Assembly (NCBI RefSeq): GCF_900103975.1
Contig: NZ_FNIR01000011.1
Span: 62,001-126,000 of the forward strand
Source of the DNA: Klenkia soli
Lineage (GTDB): Bacteria; Actinomycetota; Actinomycetes; Mycobacteriales; Geodermatophilaceae
DNA length: 64,000 nt
Reading direction: 5' to 3'
The notes under the pieces are model-generated. The model did no database searches, was not told the origin of the DNA, and was given only the letters and a program-made list of their open reading frames with translations. Both the position numbers and the translations under genes were made by a program. Every line of letters starts with the position of its first letter. The stretch's first letter is position 1. Below are positions 1-64,000 of this stretch, piece after piece.

Positions 1-1
1 G

Positions 2-994
2 GGGTTGCTGCTGCTGGACGAGCCGACCGCCCAGCTCGACCCGGCCGGCGGGGACGTCGTCCGGGAGGCGGTCACCCGGGCCGTCGCCGGTCGGCGCACC
101 ACGCTGCTGGTCGTCGACCACGACGCGGCGCCGTGGCTGCCGCTGGTCGACCGGGTGGTGGAGGTGCGCGACGGCGGGCTGGTCGAGCACCCGTCCGGCT
201 GGCGCCCCACCCCCCGCACCGCCGGCCTGGCCCTCCCGGGCGGCTCCTCGCTGATCAGGTCACCTGATCACCGGGGTTCCGACCTCACCAACGGTGGTGC
301 GGGTGGCGCACCGCTGATCAGGTCACCTGATCACCGTGGGGCGGCGGTCGTCGCCGACGGGGCCGGGTTCACCTACCGGGGGACGACGACGCCGGCGCTC
401 GCCCCGGTGGACGTCGCCCTGCCGGCGGGCCGGGTGACCGCGGTGACCGGGTCCAACGGCACCGGGAAGTCCACGCTCGCCCTGCTGCTGGCCGGGCTGC
501 GCGCCCCGGGCACCGGCACCGTGCTGGCGTCGGCCGAGCTCGCCGCGCGCGGGGAGCGCCGGCCGCACCGGTGGCGGGCCGGGGAGCTGGTCACCCGGAT
601 CGGCAGCGTGTTCCAGCAGCCCGAGCACCAGTTCCTCACCGGCCGGCTGCGCGACGAGCTGGAGCTGGGCCCGCTGCGCAGCGGCAGCGGGTCGGCGGCG
701 GCGCGGGCCGGGGCGGAGGAGCTGCTCGAGCGGCTGGGGCTGACCCCGTTCGCCGACGCCAACCCGTTCACGCTCTCGGGCGGCCAGCAGCGCCGGCTGT
801 CGGTGGCCACGGCCCTGGCCACCGCGCCGCGGGTGCTCGTGCTGGACGAACCCACCTTCGGCCAGGACGCCGGCACCTGGCGCGAGCTGGTCACCCTGCT
901 GGCCGAGCAGCGGGCCGCCGGGTGCGCGGTCTGCACGGTCACCCACGACCGCGACCTGGTCGCGGTGCTGGCAGATGCGGAGATCGCGCTGTGA
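2..994 (+). CDS. ECF-type energy-coupling ATPase, two ABC domains fused (5' partial)
   Basis: The reading frame is open at the left edge, so the first ABC domain is cut off. What remains of it is its Walker B/D-loop (LLLLDEPTAQLDP) and H-loop (VVDHD). After a linker of about 75 residues comes a complete second ABC domain: Walker A GSNGTGKST, Q-loop FQQPEHQF (typical of CbiO/EcfA), signature LSGGQQRR, Walker B VLVLDEPTFGQD and H-loop VTHD. The double-ATPase layout and the EcfT gene overlapping the stop (GTGA) indicate an energy-coupling factor importer for a vitamin or metal; the substrate subunit must lie outside the window. The linker carries two in-frame copies of a palindromic 25-base repeat, both encoding LIRSPDHRG. 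Confidence 0.9.
   Translation, partial: GLLLLDEPTAQLDPAGGDVVREAVTRAVAGRRTTLLVVDHDAAPWLPLVDRVVEVRDGGLVEHPSGWRPTPRTAGLALPGGSSLIRSPDHRGSDLTNGGAGGAPLIRSPDHRGAAVVADGAGFTYRGTTTPALAPVDVALPAGRVTAVTGSNGTGKSTLALLLAGLRAPGTGTVLASAELAARGERRPHRWRAGELVTRIGSVFQQPEHQFLTGRLRDELELGPLRSGSGSAAARAGAEELLERLGLTPFADANPFTLSGGQQRRLSVATALATAPRVLVLDEPTFGQDAGTWRELVTLLAEQRAAGCAVCTVTHDRDLVAVLADAEIAL
249..336. repeat. Two palindromic repeats inside the ECF ATPase linker
   Basis: The 25 bases at 249-273 and 312-336 are identical. Each contains TGATCAGGTCACCTGATCA (252-270 and 315-333), a perfect 9-1-9 palindrome. The copies lie 63 bases apart, a multiple of three, so both are read in the same frame and the ATPase is not broken. 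They sit exactly in the inter-domain linker. They look like a dispersed palindromic element that can be tolerated as coding sequence, but I cannot count other genomic copies from here. Confidence 0.85.
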
Positions 995-1752
995 CGGCGT
1001 CCCTGGCGCTGGGGCCGACCCCCGACGTCCCGCTGTCGCGGATCAACCCGTGCGCCCAGATCCTGGCCGCGGTGGTGGTCAGCGTCGTGCTGCTGGCCAC
1101 CCTGGACGTCGTCACCCCGGCCGTGGTCGTGGCCGCCGAGCTGTGCCTGCTGCCGGCGGCGGGGCTGACCGCGCCGCGCACGCTGCTGCTGCGCACCTGG
1201 CCGCTGCTGGTCGGCGGCGGCACGCTGGCCGTGGTCAACCTGGTGCTGGGCGACGCCGGGGCGCTGGGCGCGCTGGGCATCGCGCTGCGGGTGGTCGGGC
1301 TGGCCCTGCCCGGGGTGCTGCTGGTGGCCTCGACCGACCCGGTGCGGCTGGCCGACGCGCTCACCGTGCACTGGCGCTTCCCGCCGCGGGTGGCCGTCGG
1401 GTCGCTGGCCGCGCTGCGGCTGGTGCCGCTGCTGGTGACCGAGTTCGAGACCGTCCGGCTGGCCCGGCGCACCCGCGGGGTGGAGGCCGGGCGCAACCCG
1501 GTCGCCCGGGCCCGGTTGCTGGGCGGGGTGGCGTTCACCCTGCTGGTGGGCGCGGTGCGCCGGGCCGGCCGGCTGGCCACGGCGATGGATGCCCGCGGCT
1601 TCGACTCCGGGGTGCGCCGGACGAACGCCCGGGGCTCGGTGCTGCGGCGGCGGGACCACCTGTTCGTGGCCGGGTCGGTCGTCGTCGCCGCGGTGGCGGT
1701 GACCGCCAGCGTGCTGGCCGGCACCTGGGCCCCGCTCTTCGTCGGGGGCTGA
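991..1752 (+). CDS. ecfT: ECF transporter transmembrane protein EcfT (CbiQ family)
   Basis: This 253-residue membrane protein couples the ATPase pair to a substrate-binding S subunit in an energy-coupling factor importer. It begins at a GTG that overlaps the ATPase stop (GTGA), so the two are translationally coupled. About five hydrophobic segments are visible, with two of them near the N-terminus and one at the extreme C-terminus. Both EcfT coupling motifs are present: an Ala-Arg-X-Arg-Gly type motif (ARRTRGVEAG, about residue 155) and AMDARGFDSG (about residue 200), the helices that dock onto the ATPases. The start is fixed by the overlap. Substrate cannot be told from sequence. Confidence 0.9.
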   Translation: MTASLALGPTPDVPLSRINPCAQILAAVVVSVVLLATLDVVTPAVVVAAELCLLPAAGLTAPRTLLLRTWPLLVGGGTLAVVNLVLGDAGALGALGIALRVVGLALPGVLLVASTDPVRLADALTVHWRFPPRVAVGSLAALRLVPLLVTEFETVRLARRTRGVEAGRNPVARARLLGGVAFTLLVGAVRRAGRLATAMDARGFDSGVRRTNARGSVLRRRDHLFVAGSVVVAAVAVTASVLAGTWAPLFVGG

Positions 1753-1769
1753 CCCGGGCGCCGCCGGGA

Positions 1770-3287
1770 TCAGCCCTTCTTCTGGGCGGTCTCCACGCTG
1801 ATCAGCCCCAGCAGCAGCGACCAGCCCAGGGCGATGCCCAGCAGCAGGTCGGGCACCTCGCCCAGCAGCAGCCCGATGACCAGCGGCACCGTGCCCAGGA
1901 CGCCGAGGTCCAGACCCCGGACGAGGGTCACGCCCACGCCGGTGGGCACGGCGCCCATCGGGGAGGAGAGCACGGGTCCGGACCAGTCCAGCTCGGGCCG
2001 GTAGCCCCCGCGGACGGCGGCCCCCGCCCACGCCGGCGCGGTGGCGGCCCCCAGCGCGGCCCACTCCCAGCCCAGCCCGACGACCCCGGCGGAGACGGCG
2101 CAGACCACGGCCAGCCCGACCACGGGCACGATCGCCCGGGCCCGGACGACGTCCTTCGCACCCATCGGCAGCGCCCGGTCGGCCGCGGGCGCGCCGTGCG
2201 CCCGCCGGGCCGGTTCACCGAGGGCGACGGCGGCCACCGACCAGCCGATCACCACCGCGACCGCCACCAGCGCCGGGACGCCGCCCAGCCCGTCGGTGCG
2301 GGCGGCCAGCACCGGCAGCGCGGTGCCGATGGCCAGCTGACCCCACCGCCACGGCGACCGCGAGAACACCGCGAGGTCGCCGGCCACCACCGCCTGCCAG
2401 GGTTCCCGCACCCAGCTCCAGCTCCGGGTCCGGCGCGGCGGGTGCACGGGGGTGCCGAGGGCGCGGCCCAGCTCGCGGGTGTCCAGCGACAGCGCCGAGG
2501 CCGAGGCCACGAAGACCGCCGTCCCCCGTTCGCGCAGGGCACCGGCCCGCAGCCGGCCGCTGACCCGGTCGGCGGCCAGCAGCGCGGCCACCGCCAGGAG
2601 CACGGGCACGCCGCCGAGCAGCGGCAGCGAGATGTCCGGGGCCGTGGGCACCCAGGTCCAGCTGCCCACGGTGCCCACCACCGCGGGGACGACGACGGCG
2701 ACGGTGGCCACCGCCCCGGCCGCCGGTGCCACCCAGCCGGTGAGCTCGCGCGCCTGCAGCACGACCAGCACGCCGACGGCGGCCAGCGACACCAGGGCCG
2801 CAGCCAGCACGGTGACGACCACCTCGGGGAGGGTCGGAGCGGCGGGGGCGGCCAGCACCACCGGCAGCGCGACGACGACGGCGGCCACCAGCCCCACGCC
2901 GCAGACCCGGCGCAGCTCGCCGCGCAGCAGGCCGCGGCGGTCGGCCGGCAGCGGCAGCCACCAGGCGGCGGTGGCGGGGGTGGCCGACAGCGGGCCCAGC
3001 CGGGACAGCAGCGCGACCACGCCGGCGGTGACCAGCAGGGCGGCGACCAGGGCGGTCAGCTCGCCGGGGAGGTCGGTGGCGGCCGCCTCGGGCCGGGCCG
3101 CGATCCGCTCTCGCAGGGCCGAGAACGCCCCGCCGAACACCGCGACGACGACGCCGGCGGTGGTCAGCGCGGAGAGGACGTCGCCGCCCAGGGTCAGCCA
3201 GCTGGTGTCGGCCCGGGTCGCCGTGGCCTGCCGGGTGAACCGCCGGACCCCCGCACCGGAGAGCTCGGCGGCCGGGTCGGCGTTCAC
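1770..3287 (-). CDS. Polytopic membrane protein, DUF6297-like, partner of an ABC ATPase
   Basis: This 505-residue protein has about ten or more hydrophobic segments, for example around residues 35-55, 75-95, 125-190 and 330-350. It starts at a GTG overlapping the stop of the preceding ABC ATPase (GTGA), so it is probably the membrane half of that transporter. It resembles the actinobacterial DUF6297 family, known mainly by its ABC-ATPase neighbourhood. There is no signal peptide or binding protein next to it, which favours export or an ABC-2-like role. Substrate unknown. The family name is from memory, not from a search. Confidence 0.7.
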   Translation of the reverse strand: MNADPAAELSGAGVRRFTRQATATRADTSWLTLGGDVLSALTTAGVVVAVFGGAFSALRERIAARPEAAATDLPGELTALVAALLVTAGVVALLSRLGPLSATPATAAWWLPLPADRRGLLRGELRRVCGVGLVAAVVVALPVVLAAPAAPTLPEVVVTVLAAALVSLAAVGVLVVLQARELTGWVAPAAGAVATVAVVVPAVVGTVGSWTWVPTAPDISLPLLGGVPVLLAVAALLAADRVSGRLRAGALRERGTAVFVASASALSLDTRELGRALGTPVHPPRRTRSWSWVREPWQAVVAGDLAVFSRSPWRWGQLAIGTALPVLAARTDGLGGVPALVAVAVVIGWSVAAVALGEPARRAHGAPAADRALPMGAKDVVRARAIVPVVGLAVVCAVSAGVVGLGWEWAALGAATAPAWAGAAVRGGYRPELDWSGPVLSSPMGAVPTGVGVTLVRGLDLGVLGTVPLVIGLLLGEVPDLLLGIALGWSLLLGLISVETAQKKG

Positions 3288-3970
3288 CCCTCGTGCAGCG
3301 CCGCGACCGCGGCCTTCGGCGAGACCAGGGTGCAGGCGTGGTCGTCGACGACCAGCACCCGGCGGGCCACGGTCGAGAGGAACTCGGCGTCGTGGCTGGC
3401 GAACACCACGGTGAGGCCCTCGGCGACGTCGGCGGCGATGCGGGCGGCCAGCCGGCGGCGCATCTGGGCGTCCAGGCGCCGCTCGGGCTCGTCGAGCACC
3501 AGGAGCTTCGCCGGGCGGACGAACGCGGCGGCCAGCGCCAGCCGGCGGCGCTGGCCCGAGGACAGCGCCGAGGGCAGCGCGTGCGCGCGGTCGGCCAGCC
3601 CGAACTCCTCGACCTCGGCCTCGACCACGGCGTCGGGGGCGGTGACCCCGTGCCCGCGGGCGGTCAGCAGCAGGTGCTCGGCACCGGTGAGCGAGGGGAA
3701 GAACGCGTCGTCGTCCAGCACGGTGGCGACGTCGCGCCGGAACCCGGCGTCGCGCTCGTCGACCTCGCGACCGTCGAACTGCACGCTGCCGGCGATGGCC
3801 GGCAGCAGGCCGACCAGGGTCTGCAGCACCGTGGACTTGCCCGCGCCGTTCGGCCCGATCACCCCCAGCGCCGTCCCCGCCTGCACGCCGAGGGTGACCG
3901 GTGCGCAGACCGGTTCCCCGCCGTAGCCGACGGAGAGGTCCTGCACCTCGAGCAACGCGTTCTTGGCCAT
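3284..3970 (-). CDS. ABC transporter ATP-binding protein
   Basis: A single 228-residue ABC domain with Walker A GPNGAGKST, signature LSSGQRRR, Walker B LLVLDEPERRLD and H-loop SHD. The Q-loop position is odd: the sequence reads VLDDDAFFPSLTG where a glutamine is expected, so a Gln-to-Asp change probably alters coupling to the membrane subunit. The signature has Ser-Ser-Gly rather than Ser-Gly-Gly. It is the first gene of a two-gene operon and overlaps its DUF6297-like membrane partner by four bases. It is probably an exporter ATPase. Confidence 0.85.
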   Translation of the reverse strand: MAKNALLEVQDLSVGYGGEPVCAPVTLGVQAGTALGVIGPNGAGKSTVLQTLVGLLPAIAGSVQFDGREVDERDAGFRRDVATVLDDDAFFPSLTGAEHLLLTARGHGVTAPDAVVEAEVEEFGLADRAHALPSALSSGQRRRLALAAAFVRPAKLLVLDEPERRLDAQMRRRLAARIAADVAEGLTVVFASHDAEFLSTVARRVLVVDDHACTLVSPKAAVAALHEG

Positions 3971-4003
3971 CGTCGCGCAGCGTAGGGCGCCGCCCTGTGC
4001 GGC

Positions 4004-5389
4004 TCAGCGCTCGGTGCGGCCCTCCTCGGCCGCCGCCACGAACGGCTCGGCCGGCGAGGGGACGTCGGGGGCGGGCACCGGGCGGCCGGGCAGCACCAGG
4101 TTCAGCACGATCGCCACCAGCGCCGAGACCACGATGCCGGAGCTGAACAGCGCGCCCCACTCCCCCGCGATGCCGGCGATCGCGTCGGGGGCGGCGGCGA
4201 TGCCCCGGCCCAGAGCGACCGACATCGCCACGATCAGCAGCGACCGGGTGTCCAGGCCGTTCTTCGAGAGCAGCTCGATGCCGATGGCGCAGACCATGCC
4301 GAACAGCACCAGCACGCCACCGCCGAGCACCGCGGGCGGGACGGCCGCCAGCACCGCGGCCAGCTGCGGCAGCAGCGCGAGCCCGACCAGCACGCAGGCG
4401 CCGATGGTCACCACGTGCCGGCTCATCTGCTTGGTGAGCGCGACCAGGCCGATGTTCTGGCTGAACATCGTGGTGGGCAACGCGCCGAACACACCGCCCA
4501 GCACGGCGGACCCGCCCTCGGCGAGGATGCCGCCGCGCAGCTCGCGGCGGGTGGCCGGCCGCCCGGCGCCGCCCTCGGTGACGGCGTGCACCGTGCCCAC
4601 CGAGTCGACCATGTTCACCACGCCGACGATCGCCATCGAGAGGATCGCCACCAGCTCGAAGGAGACCCCGAACGCGAACGGCGACGGGAAGGCGACGACC
4701 GGCCGGTCGCCCACGCCGGAGAGGTCCAGCAGCCCGGCCGGGATGGCCACCAGGTAGCCGACGACGACGGCGATGAGCACCGACGCCGCCTTCGCGATCC
4801 CGCGGGCGAACTGGTTGAGCACCACGGTCAGCACGAGCACCAGCCCGGCGACCCCGAAGTTCGTCCAGGAACCGAAGCCCTCGCGGCCCACCCCACCGGC
4901 GGCCAGGTTGATGCCGCTGGGCAGCAGCCCCAGCCCGATGACCAGGATGATCGTGCCGGTCACCACCGGCGGGAACAGGAACGCGATCCGGTGGATGCCC
5001 AGGCCGATCGCCACCTGCACCAGCGCGGTGACCAGCACCCCGCCCAGCACGGCGTCCAACCCGCGCTCGGCGGCCAGCGGGACGGCGACCGCGATGAACG
5101 CGAACCCCGAGCCCATCATCAGCGGCAGCCGGCTGCCCACCGGGCCGATGCCGATGGTCTGCAGCAGGGTGGCCAGCCCGGCGCAGAGCAGCGCGGCCTG
5201 CACCAGCAGCACCGCCTCGCCCGTGGTCGCCCCGATGACCCCGGCCAGCAGGATCGCCGGCGTCAGGTTCGAGGTGAACATGGCCAGCACGTGCTGCAGC
5301 CCCAGCGGCACGGCCACGCCCCACGGCGGCATCGCGTCGGGGTCGCCCGGGTCCCGCCGCGCCTTCGTCGTCGTCGTCCTGCTCGCCAT
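4004..5389 (-). CDS. NCS2-family purine/uracil permease
   Basis: A 461-residue membrane protein of the nucleobase:cation symporter-2 family (uracil, xanthine or urate uptake). The N-terminal LQHVLAMFTSNLTPAILLAG and the later QNIGLVALTK segment match the two conserved half-helix regions that bind the nucleobase; SGFAFIAVAVPL and GMVCAIGIELL are also family-like. I count about 12-14 hydrophobic segments. Two starts compete; ATG 5389 is preferred because AGGGGG lies about six bases upstream, whereas GTG 5410 lacks a clear ribosome site. The C-terminal tail is soluble and acidic. Exact substrate is not assignable. Confidence 0.88.
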   Translation of the reverse strand: MASRTTTTKARRDPGDPDAMPPWGVAVPLGLQHVLAMFTSNLTPAILLAGVIGATTGEAVLLVQAALLCAGLATLLQTIGIGPVGSRLPLMMGSGFAFIAVAVPLAAERGLDAVLGGVLVTALVQVAIGLGIHRIAFLFPPVVTGTIILVIGLGLLPSGINLAAGGVGREGFGSWTNFGVAGLVLVLTVVLNQFARGIAKAASVLIAVVVGYLVAIPAGLLDLSGVGDRPVVAFPSPFAFGVSFELVAILSMAIVGVVNMVDSVGTVHAVTEGGAGRPATRRELRGGILAEGGSAVLGGVFGALPTTMFSQNIGLVALTKQMSRHVVTIGACVLVGLALLPQLAAVLAAVPPAVLGGGVLVLFGMVCAIGIELLSKNGLDTRSLLIVAMSVALGRGIAAAPDAIAGIAGEWGALFSSGIVVSALVAIVLNLVLPGRPVPAPDVPSPAEPFVAAAEEGRTER

Positions 5390-5464
5390 GCCGGCCCCCT
5401 GGCTCCCCACGGCGCCCGCTGCGCCGACCGGTGCCGAGACTGGCGGGTCCGGGTCACAGCCAGG

Positions 5465-6847
5465 TCACAGGGACGTGTCGCGGCGCCCCCAGTCGACGTC
5501 GGCCAGCAGGGCGGCCAGCCGCTCGCCGCGGGCGGGGTGCACCTGGGCCACCCAGGCCACCCGGCCGGTCAGGTGCCGGCGCAGGGCGTGCACGTCGCCG
5601 TCGAACGCGGCGAGGTCGGCCGCCGAGGGACCGCGGCGGACCGCGTTCGTCAGCCGGGCCCGCAGCGCGTCGAGCTCGGCGCGGGGCAGCGACGTCCGCT
5701 CGTTGACCACGACGCCGGTGACGGTCTGCCGGGCGCCGCGCCCGCGCACCCGGGTCTTGGCCGGCTGCACCGCGAAGCCCTCGTCCACGACGATGCCGGC
5801 CACCCGGTCCCGCAGCGCCGCGGTGCCCCGGCCGCCGGAGAAGCTGAGGTCGTCGGCGTACCGGGTGTAGGCGGCGCCGGCTGCGGCGGCCAGCCCGTCC
5901 AGCCGCCGGTCCAGGCGGTGCGCGGCCAGGTTGGCCAGCTGCGGGGACGTCGGCGCGCCCTGCGGCAGGTGCGGCCGGGCCAGCGCGGCGCGGGCGTGGT
6001 CGCGGGCGGCGTCGGTGCCGCCGCCGGGCATGGTGGCCAGGTCGTCGCGGGTGGCCCGGGTGGTGCACAGCCCGGTCAGCAGCGTCGCCACCGGCTCGGG
6101 GTAGCCCGCCGTGCGCAGGGTGGCCCAGACCCGGCCCGCGGTGACCGTGGCGAAGAACGCGGCCAGGTCCATCGTGAGGACGACGTCCGCGCCGACGTGC
6201 TGCCGCGCCCCGGTCAGCGCCGAGCGGCCCGGCACGAAGCCGTGCGCCGCCGGGTGGGCCGGGATCGGCGCGAGGACGGCGTCCAGCAGCACCCGCTGCA
6301 CCGCGCGCAGCCGCGGGGTGGGCACCTCCAGCAGCCGCGGCACCCGGCCGGGGCGGGCCAGCCACCGGCGCCGGTACAGCTGCAGGTGCCCGGCCGGCTC
6401 GTGCCGCTGCCGGCCCTGGGGGTCGGCGTACCAGGCCAGGTGGTCCAGGTCGGTGCCCAGCAGCTCGGCGACGTCGGCCAGGTCGTGCAGCGGGTGCACC
6501 GGCCAGGGGGTGCGGCCCATCGCCGTGGCGGCCGGCAGCCAGGCCCGCACCCGGGGCTCCGCGGGCCGCGGCGGCAGGTCCTCCTCGTCGTCGTACGCCG
6601 GCGGGACGGCGGCCAGCTGCGTGCGGACGGCCAGCAGGAAGCGGGCGAACTCCCGCGGGGCGTCCCGCGGGGGCTCCCGCCAGGCCTCGACCGCGGCGGC
6701 CGCGACCCCGGCCAACCAGTCCGGCGCGGGGTCCAGCGCGCGGCGCCCGTGCGCGACCAGCGCGTCGACGGTCCAGTGCGGGGCGCCCAGGAAGGCGGCG
6801 GAGAGGGCGCGGGCGGTGTGGGTGCCGGGTGGGGTCCGCTGGTTCAC
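5465..6847 (-). CDS. Retron-type reverse transcriptase
   Basis: A 460-residue RNA-directed DNA polymerase. Core motifs are intact: RLLEVPTPRLRAVQRVLL (171-188, motif 1), HGFVPGRSALTGARQH (202-217) leading into the catalytic Asp227 of LTMDLAAFFATV, HLPQGAPTSPQLANL (293-307, motif 4), YTRYADDLSFSG with Tyr-Ala-Asp-Asp at 330-333, QPAKTRV (361-367), and VTGVVVNE (376-383). The VTG segment is the retron-specific region Y. The match looks closest to the myxobacterial/actinobacterial retron group. There is no maturase or endonuclease domain, so it is not a group II intron protein. About 120 N-terminal residues precede the recognisable fold. GTG 6847 is the start. Just upstream lies an inverted-repeat leader placed as a retron msr-msd would be. 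No effector gene is recognisable next door. Confidence 0.88.
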   Translation of the reverse strand: MNQRTPPGTHTARALSAAFLGAPHWTVDALVAHGRRALDPAPDWLAGVAAAAVEAWREPPRDAPREFARFLLAVRTQLAAVPPAYDDEEDLPPRPAEPRVRAWLPAATAMGRTPWPVHPLHDLADVAELLGTDLDHLAWYADPQGRQRHEPAGHLQLYRRRWLARPGRVPRLLEVPTPRLRAVQRVLLDAVLAPIPAHPAAHGFVPGRSALTGARQHVGADVVLTMDLAAFFATVTAGRVWATLRTAGYPEPVATLLTGLCTTRATRDDLATMPGGGTDAARDHARAALARPHLPQGAPTSPQLANLAAHRLDRRLDGLAAAAGAAYTRYADDLSFSGGRGTAALRDRVAGIVVDEGFAVQPAKTRVRGRGARQTVTGVVVNERTSLPRAELDALRARLTNAVRRGPSAADLAAFDGDVHALRRHLTGRVAWVAQVHPARGERLAALLADVDWGRRDTSL

Positions 6848-6875
6848 GGCGTCGGATTCACGTGGAACACCGGGG

Positions 6876-7039
6876 TGCGGTGGCGCGGGCCGACCTGTCC
6901 CGTCGTCCCGACGCGGAGCTGCGCGGAGCGCTGCCGAGCGCCGGAGGCGTGGTGGTGGAGGCTGCGTGCTGTCCCCGGGGCATCCCCGGAGCTGCCGGAC
7001 CGACGCGCGGCACGGCATCCTCGGTCCCGCGCCACCGCA
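6876..7039 (-). ncRNA. Candidate retron msr-msd RNA bounded by a1/a2 inverted repeats
   Basis: Upstream of the reverse transcriptase, TGCGGTGGCGCGGG (plus strand 6876-6889) is matched perfectly by its reverse complement at 7026-7039. Four more pairs (6890-6893 with 7021-7024) extend it past one bulge, giving an 18-bp stem that encloses 127 bases. The a2-like arm ends 28 bases before the start codon. The interior has several further hairpins: 6975-6989 (6-bp stem), 6928-6941 (5-bp) and 6901-6913 (5-bp). This geometry, about 164 nt directly 5' of the RT on the same strand, is what retron noncoding RNAs show. I could not identify the branching guanosine with confidence. Confidence 0.6.
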
Positions 7040-7087
7040 TGCGGTCCACCCTCCCAGATGCCGGCGCCCGGCTCTACCGTCGTCCGC

Positions 7088-7642
7088 ATGGCCCGATCCG
7101 TCGTCCTGCTCCGCGGCATCAACGTCGGCACGGCGAAGCAGATCGGCATGGGCCCGCTGCGCGACGTGCTCACCGCCCGCGGGTACACCGACGTCGTCAC
7201 CCACCTGCGCAGCGGCAACGTCGTGCTGGGCAGCGACCGGGCCGAGGCCGAGCTGGTCGCCGACGTGCACGCCTGCATCGCGGCGGAGTTCGGGCACGAC
7301 GTGGCGGTCGTCGTCCGGTCCGCCGCGGAGCTGGCCGCCGTCGTCGAGGGCGGGCCACGGGCGCTGCCCGCGGGCGCCGAGCTCGACCCGAAGCGCTACC
7401 TGGTCACCTTCCTGCCCGAGGCCCCGGCCCCGGCCCGGGTGGCCGCGGTCCCGGCAGCCGGGCCGGACGACGGCGCCTGGGCGCTGCACGGGCGCGAGCT
7501 GCACCTGTGGCTCCCCGCCGGCGTCCTCGACACCCCGGTCGGCGGCTGGCGGTGGGACCGGCTGCTCGGCGTGCCGGGCACGGGCCGCAACTGGACGACG
7601 GTCACCCGGGTGGCCGAGCTCTCCGCTGCCGACCCGGGATGA
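7088..7642 (+). CDS. DUF1697 family protein
   Basis: A 184-residue protein that opens with the DUF1697 hallmark SVVLLRGINVGTAKQIGM and continues with LRDVLTARGYTDV and LRSGNVVLGS, followed by a TVRSA-like strand and a C-terminal GRNWTTVTRV segment, which is the normal family ending. These are small cytoplasmic proteins of unknown biochemical function that are widespread in bacteria. It is transcribed away from the reverse transcriptase; only about 50 bases separate its ATG from the distal arm of the RT leader, so promoters may face each other there. No link to the retron is evident. Confidence 0.85.
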   Translation: MARSVVLLRGINVGTAKQIGMGPLRDVLTARGYTDVVTHLRSGNVVLGSDRAEAELVADVHACIAAEFGHDVAVVVRSAAELAAVVEGGPRALPAGAELDPKRYLVTFLPEAPAPARVAAVPAAGPDDGAWALHGRELHLWLPAGVLDTPVGGWRWDRLLGVPGTGRNWTTVTRVAELSAADPG

Positions 7643-7743
7643 GGACCGGTAGGGTGCCGGAGGTGCCGTGACCAGCTGTCCGTGGTCGACTGTCCGGGTC
7701 CGGGCCGTCCCCGGCGCCCCGCGACGACGACGAGAGGTACCGC

Positions 7744-8187
7744 GTGGACCGCGACACGGCCAGCCCGGTGTGGCCGTCCGTGGCACCCCCGGACGCCGCG
7801 CCCGGCCGGATGTGGCCCCTCGAACGGGTCTCCGAGCTCCCCCGGGTCCGCGCCCAGCTGCGCCGCCACCTGGCCGCCGAGCTCGGTGACGCACTCTCCG
7901 CCGAGGACGCCGAGCTGGTCGACCGGGTCGTGCTCGCCTTCGACGAGATGGCCTCGAACGCCCTGCGGCACGGCGGCGGCGGGGTCACCGCCCGGGTCGC
8001 CCCGCACGGGCGCTCGTGGCTGGTCGAGGTCTGCGACGAGGCCGCCGTGCGGCCGCCCACGCCGGCGATCGGCCGCGACCCCAGCCTCGGCGGGCTCGGG
8101 CTCTACCTGATCGCCGAGATGTCCACCGCGCACGGGTGGCACACCCACGGCGGCAGCAAGAGCGTCTGGGCCCTCCTCCCCCGCTGA
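7744..8187 (+). CDS. Anti-sigma-factor kinase-like ATP-binding protein (HATPase, RsbW type)
   Basis: A 147-residue GHKL ATPase of the RsbW/SpoIIAB type. The N-box reads VVLAFDEMASNALRHGGG, followed by the G1 box VEVCDEAAVRPP and the G2-like region GGLGLYLIAEM. It lacks sensor and histidine-phosphotransfer domains, as expected for a serine kinase that acts on a STAS anti-anti-sigma factor. GTG 7744 follows a GAGAGG ribosome site. It converges on a PAS-PP2C phosphatase, the class of enzyme that reverses such kinases, so they may act on the same target. A close paralogue lies at 32540-33019. Confidence 0.85.
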   Translation: MDRDTASPVWPSVAPPDAAPGRMWPLERVSELPRVRAQLRRHLAAELGDALSAEDAELVDRVVLAFDEMASNALRHGGGGVTARVAPHGRSWLVEVCDEAAVRPPTPAIGRDPSLGGLGLYLIAEMSTAHGWHTHGGSKSVWALLPR

Positions 8188-8197
8188 ACCGGGCCGC

Positions 8198-10000
8198 TCA
8201 GTCCAGCCGCAGGGCGACCAGCGCGACGTCGTCCTCGGAGCCGGCCGGCCGCAGCCGGCCGACCACCTCGTCGCAGAACGCCTCCAGCGCCGCGCGCCCC
8301 GGCGCCACCGGGCCCAGCTCGGCCAGCAGGGCCGCGAGCCTGGGCAGCCCGTCGTCCAGCGGCATCTCGCGGCTCTCGACCAACCCGTCGGTGTAGAGCA
8401 GCACCGTCGAGCCCGGGGCGACCAGCAGCTCGTGCTCGGTGCGCGGCGACCGGTCGTCGACCCCCAGCATCAGGTCGGCCCGGGCGGTGGCGAGCTCCTG
8501 CACCGTGCCGTCGGCGCGCAGCACCATGATCGGCGGGTGCCCGGCGTTGGACCAGCGCACCCGGGTGCCCCCGGGGCCGCCCCCGGGCTCCAGCCGGGCG
8601 ATGGCCGCGGTGCCCATGGTGTCGACCTGCAGGCCGGTCATCGCGCGGTCGAGGTCGGCCAGGACGGCGGCCGGACCCCACCCGGCCCGGTGCGCGATGC
8701 CGCGCAGCAGCCCGCGCAGCTGGCCCATCGCCGCCGCGGCCTCGGTGTCGTGCCCGACGACGTCGCCGATCACCACCATCGTGCCGCCGTCGGGCTGGCG
8801 GAACGCGTCGTACCAGTCGCCGCCCACCTGGGCCGCCTCGGCCGCGGGCAGGTAGCGGACGGCGACCAGGGCCCCGGGGGTGGCCGGCGGCGCGGTGAGC
8901 AGGCTCAGCTGCAGCTCCTCGGCGATCCGCCGCTGCTGCTCGTACAGCCGGACGCTGTCGAGGGCGAGGGCGGCCCGGTCGGCCACCTCGCGGCCGGCGG
9001 CCAGGTCGTCGGCGTCCATCGGCGGTCGGCCGGGGCCGCGGTGCACCCACAGCACCCCCACCTCGCGGTCACGCGCGACGAGCGGGAAGGCCACCGCGCC
9101 CTCGGGCGCCTCGCCCGGGGTGGTGGTCGCGGTGTCGCCGAGCACCGGCACGACGGCCCGGGCCAGCTGGGCCAGCGCCGACCCGGGGGTGAGGTCGCCG
9201 GCCAGCATGGCCCCGAAGCCGGCCGTGACCTCGGCGATCATCGCCAGCCGGGCGGCGCTGCGGACCAGCTGCTCCTGCGCGCGGCGGCGCTGGGTCACGT
9301 CGAGGAAGTACACGCTCAGGCCGTCGGGCCCCGGCCAGGCGCGCACCTCGAACCAGGCGTCGAGCGGCGGCGGGTAGTAGGCGTCGAACACCACCGGCTG
9401 ACCGGTCTCGACGGCGGACCGGTAGTGCATCTCGAAGTCGCTGCCCAGCGCGTGCGGGAACAGCTCCCACATCACCCCGCCGAGCAGCTCGTCGCGGCCG
9501 CGGCCCAGCACCCGCTCGGCCTCGGCGTTGACGTAGCTGAACCGCCAGTCGGCGTCGAGGGAGAAGAAGGCCGCCGACATCGACTCCAGCACCCGCGACA
9601 CCCGTGCCTCGGCGTCGCGCTGCCCGGTGGTGTCGTAGGCGACCCCGAGGATGCGGGCGGTGCGGCCGGTCTCGTCGGCGATCGCCCGGCCGCGGCCGAC
9701 CACCCACCGCGTGGTGCCGTCGGGCCGCTGCACCCGGTACTCGACGTCGAGAGCACCGACCGTGTCGATGGTCTGCTGGATCGCGTCGCCCACCCGCCCG
9801 ACGTCGTCGGGGTGCAGGCGGTCGGTGAAGTCGGCCAGCGTCTCGCCGAAGGAGCCCCGCTCGTAGCCGAACATCTCGACCAGCCGGTCGTCCCAGACCA
9901 GCCGCCCCGAGGCGAGGTCGAGGTCGAAGCTGCCGATGCCGGCGGCCTCGGCGGCCAGCTCCTGGACCAGGGCCGTCATCGGCAGATCACGACCCTCCAT
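8198..10000 (-). CDS. PAS-PAS-GAF-PP2C (SpoIIE/RsbU-type) serine phosphatase
   Basis: A 600-residue signalling phosphatase. A PAS domain with PAC segment occupies about residues 15-140 (SGRLVWDDRLVEMFGYE; VEYRVQRPDGTTRWVVGRG), and a second PAS about 140-260 (LDADWRFSYVNAEAERVLG). A GAF-like region runs about 265-370. The SpoIIE-type PP2C domain follows, with metal-binding acidic motifs at VGGDWYDAF and VVIGDVVGHD, then WSNAGHPPIMVL, VLLYTDGLVESR and a terminal DDVALVALRLD. It probably dephosphorylates a STAS anti-anti-sigma protein in response to a PAS/GAF signal. No membrane segment is seen, so it is cytoplasmic. ATG 10000 and ATG 9979 are both possible starts. Confidence 0.88.
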   Translation of the reverse strand: MEGRDLPMTALVQELAAEAAGIGSFDLDLASGRLVWDDRLVEMFGYERGSFGETLADFTDRLHPDDVGRVGDAIQQTIDTVGALDVEYRVQRPDGTTRWVVGRGRAIADETGRTARILGVAYDTTGQRDAEARVSRVLESMSAAFFSLDADWRFSYVNAEAERVLGRGRDELLGGVMWELFPHALGSDFEMHYRSAVETGQPVVFDAYYPPPLDAWFEVRAWPGPDGLSVYFLDVTQRRRAQEQLVRSAARLAMIAEVTAGFGAMLAGDLTPGSALAQLARAVVPVLGDTATTTPGEAPEGAVAFPLVARDREVGVLWVHRGPGRPPMDADDLAAGREVADRAALALDSVRLYEQQRRIAEELQLSLLTAPPATPGALVAVRYLPAAEAAQVGGDWYDAFRQPDGGTMVVIGDVVGHDTEAAAAMGQLRGLLRGIAHRAGWGPAAVLADLDRAMTGLQVDTMGTAAIARLEPGGGPGGTRVRWSNAGHPPIMVLRADGTVQELATARADLMLGVDDRSPRTEHELLVAPGSTVLLYTDGLVESREMPLDDGLPRLAALLAELGPVAPGRAALEAFCDEVVGRLRPAGSEDDVALVALRLD

Positions 10001-10056
10001 GCCCCGATCATGCCTGTGCCCACCGACAGCCGCCGCAGGCCGGGCAGGATGTCGGC

Positions 10057-10455
10057 GTGACCGGTGTCGACGAGGTGCTGGCCCGCGCCCGCGAGGGCGT
10101 CGTCCGGTTGGACCCCGCGGGCACGGCGGCGGCGCAGGTCCGCGGGGCCCTCGTCGTCGACACCCGGACCGAGACCCAGCGCGCCGAGCAGGGCGAGGTC
10201 CCCGGCGCCCTGGTCATCGACCGGACCGTGCTCGAGTGGCGGCTGGACCCCACCGGCAGCCACCGCATCCCCGAGGCAACCGGCTGGGACCTCGAGGTCG
10301 TCGTGGTCTGCCACGAGGGCTACAGCTCCAGCCTGGCCGCGGCGAGCCTGCGCGCGGTCGGCCTGCACCGGGCCACCGACCTGGCCGGTGGCTTCGCCGC
10401 GTGGCGGGACGCCGGGTTCCCGGTCGGGCGCGGCCCGGCCGACGTCCGGCGCTGA
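10057..10455 (+). CDS. Rhodanese-like domain protein
   Basis: A 132-residue single-domain rhodanese. The N-terminal CH2A-like segment ALVVDTRTETQRAEQGEVPG precedes the active-site loop VVCHEGYSSSLAA, with the catalytic cysteine at about residue 91, and the domain ends with LAGGFAAWRDAGFPV, the standard C-terminal rhodanese motif. It is likely a cytoplasmic sulfurtransferase; the sulfur acceptor is unknown. GTG 10057 is the start. It runs divergently from the PAS-PP2C phosphatase with only 56 bases between starts, so the two promoters overlap. Confidence 0.88.
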   Translation: MTGVDEVLARAREGVVRLDPAGTAAAQVRGALVVDTRTETQRAEQGEVPGALVIDRTVLEWRLDPTGSHRIPEATGWDLEVVVVCHEGYSSSLAAASLRAVGLHRATDLAGGFAAWRDAGFPVGRGPADVRR

Positions 10456-10490
10456 CGTCCCCGCTGAGGTCCCCCGGCTAGCGTCCGCGC

Positions 10491-11114
10491 ATGGCCACCA
10501 TCCACCTCGCCACGCTCACCCCCGGCAAGCTCGAGCTGCTGCAGGCCTGGGTCCCCGCGCAGCCCTGGGCGGCCGGGCTGGACACCTCGGCCCTGGAGCA
10601 GGTGGGCGCCTACCGGTTCGACGACCCGGCCGGCGAGGTCGGCACCGAGACCTTCCTGCTGCGCGCCGGCGACACGGTGCTGCACGTGCCGGTCACCTAC
10701 CGCGCGGAGCCCCTGGACGGCGCCGGGCTCGTGGGCGTCACCGAGCACTCCGTGCTGGGCACCCGGTACGTGCACGACGGCCCCACCGACCCGGTCTACG
10801 CCGCCGCCCTGGCCGCGGCGTTGCTCATGGGCAGCCCGCAGGCCGAGCTGGAGTACCAGACCCCCGGCGGCCCCGAGGTGCGCGAGCCCACCGCCCGCGT
10901 GCACACCGACGGCGCGCTCGGCACCGTCGTCCCGGCGGTCGGTCCGGTCACCACGACCACCGAGGGGACGACCACGCTGCTGCGCGCCGACGGCCAGGAG
11001 CTCGTGCTGCTCCGCGTGCTGGGCGGCGCGGAGGAGGGCGCCGTCGCCGGCCCGGTGCTGCGCGGCACCTGGTCCGGCCAGGACGAGCCCGTCCTCCTCG
11101 CCCTCGCCCGCTGA
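10491..11114 (+). CDS. Maltokinase N-terminal-cap-like domain protein
   Basis: A 207-residue protein starting MATIHLATLTPGKLELLQAW, followed by LGTRYVHDG and, near the end, VLRGTWSGQDEPVLLALAR. This is the stand-alone cap-like domain related to the N-terminus of mycobacterial maltokinase (the CG0192-related family). The kinase lobes of a real maltokinase are absent, so it should not phosphorylate maltose by itself. It may bind a sugar or partner protein; function is not established. It sits 35 bases downstream of the rhodanese and may be co-transcribed with it. A hairpin follows its stop. Confidence 0.75.
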   Translation: MATIHLATLTPGKLELLQAWVPAQPWAAGLDTSALEQVGAYRFDDPAGEVGTETFLLRAGDTVLHVPVTYRAEPLDGAGLVGVTEHSVLGTRYVHDGPTDPVYAAALAAALLMGSPQAELEYQTPGGPEVREPTARVHTDGALGTVVPAVGPVTTTTEGTTTLLRADGQELVLLRVLGGAEEGAVAGPVLRGTWSGQDEPVLLALAR

Positions 11115-11137
11115 CTGAGCCCGGCCCCGGACCCCGC

Positions 11138-11203
11138 CCCGCCCGATGTGACAAGACGTCGTGTCCCCGGCCGCGGACCCCGCGACGAGTCACATCGAGC
11201 GGG
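11138..11203. terminator. Long inverted repeat between convergent genes
   Basis: CCCGCCCGATGTGAC (11138-11152) is matched by GTCACATCGAGCGGG (11189-11203) with 14 of 15 pairs, and the 36-base interior is itself partly complementary. It lies between a plus-strand stop (11114) and a minus-strand stop (11215), as a bidirectional terminator would, although there is no T-run. The ATGTGAC core recalls the hairpins around the DUF559 gene at 57977 and 59118, so it may also be a dispersed repeat. Confidence 0.6.
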
Positions 11204-11214
11204 ACCCCAACCGG

Positions 11215-11628
11215 TCAGCGGATCCAGTAGCGCCGCTTCGCCGGTCCGCCGTCGGGGTTCTCGACGACGGTGTCCAGCACGCCGCCCCACCGCTCGATCG
11301 TCCGGGCCGACGCCGCGTTGCCCTCGTCGCAGTCGACGAGGACGGCGATGACGCCCTCGGACCGGGCCACGACGAGGCCCTGCCGCAGCATCTCCGCCGC
11401 GTACCCGCGCCCACGACGATCGGGCAGCACCCCGTAGCCGATGTGGCCGCCCACCCGGAGCAGTCGCTCGTCCAGCTCGTGCCGGACCGACGTCCGCCCG
11501 ACCAGGTCCGTCCCGACCCAGGCCAGCAGGAACGTGGCGGCCACCTGACCGGGCGGCAGCTCGGTCCCCCGCCGCAGGTCGTGCAGCCGGTCCAGGTAGG
11601 TCGACCACGACTCCTCGGGCCGGGACGA
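11215..11628 (-). pseudogene. GNAT acetyltransferase, 5'-truncated remnant
   Basis: From GTG 11544 the frame encodes 109 residues with the acetyl-CoA-binding motif A (GYGVLPDRRGRGYAAEML) and the motif B region NAASARTIERWGG. In-frame codons upstream of 11544 still read like this family (RPEESWSTYLDRLHDLRRGT, then LPPGQV), but no ATG, GTG or TTG precedes them, and they run into the 3' end of the gamma-glutamyltransferase gene. The first 50-60 residues normally present are missing. Most likely a deletion removed the 5' end; a short protein from GTG 11544 remains possible but would lack part of the fold. Confidence 0.65.
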
Positions 11629-11632
11629 CGGC

Positions 11633-13489
11633 TCATCGACCGACGGCGTAGCCCTGCATGCCGCGGGGGTTGGCCGCCGCGTGCAGCAGGCCCGTGGTGG
11701 GGTCCGCGCTGACCGCCGACAGCCGGCCCAGCGACCACGGGTCGGCCACGACGACGGTGTGCCCGCGGCGGCGCAGGTCGGCGATGACGTCGTCCCCCAC
11801 CCGGGACTCCACGACCACCTCGCCGACGTTCGTCTCGCGCGGGTAGAACGACGACGGGAAGGCCGTGGTGTGCCAGGCCGGGGCGTCGATCGCGGCCTGC
11901 AGGTCCAGCCCGCGGACGGTGTGCGCCAGCCAGAAGCACAGCTGCCACTGCTCCTGCTGGTCGCCGCCCGGGGTGCCGAAGGCCAGCCAGCGCCCGGTCT
12001 GCCGGTCCTGGGCCAGGGTCGGCGTCAGGGTGGTGCGGGGCCGCTTACGCGGGGCCAGGGAGTTGGGCAGACCGCGGTCCAGCCAGAACATCTGGGCCCG
12101 GGTGCCGAGCGGGAAGCCCAGCTCGGGGATGACCGGCGAGCTCTGCAGCCAGCCGCCCGAGGGGGTGGCCGAGACGATGTTGCCCCAGCGGTCGACGACG
12201 TCGACGTGGCAGGTGTCGCCGCGGGTGGTGCCGTCGCGCTCGGTGATCTGCTCGCCGGTGCGCTGGACGGTGGGCTCACCGCTCTGCCCGACTGTCGGCT
12301 CGCCGACCCCGGCGCCGGTGCTGAAGCTCCCGGACGGGTCCGTCACGTGCCGGGGGAGCCGGGGCGGGCGCCCGTCCGGTGACCCGGGCCGCAAGGTCAG
12401 GCTTGCGGTGTCACCGACGAGCGCCCGCCTCGCGGCGGTGTACTGCGGGTCGAGCAACTGCGTGATCGGGACGTCGGGCATGTCCCCGTACCAGGCCTCG
12501 CGGTCGCCCATGGCCAGCTTGACCGCCTCGACGGTGGCGTGGACGACCTCGGCCGATGGCGCCTGCTGCCCTGCTCCCTCGCCCGGTGCCAACCCCGGGA
12601 CCCCGTCCAGCATCGCCAGCGTCTGCAGCATCGCCGGTCCCTGGGACCACGGCCCGGCCTTCGAGACGTCCCACCCTCGCCAGTCGGTCGTGACCGGGGG
12701 CTCGTACGTCGGCTGCCAGCTGGCCAGGTCGTGCCCGGTGAGGAAACCCGCGTGGTCACGACCGGAGTCGTCACGCACGGGGCGCCGGGAGAACACGTCG
12801 ATCGCATCGGCGACGAATCCGGAGTACCAGGCCGCGAGCGCCGCATCGATGCCTGCCTCACGGGAGGGTCCGCGCGCTGCGTCGAGCAGCCGGCGGTACG
12901 TGGAGGCGAGAGCTGGGTTGCGGAACAGGCGGCCTGCTGCCGGAGGAGCTCCGTCGGCGGCGAGCCAGGTGGCGGCCGAGGTCGGCCAGTGGGTGGAGAA
13001 GTGCTCGGAGACCGAGGCGACGGTCGCTGCCACCCGTGGGGAGAGCGGGTGGCCGGACTCGGCGTACTCGACCGCGAAGCGGAGGACGGCGTCCAGCGGC
13101 AGGCTGCCGTGGTCGCGGAGGAGGGTCAGCCAGGCACCGACAGCACCGGGGACGGTGGCCGCGAGCAGGCCCGTACCGGGGACCAGCTCGAGACCGAGTG
13201 CCTCGAATCCTTCGATGGTGGCTGCGGCCGGGGAGACCCCCTGGCCCGACAGGACGGCGGCCCGGCCCGCGAGCCCACCGGACCCGCCGCGGGCGAAGAC
13301 GACCGGGACCTCGCCACCGGGCCCGTTGAGGTGCGGCTCGACGACGTGGAGCACGAAACCAGCGGCGACGGCGGCGTCGAACGCGTTCCCGCCGGCCTCG
13401 AGGGTCGCCATCCCGGCCGAGCTGGCGAGCCAGTGCGTCGAGGCGACCATGCCGAAGGTGCCGGTGAGCTCGGGGCGGGTCGTGAACAC
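11633..13489 (-). CDS. Gamma-glutamyltransferase family protein
   Basis: A 618-residue Ntn-hydrolase of the GGT family. The N-terminal part shows GMVASTHWLASSAGMATLEA and GGNAFDAAVAAGFVLHVVEP, and the autoprocessing site is visible as TRGDTCHVDVVDRWGN, where the threonine becomes the N-terminal nucleophile of the small subunit. The C-terminal ending ANPRGMQGYAVGR is family-typical, so the gene is complete. Just before the cleavage site is a short repetitive insert (GVGEPTVGQSGEPTVQRTGE). No signal peptide is evident, so it looks cytoplasmic, like the acylase-like GGT relatives. GTG 13489 is the start; its 5' end overlaps another frame from the upstream hypothetical gene. Confidence 0.88.
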   Translation of the reverse strand: MFTTRPELTGTFGMVASTHWLASSAGMATLEAGGNAFDAAVAAGFVLHVVEPHLNGPGGEVPVVFARGGSGGLAGRAAVLSGQGVSPAAATIEGFEALGLELVPGTGLLAATVPGAVGAWLTLLRDHGSLPLDAVLRFAVEYAESGHPLSPRVAATVASVSEHFSTHWPTSAATWLAADGAPPAAGRLFRNPALASTYRRLLDAARGPSREAGIDAALAAWYSGFVADAIDVFSRRPVRDDSGRDHAGFLTGHDLASWQPTYEPPVTTDWRGWDVSKAGPWSQGPAMLQTLAMLDGVPGLAPGEGAGQQAPSAEVVHATVEAVKLAMGDREAWYGDMPDVPITQLLDPQYTAARRALVGDTASLTLRPGSPDGRPPRLPRHVTDPSGSFSTGAGVGEPTVGQSGEPTVQRTGEQITERDGTTRGDTCHVDVVDRWGNIVSATPSGGWLQSSPVIPELGFPLGTRAQMFWLDRGLPNSLAPRKRPRTTLTPTLAQDRQTGRWLAFGTPGGDQQEQWQLCFWLAHTVRGLDLQAAIDAPAWHTTAFPSSFYPRETNVGEVVVESRVGDDVIADLRRRGHTVVVADPWSLGRLSAVSADPTTGLLHAAANPRGMQGYAVGR

Positions 13490-14109
13490 CTGGCCAACCT
13501 ACGGACCCCGCTGCTGGGGCGCAGCGTGCCCGAGGGACCGGCCGACCAGGCCACGCCCCGCACCACCGCACGACGCCGCGTCCGGACCACAGGACGGGAC
13601 GCCGGGACCGGCGCGGGGGAGGCAGCGCGACGGGGCAGCAGCACGGACGGCGTCGTCCGGGCGGCACCGGCGGGACGGACCGGGGCCGGCTTGGGCAGCT
13701 CCACCATCGGGGCCGGGTCGTCGTCGTCCGGGGCGCGGTGCCGGCCGAGGGGGACGAGCGGCGCGACGGGGACGGGCCGGCCCCAGGCGAGGTTCTCGCC
13801 GTCCGGTCCGGCGCCCCAGGAACCCAGGGTGCGGTAGCCGCTGCGGATGGCGTGGCGGATCCAGGCCACCAGCCGGACGAGCGTCAGCACGGGGGCCGGC
13901 GCCCGGCGGGGGCGCGGTGCGTGCCGGGGGACGAGTCTGGCCACCGGGAACGCCTGGTGGGTGGCCACGGCGAGCCGGGCCAGCTCGACCCGCTGCGCCG
14001 ACGTGAGCCGGGACAGCGGGATCACCGGGGCGCGGACGTCGTCGTCGGCGGCCCGCAGCCTGGCGGCGCTGCTGGGTCGGATGACCGGGTACTGCAGCGT
14101 GTCGGGCAC
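13126..14109 (-). CDS. Hypothetical protein whose 3' part overlaps the GGT gene
   Basis: GTG 14109 has a strong ribosome site (GGAGAGGAGAG about five bases upstream). The first 50 residues look like a genuine protein: DTLQYPVIRPSSAARLRAAD, then VIPLSRLTSAQRVELARL. From about residue 120 it becomes a Pro/Ala/Arg-rich stretch. No stop occurs until 13126, so the frame runs 364 bases into the GGT gene in another frame. Such a long same-strand overlap is unusual; a small frameshift or lost stop near 13500-13600 would explain it, and the real protein may be only about 150-200 residues. I recognise no family. Confidence 0.45.
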   Translation of the reverse strand: MPDTLQYPVIRPSSAARLRAADDDVRAPVIPLSRLTSAQRVELARLAVATHQAFPVARLVPRHAPRPRRAPAPVLTLVRLVAWIRHAIRSGYRTLGSWGAGPDGENLAWGRPVPVAPLVPLGRHRAPDDDDPAPMVELPKPAPVRPAGAARTTPSVLLPRRAASPAPVPASRPVVRTRRRAVVRGVAWSAGPSGTLRPSSGVRRLARCSRPAPSSPAPSAWSPRRTGSPARPGWRPSRPAGTRSTPPSPLVSCSTSSSRTSTGPVARSRSSSPAAGPVGSRAGPPSCRARGSPRPQPPSKDSRHSVSSWSPVRACSRPPSPVLSVPG

Positions 14110-14402
14110 GGGGCTCTCCTCTCCTTCTGGTCGTGAGCCGCAGCCGGGGAAGCAGCTGCGGTCAGGGAGAAGAGTGGCTCGTGGGACGTGCGGGATCGGC
14201 GTTGCGCGACACGACCTGGAGGGCGCGTGACCGAACCGTTGTCAACGGCGCGTCGCGGGTCGGCGACCGGCCTCCCCGGCGAACCACAAGTCGACCCGTA
14301 ACGGCATTTCCGCAGGTCGAGATACGGAACGACGTCGGTGACCTCGCGGCGCGACGTGTGGGGCTGGCGTGTCGCGCGGGACGGACGGGGTCGCTGGGGG
14401 TG
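14110..14402. other. Intergenic region with two small palindromes
   Basis: No gene is supported here. It holds the promoter side of the minus-strand hypothetical gene starting at 14109. CCGCAGC (14138-14144) pairs with GCTGCGG (14155-14161), and CCGTTGTCAACGG (14236-14248) is a perfect 6-1-6 palindrome that could be a repressor site. The stretch is slightly less GC-rich than the surrounding genes, as expected for a regulatory region. Confidence 0.5.
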
Positions 14403-14738
14403 TCAGGGACGCCGGACGACGCCGGGGTCGGCGCCCACCGCGCGCAGTGCCTGCACCAGCAACGTGCCCAGCGGGCCCTCGGCCACCGTGTAGTAGACGA
14501 AGGTGCCCTCGCGGCGGCCCTGGACCAGCCCGGCCAGCCGCAGCTTGGACAGGTGCTGGCTCACCGCCGTGGGCGAGGTGCCGGCCAGCTCGGCGAGGCA
14601 GGCCACGTTGCTCTCGCCCTGGGCCAGCGCCCACAGCACCGAGAACCGGGTGGGGTCCGAGAGCATGCGCAGCAGGTCGGTGGCCGACCGGACCTGGGCA
14701 GGGTCGGGCATCGCGAAGTCGTCGATGCCCTGGTGCAC
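14403..14738 (-). CDS. ArsR-family transcriptional regulator
   Basis: A 111-residue winged-helix repressor of the ArsR/SmtB family. The DNA-binding segment TSPTAVSQHLSKLRLAGLV follows DLLRMLSDPTRFSVLWALA, and the wing is RREGTFVYYTV. A cysteine in VACLAEL at the start of the helix-turn-helix, together with a His and Asp near the N-terminus (HQGIDDF), resembles the NmtR/CmtR-like metal sensors, but I would not assign a metal. Starts at GTG 14738 or ATG 14711. It is divergent from the nucleoside hydrolase gene with 31 bases between starts, so it may control both. Confidence 0.85.
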   Translation of the reverse strand: MHQGIDDFAMPDPAQVRSATDLLRMLSDPTRFSVLWALAQGESNVACLAELAGTSPTAVSQHLSKLRLAGLVQGRREGTFVYYTVAEGPLGTLLVQALRAVGADPGVVRRP

Positions 14739-14769
14739 ACGACGGATGCTAGTGCGGCAGGCTCACGGC

Positions 14770-15714
14770 GTGGCCGAACGCATCCCGCTCGTGATCGACA
14801 CCGACCCGGGCATCGACGACGCCCTCGCGATCCTGCTGGCGCTGGCCAGCCCCGAGGTGGACCTGCGGCTGATCACCGCGGTGCACGGCAACGTCGAGCT
14901 GGCGCAGACCACCGAGAACGCGCTGCGGGTGCTGCACCTGGCCGGCCGGTCCGACGTCCCGGTCGCCGCCGGCGCCGCCGGCCCGCTGGTGCACCCGCTC
15001 CCCGAGCGGGCCGGGCACGTGCACGGCGCAGCCGGCCTGGGCGGGGTGGAGCTGCCGGCCTCCCCCGCCGGGCTCGACCCGAGGCCCGCCGTGGTCGCCC
15101 TGGCCGAGCTGCTCATGGAGCAGGACCCCGGCACGGTGACCGTCGCGCCGATCGGGCCGCTGACCAACATCGCCCTGCTGCTGCACGTGTTCCCCGAGGC
15201 CGCGGCCCGGATCGGGCGCGTGGTGTGGATGGGCGGCTCGGCCACCCGCGGCGGCAACGTCACCGCGGCGGCGGAGTTCAACGCCTGGGCCGACCCCGAG
15301 GCGGCCGCGGCGGTGCTCGGGTCCGGGCTGCCGGTGACCATGGTCGGGCTGGACGTCACGCTGCCCACCGTGCTCACCGAGGCCGGCATCGCCCGGTTCC
15401 GCGAGGGCGGCGGCGAGGTGGGCCGCACGGCGGCCGAGGTGCTCCGGCAGTACGTCGACGCCGCGCGTGACCGCTACGGCATCGACGGCGTGGTCGTGCA
15501 CGACGCGCTGGCCCTGACCGAGGCGATCGTCCCGGGCACGCTGGGGGTGGTGCGCCGCGAGGTCGTGGTCGGCACCACGCTGGGCGCGGCCCGCGGCCAG
15601 ACCCTCGTCGACCGGCGGGCGGTGGCCGCCGGCGGCGTCGACGTCGCCGAGACCGTCGACAGCGCGGCGGCGGTGGAGTTCCTGGTCAGCCGGCTGGAGT
15701 CCTACGGCTCCTGA
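14770..15714 (+). CDS. Nucleoside hydrolase (IUNH family)
   Basis: A 314-residue enzyme that hydrolyses the N-glycosidic bond of ribonucleosides to give base and ribose. The calcium-binding signature DTDPGIDDALAILLAL is at residues 10-25, and further family motifs are APIGPLTNIALLL, VVWMGGSATRGGN, AEFNAWADPEAAAAVL and the C-terminal VVHDALAL. Length is normal. It starts at GTG 14770, divergent from the ArsR gene. Its 3' end overlaps the convergent alpha/beta hydrolase by 13 bases. Likely role: nucleoside salvage. Confidence 0.92.
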   Translation: MAERIPLVIDTDPGIDDALAILLALASPEVDLRLITAVHGNVELAQTTENALRVLHLAGRSDVPVAAGAAGPLVHPLPERAGHVHGAAGLGGVELPASPAGLDPRPAVVALAELLMEQDPGTVTVAPIGPLTNIALLLHVFPEAAARIGRVVWMGGSATRGGNVTAAAEFNAWADPEAAAAVLGSGLPVTMVGLDVTLPTVLTEAGIARFREGGGEVGRTAAEVLRQYVDAARDRYGIDGVVVHDALALTEAIVPGTLGVVRREVVVGTTLGAARGQTLVDRRAVAAGGVDVAETVDSAAAVEFLVSRLESYGS

Positions 15715-16532
15715 TCGCGGCGCCGCTCGTCCAGGAAGGACCGCACCACCCCGGCCATCGCGTCGGCGTGCGTGAACAGGAACAGGTGACCGCCGCCCCG
15801 GACGACGTGCAGCCGGCCGTGCGGCAGCCGCGCGGCCATCAGCCGGGCGTTGGCCAGCGGGATGATCGGGTCGTCGTCCCCGGCCAGCACCAGCACCGGC
15901 ATCTCCAGCCGGTGCAGCCAGGGCAGGCTGGACCACCGGCGCAGCGCGGCGATCTGGCACAGGTAGCCGTAGGGCGTGGGCGGGTTCGCCGAGCGCTGCG
16001 CGGCGTGCTCGCCGAGCAGGTCGGGGTGGTGCTCGATGCCGCCGCCGTAGAGGGTCGGCGCGACCCGGGTCAGGTAGCCCGGCGAGTAGTACCGCATCGG
16101 CGAGGCCAGGATGCTGATCGCCGCCGGTCGGCCGGGCAGCGACACCCAGCCCGGGGTGGTGCCGGCCAGCACGACCCGCCGGACGACGTCCGGGTGCCGC
16201 CGGGCCAGCTCCTGCACCAGCGCCCCGCCCCACGACAGCCCGAGGACGTCGACCCGGTCGTGCCCGACCGCGTGCACCAGCTCGGCCACCATCCCGGCCA
16301 GCCTGCGCAGCGTGGGCGGGTAGGCCGGGGTGGAGCTCTCGCCCACCCCCGGGGCGTCGAAGGTGATGGTCTCCCGGTCGCGCACGTGGTCGCGGAAGGT
16401 GTCGAACAGGTCGCCGGTGGCCCCGATGCCGTTGACCAGCAGCAGCGGCCGGCCGAGACCGGCGCCCTCGACGCGGACCCGCAGGCGGAAGCCCGCGACG
16501 TCCAGGAGCCGGCCGTCGATGGTGCGGGCCAC
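15702..16532 (-). CDS. phaZ: Alpha/beta hydrolase, probable poly(3-hydroxyalkanoate) depolymerase
   Basis: A 276-residue alpha/beta hydrolase. The oxyanion-side motif LLLVNGIGATGDLFD, the nucleophile elbow VLGLSWGGALVQEL (Ser in GLSWGG), the acid LAGDDDPIIPL and the histidine GGGHLFLF are all present. The sequence resembles the intracellular medium-chain PHA depolymerases. That reading is supported by the gene lying two bases after the PHA synthase stop, on the same strand. The pair would polymerise and mobilise polyhydroxyalkanoate granules. GTG 16532 is the start. A more general esterase role cannot be excluded. Confidence 0.78.
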   Translation of the reverse strand: MARTIDGRLLDVAGFRLRVRVEGAGLGRPLLLVNGIGATGDLFDTFRDHVRDRETITFDAPGVGESSTPAYPPTLRRLAGMVAELVHAVGHDRVDVLGLSWGGALVQELARRHPDVVRRVVLAGTTPGWVSLPGRPAAISILASPMRYYSPGYLTRVAPTLYGGGIEHHPDLLGEHAAQRSANPPTPYGYLCQIAALRRWSSLPWLHRLEMPVLVLAGDDDPIIPLANARLMAARLPHGRLHVVRGGGHLFLFTHADAMAGVVRSFLDERRRDQEP

Positions 16533-16534
16533 GC

Positions 16535-18319
16535 TCAGACCGTCGCCCGGACGTAGCTGCCCGGGGCGTCCTCGACCGGCGGGTGGGCCGTGCTGCCGAG
16601 GGTCTTGCGGGCCCTCCGCTTCGCCCCGGCGCGGGGCTCGAGCCAGCCCACCCAGTGGTCCCACCACGAGCCCTCGTGCAGCTGCGCCCGCTCGAACCAC
16701 TCGTCGGCGGTGGGCTTGCCGGCGCTGTCGTCGGTGCCCGCGGCCGGGTCGTCGCCGTCCGTCGTCCGGTAGGAGCCCTTCGGGTTGCCCGAGGGGTTGA
16801 TCAGCGCCTGGATGTGGCCCTGGCTGCTGAGCACGAACTCGACCTCGCCGCCCATCAGGTCCACCACCGGGTAGCAGGCCCGCCACGGGCAGATGTGGTC
16901 GGTGACCGCACCGACCACGTAGCTGTCCTGGGTGACCCGGCCGAGGTCGACCGCCGTGCCCAGGACCCGGAACTCGCCGGGCCGGGTGAGGGAGTTGTCC
17001 GTGGCCATCGACATGAAGTCCGCGTGCAGGGCGGCGGGCAGGTCGACGGCGTCGGCGTTCCAGGCCAGGACGTCGAAGGCCGGCGGGTTCTTGCCCATCA
17101 GGTAGTTGTTGACCCAGTAGTTCCAGACCAGGTCGTTGGGCCGCAGCCAGGCGAACACCCGGGCCAGCTCGCGCCCCGAGAGCACACCCTCCTTGCGACT
17201 GCGCCGGCGGGCCGCGGCCACGACCGGCTTGGAGATGAAGGTGCCCACCTGCGAGGGCACCTCGAAGTCGATCAGGGTGACCAGGAACGTCACGCTGTGG
17301 AACCGGCGGTCGTCGGCGGTGGCCAGGTGGCCGAGCAGGCCTGCGGCGGTGATGCCCCCGGCGCACACGCCGAGCAGGTTCATGTCGTCGGCGCCGGTGA
17401 TCTCCCGGACGACGTCCGACGCCTCGAGCGCCGTGCGGGCGTAGGAGTCGTAGTCCCAGCTCGCCGCGGTGTCGGTGGCGGTGTCGCTGCCGGGGTTGGC
17501 CCAGCTGAGCATGAAGACCTGGTGGCCGTGGGAGACCAGGTGCTCGACCATGCTGCGGCCCGGCGCGAGGTCGAGCACGTAGTACTTGTTGATCTGCGGG
17601 GGCATCACCAGCATCGGCCGCTCGTGCACCGTGCCGGTGGTCGGCGTGTACTGGATCAGCTCGGCGATCTCGTTCTTCCAGACCACCGCGCCCGGGGTGG
17701 CCGCGATGGTCTCGCCGAGCACGAAGGGCCGGGAGTCGACCATCGAGGGCATGGCGCCGTTCTTCTTCACGTCGTGCAGGGCGTGCCGGGCGCCGTCGAC
17801 CAGGCTGCGGCCCCGGGTCTCGCGGGCCCGCCGCAGCGCGGCCGGGTTGCCCAGCAGCGTGTTGGTCGGCGCGACGGTCTCGGTGACCAGCTTGAGCACG
17901 AACTGGGCGCGCAGCTTGCTCTTCTCGTCCAGGTCGAGGTCCTCGACGACGCCGTGCACCGCCCGGTTCCAGGCCAGGTAGGACTGGCCCAGCCGCCTGT
18001 AGACCGGGTTCTCCTGCCAGGCGGGGTCCTTCCAGCGGGCGTCCTTGCGGTCGGGCTCGATGCTCGAGGTGCCGACGGCGATGCGGGCCAGCTGGGCGGT
18101 GAGGTCCACGCCCCGCCTGGTCAGCGCGGTGGGCTGGCGCAGCACACCCCCGGCCAGGCGGCGGGCGGCAGCCAGGCCCTGCGTAGGGCTCAGCGCCACC
18201 GGGAGGACGCCGGTGAGGGCCTCGATCGCGGCCTCGACGAGCTCGAGGTCGGACTGCTGCTCGCCCGGCTCGGCGACCGTGGTCCCCTCGGGCTCGGTGC
18301 GGTTCTCGGTCTGGGTCAT
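16535..18319 (-). CDS. phaC: Polyhydroxyalkanoate synthase
   Basis: A 594-residue synthase with the PhaC N-terminal region (KDARWKDPAWQENPVYRRLG) and the catalytic alpha/beta-hydrolase domain. The lipase-like box is LLGVCAGGITAAG, with the nucleophilic cysteine in GVCAGG; the acid site region is VVGAVTDHICPW and the base lies in SQGHIQALINPSGNPKGSY. These are the class I/II PhaC features. ATG 18319 follows GGGAGA. It forms an operon with the depolymerase-like gene downstream. It makes PHA storage polymer from hydroxyacyl-CoA. Confidence 0.93.
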   Translation of the reverse strand: MTQTENRTEPEGTTVAEPGEQQSDLELVEAAIEALTGVLPVALSPTQGLAAARRLAGGVLRQPTALTRRGVDLTAQLARIAVGTSSIEPDRKDARWKDPAWQENPVYRRLGQSYLAWNRAVHGVVEDLDLDEKSKLRAQFVLKLVTETVAPTNTLLGNPAALRRARETRGRSLVDGARHALHDVKKNGAMPSMVDSRPFVLGETIAATPGAVVWKNEIAELIQYTPTTGTVHERPMLVMPPQINKYYVLDLAPGRSMVEHLVSHGHQVFMLSWANPGSDTATDTAASWDYDSYARTALEASDVVREITGADDMNLLGVCAGGITAAGLLGHLATADDRRFHSVTFLVTLIDFEVPSQVGTFISKPVVAAARRRSRKEGVLSGRELARVFAWLRPNDLVWNYWVNNYLMGKNPPAFDVLAWNADAVDLPAALHADFMSMATDNSLTRPGEFRVLGTAVDLGRVTQDSYVVGAVTDHICPWRACYPVVDLMGGEVEFVLSSQGHIQALINPSGNPKGSYRTTDGDDPAAGTDDSAGKPTADEWFERAQLHEGSWWDHWVGWLEPRAGAKRRARKTLGSTAHPPVEDAPGSYVRATV

Positions 18320-18369
18320 GCGGAGTCTCCCGACCTCGTGTGTGCTGCCGCTCACATCCTGCCCCGCGG

Positions 18370-19521
18370 TCACCCTCCCCGCTCGACCGGCGGGCAAAGC
18401 ACCAGCACGACCACCACCGCGACCACGATCGCCGCGGTCAGCGTCACGGGCACCGGGATGACCGGGTCGGCCAGCACCAGCAGCGCGCCGAGCGGGACCA
18501 CGGTGTTCACCACCCGGTCGCCGACCGCCCGCAGCGCGATCCACCAGATGGCCAGCACGAACACCGCGACCGGCACGGTGACGGTGAACGAGGCGGCGAC
18601 GTCGGACAGCTCGCCGTGGCCGAGCCGGGTGTCGACCTCCACCTCGATGCCGGCGGAGAACGCCCCCGCGGCCGCGAACACGACGTAGTGCACGTAGCCG
18701 TAGGTCAGCGACTGCCGGAGCGACCTGATCGCCTCGTGGTGCGGCGGCCAGAAGTAGATCCACCAGAGCCCGGCGGTGACCACCAGCGTCAGCACCGCGA
18801 TCGAGATCAGCGGGCGCAGCGCCGCGTCGTCGTGCAGTGCCTCGATGATCGCGTTCGCGCTGGCCAGCAGGCTCTCGCCGAGCAGGATCAGGGTGAACAG
18901 GCCGTACCGCTCGGTGATGTGGTGCGGGTGCCAGGGCGTCGTCCCGTGCCGTTCGGCGACCAGGGGGACGGCGACCTCGGCGGCGATCAGCACGACCAGC
19001 CCTACCGTGGCCACCGGGCCGGACAGGGCCAGCAGGCCCAGCCACAGCACCTGCAGGACGCCGATGCCGCCGGCGTAGGTGAGGCAGGTGCGGCGGTGCG
19101 CGGGGTCGGCCCGCGCCGCCCGCAGCCACTGGGCGATCATCGCGACCCGCATGACCACGTAGCCGAGCACCACGACCGTGATCCGCTCGCCGGCGAAGAC
19201 CGCGTCGATCCCGGCGGCCAGCACCAGGACGCCGGCCATCTGCAGGATGGTCAGCACGCGGTAGAGCCAGTCGTCGGTGGCGAACGAGGTGGCGAACCAG
19301 GTGAAGTTCATCCACGCCCACCAGATCGCGAAGAACACCACCGCGTAGTGGCCCAGCCCGGCGGCGACGTGGCCCTCGGCCAGCTGCCCGGCCAGCGCGA
19401 CGGCGGCGATGCTGACCGCGACCACGAACACCAGGTCGAAGAACAGCTCCAGCGTGCTGGCCGTGCGCCCGGGCTCGTGCGGGTCCCGCGGTCGCATCGG
19501 GTGCAGACGGGCGGCGGTCAC
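18370..19521 (-). CDS. Low temperature requirement protein A (LtrA) family membrane protein
   Basis: A 383-residue protein with about ten transmembrane segments. The LtrA signatures are clear: TASTLELFFDLVFVVAVSI near the N-terminus, IWWAWMNFTWFATSF, and ITERYGLFTLILLGESLLA in the middle. LtrA was named for growth at low temperature in Listeria; biochemical function is unknown. The start is GTG 19521; a downstream ATG could also serve. It is on the same strand as phaC but is separated from it by 50 bases, so independent transcription is possible. Confidence 0.9.
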   Translation of the reverse strand: MTAARLHPMRPRDPHEPGRTASTLELFFDLVFVVAVSIAAVALAGQLAEGHVAAGLGHYAVVFFAIWWAWMNFTWFATSFATDDWLYRVLTILQMAGVLVLAAGIDAVFAGERITVVVLGYVVMRVAMIAQWLRAARADPAHRRTCLTYAGGIGVLQVLWLGLLALSGPVATVGLVVLIAAEVAVPLVAERHGTTPWHPHHITERYGLFTLILLGESLLASANAIIEALHDDAALRPLISIAVLTLVVTAGLWWIYFWPPHHEAIRSLRQSLTYGYVHYVVFAAAGAFSAGIEVEVDTRLGHGELSDVAASFTVTVPVAVFVLAIWWIALRAVGDRVVNTVVPLGALLVLADPVIPVPVTLTAAIVVAVVVVLVLCPPVERGG

Positions 19522-19572
19522 GATCCGGGGACCCTAGCCGTCAGGACGGCCCAGCCGCACGGGTCGTGCTGG

Positions 19573-20019
19573 TCACCCGTCGCCGCCCCGGAGGGAGCGG
19601 ACCATCGTCTGCAGGGCCCGGAACGCGACGGACCGGTCGGCGTCGGTCAGGCCGGCCAGCATCCGGACCTCGACGGACCGGACGGCCGCCGTCGCCTGCT
19701 CCAGGCTGCGGCGCCCCCGCGGCGTCAGGCTGGCCGGGAGGGCCTTGCCCACCGGCGCCTCCGCGGGCCGGGTGACGTAGCCGTCGCGCTCGAGGTTCTG
19801 CAGCAGCACGTTCATCGACTGGCGGGTCACGAACGCACCGCGAGCCAGGTCGGAGTTGGAGGACCCGGGACGCTGGGCGAGCAGCTCGAGGCAGGAGTAG
19901 TGCGTGACGGTCATCCCCAGCGGGCGCAGCACCTCCTCCATGGCGGCGCGCAGCGCGCTGGACGCCTCCTTGAGCAGGTAGCCCATCGACGACCCGAGGT
20001 CGATGCCCGCTTGACTCAT
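19573..20019 (-). CDS. MarR-family repressor of the VOC-arr operon
   Basis: A 148-residue winged-helix regulator. The recognition region is SNSDLARGAFVTRQSMNVLL and the wing RPAEAPVGKALPASLTPRG, in the usual MarR order. It is divergent from the VOC and arr genes, and its own start codon (ATG 20019-20017) lies inside a perfect palindrome, one of two matching operators. It should therefore repress both itself and the resistance operon until a ligand, perhaps an antibiotic or phenolic, releases it. The ligand is not predictable from sequence. Confidence 0.88.
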   Translation of the reverse strand: MSQAGIDLGSSMGYLLKEASSALRAAMEEVLRPLGMTVTHYSCLELLAQRPGSSNSDLARGAFVTRQSMNVLLQNLERDGYVTRPAEAPVGKALPASLTPRGRRSLEQATAAVRSVEVRMLAGLTDADRSVAFRALQTMVRSLRGGDG

Positions 20020-20060
20020 GTCAGGAGTCTGACATACGGTTCGTGTCAGGAAGCTGACAC
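20011..20060 (+). promoter_or_regulatory. Promoter with twin MarR operators
   Basis: TGTCAGGAGTCTGACA (20019-20034) and TGTCAGGAAGCTGACA (20044-20059) are perfect palindromes sharing TGTCAG-N4-CTGACA, with centres 25 bases apart. A candidate promoter for the VOC-arr operon is TTGACT (20011-20016), an 18-base spacer and TACGGT (20035-20040). Operator 1 fills the spacer and operator 2 covers the expected transcription start, so repressor binding should block polymerase. Operator 1 also overlaps the MarR start codon. Confidence 0.85.
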
Positions 20061-20078
20061 ACGACGAAGGAGCACCCC

Positions 20079-20447
20079 ATGCCCGCCACCGGACCCGACT
20101 TCATCTCCCTCCAGGCCCGCGACCTCGACGCCTCGCAGGCGTTCTACGAGCAGTACCTGGGTCTCGTGCGCTCGGCGGCGGGTCCCCCGCACGCCGTCGT
20201 CTTCGAGACCCGGCCGATCGCCTTCGCCCTGCGCAGCGTCGTCCCCGGCACCGACCTCGACGCCGTCGCCCAGCCCGGCATCGGCACGGCGCTGTGGTTC
20301 CACGCCGACGACGTGCAGGCCATCCACGACGCCCTCGTCGCCGACGGACGCACCGTCGTGGCCGAGCCGATCGACGGCCCGTTCGGCCGGACGTTCACCT
20401 TCGCCGACCCCGACGGCTACCACGTCACCCTCCATGACCGCGCCTGA
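20079..20447 (+). CDS. VOC-family (glyoxalase/bleomycin-resistance fold) protein
   Basis: A 122-residue protein of the vicinal-oxygen-chelate superfamily. It has one pair of beta-alpha-beta-beta-beta modules: FISLQARDLDASQAFYEQYL at the start, TALWFHADDVQAIHDALV in the middle and TFTFADPDGYHVTLHD at the end. The final metal-ligand region is family-typical, but I cannot say whether the protein is an enzyme or a drug-binding protein. An AAGGAG ribosome site precedes ATG 20079. It is the first gene after twin MarR operators and overlaps arr by 14 bases. Confidence 0.85.
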   Translation: MPATGPDFISLQARDLDASQAFYEQYLGLVRSAAGPPHAVVFETRPIAFALRSVVPGTDLDAVAQPGIGTALWFHADDVQAIHDALVADGRTVVAEPIDGPFGRTFTFADPDGYHVTLHDRA

Positions 20448-20847
20448 ACCGTTCTTCCACGGCACGGTCGCACAGCTGCTGCCCGGCGACCTCCTCGTCG
20501 CCGGGCGCCGCTCGAACTACCGGCCCGAGGTCGTGATGAACCACGTCTACTTCACCGCCCTGCCCGACGGCGCCGGGCTCGCGGCGGAGATCGCGGCCGA
20601 GCTCACCCCCGGGGATGCCGTACCGCGCGTCTACGAGGTCGAGCCCACCGGCCCGTTCGAGGACGACCCCAACGTCACCGACAAGAAGTTCCCCGGGAAC
20701 CCCACGCGCTCCTACCGCAGCTCGGCGCCGTTGCGGGTGGTCCGCGAGGTCGAGGACTGGACCCGGCTCACCCCGGAGGCGCTGGAGCTCTGGCGCACCC
20801 GGCTGGGCGCGATGCGGGCCGACCCGAGCGCCGAGATCGTGAACTGA
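20434..20847 (+). CDS. arr: NAD+-rifampin ADP-ribosyltransferase
   Basis: A 137-residue enzyme that inactivates rifamycins by transferring ADP-ribose from NAD+ to the C23 hydroxyl. The sequence follows Arr almost throughout: FFHGTVAQLLPGDLL, AGRRSNYRPEVVMNHVYFTA, EPTGPFEDDPNVTDKKFPGN and PTRSYRSSAPLRVV. The active-site His of FHGT and the Asp of FEDDPN are present, and length is normal for the family. It starts at ATG 20434 inside the VOC gene, so it is translationally coupled. Placement under a MarR repressor suggests inducible resistance. Intrinsic chromosomal arr genes are common in actinobacteria. Confidence 0.95.
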   Translation: MTAPEPFFHGTVAQLLPGDLLVAGRRSNYRPEVVMNHVYFTALPDGAGLAAEIAAELTPGDAVPRVYEVEPTGPFEDDPNVTDKKFPGNPTRSYRSSAPLRVVREVEDWTRLTPEALELWRTRLGAMRADPSAEIVN

Positions 20848-20906
20848 CGACGGCGGGCCACCCAGGATCCCGTACACCTCCGACATCCTCGCGCAGCGCT
20901 GTGGAC

Positions 20907-20921
20907 GCAGCTCTGAGCTGC
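20907..20921 (+). repeat. Perfect 7-1-7 palindrome between arr and the HNH gene
   Basis: GCAGCTCTGAGCTGC is a perfect palindrome around a single T and is followed by AGTTT. It could act as a weak terminator for the arr operon or as a protein-binding site in front of the next promoter. The short stem and lack of a clear T-run leave both options open. Confidence 0.4.
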
Positions 20922-20930
20922 AGTTTCGTC

Positions 20931-20975
20931 TCGACGCGGGTGCGACCGTGCGGTATTGTTCGTACAGGTGTTCGA
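20931..20975 (+). promoter_or_regulatory. Promoter with LexA (SOS) box-like site, leaderless start
   Basis: TCGTACAGGTGTTCGA (20960-20975) matches the actinobacterial SOS box TCGAAC-N4-GTTCGA at 11 of its 12 fixed positions (only position 4 differs). It overlaps the start codon GTG 20968. A plausible promoter is TCGACG (20931-20936), 17 bases and TATTGT (20954-20959), which would put the transcript start at or next to the GTG. Several 13E12/DUF222 genes of Mycobacterium tuberculosis are known LexA targets with this box. Confidence 0.7.
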
Positions 20976-23112
20976 GTGCGGGACGGGGGTGGTGCAGGTG
21001 GACGACGGTGCGGTCGGCACGCGGTTCGGGCTGTCCCTGGGTGTCGCCCAGGTCGAGGTCTACGCCTCGGCTGCGGCCCGGGCGGCGATGCTGGAGGCCG
21101 AGCGGGTGGCCCAGGTCGCCGCCGGAGCACCAGCCGACCTCACGGTGCGCCCCGCCCGGCTGGCCGAGCTGCTGATCACCCCGCAGACCACCCGGGCCCG
21201 GGTGCACGCGGTGCTGGCCGACGTCGCCGACGCCCAAGCCCAGCTGCACGCCCTGCAGGCCGCCGCCATCTCCCGGCTCGCCGACCTGCAGCCGGCGCAG
21301 CAGCAGCTGCCCGGCGCTCGTCCCGACGACGACCCGGCCGACCAGGAGCGGCCCGATGACTGGGTGGCCGACGAGGTCGCGGTCGTCTTGGGCATCAGCG
21401 TGGGATCCGCCTCGGCGTTGGTGGCCAAGCAGCGGGCGCTGGTGGAGCAGCTGCCGGCGGTGTGGGTGGCGTTGGCCGATGGTCGCATCGACGTACGCCG
21501 CGCGCAGGTGCTCGTGGAGGCCCTGGCCGACCGCAAGCGGTCCTTCGGCGGCAGCCTGCCCGACGACGTCGTGGACACCATCGCCGCCCAGGGCCTGGGC
21601 TGGATCGCCGAAGGCATCGGCCCCACCCCGCTCACCGACCGGATCGCCGGTGCGGTGATCGCGGCCGACCCGGCCGAGGCCGACCGTCGGGCCGAGCGCC
21701 GCAAGCGACGGCAGAACGTCACCAGCGTCGGTCAGGGCGACGGCCTGGCCTCGCTGCGCACCGACCTCGCCGACGCCGGTGACGTCGCCGCCGAACTCGA
21801 GGTCATCGACGCCCTGGCTGCCTCGATGCGCAAGAACGGCGACAAGCGGCCACTGGGCCAGCTCCGGGTCGCTGCCCACCACCACTTGGTCACCCGCCCC
21901 TGGGAGCCCCTGCCCGCCGACGTCGCCGCCGCCCGCTGGCAGCTGCACATGCGCGCCGACCTCGACCACCAGGGACCCCCGCTCAACCCGCCCGATGAGC
22001 CGAGCTCACCACCCGCCGACGTGGCGCAGGAAGAAGACGTGGCGCAGGAAGAACCAGCCGCCGACCAGAAGGTGGGCGAGGACCCACCAGCCGAGGGCCC
22101 ACCTGCCGAGGACTCGTCGTCGCCTGCGACCGATGGCGCCCCGGGCGAAGCTCACCCGAACCCAGTCGACCGCCCAGCGTTCGCCGACCCGGCTGGTCCC
22201 GACACTGCAGCCGGGGATGCGGACCCCACGGGCACTCGCCTGCCCGGCGACACCGGGCTGCTCGACGGCGCAGGTCGCTCAGGTGGGTCGGGGATCGGCT
22301 CGATCGGCGGGTTGGCGGTGTCCCCGGTCGCGGTCGCCGAGCTCCTGGCCCGCTACGACGCCCTCCTGGCCAGCAACCCCACCGGAGCCGTCGCCGGCGG
22401 TGAGGTGTGGTTCGAGATCGTCGACGCCACCGGCCGCCTCCGGGCCACCACCTCACCCGCCCGGGCCCGCGCCGCTCTCCGCCGCGGCACCAGCCTGGGA
22501 CCACCACCGGCGATCGATCAGTACGAGCCGAGCGCCGCGCAGATCAGGTTCGTCACGACCCGCGACCGGCACTGCCGGTTCCCTGGCTGCCACCGGCCCG
22601 CCGAGTACGTCGACCTCGACCACGTCGTCCCCCGCGACCACCACACGCCGGCCGACGGCGGACCGACGTGCATCACGAACCTCGTGTGCCTGTGCCGCCG
22701 GCACCACCGGCTCAAGACCCACGCCCCCGGCTGGGTGTTCGCCGTGGACCCCGACGGCACCCTGCACGTCACCCCACCCGGCGGACGCACCCGCACCACC
22801 CGGCCCCACCGCATCGCCGAGGTCGACATCGCCCGCGACACCCTCACCGACCTCCTCGGTGCCACCCCGAAGCGGTTCCGCTCGCCCACACCCGAGCAGC
22901 GCGCCGCACGCCGAGCCGCGGCCGCCGAACGAGCACAGCTCGCGGCCGACATCGAGGCCGAGCTGCTGGCGGCCGTCTCCCGTCTCGCGGCCGAGCGCGG
23001 CGACACCGGGAGCAGTGACACCAGGAGCAGTGACACCGGGAAAAGCGACGCCGAGGACGGCGAGACCAGTGGGAGCGAGACCAGCAGCATCGACGACCCC
23101 CCGCCGTTCTAG
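20968..23112 (+). CDS. DUF222 / 13E12-repeat HNH endonuclease-like protein
   Basis: A 714-residue member of the actinobacterial DUF222-HNH (13E12 repeat) family. The N-terminal about 320 residues form DUF222 (ARLAELLITPQTTRARVHAV; GRIDVRRAQVLVEAL). An acidic, low-complexity linker follows, including an 18-base unit repeated twice in tandem. The C-terminal HNH domain shows CRFPGCHRPAEYVDLDHVVP, with the catalytic His of DLDHV, then NLVCLCRRHHRLKTH with Cys/His zinc ligands. The tail contains a 15-base unit repeated about three times. GTG 20968 is preferred over TTG 20956 because the promoter implies a leaderless transcript. These proteins are multicopy, with no settled function; an SOS-type control site suggests a role in DNA damage. 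Confidence 0.88.
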   Translation: MFECGTGVVQVDDGAVGTRFGLSLGVAQVEVYASAAARAAMLEAERVAQVAAGAPADLTVRPARLAELLITPQTTRARVHAVLADVADAQAQLHALQAAAISRLADLQPAQQQLPGARPDDDPADQERPDDWVADEVAVVLGISVGSASALVAKQRALVEQLPAVWVALADGRIDVRRAQVLVEALADRKRSFGGSLPDDVVDTIAAQGLGWIAEGIGPTPLTDRIAGAVIAADPAEADRRAERRKRRQNVTSVGQGDGLASLRTDLADAGDVAAELEVIDALAASMRKNGDKRPLGQLRVAAHHHLVTRPWEPLPADVAAARWQLHMRADLDHQGPPLNPPDEPSSPPADVAQEEDVAQEEPAADQKVGEDPPAEGPPAEDSSSPATDGAPGEAHPNPVDRPAFADPAGPDTAAGDADPTGTRLPGDTGLLDGAGRSGGSGIGSIGGLAVSPVAVAELLARYDALLASNPTGAVAGGEVWFEIVDATGRLRATTSPARARAALRRGTSLGPPPAIDQYEPSAAQIRFVTTRDRHCRFPGCHRPAEYVDLDHVVPRDHHTPADGGPTCITNLVCLCRRHHRLKTHAPGWVFAVDPDGTLHVTPPGGRTRTTRPHRIAEVDIARDTLTDLLGATPKRFRSPTPEQRAARRAAAAERAQLAADIEAELLAAVSRLAAERGDTGSSDTRSSDTGKSDAEDGETSGSETSSIDDPPPF

Positions 23113-23389
23113 ACCTCACCGGACCCCGGAGCACGTCATGTCCGGCCCGGGATGCCGCCCCGGTTCCTCAGCCCTGCCACCGGCTCCGCGACCACGCGCG
23201 CGTCGGACAGCGCCTGGTCGCCGCGCCGGTCGAACGCCAGGTCCGGCGCCCGGGGCGCACGGGGACACGGATCACGGCGCTCCTCCAGTCCGGGCCTCCT
23301 CGGACCGGTCGGCCGGGCCCGTCGGCGGGAGGACGGCAGCCCACCCTGGGATGGCGGGCCGCCACGCCGGGGCGGGCACCCGGGACCGG
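23113..23389. other. Intergenic region, nothing recognised
   Basis: This 277-base gap lies between two convergent genes. It has no frame with convincing codon use, no strong hairpin and no recognisable RNA. It may be eroded coding sequence, since its GC content is like that of the genes around it. Confidence 0.5.
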
Positions 23390-24352
23390 TCAGCTGAGCG
23401 CGTCGACCCGCTGCTGGGCGGCGTCGCGGTCGGCCTCGGCGCGTTGCAGGTCCTCCTCCGCCGCGGCGCGGTCGGCCTCGGCCTGCTCCGCCTCGCGATC
23501 GGCGGTGGTGGCCTCGGCGCCGGCCTGCTCCGCCCGCTCCCGGGCCTGCGCCAGCGCGGTCTCCAGCTCCTGCACCCGGCCCTCGGCGTCGTCGCGGGCC
23601 CGGCGGGCGGCGCCGGCAGCCTGGGCTGCCTCCCGGGCCGCCGCCGTGGCCTGCTCCGACTCGCCGGCGGCGTCGTCCACGGCACTGCGCGCGGCGCGCA
23701 GGTCCGCACGCGCCGCGCGCAGCTGCTCCTCGGTCTCCCTGCGCGCGGCCCGCTCGGCCTTCGCAGCGCGTGCGGCGTCCAGGTCGACCGGCGGCGGGGG
23801 CGGCTCGGCCGGGGCGGACGGACGGCGGGGCGGGCGACCGGTCGGCCGCACGGGCTGCGTCGACCCCGACGGCGTCCCCAGGCCGTTGTAGGTCAGCGCA
23901 CCGGTCAGCCGCCCGGCCAGCACCTGCTCGGCCGCGGACGGGTCGGCGACTGCGGCCTTCAGCGTCTCCTCCACCTGGACCACCACCTGCTCGCTGACCG
24001 GGTTCCCGGCGCGACGGGCCTGCTTGGCCGCCTCGCGGGCGACGGCGCGGACCACCTGCCGGCGCTGCTTGTCCAGGGCGCGGAGCTGGTCGGGGTCCAG
24101 GTCGTCCTGGGCGCGGCGGAGCAGGTCACCCAGCTCCACGAGCTCCTGCACCTGGTCACCGGACTCCCGCACCAGCAGGTTCACCGTCCAGGCGGCCAGC
24201 GTCGGCTTGCCCAGCTCGCCGATCCGGCGGGCCAGCCCCTTGTCGGTGGCCTTGGCCTGCGCGACCGCGTCGGTGCGCGCCGCGATGAACTCCGCCGGCA
24301 GCACGGCGTAGAGCTCGTCGGCGACGGTGTCGAAGTCGGGGCCGGAGTCCAC
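23390..24352 (-). CDS. Coiled-coil protein, unknown function
   Basis: A 320-residue protein. The first 150 residues are mostly helical and contain a conserved-looking core (AVAQAKATDKGLARRIGEL then GKPTLAAWTVNLLV), which I have the impression recurs in actinobacterial hypothetical proteins. A proline-rich hinge (PAEPPPPPVDL, about residue 195) separates it from a C-terminal coiled coil of about 120 residues made of Ala, Glu, Arg and Gln heptads. No signal peptide or membrane segment. It might be a nucleoid or cytoskeletal accessory protein, but that is a guess. GTG 24352 is the start. Confidence 0.7.
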   Translation of the reverse strand: MDSGPDFDTVADELYAVLPAEFIAARTDAVAQAKATDKGLARRIGELGKPTLAAWTVNLLVRESGDQVQELVELGDLLRRAQDDLDPDQLRALDKQRRQVVRAVAREAAKQARRAGNPVSEQVVVQVEETLKAAVADPSAAEQVLAGRLTGALTYNGLGTPSGSTQPVRPTGRPPRRPSAPAEPPPPPVDLDAARAAKAERAARRETEEQLRAARADLRAARSAVDDAAGESEQATAAAREAAQAAGAARRARDDAEGRVQELETALAQARERAEQAGAEATTADREAEQAEADRAAAEEDLQRAEADRDAAQQRVDALS

Positions 24353-24374
24353 GCCGGCAGCCTAGGGAGTCACC

Positions 24375-25340
24375 TCAGGTGACCAGGCCCTCCGCGCGCA
24401 TCCAGTCCAGCGCGACGTCCACCGGCTCCTCGCCGTCGACGTCCACCCGGCGGTTGAGCTCGATCATCACGTCGTCGGTGATCAGCGGGGTGATCTCGGC
24501 GAACACGTCGGCCAGCTCGGGGTGCGCCTCCAGCGTGGGCGTGTAGATCACCGGGGCCACGTTGTAGGCGGGGAAGAACTGCCGGTCGTCCTCGAGCACG
24601 GTCAGGTCCAGGGACTCGATCCGGCCGTCGGTGGTGAAGACCTCGCCGAAGTTGCAGGCGCCCTGGTCGGTGGCGGTGTAGACCGCGCCGGTGTCGAGGG
24701 TGGAGACGTTGTCGCGCGGCACGCCGTCCGGGCTGCCCAGCGGCAGGTCGTAGGCCTCCAGCATCGGCACGAACCCGTCGTTGCGGCTGGCGAACTCGGC
24801 CTCGACGCAGAAGGTGCGCTCCTCCACCGGCAGGTTCGCGATGTCCGACAGCGTCGAGACGCCCAGGTCGGCGGCGGCCTCGCTGCGGATCGCGAAGGCG
24901 TAGGTGTTGTTCATCTCCGCCGGCGGCAGCCAGGTCAGGTCGTTGGCCAGGTCGGCCTCGCGCACCGCCTCGTACTGCTCGGTGCGGCCGGGGATGCCCT
25001 CGGGCTCGCCGAGGTAGGTCAGCCAGGCGGTGCCGGTGTACTCCCAGTTCATGTCGATCTCGCCCGACGTCGCCCCGGTGCGCACCGGGACCGAGCCGGG
25101 GATGTTGGTGCGGTCCAGCACGTCGAACCCGGCCGTCTCGAGCGCGATGACGGCGATCTTGCCGAGGATCAGCTGCTCGGTGAAGTTCTTGCTGCCGACC
25201 ACCAGCTCGACGCCCGCGGCGTCGGCGACCGGCTCGATCAGCCCCGGCGACGCCTCGGGCGTGTACTGGTTGGCGGCCTGCAGCCCGCAGCCCGCCAGCA
25301 GCAGGGGCGCGGTGAGCAGGGCGGCGGCGGTGCGGCGCAT
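24375..25340 (-). CDS. Glycine betaine/choline-type ABC transporter substrate-binding lipoprotein
   Basis: A 321-residue lipoprotein. A short signal peptide ends in the lipobox LLLAGC, with the Cys lipidated. The OpuAC/ProX-type ligand fold is recognisable from VVGSKNFTEQLILGKI, GEIDMNWEYTGTAWLTYL and ACNFGEVFTTDGRI. It is the last gene of a permease-ATPase-permease-binding protein operon for compatible-solute uptake. ATG 25340 is preferred because AAGGGA sits eight bases upstream; GTG 25346 overlaps the permease stop. Ligand may be glycine betaine, choline or carnitine. Confidence 0.9.
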   Translation of the reverse strand: MRRTAAALLTAPLLLAGCGLQAANQYTPEASPGLIEPVADAAGVELVVGSKNFTEQLILGKIAVIALETAGFDVLDRTNIPGSVPVRTGATSGEIDMNWEYTGTAWLTYLGEPEGIPGRTEQYEAVREADLANDLTWLPPAEMNNTYAFAIRSEAAADLGVSTLSDIANLPVEERTFCVEAEFASRNDGFVPMLEAYDLPLGSPDGVPRDNVSTLDTGAVYTATDQGACNFGEVFTTDGRIESLDLTVLEDDRQFFPAYNVAPVIYTPTLEAHPELADVFAEITPLITDDVMIELNRRVDVDGEEPVDVALDWMRAEGLVT

Positions 25341-25342
25341 CG

Positions 25343-26119
25343 TCACAGTCCCTTCGGGCGGGCGATCGTCTCGACGACCCGGCCCACCCAGTCGACGGCC
25401 AGCGCGAGCAGGGCGACCAGCAGCGCCCCGCTGTAGAGCAGCGTGTCCAGGTTCAGGTTGATGCCGGTGGTGATCAGCAGGCCCAGACCGCCGCCGTCGA
25501 TGAACGTGGCCAGCGTGGCGGTGCCGACCAGCAGGACCAGGGCGGTGCGGACGCCGGAGAGCATGACCGGCACCGCCAGGGGCAGCTCGACCCGCAGCAG
25601 CACGGCCAGCGCGCTCATGCCCATGCCGCGGCCGGCCTCGACCAGCCGGGCGTCGACGCCCTGCAGGCCGACCATCGTGTTCCGCAGCACGGGCAGCACC
25701 GAGTACAGGACGAGCGCCACGACGGCCGACCGGAACCCGAAGCCCAGCCAGGTGGCCAGCAGCACGAACAGGCCGATGGCCGGGGCGGCCTGGCCGGTGT
25801 TGGCGATGCCGAGCACCAGCGGCGTGGCCCGGCGGAACGGGCCGCGGGTGAGCAGCACGCCCAGCGGGATGCCGATGACCAGCACGACGACGGCGGCGAC
25901 GGCGACCAGCTCGAGGTGGTCGACGACGCTGCTGCCCAGCGCGGACCAGGCCAGCGGTCGCGCCTCGGCGTCGGTGAGCGTGGCCGTCGAGCGCCAGACG
26001 ACGAACGCGACCAGGGCCACCGCGATCAGCGCGGGCTGCACCAGCAGGCCGCGCCAGGCCACCCCGTCGCGCCGTCCGCCGGGTTCGACGTCCACCTGCG
26101 GGTCGACGACCGCGGTCAT
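25343..26119 (-). CDS. Betaine/choline ABC transporter permease
   Basis: A 258-residue inner-membrane permease with about six transmembrane segments. The permease-ATPase contact (EAA-like) loop is RLVEAGRGMGMSALAVLLRV, and SVLPVLRNTMVGLQGVD and FIDGGGLGLLITTGI are typical of the OpuCB/ProW group. Its ATG overlaps the ATPase stop (ATGA), so it is translationally coupled to it. The other permease of the operon (27275-27916) has the same loop, so the transporter probably uses a heterodimer. Confidence 0.9.
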   Translation of the reverse strand: MTAVVDPQVDVEPGGRRDGVAWRGLLVQPALIAVALVAFVVWRSTATLTDAEARPLAWSALGSSVVDHLELVAVAAVVVLVIGIPLGVLLTRGPFRRATPLVLGIANTGQAAPAIGLFVLLATWLGFGFRSAVVALVLYSVLPVLRNTMVGLQGVDARLVEAGRGMGMSALAVLLRVELPLAVPVMLSGVRTALVLLVGTATLATFIDGGGLGLLITTGINLNLDTLLYSGALLVALLALAVDWVGRVVETIARPKGL

Positions 26120-27282
26120 CCGCGGGTCTCCCCGCGGGTCGCCTGGATGGCGGCCATGACCTGCTCCACGACGAGGACGCCGGCCACGGAGTCGCGCCGT
26201 CCGGTGACGACGACGCCGCCCTGGCTGGCCGCGAGCATCGTGTCCAGCGCGTCGTTGAGGGTGGAGCGCAGCCCCACGACCGGCAGCCGGTCGTCGCGGG
26301 TGGCCGGCACGGTCGTCGTCCGGGTGAGCTCGGCGACCGAGGGCCAGCTGATCGGCCGGCCCCGGCCGTCGGTGACCACGACGTACTGCTCGCCCGCTGC
26401 GGTCGCCCGGGCGACGACGGCGGCGCTGTCCTCGCCGGCCTGCGCGGTGACCGGCGTGTGCAGCTCGGTGTCGGCGACCCGGGTCAGGGTCAGCTGCTTG
26501 AGCGTGGCCCCGGCGCCCACGAAGTCGGCGACGTACTCCTCTGCCGGCTCGGCCAGGATCGCCTCGGGGGTGTCGTACTGCACGACGCGGGCGCCGACGT
26601 CGAACACGACGATCTTGTCGCCGAGCTTCACGGCCTCGTCGAAGTCGTGGGTGACGAAGACGATCGTCTTGCCCAGCTCCTCCTGGATGCGCAGCAGCTC
26701 GTCCTGCAGGCGCTGGCGGGTGATCGGGTCGACCGCGCCGAACGGCTCGTCCATGAGCAGCACCGGCGGATCGGCGGCCAGCGCGCGGGCCACCCCGACC
26801 CGCTGCTGCTGCCCGCCGGAGAGCTCCTTCGGGTACCGGGCGCGGTAGACCTCGGGGTCCAGGCCGACCAGGTCGAGCAGCTCGTCGGTGCGCTCGGCGA
26901 TGCGCTCCTTGTCCCACCCGAGCATGCCCGGGACCAGGCCGATGTTGGTGCCCACGGTCATGTGCGGGAAGAGCCCGCCGGCCTGGATCACGTAGCCGAT
27001 CCGACGGCGCAACCTGTCCGGGTCCTGGCCGGTGACGTCCTCGTCGCCGAGGAAGATCTTGCCGCCGCTGGGCTCGATGAGCCGGTTGAGCATCTTCAGC
27101 AGCGTGGTCTTCCCGCAGCCCGAGGGGCCGACGAACATGACCGTCTCGCCGGCGGCGATCTCGAGGTCCACCGAGTCGACGGCGGGCTTCTGCTGGCCCG
27201 GGTAGCGCTTGGTCACGCCCTCGAGCCGGATGGCGACACCGCTGACGGTGCGCTGGTCGGGTGCGGTCGTGGTCTCAGACAC
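26116..27282 (-). CDS. Betaine/choline ABC transporter ATPase with CBS domains
   Basis: A 388-residue ATPase of the OpuCA/ProV type. The ABC domain has Walker A GPSGCGKTT, the Q-loop VIQAGGLFPHMTV, signature LSGGQQQR, Walker B VLLMDEPFGAVDP and H-loop VTHD. The C-terminal 120 residues form a CBS pair (VVTDGRGRPISW; TLNDALDTMLAASQGGVVV), which in this family senses ionic strength or cyclic-di-AMP and gates uptake. It overlaps the permeases on both sides. GTG 27282 is the start. Confidence 0.92.
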   Translation of the reverse strand: MSETTTAPDQRTVSGVAIRLEGVTKRYPGQQKPAVDSVDLEIAAGETVMFVGPSGCGKTTLLKMLNRLIEPSGGKIFLGDEDVTGQDPDRLRRRIGYVIQAGGLFPHMTVGTNIGLVPGMLGWDKERIAERTDELLDLVGLDPEVYRARYPKELSGGQQQRVGVARALAADPPVLLMDEPFGAVDPITRQRLQDELLRIQEELGKTIVFVTHDFDEAVKLGDKIVVFDVGARVVQYDTPEAILAEPAEEYVADFVGAGATLKQLTLTRVADTELHTPVTAQAGEDSAAVVARATAAGEQYVVVTDGRGRPISWPSVAELTRTTTVPATRDDRLPVVGLRSTLNDALDTMLAASQGGVVVTGRRDSVAGVLVVEQVMAAIQATRGETRG

Positions 27283-27916
27283 GGATGCCCTTCGAGGTGG
27301 TCAGGCGGCCGACCAGCACGAGCACCACGTCCAGGACGAGGGCCAGCAGGACGATCGCGATGGTGCCGACGAGCGTGGCGTTCAGGGCGTTGGCGCCGCC
27401 CAGCCGGGAGAGCCCGGAGAAGATGAGGCTGCCCAGGCCGGGGCCCAGGACGTAGGCGGCGACGGCGGCGATGCCCATGACCATCTGGGTGGAGACCCGG
27501 ACGCCGGCCAGGATCACCGGCCAGGCCAGCGGCAGCTCCACCCGCCACAGGGTGGCCAGCCGGCTCATGCCGATGCCGCGGGCGCTCTCGACCAGCGACT
27601 GGTCGACCCCGGCCAGGCCGACGACGGCGTTGCGCAGCACCGGCAGCGCCGCGTAGAAGACGACGGCGACGACCGCCGGGGTGATGCCGAACCCGAAGGG
27701 CGCCAGCAGCAGCCCCAGCAGCGCGAACGACGGGATGGTCAGCCCGATGGCCGAGACGCTGTTGGCCAGGCTGGTGATCCGCGGGCTGCGGTAGGCCAGC
27801 ACGGCCAGCCCGACGGCCAGGACGGTGGCCAGCACCACGCACTGCACCACGAGGCTGACGTGCTGGTAGGCCTGGAACGCGATCAGGTCGCGCCGGTCGA
27901 GCAGGTACTGCCACAT
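27275..27916 (-). CDS. Betaine/choline ABC transporter permease, first gene of operon
   Basis: A 213-residue permease with five or six transmembrane helices and the contact loop SLVESARGIGMSRLATLWRV, closely resembling that of the second permease. It begins the operon and is divergent from the STAS gene. A perfect 6-1-6 palindrome, TGCGTGTCACGCA (27969-27981), lies 50 bases upstream of its ATG and could be an operator for osmotic or other control. Confidence 0.9.
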   Translation of the reverse strand: MWQYLLDRRDLIAFQAYQHVSLVVQCVVLATVLAVGLAVLAYRSPRITSLANSVSAIGLTIPSFALLGLLLAPFGFGITPAVVAVVFYAALPVLRNAVVGLAGVDQSLVESARGIGMSRLATLWRVELPLAWPVILAGVRVSTQMVMGIAAVAAYVLGPGLGSLIFSGLSRLGGANALNATLVGTIAIVLLALVLDVVLVLVGRLTTSKGIRV

Positions 27917-27968
27917 GCGTCCGGAACCCCCCGGGCAGACGACCGGGGATGCCCGGGATTGTTACGAC

Positions 27969-27981
27969 TGCGTGTCACGCA
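27969..27981. promoter_or_regulatory. Palindrome upstream of the betaine transporter operon
   Basis: TGCGTGTCACGCA is a perfect 6-1-6 inverted repeat in the divergent region between the permease start (27916) and the STAS gene start (28076). It has the size of a dimeric repressor site. No regulator gene sits nearby, so its partner is unknown. Confidence 0.4.
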
Positions 27982-28075
27982 ACCACACCCGTCCCACGGC
28001 CCGCACGTCGAGGACGATCACGATCCGGTCACGCGAGGGGTTTGCGACCACCTCCGACTGCCCACTCAGAACGGC

Positions 28076-28480
28076 ATGGAGACGGTGCACGGTCGCGCCG
28101 AGGGCGACGGGTTCACGCTGGTCACGGACGAGGACGACGACGGCGAGCTGGTGGCCCGCGTGTCCGGCACGCTCGACGCCTCGCACGGTCCGCAGCTGCA
28201 CCAGGCCCTGCTCGGCGCCCTGCGGCAGGCACCGACGCGGTTGGTCGTGGACCTGTCCGGGGTGGAGTACTTCGGCTCGGCCGGGGTCACCGCGCTGGTC
28301 TGGTTGAGCCAGCACCCCGAGGCGGCCGGCAAGCACGTGCGGGTGGTGGCCACCAGCCGCATCGTCACCGGTCCGCTGGAGCTCACCGGCCTGCTGCAGC
28401 GGCTGGACGTCACCGGCATGCCGGCGGAGTCCCGCCCGCCGACCGATCCCACCGGGCCGGCGGTACCGCCGTCCGCTTGA
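28076..28480 (+). CDS. STAS-domain anti-anti-sigma factor
   Basis: A 134-residue single STAS domain. The segment LVVDLSGVEYFGSAGVTALV carries the conserved phospho-acceptor serine (YFGSAGV), the residue an RsbW-type kinase phosphorylates and a PP2C phosphatase dephosphorylates. A disordered Pro/Ser-rich tail of about 25 residues follows. ATG 28076 has only a weak ribosome site. It is the obvious possible target of the two HATPase proteins (7744-8187 and 32540-33019) and the phosphatase (8198-10000) in this window, though they are not adjacent. Confidence 0.85.
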   Translation: METVHGRAEGDGFTLVTDEDDDGELVARVSGTLDASHGPQLHQALLGALRQAPTRLVVDLSGVEYFGSAGVTALVWLSQHPEAAGKHVRVVATSRIVTGPLELTGLLQRLDVTGMPAESRPPTDPTGPAVPPSA

Positions 28481-28488
28481 CTCGGGGC

Positions 28489-29262
28489 ATGAGCAACCGC
28501 GACAAGGCCGAGACCCTGCTCCGCCTGCACACCGACCCCGAGCTGCTGACCGTGGTGAACGTCTGGGACGTGATCACCGCGACCGTCGTCGCCGACCTGC
28601 CCGCCACCAAGGCCCTGGCCACCGCCAGCCACTCCATCGCCGCCTCCTACGGCTACGCCGACGGCGAGAACATCCCGGTCGACACCATGATCGAGGCCGT
28701 CGGCCGGATCGCCGCCGCGGTGTCCGTGCCGGTGTCCGCCGACCTCGAGGGCGGTTACGGCGACGCCGGCGAGACGGTGCGCAAGGCGATCGGGGTGGGC
28801 GTCGTCGGCGCCAACCTCGAGGACCAGATGAAGCCGCTGGACCAGGCCGTGGCCGCCGTCCGGGCCGCCGTCGCCGCCGGCGAGGCCGAGGGCGTGCCGT
28901 TCGTGCTCAACGCCCGCACCGACGCCTTCGTCAAGGCCGGCGACCGCCCGAGGGCGGACGTCGTCGCCGACGCGGTCGAGCGCGGGAAGGCCTTCCTCGA
29001 GGCCGGCGCGGCCTGCGTGTTCGTGCCGGGCCTGCTCGACGAGCCGACCGTGGTGCAGCTGGTCGAGGGCATCGGCGAGCGCCGGGTGTCGGTGATCAAC
29101 GTGCCCGGGTCGCTGCCGCAGGACCGGCTGGCCCAGCTCGGCGTCGCCCGCGTCTCCTTCGGCCCGTGGACCCAGCGCCTGGCGCTGACCGCCTTCGCCG
29201 ACTTCGCCCTGTCGGCGTCCCGCGGCGGCAACCTCCCGGAGGGCATCCGCCCCCTCAACTGA
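28489..29262 (+). CDS. Isocitrate lyase/PEP mutase family enzyme
   Basis: A 257-residue TIM-barrel enzyme of the isocitrate lyase/phosphoenolpyruvate mutase superfamily. Visible motifs are VVNVWDVITATVV near the N-terminus, VSADLEGGYGDAGETV with metal-binding acidic residues, GANLEDQMKPLD, FVLNARTDAFVKAGD, and ACVFVPGLLDE. The KKCGH motif of true isocitrate lyase is not present, so a carboxyphosphonoenolpyruvate- or 2-methylisocitrate-like lyase or another C-C lyase is more likely. Substrate undetermined. It starts 8 bases after the STAS gene stop. Confidence 0.85.
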   Translation: MSNRDKAETLLRLHTDPELLTVVNVWDVITATVVADLPATKALATASHSIAASYGYADGENIPVDTMIEAVGRIAAAVSVPVSADLEGGYGDAGETVRKAIGVGVVGANLEDQMKPLDQAVAAVRAAVAAGEAEGVPFVLNARTDAFVKAGDRPRADVVADAVERGKAFLEAGAACVFVPGLLDEPTVVQLVEGIGERRVSVINVPGSLPQDRLAQLGVARVSFGPWTQRLALTAFADFALSASRGGNLPEGIRPLN

Positions 29263-29274
29263 ACCCTGATGGAG

Positions 29275-30822
29275 TCAACCGGCGGCGCGGGCCAGGGCGG
29301 CGCAGAACCTCGCGTGGTCGGTCTGCGTCTCGGCCAGCGGGATCAGGACCTCCGACCGCGCCACCTCCGCCACCGCCTGCTCCAGGCGACGGCGGGCCCG
29401 ACGGGCGCGGCGGCGGGCGCGCAGGGCGACCAGGGGTCGGGCGAGCACCGCCAGCAGCAGGCCCGCCAGCAGGCCGCCGACCAGCAGCAGGGTGGGCACC
29501 GGGAGGCCCTCGACGCGAGGCAGCGGCACCAGGTCGTCCAGCTGAAGCCAGCCCAGCACGACCAGGCCGAGCAGCCACAGCACCCCCACCAGCGCGGCCG
29601 CGGTCACCACCCACTGCAGGCCGCCGACCCCCCGCTGCCACAGCGGGGTGCGCTCGGAGCCGAGGTCGACCCCGCTCACGGCGAGGTCCAGCCGGTCGGC
29701 CAACCGGTCGGTGCGCACCTCGGTGGTGCGGCGCAGGTCGTCGGTCCAGGCCAGCGGCAGCCCCTCCCCCGCGGCGTCCCGGGCCCGGCGGACGGCGGTC
29801 GCCACCCCGGCGGCCTGCACCGACCCCACCTCGGGCAGCGAGCTGCGCCCGCCGGTGCCCAGGTGCAGGCGGCGCAGCGGGTCCGGCCGGAGCCGGCCCA
29901 GCCACCGGACCACCGGCCACCCGGTCGCCGCGGTGCCCGCCTTCACCGTCGAGCGCTCGACGGCGGCGGCGATCGCCGGCACCCCGGCCGCCTCGCCCAG
30001 CGCCCGGGTCAGCGCGGCGTCGTCGGTCGCGGGCCGGGTGGCGGGGCCGCAGTGCACCTGGAGCGCCCGCGCAGCACCCCGGACGTCCGCGGTCAGCCGC
30101 TCGGTGGCCGCCCGCCGCTCGGCGACCCGCCGGGCCAGCAGCCCGAGCAGCTCGGGCAGGCCGTCGCCGGTGCGCCCGCTGGCGGTGAGCAGGGTGGCCT
30201 CGGCCAGGCCCTCGCCGTCCAGCAGGCCGCGCAGGTCGGCCCGGCAGGCGGCGAGGTCGGCGGGCGGCAGCCGGTCGGCCTGGTTGAGCACCACGAGCAG
30301 GGTTCCGGCGTGCCCGGCCAGCGGCCGCAGGTAGCGGTCGTGGACGGCGGCGTCGGCGTACTTCTCGGGGTCCAGCACCCAGACCAGGACGTCGACCAGC
30401 TCCACCAGCCGGTCCACCTCGAGCCGGTGCTCCAGCCGCACGCTGTCGTGGTCGGGGAGGTCCAGCAGCACCAGGCCGTCCAGCGCGGGGTCGGCGTCGT
30501 GCCGGTGCCGGCGGGGGATCTCCAGCCAGTCCAGCAGGGGGTCCTGGGCCGGGCCCCACACGGTCGCGTGCGCCACCCCGGTGGTGGGACGGCGCACCCC
30601 CGGGGTGCTCACCTCGGCGCCGGACAGCGCGTTGAACAGCGTGGACTTGCCGCTGCCCGTGGCCCCGGCCAGCGCCACCACGGTGGCCTCGCCCAGCGCC
30701 TGGCGGGCCCCGGCCTTCGCCAGCAGCGCCCGGGCGCGACCCACCTCGGGCACCTCCAGCCGGCCCTCGGCGACCTCGACCGCCTCGCGCAGCCCGGCCA
30801 ACCGGGCGGCCAGGTCAACCAC
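29275..30822 (-). CDS. Dynamin-like GTPase, second of a tandem pair
   Basis: A 515-residue GTPase. The G1 motif is ALAGATGSGKSTLFNAL, G3 is LLDLPDHDS and G4 is VVLNQADRL. Towards the C-terminus are two hydrophobic segments (about residues 405-430 and 450-470) followed by a basic helix, which would anchor it in the membrane. It overlaps the upstream GTPase by eight bases, a layout like the DynA/DynB pair of Streptomyces that stabilises FtsZ rings at sporulation septa. Assignment to DynA or DynB specifically is inference. GTG 30822 is the start. Confidence 0.82.
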   Translation of the reverse strand: MVDLAARLAGLREAVEVAEGRLEVPEVGRARALLAKAGARQALGEATVVALAGATGSGKSTLFNALSGAEVSTPGVRRPTTGVAHATVWGPAQDPLLDWLEIPRRHRHDADPALDGLVLLDLPDHDSVRLEHRLEVDRLVELVDVLVWVLDPEKYADAAVHDRYLRPLAGHAGTLLVVLNQADRLPPADLAACRADLRGLLDGEGLAEATLLTASGRTGDGLPELLGLLARRVAERRAATERLTADVRGAARALQVHCGPATRPATDDAALTRALGEAAGVPAIAAAVERSTVKAGTAATGWPVVRWLGRLRPDPLRRLHLGTGGRSSLPEVGSVQAAGVATAVRRARDAAGEGLPLAWTDDLRRTTEVRTDRLADRLDLAVSGVDLGSERTPLWQRGVGGLQWVVTAAALVGVLWLLGLVVLGWLQLDDLVPLPRVEGLPVPTLLLVGGLLAGLLLAVLARPLVALRARRRARRARRRLEQAVAEVARSEVLIPLAETQTDHARFCAALARAAG

Positions 30823-32449
30823 GGGCCCGGCCCACCGCGGCGACGGCGTCCTGCAGCGCCGCGACGTCCTCCGGCGCGGCGGTGCCGGCCAGCAGCGCGG
30901 TGAACCGCGCCCGCTCGGCGGCCAGCAGCGCCGTCGCCCGCTCGTCGAGGTCGCGGCGGGCCCGCTCGGCCAGCTGCCGGACGGCGGAGTCGCCGAACAC
31001 CGCCTCGAGCACCCGCTGGCCCACCACCGTCGTCCCGCCGGCGACCGCGACCTCGGCGCCGGAGAGCCCGGCGGTCTGCGCGAACACCGCGACCATGACC
31101 ACCGCGCCGGCGCCGTTGACGCCCCAGGACAGCAGCCGGGCGCGGGAGCGCTTGCCGGCCCCCTCGCCGCGGACCAGCTCGAGCACCGCGCCCTGCCAGT
31201 CGCGCACGGTGCGGCCGGCGGCCTCGGCGAACCCCGGCCCCACGGTGGCCAGCTCGCGCTCGCGGCCGGCCACCAGCGCGGCACCGCCGGGCAGGCCGCG
31301 CCAGGCGGTGACGGTGTCCTCGGCGGCGGTCTCGGCGGCCGAGCGCAGCAGCTGCTCGACCCCGGACTCCAGCGCCCCGGTGAGGTCCTCGGCCGGCGTC
31401 GCCCGACCGGTCACCGCGGCGGTCACCCGGTCGCGCAGCCGCCCGATGCCGGCCTGCAGGGAGCGCATCCACTCACCCGTGCCCACGAACTCCTGCCAGC
31501 GGGCCAGCACCTCACCGCGCAGCAGGGTGCCGCTGCGCACGCCGTCGTCCACCGCCTCGACCGCCCGGCCGTAGGCGGCGCCGGCGGCCGCCTCGAGGGC
31601 CGCGGCGGCCGTGACCTGCTCCTGCGCGGCCACGCCGATCCCGGCCACCCGGTCGTCGAGGCTGGCCAGCGCGCCGGCCAGGGTCTGCCGCACCACCTCG
31701 GCGCGGGCACCGGCATCGGCGGCCAGGTCGTGCAGCCAGGCGCGCAGCGGGGCCACCTGCTCCTCGGGCAGCAGCCCGCCCTGCAGCGGCGCCTCGCGCA
31801 CCACCCACAGCCGGGCCGCGGCCAGCCCGGCGCGGGCGAGCATGCCGGCCAGGTCGGCGGCCACCTCGTCGACCGCCTCGGCCGGCACCCGGTCCAGGAC
31901 GACGGCCAGCGCCGTGCCCCGGTCGGCCGCGGTGCGCAGCAGGTCCCACGGCACCGCGTCGGCGTAGCGGGACGCCGTCGTCACGAACACCCACAGGTCG
32001 GCCGCGGCCAGCAGCTGCCCGGCGAGGTCGCGGTTGCTCTCGACCACGCTGTCGACGTCGGGGGCGTCGACCAGGGCCAGGCCCGGGGGCAGCGCCGGGC
32101 TGACCGTCACCTGCACCGGCAGCACCCGGCCGTCGGCGAACGTGCCCCGGTCGGCCGGCGCGCAGACCAGCACCGGGGTGCGGGTGGTCGGCCGCAGCAC
32201 CCCCGCCGTGGTCACCTCGACCCCGAGCAGGCTGTTGACCAGCGTGGACTTGCCCGCCCCGGTCGAGCCGCCGACCACGGCCAGCAGCGGGGCGTCGAGG
32301 TCCAGCAGCCGGGGCAGCAGGTAGTCCTGCACCTGGTCCACCACCGACCCCGCCGACCGCACCGCGGCGTCGCGCCCGGGGGTGGCCAGCAGCCACGTCA
32401 GGGCCGCGACCCGGTCCCGCAGCAGGGTCAGCTCGTCGGGCAGGGTCAC
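30815..32449 (-). CDS. Dynamin-like GTPase, first of a tandem pair
   Basis: A 544-residue GTPase with G1 VVGGSTGAGKSTLVNSLLG, G3 LVDAPDVDS and switch region LRPTTRTPVLV. A G4 Asn-Lys-X-Asp motif is not obvious; LAVVLDRVP occupies that place, so guanine recognition may be altered. Long helical stretches follow, with a weak hydrophobic region near residues 435-470 (VNGAGAVVMVAVFAQTAGL). It is the first gene of the pair, with ribosome site AGGGGGAGA before GTG 32449. Bacterial dynamin-like proteins often work as such heterotypic pairs on membranes. Confidence 0.8.
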   Translation of the reverse strand: MTLPDELTLLRDRVAALTWLLATPGRDAAVRSAGSVVDQVQDYLLPRLLDLDAPLLAVVGGSTGAGKSTLVNSLLGVEVTTAGVLRPTTRTPVLVCAPADRGTFADGRVLPVQVTVSPALPPGLALVDAPDVDSVVESNRDLAGQLLAAADLWVFVTTASRYADAVPWDLLRTAADRGTALAVVLDRVPAEAVDEVAADLAGMLARAGLAAARLWVVREAPLQGGLLPEEQVAPLRAWLHDLAADAGARAEVVRQTLAGALASLDDRVAGIGVAAQEQVTAAAALEAAAGAAYGRAVEAVDDGVRSGTLLRGEVLARWQEFVGTGEWMRSLQAGIGRLRDRVTAAVTGRATPAEDLTGALESGVEQLLRSAAETAAEDTVTAWRGLPGGAALVAGRERELATVGPGFAEAAGRTVRDWQGAVLELVRGEGAGKRSRARLLSWGVNGAGAVVMVAVFAQTAGLSGAEVAVAGGTTVVGQRVLEAVFGDSAVRQLAERARRDLDERATALLAAERARFTALLAGTAAPEDVAALQDAVAAVGRARG

Positions 32450-32539
32450 CGGGGCAGTCTCCCCCTGCGCATCGGGACGACGTCGTCCAGGATGGTGGAC
32501 GAACGTCTCCCGCCCGTCGCCGAGGAATGGAAGTGCTCC

Positions 32540-33019
32540 GTGCATCCCGACACCTCGTGGCCGAGTGCACCGCTCCCCGAGATCCCGGGCGACGTGTGGC
32601 GGTGGCAGCTGCCGAGCGTGCACGACGCCTCGCGCGTGCGCATGGACCTCCGGGCCCGGCTGGCCCACCCGTCGCTGACGTCGTCCTCGACCGAGGACGC
32701 CCGCGAGGGTCTGCTGCTGGCCTTCGAGGAGCTGGCCTCCAACGCGCTGCGGCACGGGGGCGGGGCGGTCGAGGCCGTCATCGTCGCCACCGCCGACGGC
32801 TGGCTGCTGAGCCTGTCCGACGAGGCCGTCGAGCGGCCGCCCGTCCCCGCCGTCGACCGCGACCCGGCCCTGGGCGGCATGGGGCTGCCGATGGTCGCCC
32901 AGCTGTCGGTCGACCACGGCTACGACGTCGTGGCCGACCGCAAGCGGGTCTGGGCCCGGTTGACCTCCGGCGTCCCGGTGCCCGGGGCCGTCCCCGGTCC
33001 GCGGAGGGGCCTGGCCTGA
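32540..33019 (+). CDS. Anti-sigma-factor kinase-like ATP-binding protein (HATPase)
   Basis: A 159-residue GHKL ATPase closely similar to the protein at 7744-8187: LLLAFEELASNALRHGGG for the N-box, LLSLSDEAVERPPVPAVDRD for the G1 region and LGGMGLPMVAQLS for G2. Only the kinase domain is present. GTG 32540 is chosen because it gives an N-terminus (HPDTSWPSAP) that aligns with the paralogue; ATG 32492 is an in-frame alternative. It is divergent from the dynamin-like gene pair and stands alone otherwise. Confidence 0.8.
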   Translation: MHPDTSWPSAPLPEIPGDVWRWQLPSVHDASRVRMDLRARLAHPSLTSSSTEDAREGLLLAFEELASNALRHGGGAVEAVIVATADGWLLSLSDEAVERPPVPAVDRDPALGGMGLPMVAQLSVDHGYDVVADRKRVWARLTSGVPVPGAVPGPRRGLA

Positions 33020-33086
33020 GGCGCCTGAGCGCCGGCCGTGACCTGACCGTGACATCCCGGGGGGCCTGCGGCTAGCGTTGCCGACG

Positions 33087-34247
33087 ATGCGACGCCGGCT
33101 CCCGACCCTCCTGCTCGGGGCACTGGTGACGCTCGCGCTGGGCGCCGGCCCCACGACCGCCCCGGCCGCCGCGGCGCCCGTCGACCCCTCCGCCGTCACC
33201 GCCGCGCAGGCCGAGGTGGACCGGGTGGCCGCCCTCGTCGCCGCCGCGGAGGACGAGCTGGCCCGGTCGACGGTGCTGGCCGAGGCCGCCGCCGACGCCG
33301 ACCGGATCGCCCAGGACGAGCTGGCCGCCGCGCAGACCGCCGCGGCGGAGACCGCGGCGGCCCTCGCCGAGGCCCAGGCGGCCACCGCCGTCGCCGAGGA
33401 CGACGTCGCCACCCTGGGCCGCGAGGCCTTCATGGGCTCGCAGAGCTTCGGCACCGCGGCGGTGCTGCTGGACGCCGAGAGCCCCGAGGACGTCCTGGAG
33501 CGCGCGGCGACCCTGGCCCAGCTCGGCGAGGACCGCGCCGGCCGGCTCGACGCCGTCGAGCTGGTCCGCGACCAGGAGCAGGCCGCCGACGCCGCCGCGC
33601 AGGAGGCCGTGGACCAGGTGGGTGCCGCGGCCACGGCCGCCGCGGAGTCCGACGCCGCCGCCCAGCAGCAGGTGGCCGCGGCCCAGCAGTCCTACGACGC
33701 GGTGAGCGCCGAGAAGGCCGGGCTGGACGCGACGCTGCTGGCCGCGCAGACCGCGCTGCTCGAGGCCCAGGGCGTCGAGGACGCCGCCGAGGCAGCGGCG
33801 GCCGCCGCGCAGGAGTCGGTCGCCGCGGCCAGCGTCACGTCGGTGGGTACCGGCTCGCTGGTGAGCGGCCGGGTGACCAGCTGCTACGGGTCCCGCTGGG
33901 GCACCGTGCACCAGGGCATCGACATCGCCGCCCCGATCGGCACCCCGATCTACGCCCCCGAGGGCGGCGTGGTGCTCGACGCCGGTCCGGCCAACGGGTT
34001 CGGCCAGGCTGTCTACCTGCAGCACGCCGACGGCGTCGTCACCCTCTACGGCCACGTGGACACCTTCACGGTGCAGGCCGGCCAGGTGGTCGCCGCCGGC
34101 CAGCAGATCGCGACCGTCGGCAACCGCGGCCAGTCCACCGGCCCGCACGTGCACGTGGAGACCCACTACAGCGGGCTGTACGCCGACCGCCGCAACCCCG
34201 TCCCCTGGCTCACCGCCCACGGCATCTCGGTGGGCTCCTGCGGCTGA
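33087..34247 (+). CDS. Secreted M23-family peptidoglycan endopeptidase with coiled coil
   Basis: A 386-residue exported protein. A Sec signal peptide (RRRLPTLLLGALVTLALGAG, cleaved near the AAAAP stretch) is followed by about 200 residues of alanine-rich coiled coil, and a C-terminal M23 (LytM/peptidase_M23) domain. Zinc ligands are visible in TVHQGIDIAAPIG (His and Asp) and in GPHVHVETHY (His-X-His). The arrangement resembles EnvC/RipA-like cell-wall hydrolases or hydrolase activators acting in division or growth. ATG 33087 is the start. Confidence 0.88.
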   Translation: MRRRLPTLLLGALVTLALGAGPTTAPAAAAPVDPSAVTAAQAEVDRVAALVAAAEDELARSTVLAEAAADADRIAQDELAAAQTAAAETAAALAEAQAATAVAEDDVATLGREAFMGSQSFGTAAVLLDAESPEDVLERAATLAQLGEDRAGRLDAVELVRDQEQAADAAAQEAVDQVGAAATAAAESDAAAQQQVAAAQQSYDAVSAEKAGLDATLLAAQTALLEAQGVEDAAEAAAAAAQESVAAASVTSVGTGSLVSGRVTSCYGSRWGTVHQGIDIAAPIGTPIYAPEGGVVLDAGPANGFGQAVYLQHADGVVTLYGHVDTFTVQAGQVVAAGQQIATVGNRGQSTGPHVHVETHYSGLYADRRNPVPWLTAHGISVGSCG

Positions 34248-34250
34248 GCG

Positions 34251-35990
34251 TCAGCCGCGGGCGGTCCAGGCCGACCAGAGCCGGGCGTAGCGACCGCCGG
34301 CGGCGACCAGCTCGGCGTGCGTGCCCTCCTCGACCACCCGGCCCGCGGCCAGCACCACCACGCGGTCGGCCCGCGCCGCCTGGGTGAGCCGGTGCGCCAC
34401 CACCAGGGTGGTGCGGCCCCGGACGGCGGCGTCGGCGGCGTCCTCGAGGTCCCGGGCGCCCGCGCTGCCGGCCTCGGCGGTGGCCTCGTCCAGGACGGCG
34501 ACCGGCGGGTCGGCCAGCACCAACCGGGCCAGTGCCAGCTGCTGCGCCTGCGGGGCGGTGAGCTCGCGCCCGCCGTCGCCCACCACGACGTCCAGGTCGG
34601 TGACCCAGCCCGCGCCCACCGTCGCCAGGGCCGCCGCGAGCTCGGCGTCGGTGGCCTGCGGCCGGGCGAGGCGGAGGTCGTCGGACAGCGGGCCGGCGAA
34701 CACGTGCACCTCCTGGCTGACCAGGCCCACCCGCTCCCGCAGGTCGGCCACCGGCTCGCCGTCCAGCAGCACCTGGCCGGCGGCGGGGTCCAGCGCCCCG
34801 GCGAGCACCCCGGCCAGCGTGGTCTTGCCCGCACCGGAGGCCCCCACCAGCGCGACCCGTTCGCCCGGGGCCAGCCGCAGGTCGACGTCGACCAGCACCG
34901 GCGGTCCGCCGTAGGAGTGCCCGATGCCGCGCAGCTCGACCGCCGGCCGGACCCCGCTGCGGTCGGCGGCGCGGTCGGCGGCGTGGTCGGCGGCCGCGGT
35001 GCCGGGCAGGTCGGCGACCCCCACCATGCGCACCAGCGACGCCCCCGCCGACTGGACGTCGTCGAAGGTGAACAGCAGCAGCCCCAGCGGCCCGAAGAGC
35101 CGGTGGAACAGCAGCGCCGCCGTGGTCACCGCGCCCACGGTGACGTCGCCGGACCGGACGAGGAGGAAGCCGACCCCGAGGACGGCGGCCAGACCGACGT
35201 ACTCGGCCCGGTTCATCCGCCAGCCGAAGTCGGTGAACAGCCGGAACACCCCGAGCGTGATGCCCAGCGCGTGCGCCGACCGGTCGTCGACCACGGCGCG
35301 GTGCCGGGCCTCGTCGGCGTAGGCGTGCACGGTGTCCGCGCCCTGCACGGAGCTGACCAGGGCCTGCGACCGCTCGCCCATCGCGACGCGCTCGGCGGCG
35401 TACCGCGGTGCCGACCTCGGCAGGTACCAGCGCAGCGCCAGCACGTACAGCGGCAGCGCGACCATCCCCGCCAGCGCCAGCCGCCAGTCCAGGGTGCCCA
35501 GCCCGACGAGGGTGAGCAGCACGGTGAGGCCGGCGCCGGCCACCTGCGGCAACGCGCTGGTCACCGCCTCGGCCACCTTCGCGACGTCGTCGCCCACCCG
35601 CGAGAGCAGGTCGCCGCCGCGCACCCGGTCCAGGGTCGCCGAGGGCAGGTGCAGGGCCCGGTCCACCACGCGCTCGCGGAGCCGGGCCAGCACGGTCTCG
35701 CCGAGGCGGGCGATGAGCACCGCCGACAGGCCGGTGAGGACGGCGGACAGCAGCGCGGCCCCCAGCAGCGCCCCGACGAAGGGCCAGACGGTCCCCTCGC
35801 GGCGGTCCACGGCGTCGACCAGCCGGCCCAGCACCACCGGGGCGAGGAGCCCCGAGGCGGCCGCGCAGACCGCGGCGAGCCCGGCCGCCGCGGTGGCCAG
35901 CGGACGGGCCCGGAGCTCGTCGGCCACCACCCGCCCGGCGCGCCGCCCGGTGGCGATCGGCAGCAGCTGGTCGGTCCCCCCGTCGGTCAC
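34251..35990 (-). CDS. ABC exporter half-transporter with degenerate signature motif
   Basis: A 579-residue fusion of six transmembrane helices and an ABC domain. Walker A GASGAGKTT, Walker B VAVLDEATAEAG and H-loop VVAHRLT are good, but the signature reads LTAPQAQQ in place of LSGGQ. The partner gene immediately upstream has the opposite defects, so the two must form an asymmetric heterodimer with one working ATP site. It starts at GTG 35990, overlapping the partner's stop (GTGA). Substrate may be a drug, lipid or peptide. Confidence 0.88.
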   Translation of the reverse strand: MTDGGTDQLLPIATGRRAGRVVADELRARPLATAAAGLAAVCAAASGLLAPVVLGRLVDAVDRREGTVWPFVGALLGAALLSAVLTGLSAVLIARLGETVLARLRERVVDRALHLPSATLDRVRGGDLLSRVGDDVAKVAEAVTSALPQVAGAGLTVLLTLVGLGTLDWRLALAGMVALPLYVLALRWYLPRSAPRYAAERVAMGERSQALVSSVQGADTVHAYADEARHRAVVDDRSAHALGITLGVFRLFTDFGWRMNRAEYVGLAAVLGVGFLLVRSGDVTVGAVTTAALLFHRLFGPLGLLLFTFDDVQSAGASLVRMVGVADLPGTAAADHAADRAADRSGVRPAVELRGIGHSYGGPPVLVDVDLRLAPGERVALVGASGAGKTTLAGVLAGALDPAAGQVLLDGEPVADLRERVGLVSQEVHVFAGPLSDDLRLARPQATDAELAAALATVGAGWVTDLDVVVGDGGRELTAPQAQQLALARLVLADPPVAVLDEATAEAGSAGARDLEDAADAAVRGRTTLVVAHRLTQAARADRVVVLAAGRVVEEGTHAELVAAGGRYARLWSAWTARG

Positions 35991-37633
35991 CGCAGCACCG
36001 CCGCGGCGTAGCCCGTGTGGTCGGCGAGCTCGCCGTGCGTGCCCTCGGCCTCGACCACGCCGTCGCGCAGCACGACCACCCGGTCGCAGCGGCCCAGCAG
36101 TGCCGGGCTGCTGGTCACGAGCACCGTCGTCCGACCGCGGCGCAGCCCGGTCAGCCCACCGGCGATCTCCTCCTCGGTGACCGCGTCCACCGCGGTGGTG
36201 GGGTCGTGCAGCACGAGCACGGCCGGACGGCGGAGCAGTGCCCGGGCCAGACCCACCCGCTGGCGCTGGCCACCGGACAGCGAGCGGCCACGGTCGGCCA
36301 CCGGCAGCGCCAGGTCGGTCAGGTCGGCGGCGCCCGCGGCGGTCAGCGCCTCGACCAGGTCGTCGTCGCCCGCCGCGTCGGCCGGGTCGACGGCCGAGCG
36401 CAGGGTGCCCTCGAAGAGCACGACCGCGTGCGGCTCGACCAGCACCCGGCCACGCACCGCGGCGGGGTCGAGCTCGGCGACGTCCTCGCCGTCGAGCAGC
36501 AGCTCACCGGGCGCGGCCGGCCGGCGGCCGGCAAGCAGCCCGACGAGGGCCTCGGCGTCGGCGGGGTCGGGTGCGACCACGCCGACCAGGGCGCCCGGTT
36601 CCACGTGGAACCCCGCCGCGGGCAGCGCGAGGCCGCCCGGGCCCGGCTGCGGCGCGCGGCCGGCGGGGTGGAGGGGCTCGGCGGTGAGCACGCCGACCAC
36701 CCGGGCCGCGGACGCGCGGGCCTCGGCCACCTTCTGGCCGGCGAAGCCCAGCAGGCCGACCGGCTCGGCGAGGAACTGCGCCAGCCCGACCACGGTGACC
36801 AGCTGGCCGACGCTGAGCTGCCCGTCCAGCGCCAGACCGCCGGCGACCCCGGCCACCGCGACCAGGAAGAGACCGCTGCCCAGCACCGTCGCCCCCTGGT
36901 AGGTGCCGATCGCCCGGGCGGACCGCAGGGTCGAGGCCAGCGCCGTCGCGCTGGTGCGCCGGTAGCGGGCGGTGGCGGCGTCCTCGGCGCCGATGCCGCG
37001 CAGCACCCGGGCGCCGCGCACGAGATCGGTGGCCAGCCCCGAGGTGCGCGCGACGTCTGCCTGCTGCGTGGCGGTGCGCCGGGTCAACCACGGCGACAGC
37101 AGCTGCAGCAGACCCACCAGCAGCGGGGTGCCGACCAGCACGCCGATGCCCAGCGGCACGCTGATCGTGAGCAGGCTGACCGCCGACACGGTCAGCGCAG
37201 CGGTGCCGGCGACCACCAGCGAGGCCGCCTCGATCACCCGGCCGGCCTTCTCGGCGTCGTTGGTGGCGATGCTCAGCAGCTCGCCGGTCGGCGGGGCGCC
37301 CTGCAGGCCGTGCGGGTCGAGCACCCGGGCCGCGAGCTCGACCCGCAGCTGGTGGGTCTCGGTGAACCAGCCGGTCACCACGTGCCGGGCGCCGTACCGG
37401 TAGGCCTGCGACAGGACGACGAACAGCACCGCGGTGGACCCCAGCGCGGCCAGCAGCGCCGGCAGCGAGCCGGTGGCCACCGCCCGGTCGACGGTCACGC
37501 CGATGGCGACCGGGACCAGCGCCTCGCAGGTCTGGTGCACCGACAGCAGCACCGTCGCCCAGCCGAGCCGTCGGGGGTGCCGCCGCAGCGACCGCCGCAG
37601 CAGCGCGCCGGCCGTGCGGGGGTGGGTCTGCAT
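35987..37633 (-). CDS. ABC exporter half-transporter with degenerate nucleotide-binding site
   Basis: A 548-residue protein with an N-terminal six-helix exporter domain and a C-terminal ABC domain. The expected Walker A loop is replaced by VVAPDPADAEALVGLLAG, with no Gly-Lys-Ser/Thr. Walker B reads VLVLHDPTTAVD, so the catalytic Glu is lost, and the switch histidine is missing (VTSSPA). The signature LSGGQRQR is intact. It can thus supply the signature half of one composite site but cannot bind ATP normally itself. First gene of the pair. Confidence 0.88.
   Translation of the reverse strand: MQTHPRTAGALLRRSLRRHPRRLGWATVLLSVHQTCEALVPVAIGVTVDRAVATGSLPALLAALGSTAVLFVVLSQAYRYGARHVVTGWFTETHQLRVELAARVLDPHGLQGAPPTGELLSIATNDAEKAGRVIEAASLVVAGTAALTVSAVSLLTISVPLGIGVLVGTPLLVGLLQLLSPWLTRRTATQQADVARTSGLATDLVRGARVLRGIGAEDAATARYRRTSATALASTLRSARAIGTYQGATVLGSGLFLVAVAGVAGGLALDGQLSVGQLVTVVGLAQFLAEPVGLLGFAGQKVAEARASAARVVGVLTAEPLHPAGRAPQPGPGGLALPAAGFHVEPGALVGVVAPDPADAEALVGLLAGRRPAAPGELLLDGEDVAELDPAAVRGRVLVEPHAVVLFEGTLRSAVDPADAAGDDDLVEALTAAGAADLTDLALPVADRGRSLSGGQRQRVGLARALLRRPAVLVLHDPTTAVDAVTEEEIAGGLTGLRRGRTTVLVTSSPALLGRCDRVVVLRDGVVEAEGTHGELADHTGYAAAVLR
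36597..36612. other. parS-like palindrome (within the exporter gene)
   Basis: GGTTCCACGTGGAACC is a perfect 16-base palindrome, differing from the actinobacterial parS core GTTTCACGTGAAAC by symmetric changes at two positions. It lies inside the exporter coding region (Phe-His-Val-Glu codons), so chance is possible. Confidence 0.35.
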
Positions 37634-37673
37634 GGTGAGGGCACCCTAACCCAGCGGGTCGGGGTGCCCCGGA

Positions 37674-39233
37674 TCAGCCGTGGTGACCGAGGCGCTGCAC
37701 CCGGGCGACGACCCGCTGCGTGCGGCTGGGGGTCTGCTCGGGGTCCAGCAGCTCGGTGTCGGCCAGCACCGTGTCGATCAACCCCTGCTCGGGGATCTCG
37801 AACAACTGCAACGACCGGCCGGCCGGCCTGACCAGGCTCTCGACGGCCGCGACCAGGGAGCCGTCGTGGGCGGCCACCGCGGCGGCGACGTCGTCCGGGC
37901 CGACGTCCAGGTGCTCGGCGAGCAGCCGGTCCCGCATGCCCAGCACGGCCGCCGCGATCTCGTCGCGCCGCGGGTCGTCGGCGGCCGCCTCGATCGTCAG
38001 GTCGCACTCGGTGTCCAGCCCCATCGACCGGTTGTTCAGGTTGGACGACCCGATCCGCAGCAGCCGGTCGTCGACCACGCAGACCTTGGCGTGCACGTAG
38101 ATCGGGGTGCGGCTGGCGGTGACCGGGACGTAGAGCCGGAACCGGCCGTGCACGTCGGCCTCGCGGACCTTCGCCAACAGCTTGGCGCGGGCGGTGCCCA
38201 TCGCCTTCTCCTCGAGCCAGCCGTCGGCGGTCTCGGGGTTGACCACCACGAACTCGGGCCCGTCGGCCTCGCCGAGCCGGGCGATGATCGCCTCGGCGAC
38301 CCGGCGGTTGGCGAAGTACTGGCTCTCGACGTAGACCGCGGTGGTCGCGCTGGCGATCATCGCCAGCCACAGGTCCTCGATCTCGTGCACCAGCTCCCAC
38401 TCGCGGTGCTCCGGCCGGGTGCGGGAGATCGCGACGTCGACGTCGTGCAGCAGCACCGGGACCTGCTCGGGCCACTCCTGGGTCACGTCGTCGACCGCGT
38501 CCAGCTGCTCACCGGTGCCCGCGGCCCAGCGACGCCGGGCGAGCTCGCCCAGGGCCTTGGCGGCCGGGCCGGACACCAGGCTGGTGACGTCGTGCCAGGG
38601 CTGGGTGGAGCGGCGCGACCGGGGCCGGTGGCGGTACCGGTTGCGGTCGGCGTGGTCGGAGTCGTCCCAGCGGTCGGCGGTGACGTCGATGCCGCCGGCG
38701 AAGGCCAGGCTGTCGTCGACGACCACGATCTTCTGGTGGTGCGCCCCGCCGAGGGGGTGGTGCGCGTCGACCTTCATCTGGAACCGGTCGGACGTGCGAC
38801 GGTTCAGCAGCACGATCGGCACCAGGCCGCGGCCGAGCGCCTCGAGCATGCCGAGGTCCCACTGCAGCACGCCGACGAACAGGTCGGGGTTGGCCTCGAC
38901 CGCGGCCTCGAGCACCCGGCCGACCCGGTCGTCGCGGCCCCGGCCCGGGGTGCGCGGGTCCAGCCGGATCCGGGGGTCGAAGTCCCACCCGATGAACAGC
39001 ACCTGCCGCTTCGCCCGCAGGACGACCTGCTTGAGGGTGGCGAAGTAGTCGGCGGCGTCGACGAACACCGCGTGCTGGTCGGCCCGCTCGATGCGCCACA
39101 CGGTCTCGCCCGGCTCGAGCACGCTGCCCCGCCAGGGCGCCGGGTCGACCGGCTCGCGCGGGCTCGGGACGGCGGCGGCGAAGCCGTCGGTGTCCGGATC
39201 GGTGGTGCTGACGCCGGTCTCCTCGCCGCTCAC
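37674..39233 (-). CDS. Phospholipase D-family protein with two HKD motifs
   Basis: A 519-residue PLD-superfamily enzyme. The first HKD motif is HHQKIVVVDDSLAFAGGID and the second VHAKVCVVDDRLLRIGSSN, both with the His, Lys and Asp and downstream Asn/Gly expected for a catalytic pair. It resembles bacterial phosphatidylserine-/phosphatidylcholine-PLD-like and cardiolipin-synthase-like proteins. No signal peptide is seen. GTG 39233 overlaps the stop of the NYN-domain gene upstream (GTGA), so the two are made together. That coupling leaves open a nucleic-acid substrate, since the same fold includes nucleases. Confidence 0.85.
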   Translation of the reverse strand: MSGEETGVSTTDPDTDGFAAAVPSPREPVDPAPWRGSVLEPGETVWRIERADQHAVFVDAADYFATLKQVVLRAKRQVLFIGWDFDPRIRLDPRTPGRGRDDRVGRVLEAAVEANPDLFVGVLQWDLGMLEALGRGLVPIVLLNRRTSDRFQMKVDAHHPLGGAHHQKIVVVDDSLAFAGGIDVTADRWDDSDHADRNRYRHRPRSRRSTQPWHDVTSLVSGPAAKALGELARRRWAAGTGEQLDAVDDVTQEWPEQVPVLLHDVDVAISRTRPEHREWELVHEIEDLWLAMIASATTAVYVESQYFANRRVAEAIIARLGEADGPEFVVVNPETADGWLEEKAMGTARAKLLAKVREADVHGRFRLYVPVTASRTPIYVHAKVCVVDDRLLRIGSSNLNNRSMGLDTECDLTIEAAADDPRRDEIAAAVLGMRDRLLAEHLDVGPDDVAAAVAAHDGSLVAAVESLVRPAGRSLQLFEIPEQGLIDTVLADTELLDPEQTPSRTQRVVARVQRLGHHG

Positions 39234-39949
39234 GCCGTCTTCCGGCCGTAGGCGGCGGCCGCGTCGCGCAGGCTCTTGGTCGGGCGCAGCCAGGCGCCCT
39301 CGACCGGCAGGGAGTCCAGCCGGACCCGGTCCAGCGGGGCGGCGAAGGCGCCCGGGACGTCCTCGATGTCGATGAAGTGCAGCAGCTCGCTGCTGCTGGC
39401 GTACCCGGCGACCTCGCTGAAGGCGACCACCACGACGTCGGTGCCGGCGCGGGCGAGGTCCTCGAGGGGCTCGGCGAAGTTGCGGCCGTCACCGGAGAAC
39501 ACCACCAGCCGGCGGAGCCGGTGGCTGTGGGTGCGCACCTCGATGTGGTCGAGCATCGACTGGTCGATGTCGTCGTCCGGGCGGCTCTTGGGCCGGGCGA
39601 AGACCGAGTAGCCGAAGCTGCGCAGCGCCTCGACCCAGCCGCGCAGGCTGGTGACGTGCTGCGGTGGCACGTTGGCGAAGACGCACGCCTCGACGTCGTC
39701 GGCGCCGCCGTCCCCGGGCTCGCCGGCGCCGCCGACGAACCACGAGGCGATGGCGTCGAACCGGGGACGCGAGGCCGCCGTGGGGCGGGCCCCGATGACC
39801 GTCGCGAGGGTCATGTCGATGTTCGGGGCGTCCCAGACGAGGAGGTCCAGGGCCGGGCGGTCGCGGTCGACCCGCCGCTCGACCTCGGCGGCGGGCTCCG
39901 ACCCCCGGCCGGGGCCGAGGTCGGGGTTCTCGATCTCGGTCGCGGTCAC
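39230..39949 (-). CDS. NYN-domain (PIN-like) protein
   Basis: A 239-residue protein with a NYN fold, the PIN-related RNase family. The acidic positions stand out in LDLLVWDAPNIDMTLA (first Asp), KSRPDDDIDQSMLDHI (central acidic cluster) and LVVFSGDGRNFAEPL (last Asp), as in LabA/DUF88-like proteins. A conserved SSELLHFIDIEDV follows. GTG 39949 is the most likely start; upstream codons are low-complexity. It is the first gene of a two-gene operon with the phospholipase D protein. Likely a cytoplasmic ribonuclease, substrate unknown. Confidence 0.8.
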   Translation of the reverse strand: MTATEIENPDLGPGRGSEPAAEVERRVDRDRPALDLLVWDAPNIDMTLATVIGARPTAASRPRFDAIASWFVGGAGEPGDGGADDVEACVFANVPPQHVTSLRGWVEALRSFGYSVFARPKSRPDDDIDQSMLDHIEVRTHSHRLRRLVVFSGDGRNFAEPLEDLARAGTDVVVVAFSEVAGYASSSELLHFIDIEDVPGAFAAPLDRVRLDSLPVEGAWLRPTKSLRDAAAAYGRKTA

Positions 39950-40167
39950 CGGGTCAGTGTGCCGGGTCGCGGGCGGGGGTGCCGACGAGCCGGGTGCCGC
40001 GGCCACCCGGGAGGGTGGGCCGCCGGGGGACGTGGCGCGTCGGGAGCGGCGCCGGCCGGGGAACTCCACCGGTCCATGGTGGCAGCCGACCCCGGACGCC
40101 CGGCAGGCTGATTGCTTCTCCTACAGTTCCGATACACGCTGTCCGCAGCCGTCACCGAGGAGGGGCC

Positions 40168-40803
40168 ACGACCAGCACCTCCTGGCGCGAGCGCAAGCGC
40201 GAGAAGACGCAGCAGCAGATCGTCGTCGCCGCCCGCCGCCTGTTCCTCACCCAAGGATTCGAGCAGACGACGGTGCAGCAGATCGCCGAGGCGGCCGAGG
40301 TCGCCGTCCAGACCCTGTTCAACCACGCGGCCAGCAAGGAGGCGCTGTTCTTCCTGGGGCGGGTGCCCTTCGCCGACGCGCTGACCCGCCCGGCCGAGTC
40401 GGGGGAGGAGACGTGGGAGGACACCCTGGTCGCCCACCTCACCCACCTGTCGATCGGCTACCTGCGCTCCCTGGACGACCCGGACAACCTCGCCATGGCG
40501 GCGCAGATCGAGTCCACCCCCGTGCTGCTCCGCTACGAGCGGAGCCTGCACACCCAGGTCGAGGGCGAGCTGGCCGTGGTGATCGCCGCGCACCTGCCCG
40601 GCACCGACGCCCGGCTGGCCGCGGCCCTGCTGCTGGCCACCACCCGCGCGCACGCGCACGCGCACCGCAAGCACCTGATCGCCGGGGTGCCGCCGCAGAT
40701 GCCCCTGGAGCTGATGTCCGAGGTCCTGCCGGCGCGGTTGGCGCAGCTGTTCGCCGTCGCGCGCGACGTCCGGGTCGCCCCGGACCCCGCGCCCACCGCG
40801 TGA
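40168..40803 (+). CDS. TetR-family regulator with an apparent ACG start
   Basis: A regulator of about 211 residues. The TetR helix-turn-helix is clear: TQQQIVVAARRLFLTQGFEQ, then TTVQQIAEAAEVAVQTLFNH. A strong ribosome site, GAGGAGGGG, ends three bases before codon 40168, which is ACG followed by Thr-Ser-Thr-Ser-Trp. No ATG, GTG or TTG occurs in frame nearby; the next canonical start upstream, at 39979, would add an implausible tail of about 60 residues and run into the promoter of the divergent NYN gene. Either ACG is used or the base is a mutation or read error. It overlaps the GAF-ANTAR gene (GTGA). Confidence 0.75.
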   Translation, partial: TTSTSWRERKREKTQQQIVVAARRLFLTQGFEQTTVQQIAEAAEVAVQTLFNHAASKEALFFLGRVPFADALTRPAESGEETWEDTLVAHLTHLSIGYLRSLDDPDNLAMAAQIESTPVLLRYERSLHTQVEGELAVVIAAHLPGTDARLAAALLLATTRAHAHAHRKHLIAGVPPQMPLELMSEVLPARLAQLFAVARDVRVAPDPAPTA

Positions 40804-41492
40804 CCGTCGCCGAGGCCTTCGCGGCGGAGCTGGCCCGCGGCACCGAGCCCGAGCTCCTGCCCGAGCGGTTGGCCCGCGCGTGCGTGGCCGCGCTGCCGGT
40901 CGACGGCGCCGGGCTGAGCCACTCGTTCGCACCCGGCCGCCGGCTCCCGCTGGGCGCCGGGGACACCGACGCCTCGGTCGCGGAGCGGCTGCAGTTCGCC
41001 CTGGGCGACGGCCCCTGCCTGGAGGCCCAGCGCCGGCGTCGGCCGCTGAGCGCCTCGGCGGCCGAGCTGGGCGACCGCTGGCCGGTGTACGCGGCCCAGC
41101 TGCAGGACCGCACGCCCTACCGCAGCGTGCTGGCACTGCCGGTCGGCGGGCCGCTGGCCGCCGTGACCATGCTGGTGCTCTTCGCCACCACCCCCGAGGT
41201 GCCCGACGTGCCGGCGGGCGACCTCACCGCCACCGCCGAGCTGGTCGGCGAGGTCTTGGCCGAGGCGATGTCCGGGGGCCGGTACCTCGTGCTGGGCCTG
41301 CCGGAGTGGTTCCACCAGCCGGCGGTGCTGGCCCGGCAGCGGATCTGGCTGGCCATCGGGCAGCTCAGCACCCTGACCGGCACGACGAACACCGCGGCCC
41401 TCGCGGTCCTGCGCGCGCGGGCCTTCCGGCTGGACCTGGACCTCGAGACGGCGGCCGACCGCTACCTGGCGGGCGCGCTGAGCCAGGACTGA
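40800..41492 (+). CDS. GAF-ANTAR domain protein
   Basis: A 230-residue protein. The N-terminal 160 residues form a GAF-like sensor (LPVDGAGLSHSF; LGDGPCLEAQRRRRPLSAS; TPYRSVLALPVG). The C-terminal 55 residues form an ANTAR-like helical bundle (LARQRIWLAIGQLSTLTGTT, then NTAALAVLRARAFR), the RNA-binding domain that acts as an antiterminator in two-component-like systems. Its GTG overlaps the TetR stop, so the regulator pair is co-expressed. GAF-ANTAR proteins are abundant in actinobacteria; the RNA target is unknown, and I see no paired antiterminator hairpin close by. Confidence 0.8.
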   Translation: MTVAEAFAAELARGTEPELLPERLARACVAALPVDGAGLSHSFAPGRRLPLGAGDTDASVAERLQFALGDGPCLEAQRRRRPLSASAAELGDRWPVYAAQLQDRTPYRSVLALPVGGPLAAVTMLVLFATTPEVPDVPAGDLTATAELVGEVLAEAMSGGRYLVLGLPEWFHQPAVLARQRIWLAIGQLSTLTGTTNTAALAVLRARAFRLDLDLETAADRYLAGALSQD

Positions 41493-41506
41493 GACAGGCT
41501 GGGCGG

Positions 41507-42040
41507 GTGCGGACCACCAGCAGCCGTGAGGTGTACCGGAACCCCTGGACCCGGGTCCGGGAGGACACCGTCGAGCTCGCCGACGGCAGCGCGGGGATCT
41601 ACGGCGTGGTCGAGAAGCCGGACTTCGCGCTGGTGATCCCGGCCCAGGACGACGGGTTCTGGCTGGTCGAGCAGCACCGGCACCCGGTCGGCCGACGGTG
41701 CTGGGAGTTCCCGCAGGGCACCTGGTCGCACGGGCAGGACGGCAGCCCCGAGGAGCTGGCCCGCGCCGAGCTCGCCGAGGAGACCGGGCTCCGGGCCGCC
41801 GACCTGCGGCACCTCGGGCACCTCGACGTCTCCCCCGGCCTGTCCACCCAGGAGTTCGACGTCTGGCTGGCCACCGGGCTGACCCCGGGCCCGACCGCCC
41901 GCGAGGTCACCGAGGCCGACATGGTGCACGCCTTCGTGCCCGAGACCGAGCTGGTGGCCAGGATCCGGGCCGGCGGGATCACCGACGCCCCGTCGCTGGC
42001 CGCGTTCTCGCTGCTGCTGCTGGACCGCGCCGGGAGCTAG
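41507..42040 (+). CDS. NUDIX hydrolase, ADP-ribose pyrophosphatase-like
   Basis: A 177-residue Nudix enzyme. The Nudix region is WEFPQGTWSHGQDGSPEELA followed by AELAEETGL. The usual Arg-Glu of the Nudix box reads Ala-Glu here, while the metal-binding Glu-Glu pair is kept. The N-terminal strand DTVELADGSAGIYGVVEKP and the loop VSPGLSTQEFDVWLATGL are typical of the ADP-sugar pyrophosphatase group. GTG 41507 is the start. Likely cytoplasmic housekeeping of ADP-ribose or related nucleotides. Confidence 0.85.
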   Translation: MRTTSSREVYRNPWTRVREDTVELADGSAGIYGVVEKPDFALVIPAQDDGFWLVEQHRHPVGRRCWEFPQGTWSHGQDGSPEELARAELAEETGLRAADLRHLGHLDVSPGLSTQEFDVWLATGLTPGPTAREVTEADMVHAFVPETELVARIRAGGITDAPSLAAFSLLLLDRAGS

Positions 42041-42720
42041 GGACGTCGCCCCGGCCAGCGGCGGGGCTGGCGCCGGTGGAAGGGCTCGGGTCGCAGCGGG
42101 CGCCAGTCGGTGCGGGCGAGCGCGTACTCGACCTCCCCGAGCTCGGCTCCGGTGATCGGGGCGGTGCGGTCCTCGGTGTAGGTGCGGCGCCAGGTCATGC
42201 CCAGCTTCTCCATCACCCGCCGGCTGCCGGTGTTCACCGCCAGGGTGGTGGCCACGACCTCGTCGGTGCCGGTGCCGGTGAACACGGCGTCCACCAGGGC
42301 ACGGGCACCCTCGGTGGCCAGCCCGCGGCCCCAGGAGGCCCGCCGCAGCCGGTAGCCCAGCTCGACCGACACCAGCGGGTCGGTGACCATCGGCCGCAGC
42401 TCGAACCAGCCGACGAACGCGTCGGTGGCCCGGTCCTCGGCCGCCCAGTAGCCCAGCGGGACCGGACCGTGGTCGGCCAGCAGCCGGGGCAGGTCCAGGC
42501 CGCGCACCCGGGCGGGCGGCACGGGGCGCCCGGTGCCCAGGTGGCGCATCACCTCGGGATCGCCGTGCAGCGCGACCACGGCGTCGCCGTCCGCGGGGCG
42601 GACCGGTCGCAGCCGCAGGCGCGGCGTGAACAGCGGGGGGACGACGACGCCGGTGCCCGGCCCGGGGACCGGCAGGAGGGCACGCGGGGGCACCAGCCGC
42701 CGCCTGCCGTCGATCGCCAT
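42037..42720 (-). CDS. GNAT acetyltransferase, RimJ/RimL type
   Basis: A 227-residue acetyltransferase. The N-terminal strand TPRLRLRPVRPADGDAVVAL, the acetyl-CoA motif VELGYRLRRASWGRGLATEG and the C-terminal VNTGSRRVMEKLGM are those of the RimJ/RimL group that acetylates protein N-termini or small amines. A basic C-terminal tail (HRRQPRRWPGRRP) may bind nucleic acid or ribosome. ATG 42720 is chosen; two GTG codons just upstream are alternatives. It converges on the NUDIX gene with a 4-base overlap. Confidence 0.85.
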   Translation of the reverse strand: MAIDGRRRLVPPRALLPVPGPGTGVVVPPLFTPRLRLRPVRPADGDAVVALHGDPEVMRHLGTGRPVPPARVRGLDLPRLLADHGPVPLGYWAAEDRATDAFVGWFELRPMVTDPLVSVELGYRLRRASWGRGLATEGARALVDAVFTGTGTDEVVATTLAVNTGSRRVMEKLGMTWRRTYTEDRTAPITGAELGEVEYALARTDWRPLRPEPFHRRQPRRWPGRRP

Positions 42721-42792
42721 CCGCACCACGCTAGACCCGACGGGCCCCGTCGCCCGCGACGTCGCCGTGGGCGGCGTGCCGGACCGTCCCGT

Positions 42793-43266
42793 TCAGCGTC
42801 GCGGACGCCACCAGCGGCGGCGGGCCACCGGCGCGGGCTCGGGCGCCGAGGGCGGCTCGGGCGCCGGCCGGGAGGCCCGCCACTGCGCCACCCGCTCCTC
42901 CTCGTCGTGCATGCGGACCACCAGCGGCGGACCGTCCAGCGGGGTGCGCCAGGCGGCGGCCACCCGGTCGTTGAACTCGCGGACGGCGGCCCGCACCCGC
43001 TCCTCGCTGGTCAGCGCGACCAGTCGCCCGGGCAGATCGTCCCGCTCCCGGCCCAGGGCCAGCGAGGGCGGCAGGAACGACGCGTCGGGCTCCTGGCGGC
43101 GGGCCCAGGCCAGCGCCCAGGCGTAGGAGTCCTCGGGACCGTCGCGGCGCGGCAGCGGTTTGCCCGACCCGGGGAGGTCGGCGAAGGCGCCCCGCTCGGC
43201 CGCGGTGCGGATCTGGTGCTCCACCCAGGTCTCGACGGACATGCCGTCGGGCTTGCGCTCGGTCAC
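42793..43266 (-). CDS. DUF1992 (DnaJ-homologue-like) protein
   Basis: A 157-residue protein with the DUF1992 core VEHQIRTAAERGAFADLPGS followed by GKPLPRRD, the short conserved segment that gives the family its DnaJ-homologue (DJC28-like) label; there is no J-domain HPD motif. The C-terminus is Pro/Arg/Trp-rich and probably disordered. Cytoplasmic; function unknown. GTG 43266 precedes the methionine-containing conserved core by about eight residues. Confidence 0.85.
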   Translation of the reverse strand: MTERKPDGMSVETWVEHQIRTAAERGAFADLPGSGKPLPRRDGPEDSYAWALAWARRQEPDASFLPPSLALGRERDDLPGRLVALTSEERVRAAVREFNDRVAAAWRTPLDGPPLVVRMHDEEERVAQWRASRPAPEPPSAPEPAPVARRRWWRPRR

Positions 43267-43285
43267 CCACCTGAGTTTCCCACCC

Positions 43286-44914
43286 TCAGGCGGGGGCGAC
43301 CACCGCGCGGTCGACGATCTCGGTGACCGCGGTGCCGGCGGGGAGCGTGCCGAGGACCGAGCCCCAGTCGCCCCCCAGGCGGGTGGCGCAGAACGCGTCG
43401 GCGACCGACCCGGGGGCGTGCTGGAGCAGCAGCGAGCCCTGCAGGCACAGCGCCAGCAGGCCGGCGACCCGGCGGGCGCGCAGCGGCAGGTCGGCCGGGT
43501 CGGCCAGCTCGGCCCGCAGCCGGGCGGCGGCGGCGTCGTAGCGGTCGTCCACCCCGGCGGCCTGCTCGACCTCGGCGAGGACCGCCGCCACCGAGGCCGA
43601 GTCGCGGTCCAGCGCGCGCAGGACGTCGAGGGCGATGACGTTGCCGCTGCCCTCCCAGATCGAGTTCAGCGGCGACTGCCGGTACAGCCGCGGCAGCACC
43701 GACTCCTCCACGTAGCCGTTGCCGCCGAGCACCTCGAGGGCCTCGGCGACCACGGCCGGGGTGCGCTTGCAGACGTGGAACTTCGCCGCGGCGCCGGCCA
43801 GCCGCAGGAAGTCGCTCTCGCCGGCGTCCTGCGCCGCGGCCAGCCGCACGGCCAGCGCGGTGGCCGCCTCGCTCTCGACGGCGACGTCGGCCAGCACGTT
43901 CTGCATGAGCGGCTGGTCCAGCAACCGGGCGCCGAACGCGGAGCGGTGGGCGGCGTGGTGCAGGGCCTGGGTCAGCGCGGCCCGCACGGTGGCGGCCGAG
44001 CCGAGCACGCAGTCCAGCCGGGTGGTGGTGACCATCTCGAGGATCGCGCGCACCCCGCGCCCGGGCTCGCCCACCAGCCAGCCGACGGTGCGGTCGAACT
44101 CGACCTCGGAGGAGGCGTTGGACCGGTCACCCAGCTTGTCCTTGAGCCGCTGCAGCCGGAACACGTTGCGCTCGCCGTCGGGCAGCATGCGCGGCACCAG
44201 GAAGCAGGAGACGCCCTCCTCGGTCTGGGCGAGCACCAGGAACAGGTCGCTCATCGGCGCCGAGGTGAACCACTTGTGCCCGGTGAGGTGGTAGGTGCCG
44301 TCGATCCGGGCGACCGCGCGGGTGGTGCCGGCCCGCACGTCGGAGCCGCCCTGCTTCTCGGTCATGCCCATGCCGGCGACCAGCCCGGCCTTGGTGCGCG
44401 GGTCGGCCAGCCCGAACTCGTAGGAGGTCGAGGTCAGCCCCGGCTCGAACACCACCGCCAGCTCCGGCGCCCGGCGCAGCGCGGGGACGACGGCGTAGGT
44501 CATGGTCACCGGGCAGCCGTGCCCGGCCTCGACCTGCGTCCAGCCCAGGTAGCCCACGGCGCGGCGCACGTGGGCGTGGGCGTCCCCCGCCTCGGCGAGC
44601 GCCCACGGGGTGCCCGCCAGGCCGTGCCCGACGGCGGCGCCCATCAGCGCGTGCCAGGCCGGGTGGAACTCGACCTCGTCGATGCGGTGCCCGGTGCGGT
44701 CGTGCGTGCGCAGCCGCGGCGGGTTCTCGTTCGCCAGCCGGCCCCACTCGGCGGCCTGCTCGCCGCCGGCCAGCGCGCCGAGGTCCTCCAGGGAGTCCAG
44801 GGTCAGCGGGTCGGCGTGCCGCAGGCACGCCTCGACCAGCGCGGTGTCCCCGGCGATCGGGTCGTGCCCCACCAGCGGGGGGACCTGGTTGGTCACCGTG
44901 TGGGTCGCGTTCAC
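43286..44914 (-). CDS. Acyl-CoA dehydrogenase family protein, AidB-like
   Basis: A 542-residue flavoprotein, longer than ordinary acyl-CoA dehydrogenases (about 380) and the size of AidB. The flavin/substrate region is GMGMTEKQGGSDVRAGTTRA, followed by YHLTGHKWFTSAPMSDLFLV and the C-terminal GGNGYVEESVLPRLYRQSPL, with NSIWEGSGNVIALDVLRAL, typical of the AidB group implicated in the adaptive response to alkylation. Whether it binds DNA cannot be told. GTG 44914 is the start. Neighbours give no further hint. Confidence 0.88.
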   Translation of the reverse strand: MNATHTVTNQVPPLVGHDPIAGDTALVEACLRHADPLTLDSLEDLGALAGGEQAAEWGRLANENPPRLRTHDRTGHRIDEVEFHPAWHALMGAAVGHGLAGTPWALAEAGDAHAHVRRAVGYLGWTQVEAGHGCPVTMTYAVVPALRRAPELAVVFEPGLTSTSYEFGLADPRTKAGLVAGMGMTEKQGGSDVRAGTTRAVARIDGTYHLTGHKWFTSAPMSDLFLVLAQTEEGVSCFLVPRMLPDGERNVFRLQRLKDKLGDRSNASSEVEFDRTVGWLVGEPGRGVRAILEMVTTTRLDCVLGSAATVRAALTQALHHAAHRSAFGARLLDQPLMQNVLADVAVESEAATALAVRLAAAQDAGESDFLRLAGAAAKFHVCKRTPAVVAEALEVLGGNGYVEESVLPRLYRQSPLNSIWEGSGNVIALDVLRALDRDSASVAAVLAEVEQAAGVDDRYDAAAARLRAELADPADLPLRARRVAGLLALCLQGSLLLQHAPGSVADAFCATRLGGDWGSVLGTLPAGTAVTEIVDRAVVAPA

Positions 44915-44933
44915 CCCGCGACCCTACGGCGGC

Positions 44934-45335
44934 TCAGCGGCGGACCAGCCGCTGCAGTGCCGCGGCCGCCAGCGGGACGTAGCCGGCGACCAGCGGGAAC
45001 GGCCCCGAGACCAGGAGCCCGGTCGTCGTCCCGGTCTCGGGCCCCTCGCGCACCCAGTGCATGAGCTGCAGGGTGCCGACGCCGATGTCCACCGACCACA
45101 GCCACTCGCGGGCGGCGTCGTCGACGGCGTCCACCACGAACGGGACCGAGACGCCCAGCGGGCCCAGCACCCGGCCGGTGATGCCGGGGTCGATCCGCTC
45201 GGCGTCGGTCTCGACGCCGCGGATCTGCGGAGACCAGTCCGACCACCGCGCCGGGTGCAGGTAGCGGTCCCACGCCTCGTCGGGGTGGACCGGGCCCGTG
45301 GCGTGCAGGCGGAACGAACTCATGCGGTACTCCAT
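44934..45335 (-). CDS. SRPBCC (START-like) family protein
   Basis: A 133-residue protein of the polyketide cyclase/START-like ligand-binding superfamily: HPDEAWDRYLHPARWSDWSP at the N-terminus, then GITGRVLGPLGVSVPFVV, WLWSVDIG, and a C-terminal helix FPLVAGYVPLAAAALQRLV. It likely binds a hydrophobic ligand; no enzyme activity is assignable. ATG 45335 or 45323 starts it. It is separated from cinA by only 28 bases, and that gap is filled by a parS-like palindrome. Confidence 0.78.
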   Translation of the reverse strand: MEYRMSSFRLHATGPVHPDEAWDRYLHPARWSDWSPQIRGVETDAERIDPGITGRVLGPLGVSVPFVVDAVDDAAREWLWSVDIGVGTLQLMHWVREGPETGTTTGLLVSGPFPLVAGYVPLAAAALQRLVRR

Positions 45336-45344
45336 GCCCGGGCA

Positions 45345-45358
45345 GTTCCACGTGGAAC
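45345..45358. other. parS-like palindrome in the gap before the SRPBCC gene
   Basis: GTTCCACGTGGAAC is a perfect 14-base palindrome that differs from the actinobacterial parS core GTTTCACGTGAAAC by one symmetric pair. It fills the 28-base gap between the cinA stop and the SRPBCC start, so it is not explained by coding. Confidence 0.4.
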
Positions 45359-45363
45359 CACGA

Positions 45364-46641
45364 TCAGGCCGGCGGGCCGCCCAGCAGCAGGTGGCGCAGC
45401 AGGTGCATGCCCACGGTGACCGTGCGCTTGCGGAACGCCGCCCGGTCCCCGGGGACGACGAGCGACCGGGTCACCGCGCCGTCCGGGCCGACCGCGCACA
45501 GGTGCACGGTGCCCACCGGCTTGTCGGGGCTGCCACCTCCGGGGCCGGCGATGCCGGTGACCCCGATGCCGACGTCGGCGCCGAACCGGCTGCGGGCGCC
45601 GTCGGCCAGCTGCCGGGCCACCTCGGGGCTGACCGCCCCGACCGTGGCCAGCGTCTGCGCGGAGACGCCCAGCAGCTCCTCCTTGGCGGTGTTCGAGTAC
45701 GACACCACACCGCCGGGGACCCAGGCCGACGCACCCGGCCGGTCGATCAGCCGGGCCACCAGCTGCCCGCCGGTGCACGACTCGGCCGTGGCCACGGTGA
45801 GACCCCGCGACTCCAGCGCCTGCGCGACGAGGGTGTCGACGTCGGGGCCCTCGCTGACCAGCGTGCCGCCGAAGTCGGTGCGCACCGCCTCGACCAGCCG
45901 CCGGTAGGCCGCCGTGGCGTCGGGGGCGTAGCGGGTGACGATCTCGAGCTCGCCGTCGCGCAGGCAGGTGGTGATCTCCAGGCCGGTCAGCTGGTCGTCG
46001 ACCCGGCGCAGGGTCGCGGCCAGCTCGTTCTCCGGGGTGCCCCACAGCCGCAGGGTGTCCTGCCGCAGCTCCACCGCGCGCTCGAGCACCGCCCGCACCG
46101 GTGCGGCCGCCAGCGCGGCCGGCCACATCGCCTGCAGCTCGGTCGGCGGCCCGGGCAGGACGACGACCGGCGGGCCGTCGCCCTCGGCCGGGGGGACGAC
46201 GAGACCGGGCGCGGTGCCCACCGGCTCCAGCACCACGGCACCGCGCGGCACACGGGCCTGCTTGCGGGTGGCCGCCTCGGTCGACGCCGGGTCGCTCTGC
46301 CACCCACGACGGGCCATCAACCGCGCGACGATCGCCCCGATGCGCCCGGCGAGCTCCTCGTCCACGGCCGACGGCCGACCCTGCACGTCGCCGACCACCT
46401 CGGCGGTCAGGTCGTCGGCGGTGGGGCCGAGCCCGCCGGAGGTGATCACCAGGTCGTTGCCGGCCGCCAGGAAGCCCAGGGCCGAGCGGAGGTCCTCGGG
46501 CCGGTCGCCGACCACGACCACCTGCCCGACGTCCAGCCCCACCCGGCGCAGCTGCTCGGCCAGCCAGGGACCGTTGCGGTCGGTGACCCGCCCGGTCAGG
46601 ACCTCGGTGCCGGTGACGACGATGCCCGCGCGTGCTCCCAC
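45364..46641 (-). CDS. cinA: Competence/damage-inducible protein CinA
   Basis: A 425-residue full-length CinA. The N-terminal molybdopterin-binding-like COG1058 domain begins with AGIVVTGTEVLTGRVTDRNG and includes LVITSGGLGPTADDLTAEVV. The C-terminal nicotinamide-nucleotide amidase (PncC-like) domain has VATAESCTGGQLVARLI, with the catalytic serine/threonine region, and GVTGIAGPGGGSPDKPVGTV. It recycles NMN and removes ADP-ribose-type damage. It is divergent from a membrane-protein gene, with 34 bases between the starts. Confidence 0.93.
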   Translation of the reverse strand: MGARAGIVVTGTEVLTGRVTDRNGPWLAEQLRRVGLDVGQVVVVGDRPEDLRSALGFLAAGNDLVITSGGLGPTADDLTAEVVGDVQGRPSAVDEELAGRIGAIVARLMARRGWQSDPASTEAATRKQARVPRGAVVLEPVGTAPGLVVPPAEGDGPPVVVLPGPPTELQAMWPAALAAAPVRAVLERAVELRQDTLRLWGTPENELAATLRRVDDQLTGLEITTCLRDGELEIVTRYAPDATAAYRRLVEAVRTDFGGTLVSEGPDVDTLVAQALESRGLTVATAESCTGGQLVARLIDRPGASAWVPGGVVSYSNTAKEELLGVSAQTLATVGAVSPEVARQLADGARSRFGADVGIGVTGIAGPGGGSPDKPVGTVHLCAVGPDGAVTRSLVVPGDRAAFRKRTVTVGMHLLRHLLLGGPPA

Positions 46642-46675
46642 CGCAGCGACAGTAGGCGCCGATACGGTGACCCGC

Positions 46676-47293
46676 GTGAGCCAGCCGCCCTACCCGCCCC
46701 AGCCCAGCCCTGAGCAGCACCCCCGCACGGAGCACCCCCGCACGGAGCAGCAGCCCCGCGTCGAGTCCGCGTACGACCCGGCGTACCCACCGCACGCGAC
46801 CGAGCCGGCCTACGACCCGGCGTACCCGCCGCAGCCGACCGGGCCGATGGACGGCGCGTTCCCCGCGCCGCCCCCGCTGCCGGGCCCCGAGGTGTCCACC
46901 AGCGCGCGGGTGGGGGCCCGGCCGCGGGCCCGCAGCACCGCCGACCGCGCGACCCTCACCTCGACCGTCCTGGGCGTGCTCGGGTTGCTGCTGCTGGTCC
47001 TCGGCCTGTCGCTGGGCGACTTCGGCGTCTCGCTGTGGTCGGCCACGACGTCCTGGGCGGTGTTCGCGACGGTCGCCGCGCTGGTGGCGCTGGTGCCCTA
47101 CGTGCCCGGTCGGGGCGGGCTGAGCAGGCAGCAGGCCTGGCAGGTCGGCGCGGTCGGGGCCGGCGGGGTGGTCGTGTTCTGGCTGCTGGTCCTGGTCCTC
47201 ACCGGCGCCGCGGCGTCCGACCGCGGGTTCGTGCTCACGCTGGCCACCGCGCTGGTGGCCGGGGGGACCTGGCTCAACCGCCGGGAGTCCTGA
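46676..47293 (+). CDS. Membrane protein with proline-rich repeat N-terminus
   Basis: A 205-residue protein. The first 90 residues are Pro/Tyr/Glu-rich and disordered, with HPRTEHPRTEQ and two copies of AYDPAYPP; the DNA shows corresponding short tandem repeats (46726-46760 and 46769-46830). The rest forms four hydrophobic helices at about 105-125, 130-145, 160-180 and 185-200. Such tails are common on actinobacterial membrane proteins near Ser/Thr kinases and may be phosphorylation or scaffold regions. GTG 46676 is the start. No family recognised. Confidence 0.75.
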   Translation: MSQPPYPPQPSPEQHPRTEHPRTEQQPRVESAYDPAYPPHATEPAYDPAYPPQPTGPMDGAFPAPPPLPGPEVSTSARVGARPRARSTADRATLTSTVLGVLGLLLLVLGLSLGDFGVSLWSATTSWAVFATVAALVALVPYVPGRGGLSRQQAWQVGAVGAGGVVVFWLLVLVLTGAAASDRGFVLTLATALVAGGTWLNRRES

Positions 47294-47309
47294 CCCCGAC
47301 GGCGGCGGG

Positions 47310-48860
<1,551 letters not shown>

Positions 48861-48888
48861 CCGACCATGGTGCCTGCTGCCGGACCGA

Positions 48889-50136
48889 TCAGCCGAACAG
48901 GCCCGAGCCCCACCAGTCGTCCTCGTCGGTCACCCCGGGCGGGCAGGCGAACACCGCCGACGAGGTGTGCTGCACGTACTCGTTGAGCTTGTCGGTGCGC
49001 AGGTTGCGCTGGACCTGCACGAACCCGGTCGCCGGGTCGGACTGGTAGCAGAGGAAGAACAGCCCGGCGTCCAACCGGCCCAGCCCGTCGGAGCCGTCGA
49101 CGAAGCTGTAGCCGCGGCGCAGGATCGCCGTCCCCGAGTTCGTGGGGTGGGCCAGGAACACGTGCGAGGTCGGCGGGACGGCGGGCTCGCCGTCGACCTG
49201 CGCGGTGAAGTCGACCGGGTCGAACTCGGCCGTCCGGCCCAGCGGTGCGCCCGAGCCCTTGGTGCGCCCGATCGTCTGCTGCTGGTCGCGCAGGTTCTGC
49301 CGGTCCCACACCTCGACCAGCATGCGGATCCGGCGGCTGACCAGGTAGGAGCCGCCGTCCATCCACGAGCCGGTGCCCGACACCCAGACGAAGCGGTCCA
49401 GGGTGGCCGGCTGCTGCGCCTTGAGGTTGTCGGTGCCGTCCTTGAACCCGAACAGGTTGCGCGGGGTGGTCTGGTCCGACGACGTGGACGACGTGCGGCC
49501 GAAGCCCAGCTGGGACCAGCGGACGCCGACCAGGCCCTGCCCGATCCGGGCCAGGTTGCGGACGGCGTGCACCGCCACCTGGGGGTCGTCGGCGCAGGCC
49601 TGGATGCAGAGGTCCCCGCCGCTGATCTCGGGCCGCAGCTCGTCGCCGGCGAAGGCGGGCAGCTCGACCAGCTCGGCCGGCTGCCGGTCGGCGATGCCGA
49701 ACCGGTCCGTGCCGTCGGCGGTGCGGAACAGGGTGGGCCCGAAGCCGATGGTCAGCGTCAGCCCGGCCGGCGGCAGCCCCATCGCCTCGCCGGTGTCGTC
49801 CGGCGGGGCGTACTCGTTGCCCGCCACCGCGCCGACCGGACCGGCGTCCTGGCCCCGGGTCATCCGCCGGGCGGCGTCGGTCCAGGCCTGCAGCAGCCGG
49901 ACCAGCTGGTCGCGGTCGTCGGTGATGACGTCGAAGGCGACGAAGTGCAGCCGGTCCTGCGCCGGGGTCACGACCCCGGCCTGGTGGTCGCCGTGGAACT
50001 CGACCGCGTCGGCCGTCGTCGTCCCCTCGTCGGTCGTCGCCGCCCGGCCCACGGCCAGGCCGCCGGCACCGAGGGCGACCACCCCGGCGGCACCGACCCC
50101 GGCCGCCCCGAAGAAGTCGCGTCGGGAGAGCTTCAT
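48889..50136 (-). CDS. efeB: Dyp-type heme peroxidase / deferrochelatase EfeB
   Basis: A 415-residue peroxidase exported by the Tat pathway: twin-arginine motif LSRRDFFGAAG with a following hydrophobic stretch. The Dyp signature Gly-X-X-Asp-Gly is in NLFGFKDGTDN, and the proximal heme histidine lies in VFLAHPTNSG, followed by RRGYSF with the conserved arginine. It is the third gene of the efeUOB ferrous/ferric iron uptake operon and would oxidise Fe(II) or strip iron from heme. ATG 50136 starts it. Confidence 0.92.
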   Translation of the reverse strand: MKLSRRDFFGAAGVGAAGVVALGAGGLAVGRAATTDEGTTTADAVEFHGDHQAGVVTPAQDRLHFVAFDVITDDRDQLVRLLQAWTDAARRMTRGQDAGPVGAVAGNEYAPPDDTGEAMGLPPAGLTLTIGFGPTLFRTADGTDRFGIADRQPAELVELPAFAGDELRPEISGGDLCIQACADDPQVAVHAVRNLARIGQGLVGVRWSQLGFGRTSSTSSDQTTPRNLFGFKDGTDNLKAQQPATLDRFVWVSGTGSWMDGGSYLVSRRIRMLVEVWDRQNLRDQQQTIGRTKGSGAPLGRTAEFDPVDFTAQVDGEPAVPPTSHVFLAHPTNSGTAILRRGYSFVDGSDGLGRLDAGLFFLCYQSDPATGFVQVQRNLRTDKLNEYVQHTSSAVFACPPGVTDEDDWWGSGLFG

Positions 50137-50153
50137 GACCCCACTGTCCCCGG

Positions 50154-51290
50154 TCAGCCGGCGATGGCGGCCGGCACCTGGCTGACCTGGGCGGCGAGCG
50201 CGTTGAGGGAGTCGGACAGGCCCTGCACCTGCTCGGGGGTGAGCGCGGTGTAGAGCACGAACCCGTCGCCGGCGGCGAACTGGGCGAGCTCGGCCTGGGT
50301 CGCGGCGAACGCGGAGTCCAGCGCGGTGGCCAGGTCGGGGTCGGCCGCGGCGATCGCCGGGCGCAGCGAGGTGACGGCGGCCTGCGAGCCGTCCAGGTTG
50401 GCCTGGAAGTCCCACAGGTCGGTGTGGGAGTACCGCTCCTCCTCGCCGGTGACCTTGCTGGCCGCGATCTCGTCGAGCAGCTCCAGCGCCCCGTTGGCCA
50501 GCGCGAGGGGCTGCAGGTCGAGGGTCTGCACCTGGGTGGCCAGGTCGTCGACGTCGGTCATGAGCTGGTCGGCGACCGGCCCGGACTGGGACAGGTCGCC
50601 GGTGGACCAGAGGTCGCGCTCGAGCACGTGGAACCCGGTCCAGGTGTCGCCCTCCTCCACGTCGTTCTCGCGGGCGTCGATCTTCGGGTCGAGGTCGCCG
50701 AAGCTCTCGGCGACCGGCTCGATCCGCTCGTAGTAGGTGCGCGCGACCGGGTAGAGGGCCTGGGCCTGCGCGACGTCGCCGGCCTTGACCGCGTCGACGA
50801 AGGCCTGGGTCTGCTCCTGCAGCGCGGTGACCTGGCTGCCCACGTAGCGGGTGTAGTCGGTGACGGCGGCCTGCAGCTGCTCGTCGTCCGAGAGCTGCTG
50901 CGACTCGCCGGTCACGGTGAGCGCGTTGCGGATGCCGTCGCCGACCATGCCGGGCTTGCACGCCGTCTGGTAGTCACCGGCCGGCAGCTCGACCACCAGG
51001 GAGCGGGCCACGCCGGGGGCGATGTTCTCGACCTCGCCCATGATCCGGTCGCCCTCGGCGTAGACGTAGAACTCCGTCACCGAGCTGCCGCTGTTGGTCA
51101 CGGTGAACTGGTGCGTGCCGGCGTCGAGGTCGCCGGTGGAGACGTCGCAGGTGGTGTCGGTGGCGGCGACGGTGATGTCGTCGGAGGCCTCGGTGTCGCC
51201 GCTGCCGGCCGAGGTGCCGCCCCCGCAGGCGGCCAGCAGGGCGAGGGCAGCGGCTCCGGCCGCGACCAGGGTGGTCCTACGCGCGCGCAT
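50154..51290 (-). CDS. efeO: Iron-uptake periplasmic lipoprotein EfeO
   Basis: A 378-residue lipoprotein: signal peptide with lipobox LLAACG, an N-terminal cupredoxin-like domain (ITVAATDTTCDVSTGDL; FTVTNSGSSVTEFYVY), and a C-terminal M75 imelysin-type domain with the His-X-X-X-Glu motif in GFHVLERDLWSTG. This two-domain form is the standard EfeO that delivers iron to the EfeU permease. Its ATG overlaps the efeU stop by 14 bases, so they are co-translated. Confidence 0.92.
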   Translation of the reverse strand: MRARRTTLVAAGAAALALLAACGGGTSAGSGDTEASDDITVAATDTTCDVSTGDLDAGTHQFTVTNSGSSVTEFYVYAEGDRIMGEVENIAPGVARSLVVELPAGDYQTACKPGMVGDGIRNALTVTGESQQLSDDEQLQAAVTDYTRYVGSQVTALQEQTQAFVDAVKAGDVAQAQALYPVARTYYERIEPVAESFGDLDPKIDARENDVEEGDTWTGFHVLERDLWSTGDLSQSGPVADQLMTDVDDLATQVQTLDLQPLALANGALELLDEIAASKVTGEEERYSHTDLWDFQANLDGSQAAVTSLRPAIAAADPDLATALDSAFAATQAELAQFAAGDGFVLYTALTPEQVQGLSDSLNALAAQVSQVPAAIAG

Positions 51291-52140
51291 CGACGGTCTC
51301 CGTGCTGTTCGAGGGGGTGGTGGACCGGGCCGAGCGGCCCGGGAGGAGGAACAGCGCCAGCACCGGCACGAGGTAGGTCAGGTAGGCCACCACCTCGAGC
51401 ACCGACGGCTGCGCCGAGATGTGGAGGACGCCGTCGAGGACTGCCCCGTACCAGCTGCCCGGGTCCAGCCAGGACGAGGCGTCGTAGGCGTAGGTGGTCA
51501 GGCCGGGCAGGACGCCGGCCTCCTGGAAGTCGTGGATGCCGTACTTGAAGATGCCCGCGGCGACGAAGACCAGCAGGAAACCGGACACGGTGAAGAACCG
51601 CGAGAGGTCGATGCGGACGGCACCGGCGTAGAGCAGGGCCCCGAGGACGACGGCGGTGGCCAGCCCGGCGGCCAGCCCGACCAGCGGCGTGGCGCTCACC
51701 GCGCCCTGGGCCGAGGCGAAGAACAGCAGCGTGGTCTCCAGGCCCTCGCGCACCACCGAGGCGAACGCGATGCCGACCACGGCGCCCAGGCCCAGGCCGA
51801 CCGCGTCGTCCAGCCGACCGCGCAGCTCGCCGGAGAGCTTCCGCGCGGTGCGGCGCATCCAGAAGATCATCCAGGTGACGAGGGCGACGGCGATCACCGA
51901 GGTGATGGCGTCGAAGAGCTCCTGGCCGGGCCCGCCGAGGACGGTGGAGGAGACGTAGGACAGCACCGCGCCGAACCCGACCGAGATCACCACGGCGGCG
52001 GCCACGCCGGCCCAGACCGGGAGGAGGTGCTGCCGGCGGCCGGTCTTGACCAGGTAGGCCACCAGCACGCTGACCACGAGGACCATCTCCAGGCCCTCGC
52101 GCAGGCCGATGAGGTAGCTGGGGAAGAACAGCGCTCCCAC
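51277..52140 (-). CDS. efeU: Iron permease EfeU (FTR1 family)
   Basis: A 287-residue FTR1-type permease with seven predicted membrane helices. Both iron-passage REXXE motifs are present: GLREGLEMVLVVSVL near the N-terminus and VVREGLETTLLFFAS in the middle. It leads the efeUOB operon. GTG 52140 follows GGAGG at a normal spacing. A DtxR/IdeR-like box lies 39-57 bases upstream of the start, so expression should rise when iron is low. Confidence 0.93.
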   Translation of the reverse strand: MGALFFPSYLIGLREGLEMVLVVSVLVAYLVKTGRRQHLLPVWAGVAAAVVISVGFGAVLSYVSSTVLGGPGQELFDAITSVIAVALVTWMIFWMRRTARKLSGELRGRLDDAVGLGLGAVVGIAFASVVREGLETTLLFFASAQGAVSATPLVGLAAGLATAVVLGALLYAGAVRIDLSRFFTVSGFLLVFVAAGIFKYGIHDFQEAGVLPGLTTYAYDASSWLDPGSWYGAVLDGVLHISAQPSVLEVVAYLTYLVPVLALFLLPGRSARSTTPSNSTETVDARA

Positions 52141-52178
52141 GGGGCACCTCCAGGCAGGCGAATGCCCCCGGCGACGGC

Positions 52179-52214
52179 TGAGGGCAGCCTCACCTTACGG
52201 CGAGGCTGCCCTCA
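52179..52214. promoter_or_regulatory. DtxR/IdeR-like iron box within a perfect inverted repeat
   Basis: TGAGGGCAGCCTCACCTTA (52179-52197) fits the DtxR/IdeR consensus TWAGGTWAGSCTWACCTWA at 15 of 19 positions. It also provides the left arm of a perfect 13-base inverted repeat, TGAGGGCAGCCTC (52179-52191) with GAGGCTGCCCTCA (52202-52214) around a 10-base loop. The element sits between the katG stop and the efeU start, so it may serve both as the iron operator of efeUOB and as a terminator or attenuator after katG. Confidence 0.7.
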
Positions 52215-52247
52215 ACTCCTAACCCGTCCAGGCAGTTCCCAGCTGGA

Positions 52248-54928
<2,681 letters not shown>

Positions 54929-54949
54929 CGCCCCACCCTCTCCTGCATT

Positions 54950-54964
54950 CTTGAACGAGTCAAG
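54950..54964. promoter_or_regulatory. Inverted repeat, likely FurA operator
   Basis: CTTGAACGAGTCAAG is a 5-5-5 inverted repeat, in an AT-richer stretch 22 bases upstream of the furA start. The known mycobacterial and Streptomyces furA operators have similar AT-rich, Fur-type inverted repeats in this position, so autoregulation of furA-katG is the obvious reading. Confidence 0.65.
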
Positions 54965-55026
54965 TAAACAGCGGATGACCACTGGACGGGAGCGCAGACT
55001 TGCCCCGGCGTCCGGTGTCCGCTTTC

Positions 55027-55042
55027 CTGACCGGACGGTCAG
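55027..55042. promoter_or_regulatory. TetR-type operator before the thiolase operon
   Basis: CTGACCGGACGGTCAG is a 7-2-7 palindrome 21 bases upstream of the thiolase start. Its TGACCG-N2-CGGTCA core is of the kind bound by TetR repressors of fatty acid and aromatic acyl-CoA catabolism. No TetR gene is adjacent, so the regulator must be encoded elsewhere. Confidence 0.65.
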
Positions 55043-55062
55043 TAACCCAGCGAGGAGTGACG

Positions 55063-56298
55063 ATGACGTCCGAGGTCTACCTGGTCGACGGGGTCCGCAC
55101 ACCCCAGGGCAAGTACGGCGGCGCGCTGGCCGGCGTCCGCCCCGACGACCTGGCCGCACTCGTCGTCGGTGAGGTGCTGCGCCGCTCCGGCGCCCCCGCC
55201 GACGCCGTCGAGGAGGTCGTGCTGGGTGCGGCGAACCAGTCCGGGGAGGACAACCGGGACGTCGCCCGCATGGCCGTGCTGCTCGCCGGCCTCCCGGACA
55301 CCGTGCCCGGCTACACCACCAACCGGCTCTGCGCCTCGGGGCTGACCGCCACCGCCTCGGCCGCTGCGTCGATCCGGGCCGGCGAGCTCGACCTGGCCAT
55401 CGCCGGCGGCGTGGAGTCCATGACGCGCGCCCCCTGGGTGATGGCCAAGCCCGGCACCCCGTGGGCCCGCCCCGGCGAGGTCGTGGACACCTCGCTGGGC
55501 TGGCGGTTCACCAACCCCACCTTCACCGCGCACGACCGGTCGGTGGAGCACCCCGAGGACCCCCGCACCCGCAAGGTCACCCTCACCATGGGCGAGACCG
55601 CCGAGGAGATCGCCGCCCTCGACGGACTCACCCGCGACGAGTGCGACGCGTTCGCCGTGCGCAGCCACGCCCGGGCCGTCGCCGCGGCCGAGGCCGGCCG
55701 GTTCGACGCCGAGATCGTGCCGGTCGACGTCGTCGGCCGGAAGGAGACCACCACCATCACCCACGACGAGGGCCCGCGCCCGGGCTCCTCGATGGAGTCC
55801 CTGGGCACGCTCAAGCCCGTCTTCCGCAAGGGCGGCATCGTCACCGCCGGCAACAGCTCCCCGCTCTCCGACGGCGCCGCCGCCCTCGTGCTGGCCTCCG
55901 CCGAGGCCGTGCAGCGGCACGGGCTCACCCCGCGCGCCCGCGTGGTGGTGTCGGCCTCGGCCGGGGTCGCCCCCAACGTCATGGGCCTGGGCCCGGTGCC
56001 GGCCACGGAGAAGGCACTGGCCAAGGCCGGCTGGACCGTCGCCGACCTGGACGCCGTCGAGCTCAACGAGGCCTTCGCCGCCCAGTCCCTCGGGGTGCTG
56101 CGCCGGCTGGGCATCGACGAGGAGATCGTGAACTCCGACGGCGGGGCCATCGCCCTGGGTCACCCGCTGGGCTGCTCGGGCGCCCGGCTGCTGGTCACGC
56201 TCATGGGCCGGCTGGAGCGCGAGGGCGGCCGCCGCGGCCTGGCCACCCTCTGCGTCGGCGTCGGCCAGGGCGTCTCGATGCTGGTCGAGCGCGTCTGA
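55063..56298 (+). CDS. Acetyl-CoA C-acyltransferase (thiolase)
   Basis: A 411-residue thiolase that cleaves 3-ketoacyl-CoA with CoA. The acylated cysteine is Cys90 in [29 protein letters not shown] holds the catalytic His, and [12 protein letters not shown] the second cysteine. The [18 protein letters not shown] start is typical of the degradative (FadA/PaaJ-like) subgroup. ATG 55063 follows GAGGAG at seven bases. First gene of a three-gene acyl-CoA catabolic operon; phenylacetate or fatty acid degradation both fit. Confidence 0.92.
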
Positions 56299-56309
56299 TG
56301 GGAGTGCCC

Positions 56310-57155
56310 ATGGACAAGGTCGTCGGCGTCGTCGGGGGCGGGCGGATGGGCGGCGGCATCGCCCAGGGCCTGCTCGGCACGGGCGCGCAGGTGCACGTCG
56401 TGGAGGCCGGGGACGAGGCGGCGCAGGCCGCCCACGACCGGATCGTCGCCGGGCTCGAGGAGTCCGCCCGGCGCGGGAAGCTCGAGGGGTCGGTCGCCGA
56501 CTCCGCGGCCCGGCTGACGATGGTCGACACCCCCGGCGAGCTGCCGGCCGGCTGCGAGCTGGTGGTCGAGGCGGTGCCCGAGATCCCGGCGCTCAAGGTC
56601 GAGGTGCTCCGGGCGGTCGAGGGCGTGCTCGGCCCCGACGCCGTGCTGGCCACCAACACCAGCTCGCTGTCGGTGACGGAGCTGGCCGCCGCCCTCGACC
56701 GCCCGGCCCGGTTCGTCGGCATGCACTTCTTCAACCCCGTGCCGGCGTCGAAGCTGGTCGAGGTCGTGGTGGCCGCCGAGACCGCCGACGACGTCGTCGA
56801 GACCGCCCGCGCCTGGGTGGACCGGCTGGGCAAGACCGGCATCGTCGTCCGCGACTCCCCCGGGTTCGCGTCGTCCCGGCTGGGCGTGCTGCTGGGCCTG
56901 GAGGCGATCCGCATGCTCGAGGAGGGCGTGGCCGACGCCGAGGCGATCGACACCGCCATGGAGCTGGGCTACCGGCACCCGATGGGCCCGCTGCGCTCGA
57001 CCGACCTGGTGGGTCTCGACGTCCGGCTGGCCGTGGCCGACTACCTGACCTCGACCCTGGGCGACCGGTTCACCCCGCCGCAGCTGCTGCGTGACAAGGT
57101 GGCCGCCGGCGACCTCGGCCGCAAGACCGGCCGCGGCTTCCACGACTACGGCTGA
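56310..57155 (+). CDS. 3-hydroxyacyl-CoA dehydrogenase
   Basis: A 281-residue NAD-dependent enzyme. The Rossmann motif VVGVVGGGRMGGGIAQGLL binds NAD; VLATNTSSLSVTELA and FVGMHFFNPVPASKLVEVV include the catalytic His; and YRHPMGPLRSTDLVGLDV completes the C-terminal domain. It is the stand-alone PaaH/FadB2 type, not the hydratase fusion. Start at ATG 56310 has GGGAG upstream; ATG 56298, overlapping the thiolase stop, is an alternative. It oxidises 3-hydroxyacyl-CoA to the 3-keto form for the thiolase. Confidence 0.92.
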   Translation: MDKVVGVVGGGRMGGGIAQGLLGTGAQVHVVEAGDEAAQAAHDRIVAGLEESARRGKLEGSVADSAARLTMVDTPGELPAGCELVVEAVPEIPALKVEVLRAVEGVLGPDAVLATNTSSLSVTELAAALDRPARFVGMHFFNPVPASKLVEVVVAAETADDVVETARAWVDRLGKTGIVVRDSPGFASSRLGVLLGLEAIRMLEEGVADAEAIDTAMELGYRHPMGPLRSTDLVGLDVRLAVADYLTSTLGDRFTPPQLLRDKVAAGDLGRKTGRGFHDYG

Positions 57156-57165
57156 GGAGACGACG

Positions 57166-57933
57166 ATGTCCGTGCAGCGCACCGACGACGGAGCAGTGGC
57201 GACGCTGACCCTGCCCGCCCCCGGGCTCACCCACGAGATCCGGGTGTCGCTGATCGACCACCTGCGGGCCGTGGCCGAGGACACCTCGGTGCGCGCGGTG
57301 GTGCTCACCGGCACCGGCCGGGCGTTCTGCGTCGGGCAGGACCTGGGCCAGCACGTCGAGGAGATCCGGGCCGGCAAGCCGGCGCTGGACGTCGTGGACA
57401 CCGAGTACAACCCGATGGTGCTGGCGCTGGCGGCGCTGCGGGTGCCGGTGGTCGTGGCGATGAACGGCGCGTGCGCCGGGGCCGGCCTGGGTCTGGCCCT
57501 GGGCGGCGACCTCCGGGTGGCTGCGGCGGGCGCGAAGCTCACCACCGCGTTCGTCGGCATCGGGCTGGGCAGCGACTCCGCGCTGGCCTCCCGGCTGGTG
57601 CACTGCGTCGGCGGCTCGCGGGCCGCCGAGCTGCTGCTCCTGCCGACACCCTTCACCGCGGAGCAGGCCGCCGAGTGGGGCATCGTGCACCGCGTGGTGC
57701 CGGCCGAGGAGGTGCTGCCCACCGCGCAGGCCCTGGCCGCGCAGCTGGCCACCGGGCCCACCGCCGCCTACCGGGCGGTCAAGGAGGTCCTGGCCACCGC
57801 GGCCACCGACTCCCTCGAGACCACCCTGGCGCTCGAGGCGAGGCTGCAGGCCGACCTGGGCCACACCCACGACCACAGCGAGGCCGTCGAAGCCTTCCTG
57901 TCCAAGCGCACACCGGACTTCCACGGCAACTAG
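57166..57933 (+). CDS. Enoyl-CoA hydratase/isomerase
   Basis: A 255-residue crotonase-fold enzyme. The oxyanion hole segments VVLTGTGRAFCVGQDL and MNGACAGAGLGLALGGDL are clear, with GIGLGSDSALASRLVHCVGG following. The position of the first catalytic Glu in classical hydratases reads Gly-Leu-Gly-Ser-Asp here, as in the PaaG/isomerase-like subgroup, so it may be a 1,2-epoxyphenylacetyl-CoA isomerase-like or other crotonase rather than a plain hydratase. ATG 57166 follows GAGGAGA that overlaps the upstream stop. Confidence 0.87.
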   Translation: MSVQRTDDGAVATLTLPAPGLTHEIRVSLIDHLRAVAEDTSVRAVVLTGTGRAFCVGQDLGQHVEEIRAGKPALDVVDTEYNPMVLALAALRVPVVVAMNGACAGAGLGLALGGDLRVAAAGAKLTTAFVGIGLGSDSALASRLVHCVGGSRAAELLLLPTPFTAEQAAEWGIVHRVVPAEEVLPTAQALAAQLATGPTAAYRAVKEVLATAATDSLETTLALEARLQADLGHTHDHSEAVEAFLSKRTPDFHGN

Positions 57934-57976
57934 CCGTCTCCCCCACCTCACCCCCACCCACCTGTCGGGCGCCATG

Positions 57977-58022
57977 TGACGCTGAGGACCCACTCCGACC
58001 TCGTTCTGGGTCCTCAGCGTCA
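57977..58022. repeat. Hairpin repeat, left copy, upstream of DUF559 gene
   Basis: TGACGCTGAGGACCCA (57977-57992) pairs perfectly with TGGGTCCTCAGCGTCA (58007-58022) around a 14-base loop, a 16-bp stem. A similar element lies at 59118-59163 in direct orientation on the other side of the gene. Similarity continues after the hairpin: GCGCGGAGCGC recurs (58049-58059 and 59186-59196), and so does a GCTAG (58073 and 59222), giving direct repeats of about 100 bases. Confidence 0.8.
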
Positions 58023-58103
58023 TGTGACGGCCGACCGGGGAGTGTGCAGCGCGGAGCGCTGTGCAGCGCCGAGCTAGCAGATTCGCTGCAGCTCCGGCGG
58101 TCG

Positions 58104-58131
58104 TCGTCCACAGCGGGGGCTGTTGTCCACC
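58104..58131 (+). promoter_or_regulatory. Two DnaA-box-like 9-mers
   Basis: TCGTCCACA (58104-58112) and TTGTCCACC (58123-58131) each differ by one base from the actinobacterial DnaA box TTGTCCACA. They are 19 bases apart and end 50 bases before the DUF559 start. Two single-mismatch sites in a GC-rich genome are not strong evidence. Confidence 0.3.
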
Positions 58132-58181
58132 GATCCCCCTGCTGAGCCCTGCTCGTCCTGCGGTGCCGCCACGGTGGTCGC

Positions 58182-59120
58182 ATGGTGGTCGACCCCGCGG
58201 CGTTGCTCGGTCCCGACGGCGTGCGCCGGAGCGCCGAGGTGGTTGCCGCGTCGGGTCGCAGCAGTGTGGTCCGGTGGGTGCGCGACGGCCGGTTGCTGCG
58301 GCCGCTGCCCGGTGTGCTGGTCGACCCGGCCAGGGCCGGGCACTGGCGCACCCGGGCCGCGAGCGCAGCCCTGTGGACCGGTGGGCGGTTGACGGCGCGC
58401 ACCGCGCTGCACCTGTCCGACCTGGTCGCCGATGCGGGCGCGAGGGTCCACGTGGCCGTGTCGCCGTCCCGGCACATCGCGGTGGAACGCCCACCGTGGT
58501 TGTCCGTCCACGTGTGCCGAGACCTGGCGGGCGTCGTCCGCGCAGGACTCCCGGTCACCCACGACCTCGCGGCGCTGCTCGACGCCTGGGGCTGGGCGCA
58601 CGGCGCGAGAGGCACCCGACGCGATGTCGAGGTGGTCCGCGGTGCGGTGATCGGTGCTGTCCGGCGCGGTCGGGTCGACGCTGACGACCTGCTGGCCGCC
58701 CTCGTCACCCGCACCCGCCTCCCCGGGCGGGCGAGCCTGGTCGAGCTCGTCCAGCTGGTGGGCGGCGGATCGCACAGCGAGTTCGAGATCTGGGGCCTGC
58801 AGCACCTGCTGGACATCCCCGGCCTGCCACCGGTCGAGCGCCAGTACGCACTGGAGACGGCCATCGGCACCATCCACCTGGACGGAGCGCTGCCGGCTGC
58901 GCGGCTGGGCATCGAGCTCGACGGCGCTGCCTACCACCGCAGCCCGGACAACTGGGCGCGTGACCGCCGCCGGGACGCCGCCGCGCTGGCCCTGGACTGG
59001 GCGACCCTGCGCATCGACCACCGCCGCGGGACGGACGACCCGCGGGGGGCGCAGGCGGAGATCGCCGCGGCGTTCCACGTCCGCGCGGCGCGGATCGCCC
59101 TGGAGGGCGGCGTCGGATGA
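58182..59120 (+). CDS. DUF559/AbiEi-like protein (Vsr-like endonuclease fold) between hairpin repeats
   Basis: A 312-residue protein of a family common and multicopy in actinobacteria. The N-terminus resembles the AbiEi antitoxin winged helix (VVAASGRSSVVRWVRDGRLL, RPLPGVLVDPA). The C-terminus is a DUF559 domain of the Vsr/PD-(D/E)XK fold: SHSEFEIWGLQHLL (Glu200), LDGALPAARLGIELDGAAYH (Asp234, Glu245, Asp247), and RDRRRDAAALALDWATLRID. It is thus a candidate nicking or repair endonuclease. ATG 58182 has no ribosome site. Its stop codon is the first three bases of the downstream hairpin. No toxin partner is adjacent. Confidence 0.8.
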   Translation: MVVDPAALLGPDGVRRSAEVVAASGRSSVVRWVRDGRLLRPLPGVLVDPARAGHWRTRAASAALWTGGRLTARTALHLSDLVADAGARVHVAVSPSRHIAVERPPWLSVHVCRDLAGVVRAGLPVTHDLAALLDAWGWAHGARGTRRDVEVVRGAVIGAVRRGRVDADDLLAALVTRTRLPGRASLVELVQLVGGGSHSEFEIWGLQHLLDIPGLPPVERQYALETAIGTIHLDGALPAARLGIELDGAAYHRSPDNWARDRRRDAAALALDWATLRIDHRRGTDDPRGAQAEIAAAFHVRAARIALEGGVG

Positions 59121-59163
59121 CGCTCAGGACCCGTTCCGACGCGGTTCTGGGTCCTCACCGTCA
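59118..59163. repeat. Hairpin repeat, right copy, beginning at the DUF559 stop codon
   Basis: TGACGCTCAGGACCC (59118-59132) pairs with GGGTCCTCACCGTCA (59149-59163) with two mismatches. The element is a direct, slightly diverged repeat of 57977-58022. The TGA that begins it is the stop codon of the DUF559 gene, so the repeat defines the end of the gene. Confidence 0.8.
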
Positions 59164-59222
59164 CATGACGGCTGGAACTGGGTGCGCGCGGAGCGCGCTG
59201 GGCGCGCTGGGTGCGCGCAGTG

Positions 59223-59429
59223 CTAGTAGAGGAGGTCGGCGCAGGCTTCGCAGCTGTCCTCGTCGGCGCCGTCCCAGACGGTGTCGAGGTCGACGCGGGC
59301 GAGGGCACCGCAGACGGCCACCTCGCAGGCGCCGTCCACCTCGGACGGGCTGCGGTGCAGCTCCACGGCGTGCCAGATGCCGGTGCTGCGGCCCTGGGCG
59401 GCAGCGAGGGTCAGGACGAGTTCGCTCAT
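59223..59429 (-). CDS. Small cysteine-containing protein
   Basis: A 68-residue protein: SELVLTLAAAQGRSTGIWHA at the N-terminus, CEVAVCGALARVDL in the middle and SCEACADLLY at the end. The four cysteines in two pairs would suit a small zinc-binding fold, and the layout resembles other actinobacterial hypothetical zinc-ribbon-like proteins. Its stop lies at the end of the right-hand repeat following the DUF559 gene. Function unknown. Confidence 0.65.
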   Translation of the reverse strand: MSELVLTLAAAQGRSTGIWHAVELHRSPSEVDGACEVAVCGALARVDLDTVWDGADEDSCEACADLLY

Positions 59430-59635
59430 GCCCCAACGTTCGGCGAGCGCGGACGGCCGGCGCAGGGACGTCCAGCACGAATCACCCGTCCGGGTTGGTC
59501 ACTTCTGCACCATCAAGCACAGGAACCCCCAGGTCGGGACGGCGTGTCACCCACCTGTCCGGCAGCCGCACGCGAGCTGCCGGTCGGCTGGGTCCCGCCG
59601 TGCGACCGGGCGCAGGGCGTGGCAGCGTCGCGGGC

Positions 59636-60274
59636 ATGCAGCTCACCAAGCACGGGCACGCCGCCGTCGTCCTGTCCGAGGGCGACCGCCGCCTGCTCCT
59701 CGACCCCGGCGCGTTCACCGAGGAGTCCGCGTGGGAGGGCGTGGGCGCGGTGCTCATCACCCACGAGCACTTCGACCACCTCGACGTCGAGCGCACGAAG
59801 CGCGCGCTGGCCGACGACCCGGCCCTCGAGCTCTGGACCAACCGGTCGGTGGCCGACCAGCTCGACGCCGGCCGGCAGGTGCACGTGGTGGGCCACGGCG
59901 ATGCGTTCACCGCGGTCGGGTTCGACGTCGCCGTCCAGGGCGAGCGGCACGCGGTGATCCACCCCGACATCCCGACCATCGCCAACATCGGCTTCCTGGT
60001 CGAGGGCAGCGTCTTCCACCCCGGCGACGCGCTCACCGTCCCCGAGGGCGGCGGCGTGCAGACGCTGCTGCTGCCCCTGCACGCACCGTGGTCGAAGACC
60101 GGCGAGCTCATCGACTACGTCCGGGCGGTTCAGCCGGCGCGGTCGTACGCCGTCCACGACGGCCTGCTCAACGACACCGGGCTGATGGTCGGCGCGAACT
60201 TCCTCGGCGAGGGCGGGCCCGGCGTCCCGGGCGAGTACGTGCGGCTGGCGCCTGGGGAGTCGGTCACGCTCTGA
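59636..60274 (+). CDS. Metallo-beta-lactamase-fold hydrolase
   Basis: A 212-residue MBL-fold protein. The metal motif HEHFDHLD (about residues 43-50) gives the His-X-His-X-Asp-His signature; FHPGDALTVPEGG supplies the bridging Asp and YAVHDGLL a late His. It resembles the UlaG/YtnP-like small hydrolases. Substrate unknown. ATG 59636 is the start; the preceding 206-base gap contains nothing recognisable. Confidence 0.85.
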   Translation: MQLTKHGHAAVVLSEGDRRLLLDPGAFTEESAWEGVGAVLITHEHFDHLDVERTKRALADDPALELWTNRSVADQLDAGRQVHVVGHGDAFTAVGFDVAVQGERHAVIHPDIPTIANIGFLVEGSVFHPGDALTVPEGGGVQTLLLPLHAPWSKTGELIDYVRAVQPARSYAVHDGLLNDTGLMVGANFLGEGGPGVPGEYVRLAPGESVTL

Positions 60275-60307
60275 GTGGAGGGCCCCGGCCCGGGTAGGGG
60301 CCGGGGC

Positions 60308-60586
60308 ATGAGCAGCGAGGACTACGACATCGAGCCCCAGGGCGACCTGCAGTACGTCGTCCACCTGGACGACGGCGAGGAGTCCGTCGAGGCGTGGTTC
60401 CGGCTGACCCCGGAGGTGTTGGCCCAGCTCGGCGTGGCCGAGGGCGGCGAGGCCGACCTGGTGGCGGCCACCGTGGACTTCCTGCGCCGGCACCAGGACG
60501 TCGCCGACTTCCCCTCCATGGTCGAGATCGAGGACGTCCTGGCCAGCTACCCCGACTACGAGGAGACCGTCACCACGCGCCGGTGA
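60308..60586 (+). CDS. Small acidic conserved hypothetical protein
   Basis: A 92-residue acidic protein (SSEDYDIEPQGDLQYVVHLD; FRLTPEVLAQLGVAEG; FPSMVEIEDVLASYPDYEE). It is compact, with good codon use. I do not recognise a family. It is downstream of the MBL-fold gene on the same strand, 33 bases after its stop, and overlaps the convergent hydrolase by 17 bases. Confidence 0.7.
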   Translation: MSSEDYDIEPQGDLQYVVHLDDGEESVEAWFRLTPEVLAQLGVAEGGEADLVAATVDFLRRHQDVADFPSMVEIEDVLASYPDYEETVTTRR

Positions 60587-61658
60587 GCCGGGGCGCCAGC
60601 CACCGCGCGACGGCGAGGTACTTCTCGTCGGCGTGGTTGTCGACGCAGTGGTCGCCGTCGGACCACTCCTGCCAGGTCTTGTCCGCCGACCCGGCGAGGT
60701 CGTGCACCTCACGGGCGTTGGCCACCTTGAACACGGCGTCGCGGGCGCCGTGCTGCACCAGCAGCGGGCAGGTCAGCCCGGCGAGCGTGCCGGCGTCGAG
60801 CTCGAGGTCGTCCATCAACGTGCGCGAGGCCTCGGGGTCCAGGCCCAGCATGGCCTGCACCTTGCCCAGGAACCGCGGGAACCGGGTGTGCGTCTCGGCC
60901 GGCCGGACGGTGCCGCCGGTGACCACGCAGGCGGAGATGCGCGGGTCCTGGGCGGCCAGCAGCGCAGCCAGGTGCCCGCCCATGCTGTTGCCCCACACGG
61001 CCACCCGGTCGCCCAGCCGGTCGTCGGCCAGCACCTGGGTGACCGCGGCGGACAGCGCCAGCCGGACGTCGCGGTCCAGGTGCAGCCCGCCCAGCACCCG
61101 GGTCTCGCCCTGGCCGGGCGCGTCGAGCAGCAGCAGCGCCACGCCGCGGTCGCGCACCAGCTCGGCGCCGGCGGCGTACTCCTCGCGCCAGGCGTCGATG
61201 CCGCCGAGCACCACGACCACGGGCGGACGGACGACGCCGGACGGACGCAGCAGCCAGCCGCGCAGGCTGCGGCCGCGCCAGGGCACCTCGACGTGCTCGG
61301 CGGGCGGGTCCAGCAGTGCCCCGGCCCGGCCGAACGCGTCGACCAGGTCGCGGTAGAGGGACCGCTTGGCCGGGCCGTCCTCGAGCGGCACCTGCCCGAA
61401 GCTGTAGCAGGCCGCCGCGCGCAGGAAGCGGTCGCGGGCGACCTGGCGGTCACCGGCCTCGATGGCGGCCATCGCCGCCCGGGTCTGCCGGCGGGCCAGC
61501 CGGACGGCGACCTCGGACCAGGGCGTGCCGGCGGAGACCCCGGCGTGCAGCTCGTCGGCGTCGGCGGCCTGCATGCCGTTGCCGACCATGCGGTGCCGGG
61601 GCATCGCGCGGACCAGCGCCGCCGCTGTTCGCTGCCACTCCAGTGCGTGCGCGGTCAC
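60570..61658 (-). CDS. Alpha/beta hydrolase (esterase-type)
   Basis: A 362-residue alpha/beta hydrolase with an N-terminal helical cap of about 130 residues (FLRAAACYSFGQVPL). The catalytic motifs are VVVVLGGIDAWREEY for the oxyanion hole, VAVWGNSMGGHLAALL for the nucleophile (Ser in GNSMGG), LVQHGARDAVF for the acid and DGDHCVDNH for the base. It resembles the FrsA/2,6-dihydroxypseudooxynicotine hydrolase group. GTG 61658 is the start. Substrate unknown. Confidence 0.82.
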   Translation of the reverse strand: MTAHALEWQRTAAALVRAMPRHRMVGNGMQAADADELHAGVSAGTPWSEVAVRLARRQTRAAMAAIEAGDRQVARDRFLRAAACYSFGQVPLEDGPAKRSLYRDLVDAFGRAGALLDPPAEHVEVPWRGRSLRGWLLRPSGVVRPPVVVVLGGIDAWREEYAAGAELVRDRGVALLLLDAPGQGETRVLGGLHLDRDVRLALSAAVTQVLADDRLGDRVAVWGNSMGGHLAALLAAQDPRISACVVTGGTVRPAETHTRFPRFLGKVQAMLGLDPEASRTLMDDLELDAGTLAGLTCPLLVQHGARDAVFKVANAREVHDLAGSADKTWQEWSDGDHCVDNHADEKYLAVARWLAPRLTGAW

Positions 61659-61699
61659 AGTGGACCAACGTCCCGCGGACCGTGCGGTTCCCCGGCTGG

Positions 61700-62164
61700 T
61701 CAGACCCCCGCAGCCAGGTGCTCGGGGAGTCGCTCGAGCTCGCTGTCGACGGTGCGGCGGACCAGCCGGGTGAGCGAACCGCGCTGCACCAGCCGGGCCA
61801 CCCGCGACCCGCCGACCGGCTCGTGGGTCACGGTGATGGTCACGTCGGTGCCGTCGGCCCCGCCCTTGCCGGCGTCGGCCAGCTCGATCCGGGTCGTCCA
61901 GGTCTCGGGGGTCAGCTCGAGCCGCGTGACGACGACGCGGGCCGGGGTCCACTCCAGGATGGTGCCCCGGGGCGCCCCGGCCGGTGGTGCCGCGTCACCG
62001 GTCAGCTCACCGGGCACGCAGACGAAGGTCGTGCCCTTGCGGGTGGGCCCGGAGACGACGTAGGAGACGTCGCAGACCGCGCAGTACGGGTGCAGGACGG
62101 CGAGGGCCGCCCAGACGTCCGCGCGGCGGTCGGGCACGCGGCGGGTGCCGCTGGCGGTGGTCAT
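61700..62164 (-). CDS. SRPBCC (START-like) family protein
   Basis: A 154-residue protein: VPDRRADVWAALAVLHPYCA at the start, GTILEWTPARVVVTRLELTP in the middle strands, and a C-terminal helix LTRLVRRTVDSELERLPEHL, the usual helix-grip pattern. Two cysteines near the N-terminus (YCAVCDVSY) form a CXXC. It overlaps the MarR stop (ATGA), so the two are co-translated; such MarR/SRPBCC pairs often form a repressor and a ligand-binding partner. Confidence 0.78.
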   Translation of the reverse strand: MTTASGTRRVPDRRADVWAALAVLHPYCAVCDVSYVVSGPTRKGTTFVCVPGELTGDAAPPAGAPRGTILEWTPARVVVTRLELTPETWTTRIELADAGKGGADGTDVTITVTHEPVGGSRVARLVQRGSLTRLVRRTVDSELERLPEHLAAGV

Positions 62165-62613
62165 GGAGCTCCTGACGACGGGGGGTGCCCACCCATGATG
62201 ACCTCGCCCAGCACGGCCCTGGCGGTCGCGTACCGCTCGGGGCCGACCGCGGCCGCCCAGCGGCGCTCGACGGCGCCCAGCTGCTCACCGACCGCCTCCA
62301 CCACCTCGCGTCCCCGGTCGGTCAACCGCACCACGCGGGCCCGCCGGTCGGCCGGGTCGGGGCCGACCACGACGTAGCCGCCGTCCTCCAGCGGCCGCAG
62401 GGTCTGGGCGAGCGCCTGCTTGGTCAGCCCGCTGACCGCGGCCACCCGGCTCAGCCGCTCGCCGGCGGGCGGCAGGAAGGTCAGCAGCCGGTAGTGCCGG
62501 GCCCGCAGGCCCGGGAAGCGGGCCGCGCTGAGCGCGTACAGCTCGGCGCGCAGCCCGAGGAGGACGCGCTCGAGCAGGCTGGTGACCGGGACACCGTTGA
62601 CAGGATCGGACAA
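62161..62613 (-). CDS. MarR-family regulator
   Basis: A 150-residue winged-helix protein: YRLLTFLPPAGERLSRVAAV, then SGLTKQALAQTLRPLEDGG for the recognition helix and VGPDPADRRARVVRLTDRG for the wing. The TTG at 62613 is the likely start, with GGGAGA 12 bases upstream. It is divergent from the phosphotransferase gene; three CTTGTC hexamers in the 56-base intergenic region (minus strand) may be part of its operator. It is co-translated with the SRPBCC gene. Confidence 0.85.
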   Translation of the reverse strand: MSDPVNGVPVTSLLERVLLGLRAELYALSAARFPGLRARHYRLLTFLPPAGERLSRVAAVSGLTKQALAQTLRPLEDGGYVVVGPDPADRRARVVRLTDRGREVVEAVGEQLGAVERRWAAAVGPERYATARAVLGEVIMGGHPPSSGAP

Positions 62614-62669
62614 GCTGCTTCACCATCTCCCCGACAAGACAAGCACGTTGACCATCCTAGGACGGCGTC

Positions 62670-63788
62670 ATGACCGACCTGCCCGGCGGTTGCACCCTCG
62701 ACCAGCTCACCGCGGACCTGCGCCGGGCGCTCGACCGCCCCGGGCTCACCGTCACCGGCGCCCGCTGCACCCCGGTGGACCACGACGCCAGCGCCCCGAC
62801 CACCTCCGGGCTGCACCGGGTCACCGCGTCGACGGCCGCCGACGGCGACGTCCACCTGGTCGCCAAGGGCCTGCAGGCCGCCCGGCACGGCCTGCCCCCG
62901 GTGATCCCCTCCCCGGCGCGGGCCCACCTGGACTCCGTCATCCCGTGGCGGCTGGAGATCGACGTGCTGGCCACCCCGCTCGCCCAGCGGCTGCCCGCGG
63001 GCCTCGCCGTCCCGGTGGTGGTCGCCGTCCACGAGCACGAGGACGACCGGGCGACGCTGTGGATGGTCGACGTCGACCCGGTCGACGCGGCCTGGACGAC
63101 GGCGGACACCGAACGGGCCGCGCACCTGCTGGGCCGGCTGGCCGCCCGTCGCCGGCACGATCCCGTACCGCACTTCCCGGGCGGGGACTTCCTCACCGCG
63201 TACTGCGCGAACCAGCTCGACAGCTGGGCGGTGCCCCACATCCTCGACGACGCCACCTGGACGCACCCGGTGCTGGCCCCGCAGGCCGACCTCCGGCCCG
63301 CGCTGACGGCCCTGGCCGGCGACCGGGCCGGCCTGCTCGTCGAGCTGACCACCCTGCCCTGGCTGCCCGCGCACGGCGACGCGACGCCGATGAACCTGCT
63401 GCGGCCGCGGTCGGCACCGGACACCTTCGTCGCGATCGACTGGGCCACGGCCACCCCGGGTCCGGTGGGATGGGACGTCGTACCGCTGGTGTTCGGCCGC
63501 GCCGAGGCCGGGCTGGCCGACGCCGCCGGGCTGGGCGCGGAGCTGGACGTCGCGCTGGCCGCCCACGCGGCCGGCCTGCAGGCCGACGGCGTCGAGGTGT
63601 CCCCCGGCGACCTGCGCCGGTCCGTGCTGACCGCGGCGCTGCTGCGCTACCCGCTGACCAGCCTGCCGCTGGCGGTGGTCGACGGGATGCCCGAGGAGCC
63701 GGCGCACGCCGCCCGCAAGGCGGGGTTCGTGCGGGCGGTGCTGGCGCTCAGCGGCCGTCCACCGACACCTCGAACTCCACCTGGCTGA
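62670..63788 (+). CDS. Aminoglycoside phosphotransferase-family protein
   Basis: A 372-residue protein of the APH/choline kinase fold. The catalytic loop is WLPAHGDATPMNLLRPRS, with the HGDxxPxN pattern, and FVAIDWATATPGPVGWDVV follows, with the metal-binding Asp. A nucleotide-binding N-lobe is present but weakly conserved (VHLVAKGLQAARHG). Substrate unknown; it need not confer antibiotic resistance. The 3' end overlaps the GntR gene by 41 bases. The divergent MarR may regulate it. Confidence 0.78.
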   Translation: MTDLPGGCTLDQLTADLRRALDRPGLTVTGARCTPVDHDASAPTTSGLHRVTASTAADGDVHLVAKGLQAARHGLPPVIPSPARAHLDSVIPWRLEIDVLATPLAQRLPAGLAVPVVVAVHEHEDDRATLWMVDVDPVDAAWTTADTERAAHLLGRLAARRRHDPVPHFPGGDFLTAYCANQLDSWAVPHILDDATWTHPVLAPQADLRPALTALAGDRAGLLVELTTLPWLPAHGDATPMNLLRPRSAPDTFVAIDWATATPGPVGWDVVPLVFGRAEAGLADAAGLGAELDVALAAHAAGLQADGVEVSPGDLRRSVLTAALLRYPLTSLPLAVVDGMPEEPAHAARKAGFVRAVLALSGRPPTPRTPPG

Positions 63789-64000
63789 CGTCGGGCCGCA
63801 GCCGGGAGAACGAGTGCACCAGCGGGTTGCCGTAGCCGTCGTGCACGGTGGTGCGGACGACGAGCAGCGGCGAGCCGGCCACCACCTGCAGCACCTCGGC
63901 CTCCTCGGCGCCGGCGGTGCCGACGTCGACGGCGATGCGCGCCCGGGCCAGGTCGGCCTGGTACTCCCGGCGCAGGAACTCGTACAGCGACCCGTGCCCG
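63748..64000 (-). CDS. GntR-family regulator, UTRA domain (3' end only)
   Basis: The frame is open at the right edge, so only the last 83 residues are seen. Reading from the edge: GHGSLYEFLRREYQADLA, GAEEAEVLQVVAGSPLLVV, RTTVHDGYGNPLVHSFSRLR, then DVSQVEFEVSVDGR and the stop. This is the C-terminal part of a UTRA ligand-binding domain (HutC/FadR-like subfamily). The DNA-binding domain lies outside the window. It overlaps the end of the convergent phosphotransferase gene. Confidence 0.85.
   Translation of the reverse strand, partial: GHGSLYEFLRREYQADLARARIAVDVGTAGAEEAEVLQVVAGSPLLVVRTTVHDGYGNPLVHSFSRLRPDVSQVEFEVSVDGR

Follow-up and report, generated by a model that had tools for sequence, protein, structure and literature searches.

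A predicted retron with a covarying leader RNA and no linked effector gene found, in Klenkia soli and its relatives

Retrons are currently viewed as guards of linked toxins, and those without a linked effector, including the first-found myxobacterial ones, are unexplained. In established retron biochemistry, synthesis is primed by the 2'-OH of a guanosine, and the msd is then copied. The retrons Ec86 (Eco1), Ec67 (Eco2), and Ec78 (Eco7) work together with an effector, which is linked or fused. A passage of one survey places the priming guanosine at the inner end of the a1 stem, either inside it or adjacent to it, and surveys such as this list actinobacterial retrons (PMC6868368). Retrons without a clear effector are already known, according to a passage of another paper (PMC8867640). 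A retron-type polymerase is mentioned in a figure legend of a paper on Rhodococcus ruber (PMC6498646), and the annotation tool PADLOC, as described in part of its paper, employs msr-msd models (PMC9252829). Among the open-licence literature on retrons, we found no title on the leader family described here and none that pairs a retron with the Geodermatophilaceae.

We analysed a 64,000-nt stretch of the 4.76-Mb assembly of Klenkia soli, which we call the window (Table 1). A sequence-only reading of this DNA had proposed a retron in which the reverse transcriptase (RT) has a YADD active site and a VTG region Y. Both can be read in the translation (YTRYADDL and VTGVVVN), and Pfam RVT_1 matches the protein (E = 1.6e-14). 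The AF2 model of the RT has a mean pLDDT of 94.6. That reading had also suggested placing the RT against retron clades. By sequence, retron RTs score above every other RT that we found, and in the fold comparison 14 of the 15 listed retron entries rank above all non-retron entries. The PADLOC profiles RT_other (PDLC02949, 500.4 bits) and RT_outgroup (PDLC03740, 496 bits) match the window RT over nearly its full length, including its N-terminal extension, and both match all 60 of the aligned family members. The closest named relative is in Klenkia marina DSM 45722 (Geodermatophilaceae; 82% RT identity).

Table 1. Features of the retron locus, in window coordinates
Feature	Position	Strand	Basis or remark
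Approximate cassette extent (leader and RT only)	5482..7069		absent from three sister genomes (aligned finely to G001 only)
Weak promoter candidate, GAGGGT at the usual -10 place	7048..7053	-	relatives mostly have TANNNT
Leader ncRNA a1-msr-msd-a2, 164 nt (predicted)	6876..7039	-	model R1 match 6875-7040, 140 bits (the window is a training row); covariation
a1, outer 14 nt	7026..7039	-	inverted repeat; both-sided changes in 14/14 pairs of A5
a1, inner 4 nt CCGA, after bulged A at 7025	7021..7024	-	97.1% of cells paired; both-sided changes in 4/4 pairs
Predicted priming (branch) guanosine, directly after a1	7020..7020	-	G in 65/68 leaders; role predicted from known retrons
msr hairpin 1, variable and covarying	6994..7016	-	A5 helices 3 and 4
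msr hairpin 2, CUCCGGGG-NNN-CCCCGGGG, nearly invariant family mark	6973..6991	-	99.5% of cells paired (A5)
Longest predicted reverse-transcribed stretch (msd), at most ~77 nt of DNA, + strand sense	6894..6970	+	predicted from the layout
msd hairpin, two stacked helices	6907..6945	-	A5 helices 6 and 7; both-sided changes in 14/15 pairs
a2, inner 4 nt TCGG	6890..6893	-	A5 pairing
a2, outer 14 nt	6876..6889	-	inverted repeat and A5 pairing
Retron RT	5465..6847	-	460 aa, GTG start; YADD active site; VTG region Y; GARQH region X
N-terminal helical extension of the RT, residues 1-115	6503..6847	-	helices 9-20, 27-37, 45-55, 64-79

Across the family, YADD is present in 80 of 86 RTs (YVDD in 5), and a loose pattern for region Y finds VTG in 34 of the 86, LAG in 17, and VAG in 6, as well as other triplets. 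NAxxH is the retron motif of region X. The window RT has GARQH, which keeps the A and the H and not the N (by pattern search, rather than by structural alignment). In the family, the pattern matched 71 of the 86 RTs, only 3 of which have NAxxH; of the 5 type XIII RTs that it matched, 4 have it. The RT is under purifying selection, with dN/dS of 0.34-0.50 within Klenkia (10 pairs). Against the RT of a sister genus (G016) the values are 0.70-0.80, and for the neighbouring permease they are 0.11-0.40.

The repeat that flanks the leader is as the sequence-only reading had given it. Its two 14-nt arms are 100% complementary; with the bulged A and the pairing of CCGA to TCGG, the stem extends to 18 bp around an interior of 127 nt, and 28 nt separate it from the GTG start. 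For this 241-nt stretch, one of 1000 dinucleotide shuffles gave a perfect repeat of 14 bp, and none of 393 random segments of the window had one. That reading had also called the leader structured, and this part stands because of covariation rather than folding energy. The single leader folds no better than its shuffles (z = -0.23, with 77 of 200 shuffles at least equal to it), so a structure could not be claimed from one sequence, and covariation has to decide. The predicted msd DNA also has an ordinary fold, and the leader has no Rfam match.

The sequence-only reading had named covariation in homologous loci as a check. From 22 alike leaders, which we picked among those with a visible repeat, we aligned 16 by sequence alone (alignment A4) and scored a 48-pair structure that was named from the window and its relatives. 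(L160, L007, L008, L054, L057, and L060 were left out of the alignment and of the model below as redundant, misaligned, or too divergent.) In A4, 91.3% of cells are paired, and 24 of the 48 pairs have changed on both sides. The covariation score is 0.328, versus 0.136 in shuffles, and none of 500 shuffles scored as high. When the partners were slid by 1-3 columns, pairing fell to 37-47%. In a larger alignment of 70 leaders (A5), 92.2% of cells are paired and 43 of the 48 pairs have both-sided changes; these figures lean toward the structure because A5 was fitted to the model, and we chose its rows, omitting near-copies and most of the weakest matches. In A5, a spacer separates msr hairpin 2 from the two-part msd hairpin. 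Overall, the predicted leader structure is supported by covariation within the family.

We trained a covariance model (R1) on the 16 leaders of A4 and searched 95 sources, of which 3 overlap with the training set (the window, L031, and L070) and 92 were held out; the six left-out leaders were among those searched. R1 has a match adjacent to the RT, and in the same sense, in 95 of 95 sources (E ≤ 0.01 in 93; 0.015 for L100 and 0.04 for L168). There were only two further matches, one antisense to a true match and one with E = 0.58. R1 found a leader at 78 of 80 named loci (six of these are training rows), and the other two (L078 and L081) have too little DNA upstream of the RT. When 17 whole genomes were searched, 10 gave a single R1 match each, and the three Klenkia genomes that lack the RT gave none; the other negative genomes (G018, G394, G359, and G020) have only weak RT matches. 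R1 had no good match (best E = 0.12) at six type XIII loci, at a further RT locus (L152), or at six other RT loci. (The six type XIII RTs and L152 are from Myxococcus and Archangium.) At one locus (G391:C52:33262-33417), R1 still recognises a leader (E = 2.8e-4) near weak, scattered RT matches (G391:C52:32315-33154), and the RT may have decayed there before the RNA.

Immediately after a1, 65 of the 68 leaders that have a letter at this position carry a G (49 of 52 among held-out leaders); immediately before a2, 68 of the 70 leaders in A5 do. Because the leader covaries, because R1 finds leaders beside the RT, and because G follows the repeat, we conclude that the element is very probably a retron that makes msDNA; this confidence is for its identity and for the predicted msDNA synthesis, not for its function. 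The a1/a2-msr-msd layout that had been proposed from one sequence thus gains support from the RT match, the repeat, the covariation, the R1 matches, and the conserved G. By analogy to known retrons (from which we take the single transcript, the priming, the msDNA and its length, and any function), a promoter just upstream of a1 would give one transcript with the leader followed by the RT. Once a1 had paired with a2, G 7020 would stand at the base of the stem. The RT would bind the msr hairpins, use the 2'-OH of this G as the primer, and copy the msd (6894-6970 at most) to form a branched, RNA-linked ssDNA of roughly 65-77 nt, so that the end product would be an RT-msDNA particle.

The leader RNA probably starts at a1, as in most leaders a TANNNT (-10) box begins 9-17 nt before it (82 of 110 leaders, with two genomes counted twice). 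Four equally wide control stretches gave TANNNT in 1-4 of 110. The exact box is absent from the window, from the other Klenkia leaders, and from L006, and a scan of 5300-7200 for sigma-70 promoters and terminators found nothing.

Three sister genomes (G001, G002, and G007) have an empty site. In these genomes, the matches of the flanking genes (7089-7643 on one side and the permease on the other) end about 120-135 nt apart, and homology to the window's flanks resumes at about 7070 and 5481 (by fine alignment to G001 only). The piece that is missing contains the leader and the RT, with no other gene. We note that 5465-5481, which encodes the last codons of the RT (DTSL) and the stop, closely matches the empty sites; this could be a deletion scar or flanking sequence that is read as the tail of the RT. 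We also compared neighbours within 8 kb on each side of the RT at the 80 named loci, and no family by blastp is found in more than three genera. Five clusters reach three genera; four of these clusters could be assigned (sugar phosphate mutase, AraC-type regulator, P-type ATPase, and ABC transporter). Among the seven proteins near the window RT (3287-11111), PADLOC gave only generic partial matches of an ABC ATPase. So, neither the empty sites, nor the 80 loci, nor PADLOC on 3287-11111 revealed an effector gene linked to the RT. The observation from the letters that no known retron effector lies beside the RT holds in this wider comparison, and the element appears to be a chromosomal retron that lacks a linked effector.

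A match to the RT is present in 51 of 112 Geodermatophilaceae genomes: 46 are strong (E ≤ 1e-36, including some split copies) and 5 are weak. Several relatives carry split or decayed copies of the retron, so it is dispensable. Outside of this family it is patchy, as only 3 of 296 genomes from across the phylum, including the window's own, have a strong RT match. In a tree of rpoB, a genome that has the retron at the same site (G003) groups with the three empty-site genomes with support of 100/100, and the other four carriers are outside of this fork. Given these placements, the simplest reading is that the retron was present in the ancestor of the genus and was then lost in the three sister genomes. 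We compared the flanks of 31 loci, grouped by genera (g1, g4, g6, g9, g11, g12, and others). The site is shared by 5 of 5 loci in g1, by 10 of 10 upstream and 9 of 10 downstream in g6, by 3 of 4 and 4 of 4 in g12, and by 2 of 3 and 3 of 3 in g11. The seven g4 loci fall into several sites, and sites mostly differ between genera, with an upstream HATPase gene common to g1 and g9. Thus, the chromosomal place is kept within several genera, but not all.

The named loci with a leader are from Actinomycetota, Acidobacteriota, Planctomycetota, Pseudomonadota, Myxococcota, and Verrucomicrobiota, and many are MAGs. Viral relatives have at most 36% identity among the matches listed. One locus (L038) is on a contig titled Vibrio cholerae 35D (WNZI01000030.1); its RT groups with that of Arthrobacter agilis and shares neighbours with it, and its leader is 71% GC. 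The contig probably comes from Arthrobacter, although it sits in a Vibrio assembly. Two genomes that hold this retron also encode a second, distant RT (37-39% identity; L023 in G004:C12, and G410:C5:445623-446528).

As for function, we favour an RT-msDNA particle that acts together with a protein encoded elsewhere or through the N-terminal helical domain of the RT. It could be a surveillance particle, as in the defence retrons, whose partner is encoded elsewhere and is recognised via this domain; we would put this at a little less than even. An alternative, which is possible but somewhat improbable, is an ordinary tripartite defence retron with its toxin elsewhere in the genome; the RT-msDNA particle would keep the toxin inactive as long as no phage interferes with the msDNA. 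One paper states that sequestering a toxic effector is typical of retrons (PMC12548924), and the selection on the RT fits with this; also, any partner would have to be in trans because none was found in cis. However, a passage of another paper describes retrons as typically encoded beside their effector genes, with some lacking a clear one (PMC8867640), and a particle that holds a toxin should resist loss, yet the cassette is cleanly absent from three sister genomes. We consider it rather improbable that this is an old lineage, with one leader architecture in six named phyla, that works without a dedicated toxin. The RT, its N-terminal domain, and a short msDNA would then be the whole machine, kept by vertical inheritance as a housekeeping or guard particle.

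It seems unlikely that the N-terminal four-helix domain is itself an output module, like the fused protease or TIR of PADLOC types XI and XII. The domain is confidently folded when modelled alone (pLDDT 89.8, four helices), it is found in all 45 family members that we aligned, and the RT_other profile spans it as well as the N-terminus of an Mx162-like RT (L150). But sequence and fold searches gave no Pfam, catalytic-family, or clear PDB fold match for it, and because its conservation is weak (mean column identity of 28% and no invariant column across the 45), it is more likely to bind than to catalyse. Less likely again is that the retron is a relic, neutral or selfish, whose msDNA brings no benefit and which is being lost from genomes by drift. 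The patchy matches within the Geodermatophilaceae and the clean empty sites would fit, but dN/dS is below 1 in all 15 RT pairs, compensating changes maintain the leader's pairs across six phyla, and there is no sign of mobility (one leader per positive genome, at a common site within several genera). Finally, the lack of an exact NAxxH motif might point to another RT system (a group II intron, DGR, or DRT) or to an autoregulatory leader. This is very improbable given the ranking of retron RTs by sequence and by fold and the paired ends with G at their foot; the leader's lack of an Rfam match also speaks against it. Several observations do run against our preferred explanation of a retron particle: the GARQH in region X, the ordinary fold energies, the lack of TANNNT in Klenkia, the higher dN/dS of the RT than of the permease, and the decayed copies.

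On sequence grounds, what we call new is an untyped RT with a leader of its own (as judged against Rfam and the type XIII leaders), in a cassette for which the lack of a partner is shown by the empty sites and the 80 loci instead of being assumed. Because the RNA is defined (by a family model, a predicted priming G, and the place of the promoter), because the retron lacks a linked partner, and because its hosts include culturable soil bacteria, the question of function can be tested. RTs from high-GC genomes with short predicted msDNAs may also serve for DNA production in Actinobacteria.

Relative to the known retrons, Ec86 (7v9x and 7v9u), Ec67, and Ec78 are distant from the window RT (21-28% identity), and the first 108 residues of the window RT are outside of the aligned ranges. 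The PADLOC labels that fit best, RT_other and RT_outgroup, have no type number, and we found no effector or mechanism for them. The sequence-only reading had likened the element to the myxobacterial/actinobacterial group. The family, which is little studied, does have members in both Actinomycetota and Myxococcota, but it is not type XIII (Mx162-like), as RT_XIII gives 281.5 bits for the window RT versus 500.4 for RT_other. In contrast, the RTs of two Mx162-like loci (L150 and L151) score best with RT_XIII. (The Mx162 label of these loci is from their leader features and the CAGC context rather than from a reference sequence; part of a survey gives CAGC as the branch context of Mx162 and Sa163, PMC6868368.) In their leaders, the outer repeats are 26 and 29 nt long, the msd hairpin has 34 bp, and CAGC lies shortly after a1, whereas the window leader has CCGA|GG at the end of a1 and a predicted msd of at most 77 nt. 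Nor do they have the CCGGGG hairpin, and R1 does not find them; the pattern CUCCGGGG-NNN-CCCCGGGG is absent from 660 nt around the RT start at six type XIII loci. Upstream of the RT of L151 (an Archangium MAG) are two 34-bp hairpins whose starts lie 359 nt apart and whose loops begin alike, as though two Mx162/Sa163-like leaders preceded a single RT in tandem. The same two myxobacterial genomes also carry members of the window's family (L060 and L057), and a 40-row tree is compatible with type XIII being a sister to this family or nested in it. Like the window RT, those of Mx162 and Sa163 have a long N-terminal extension, and for these myxobacterial retrons, vertical inheritance and host-like codon use are reported in a passage of that survey (PMC6868368).
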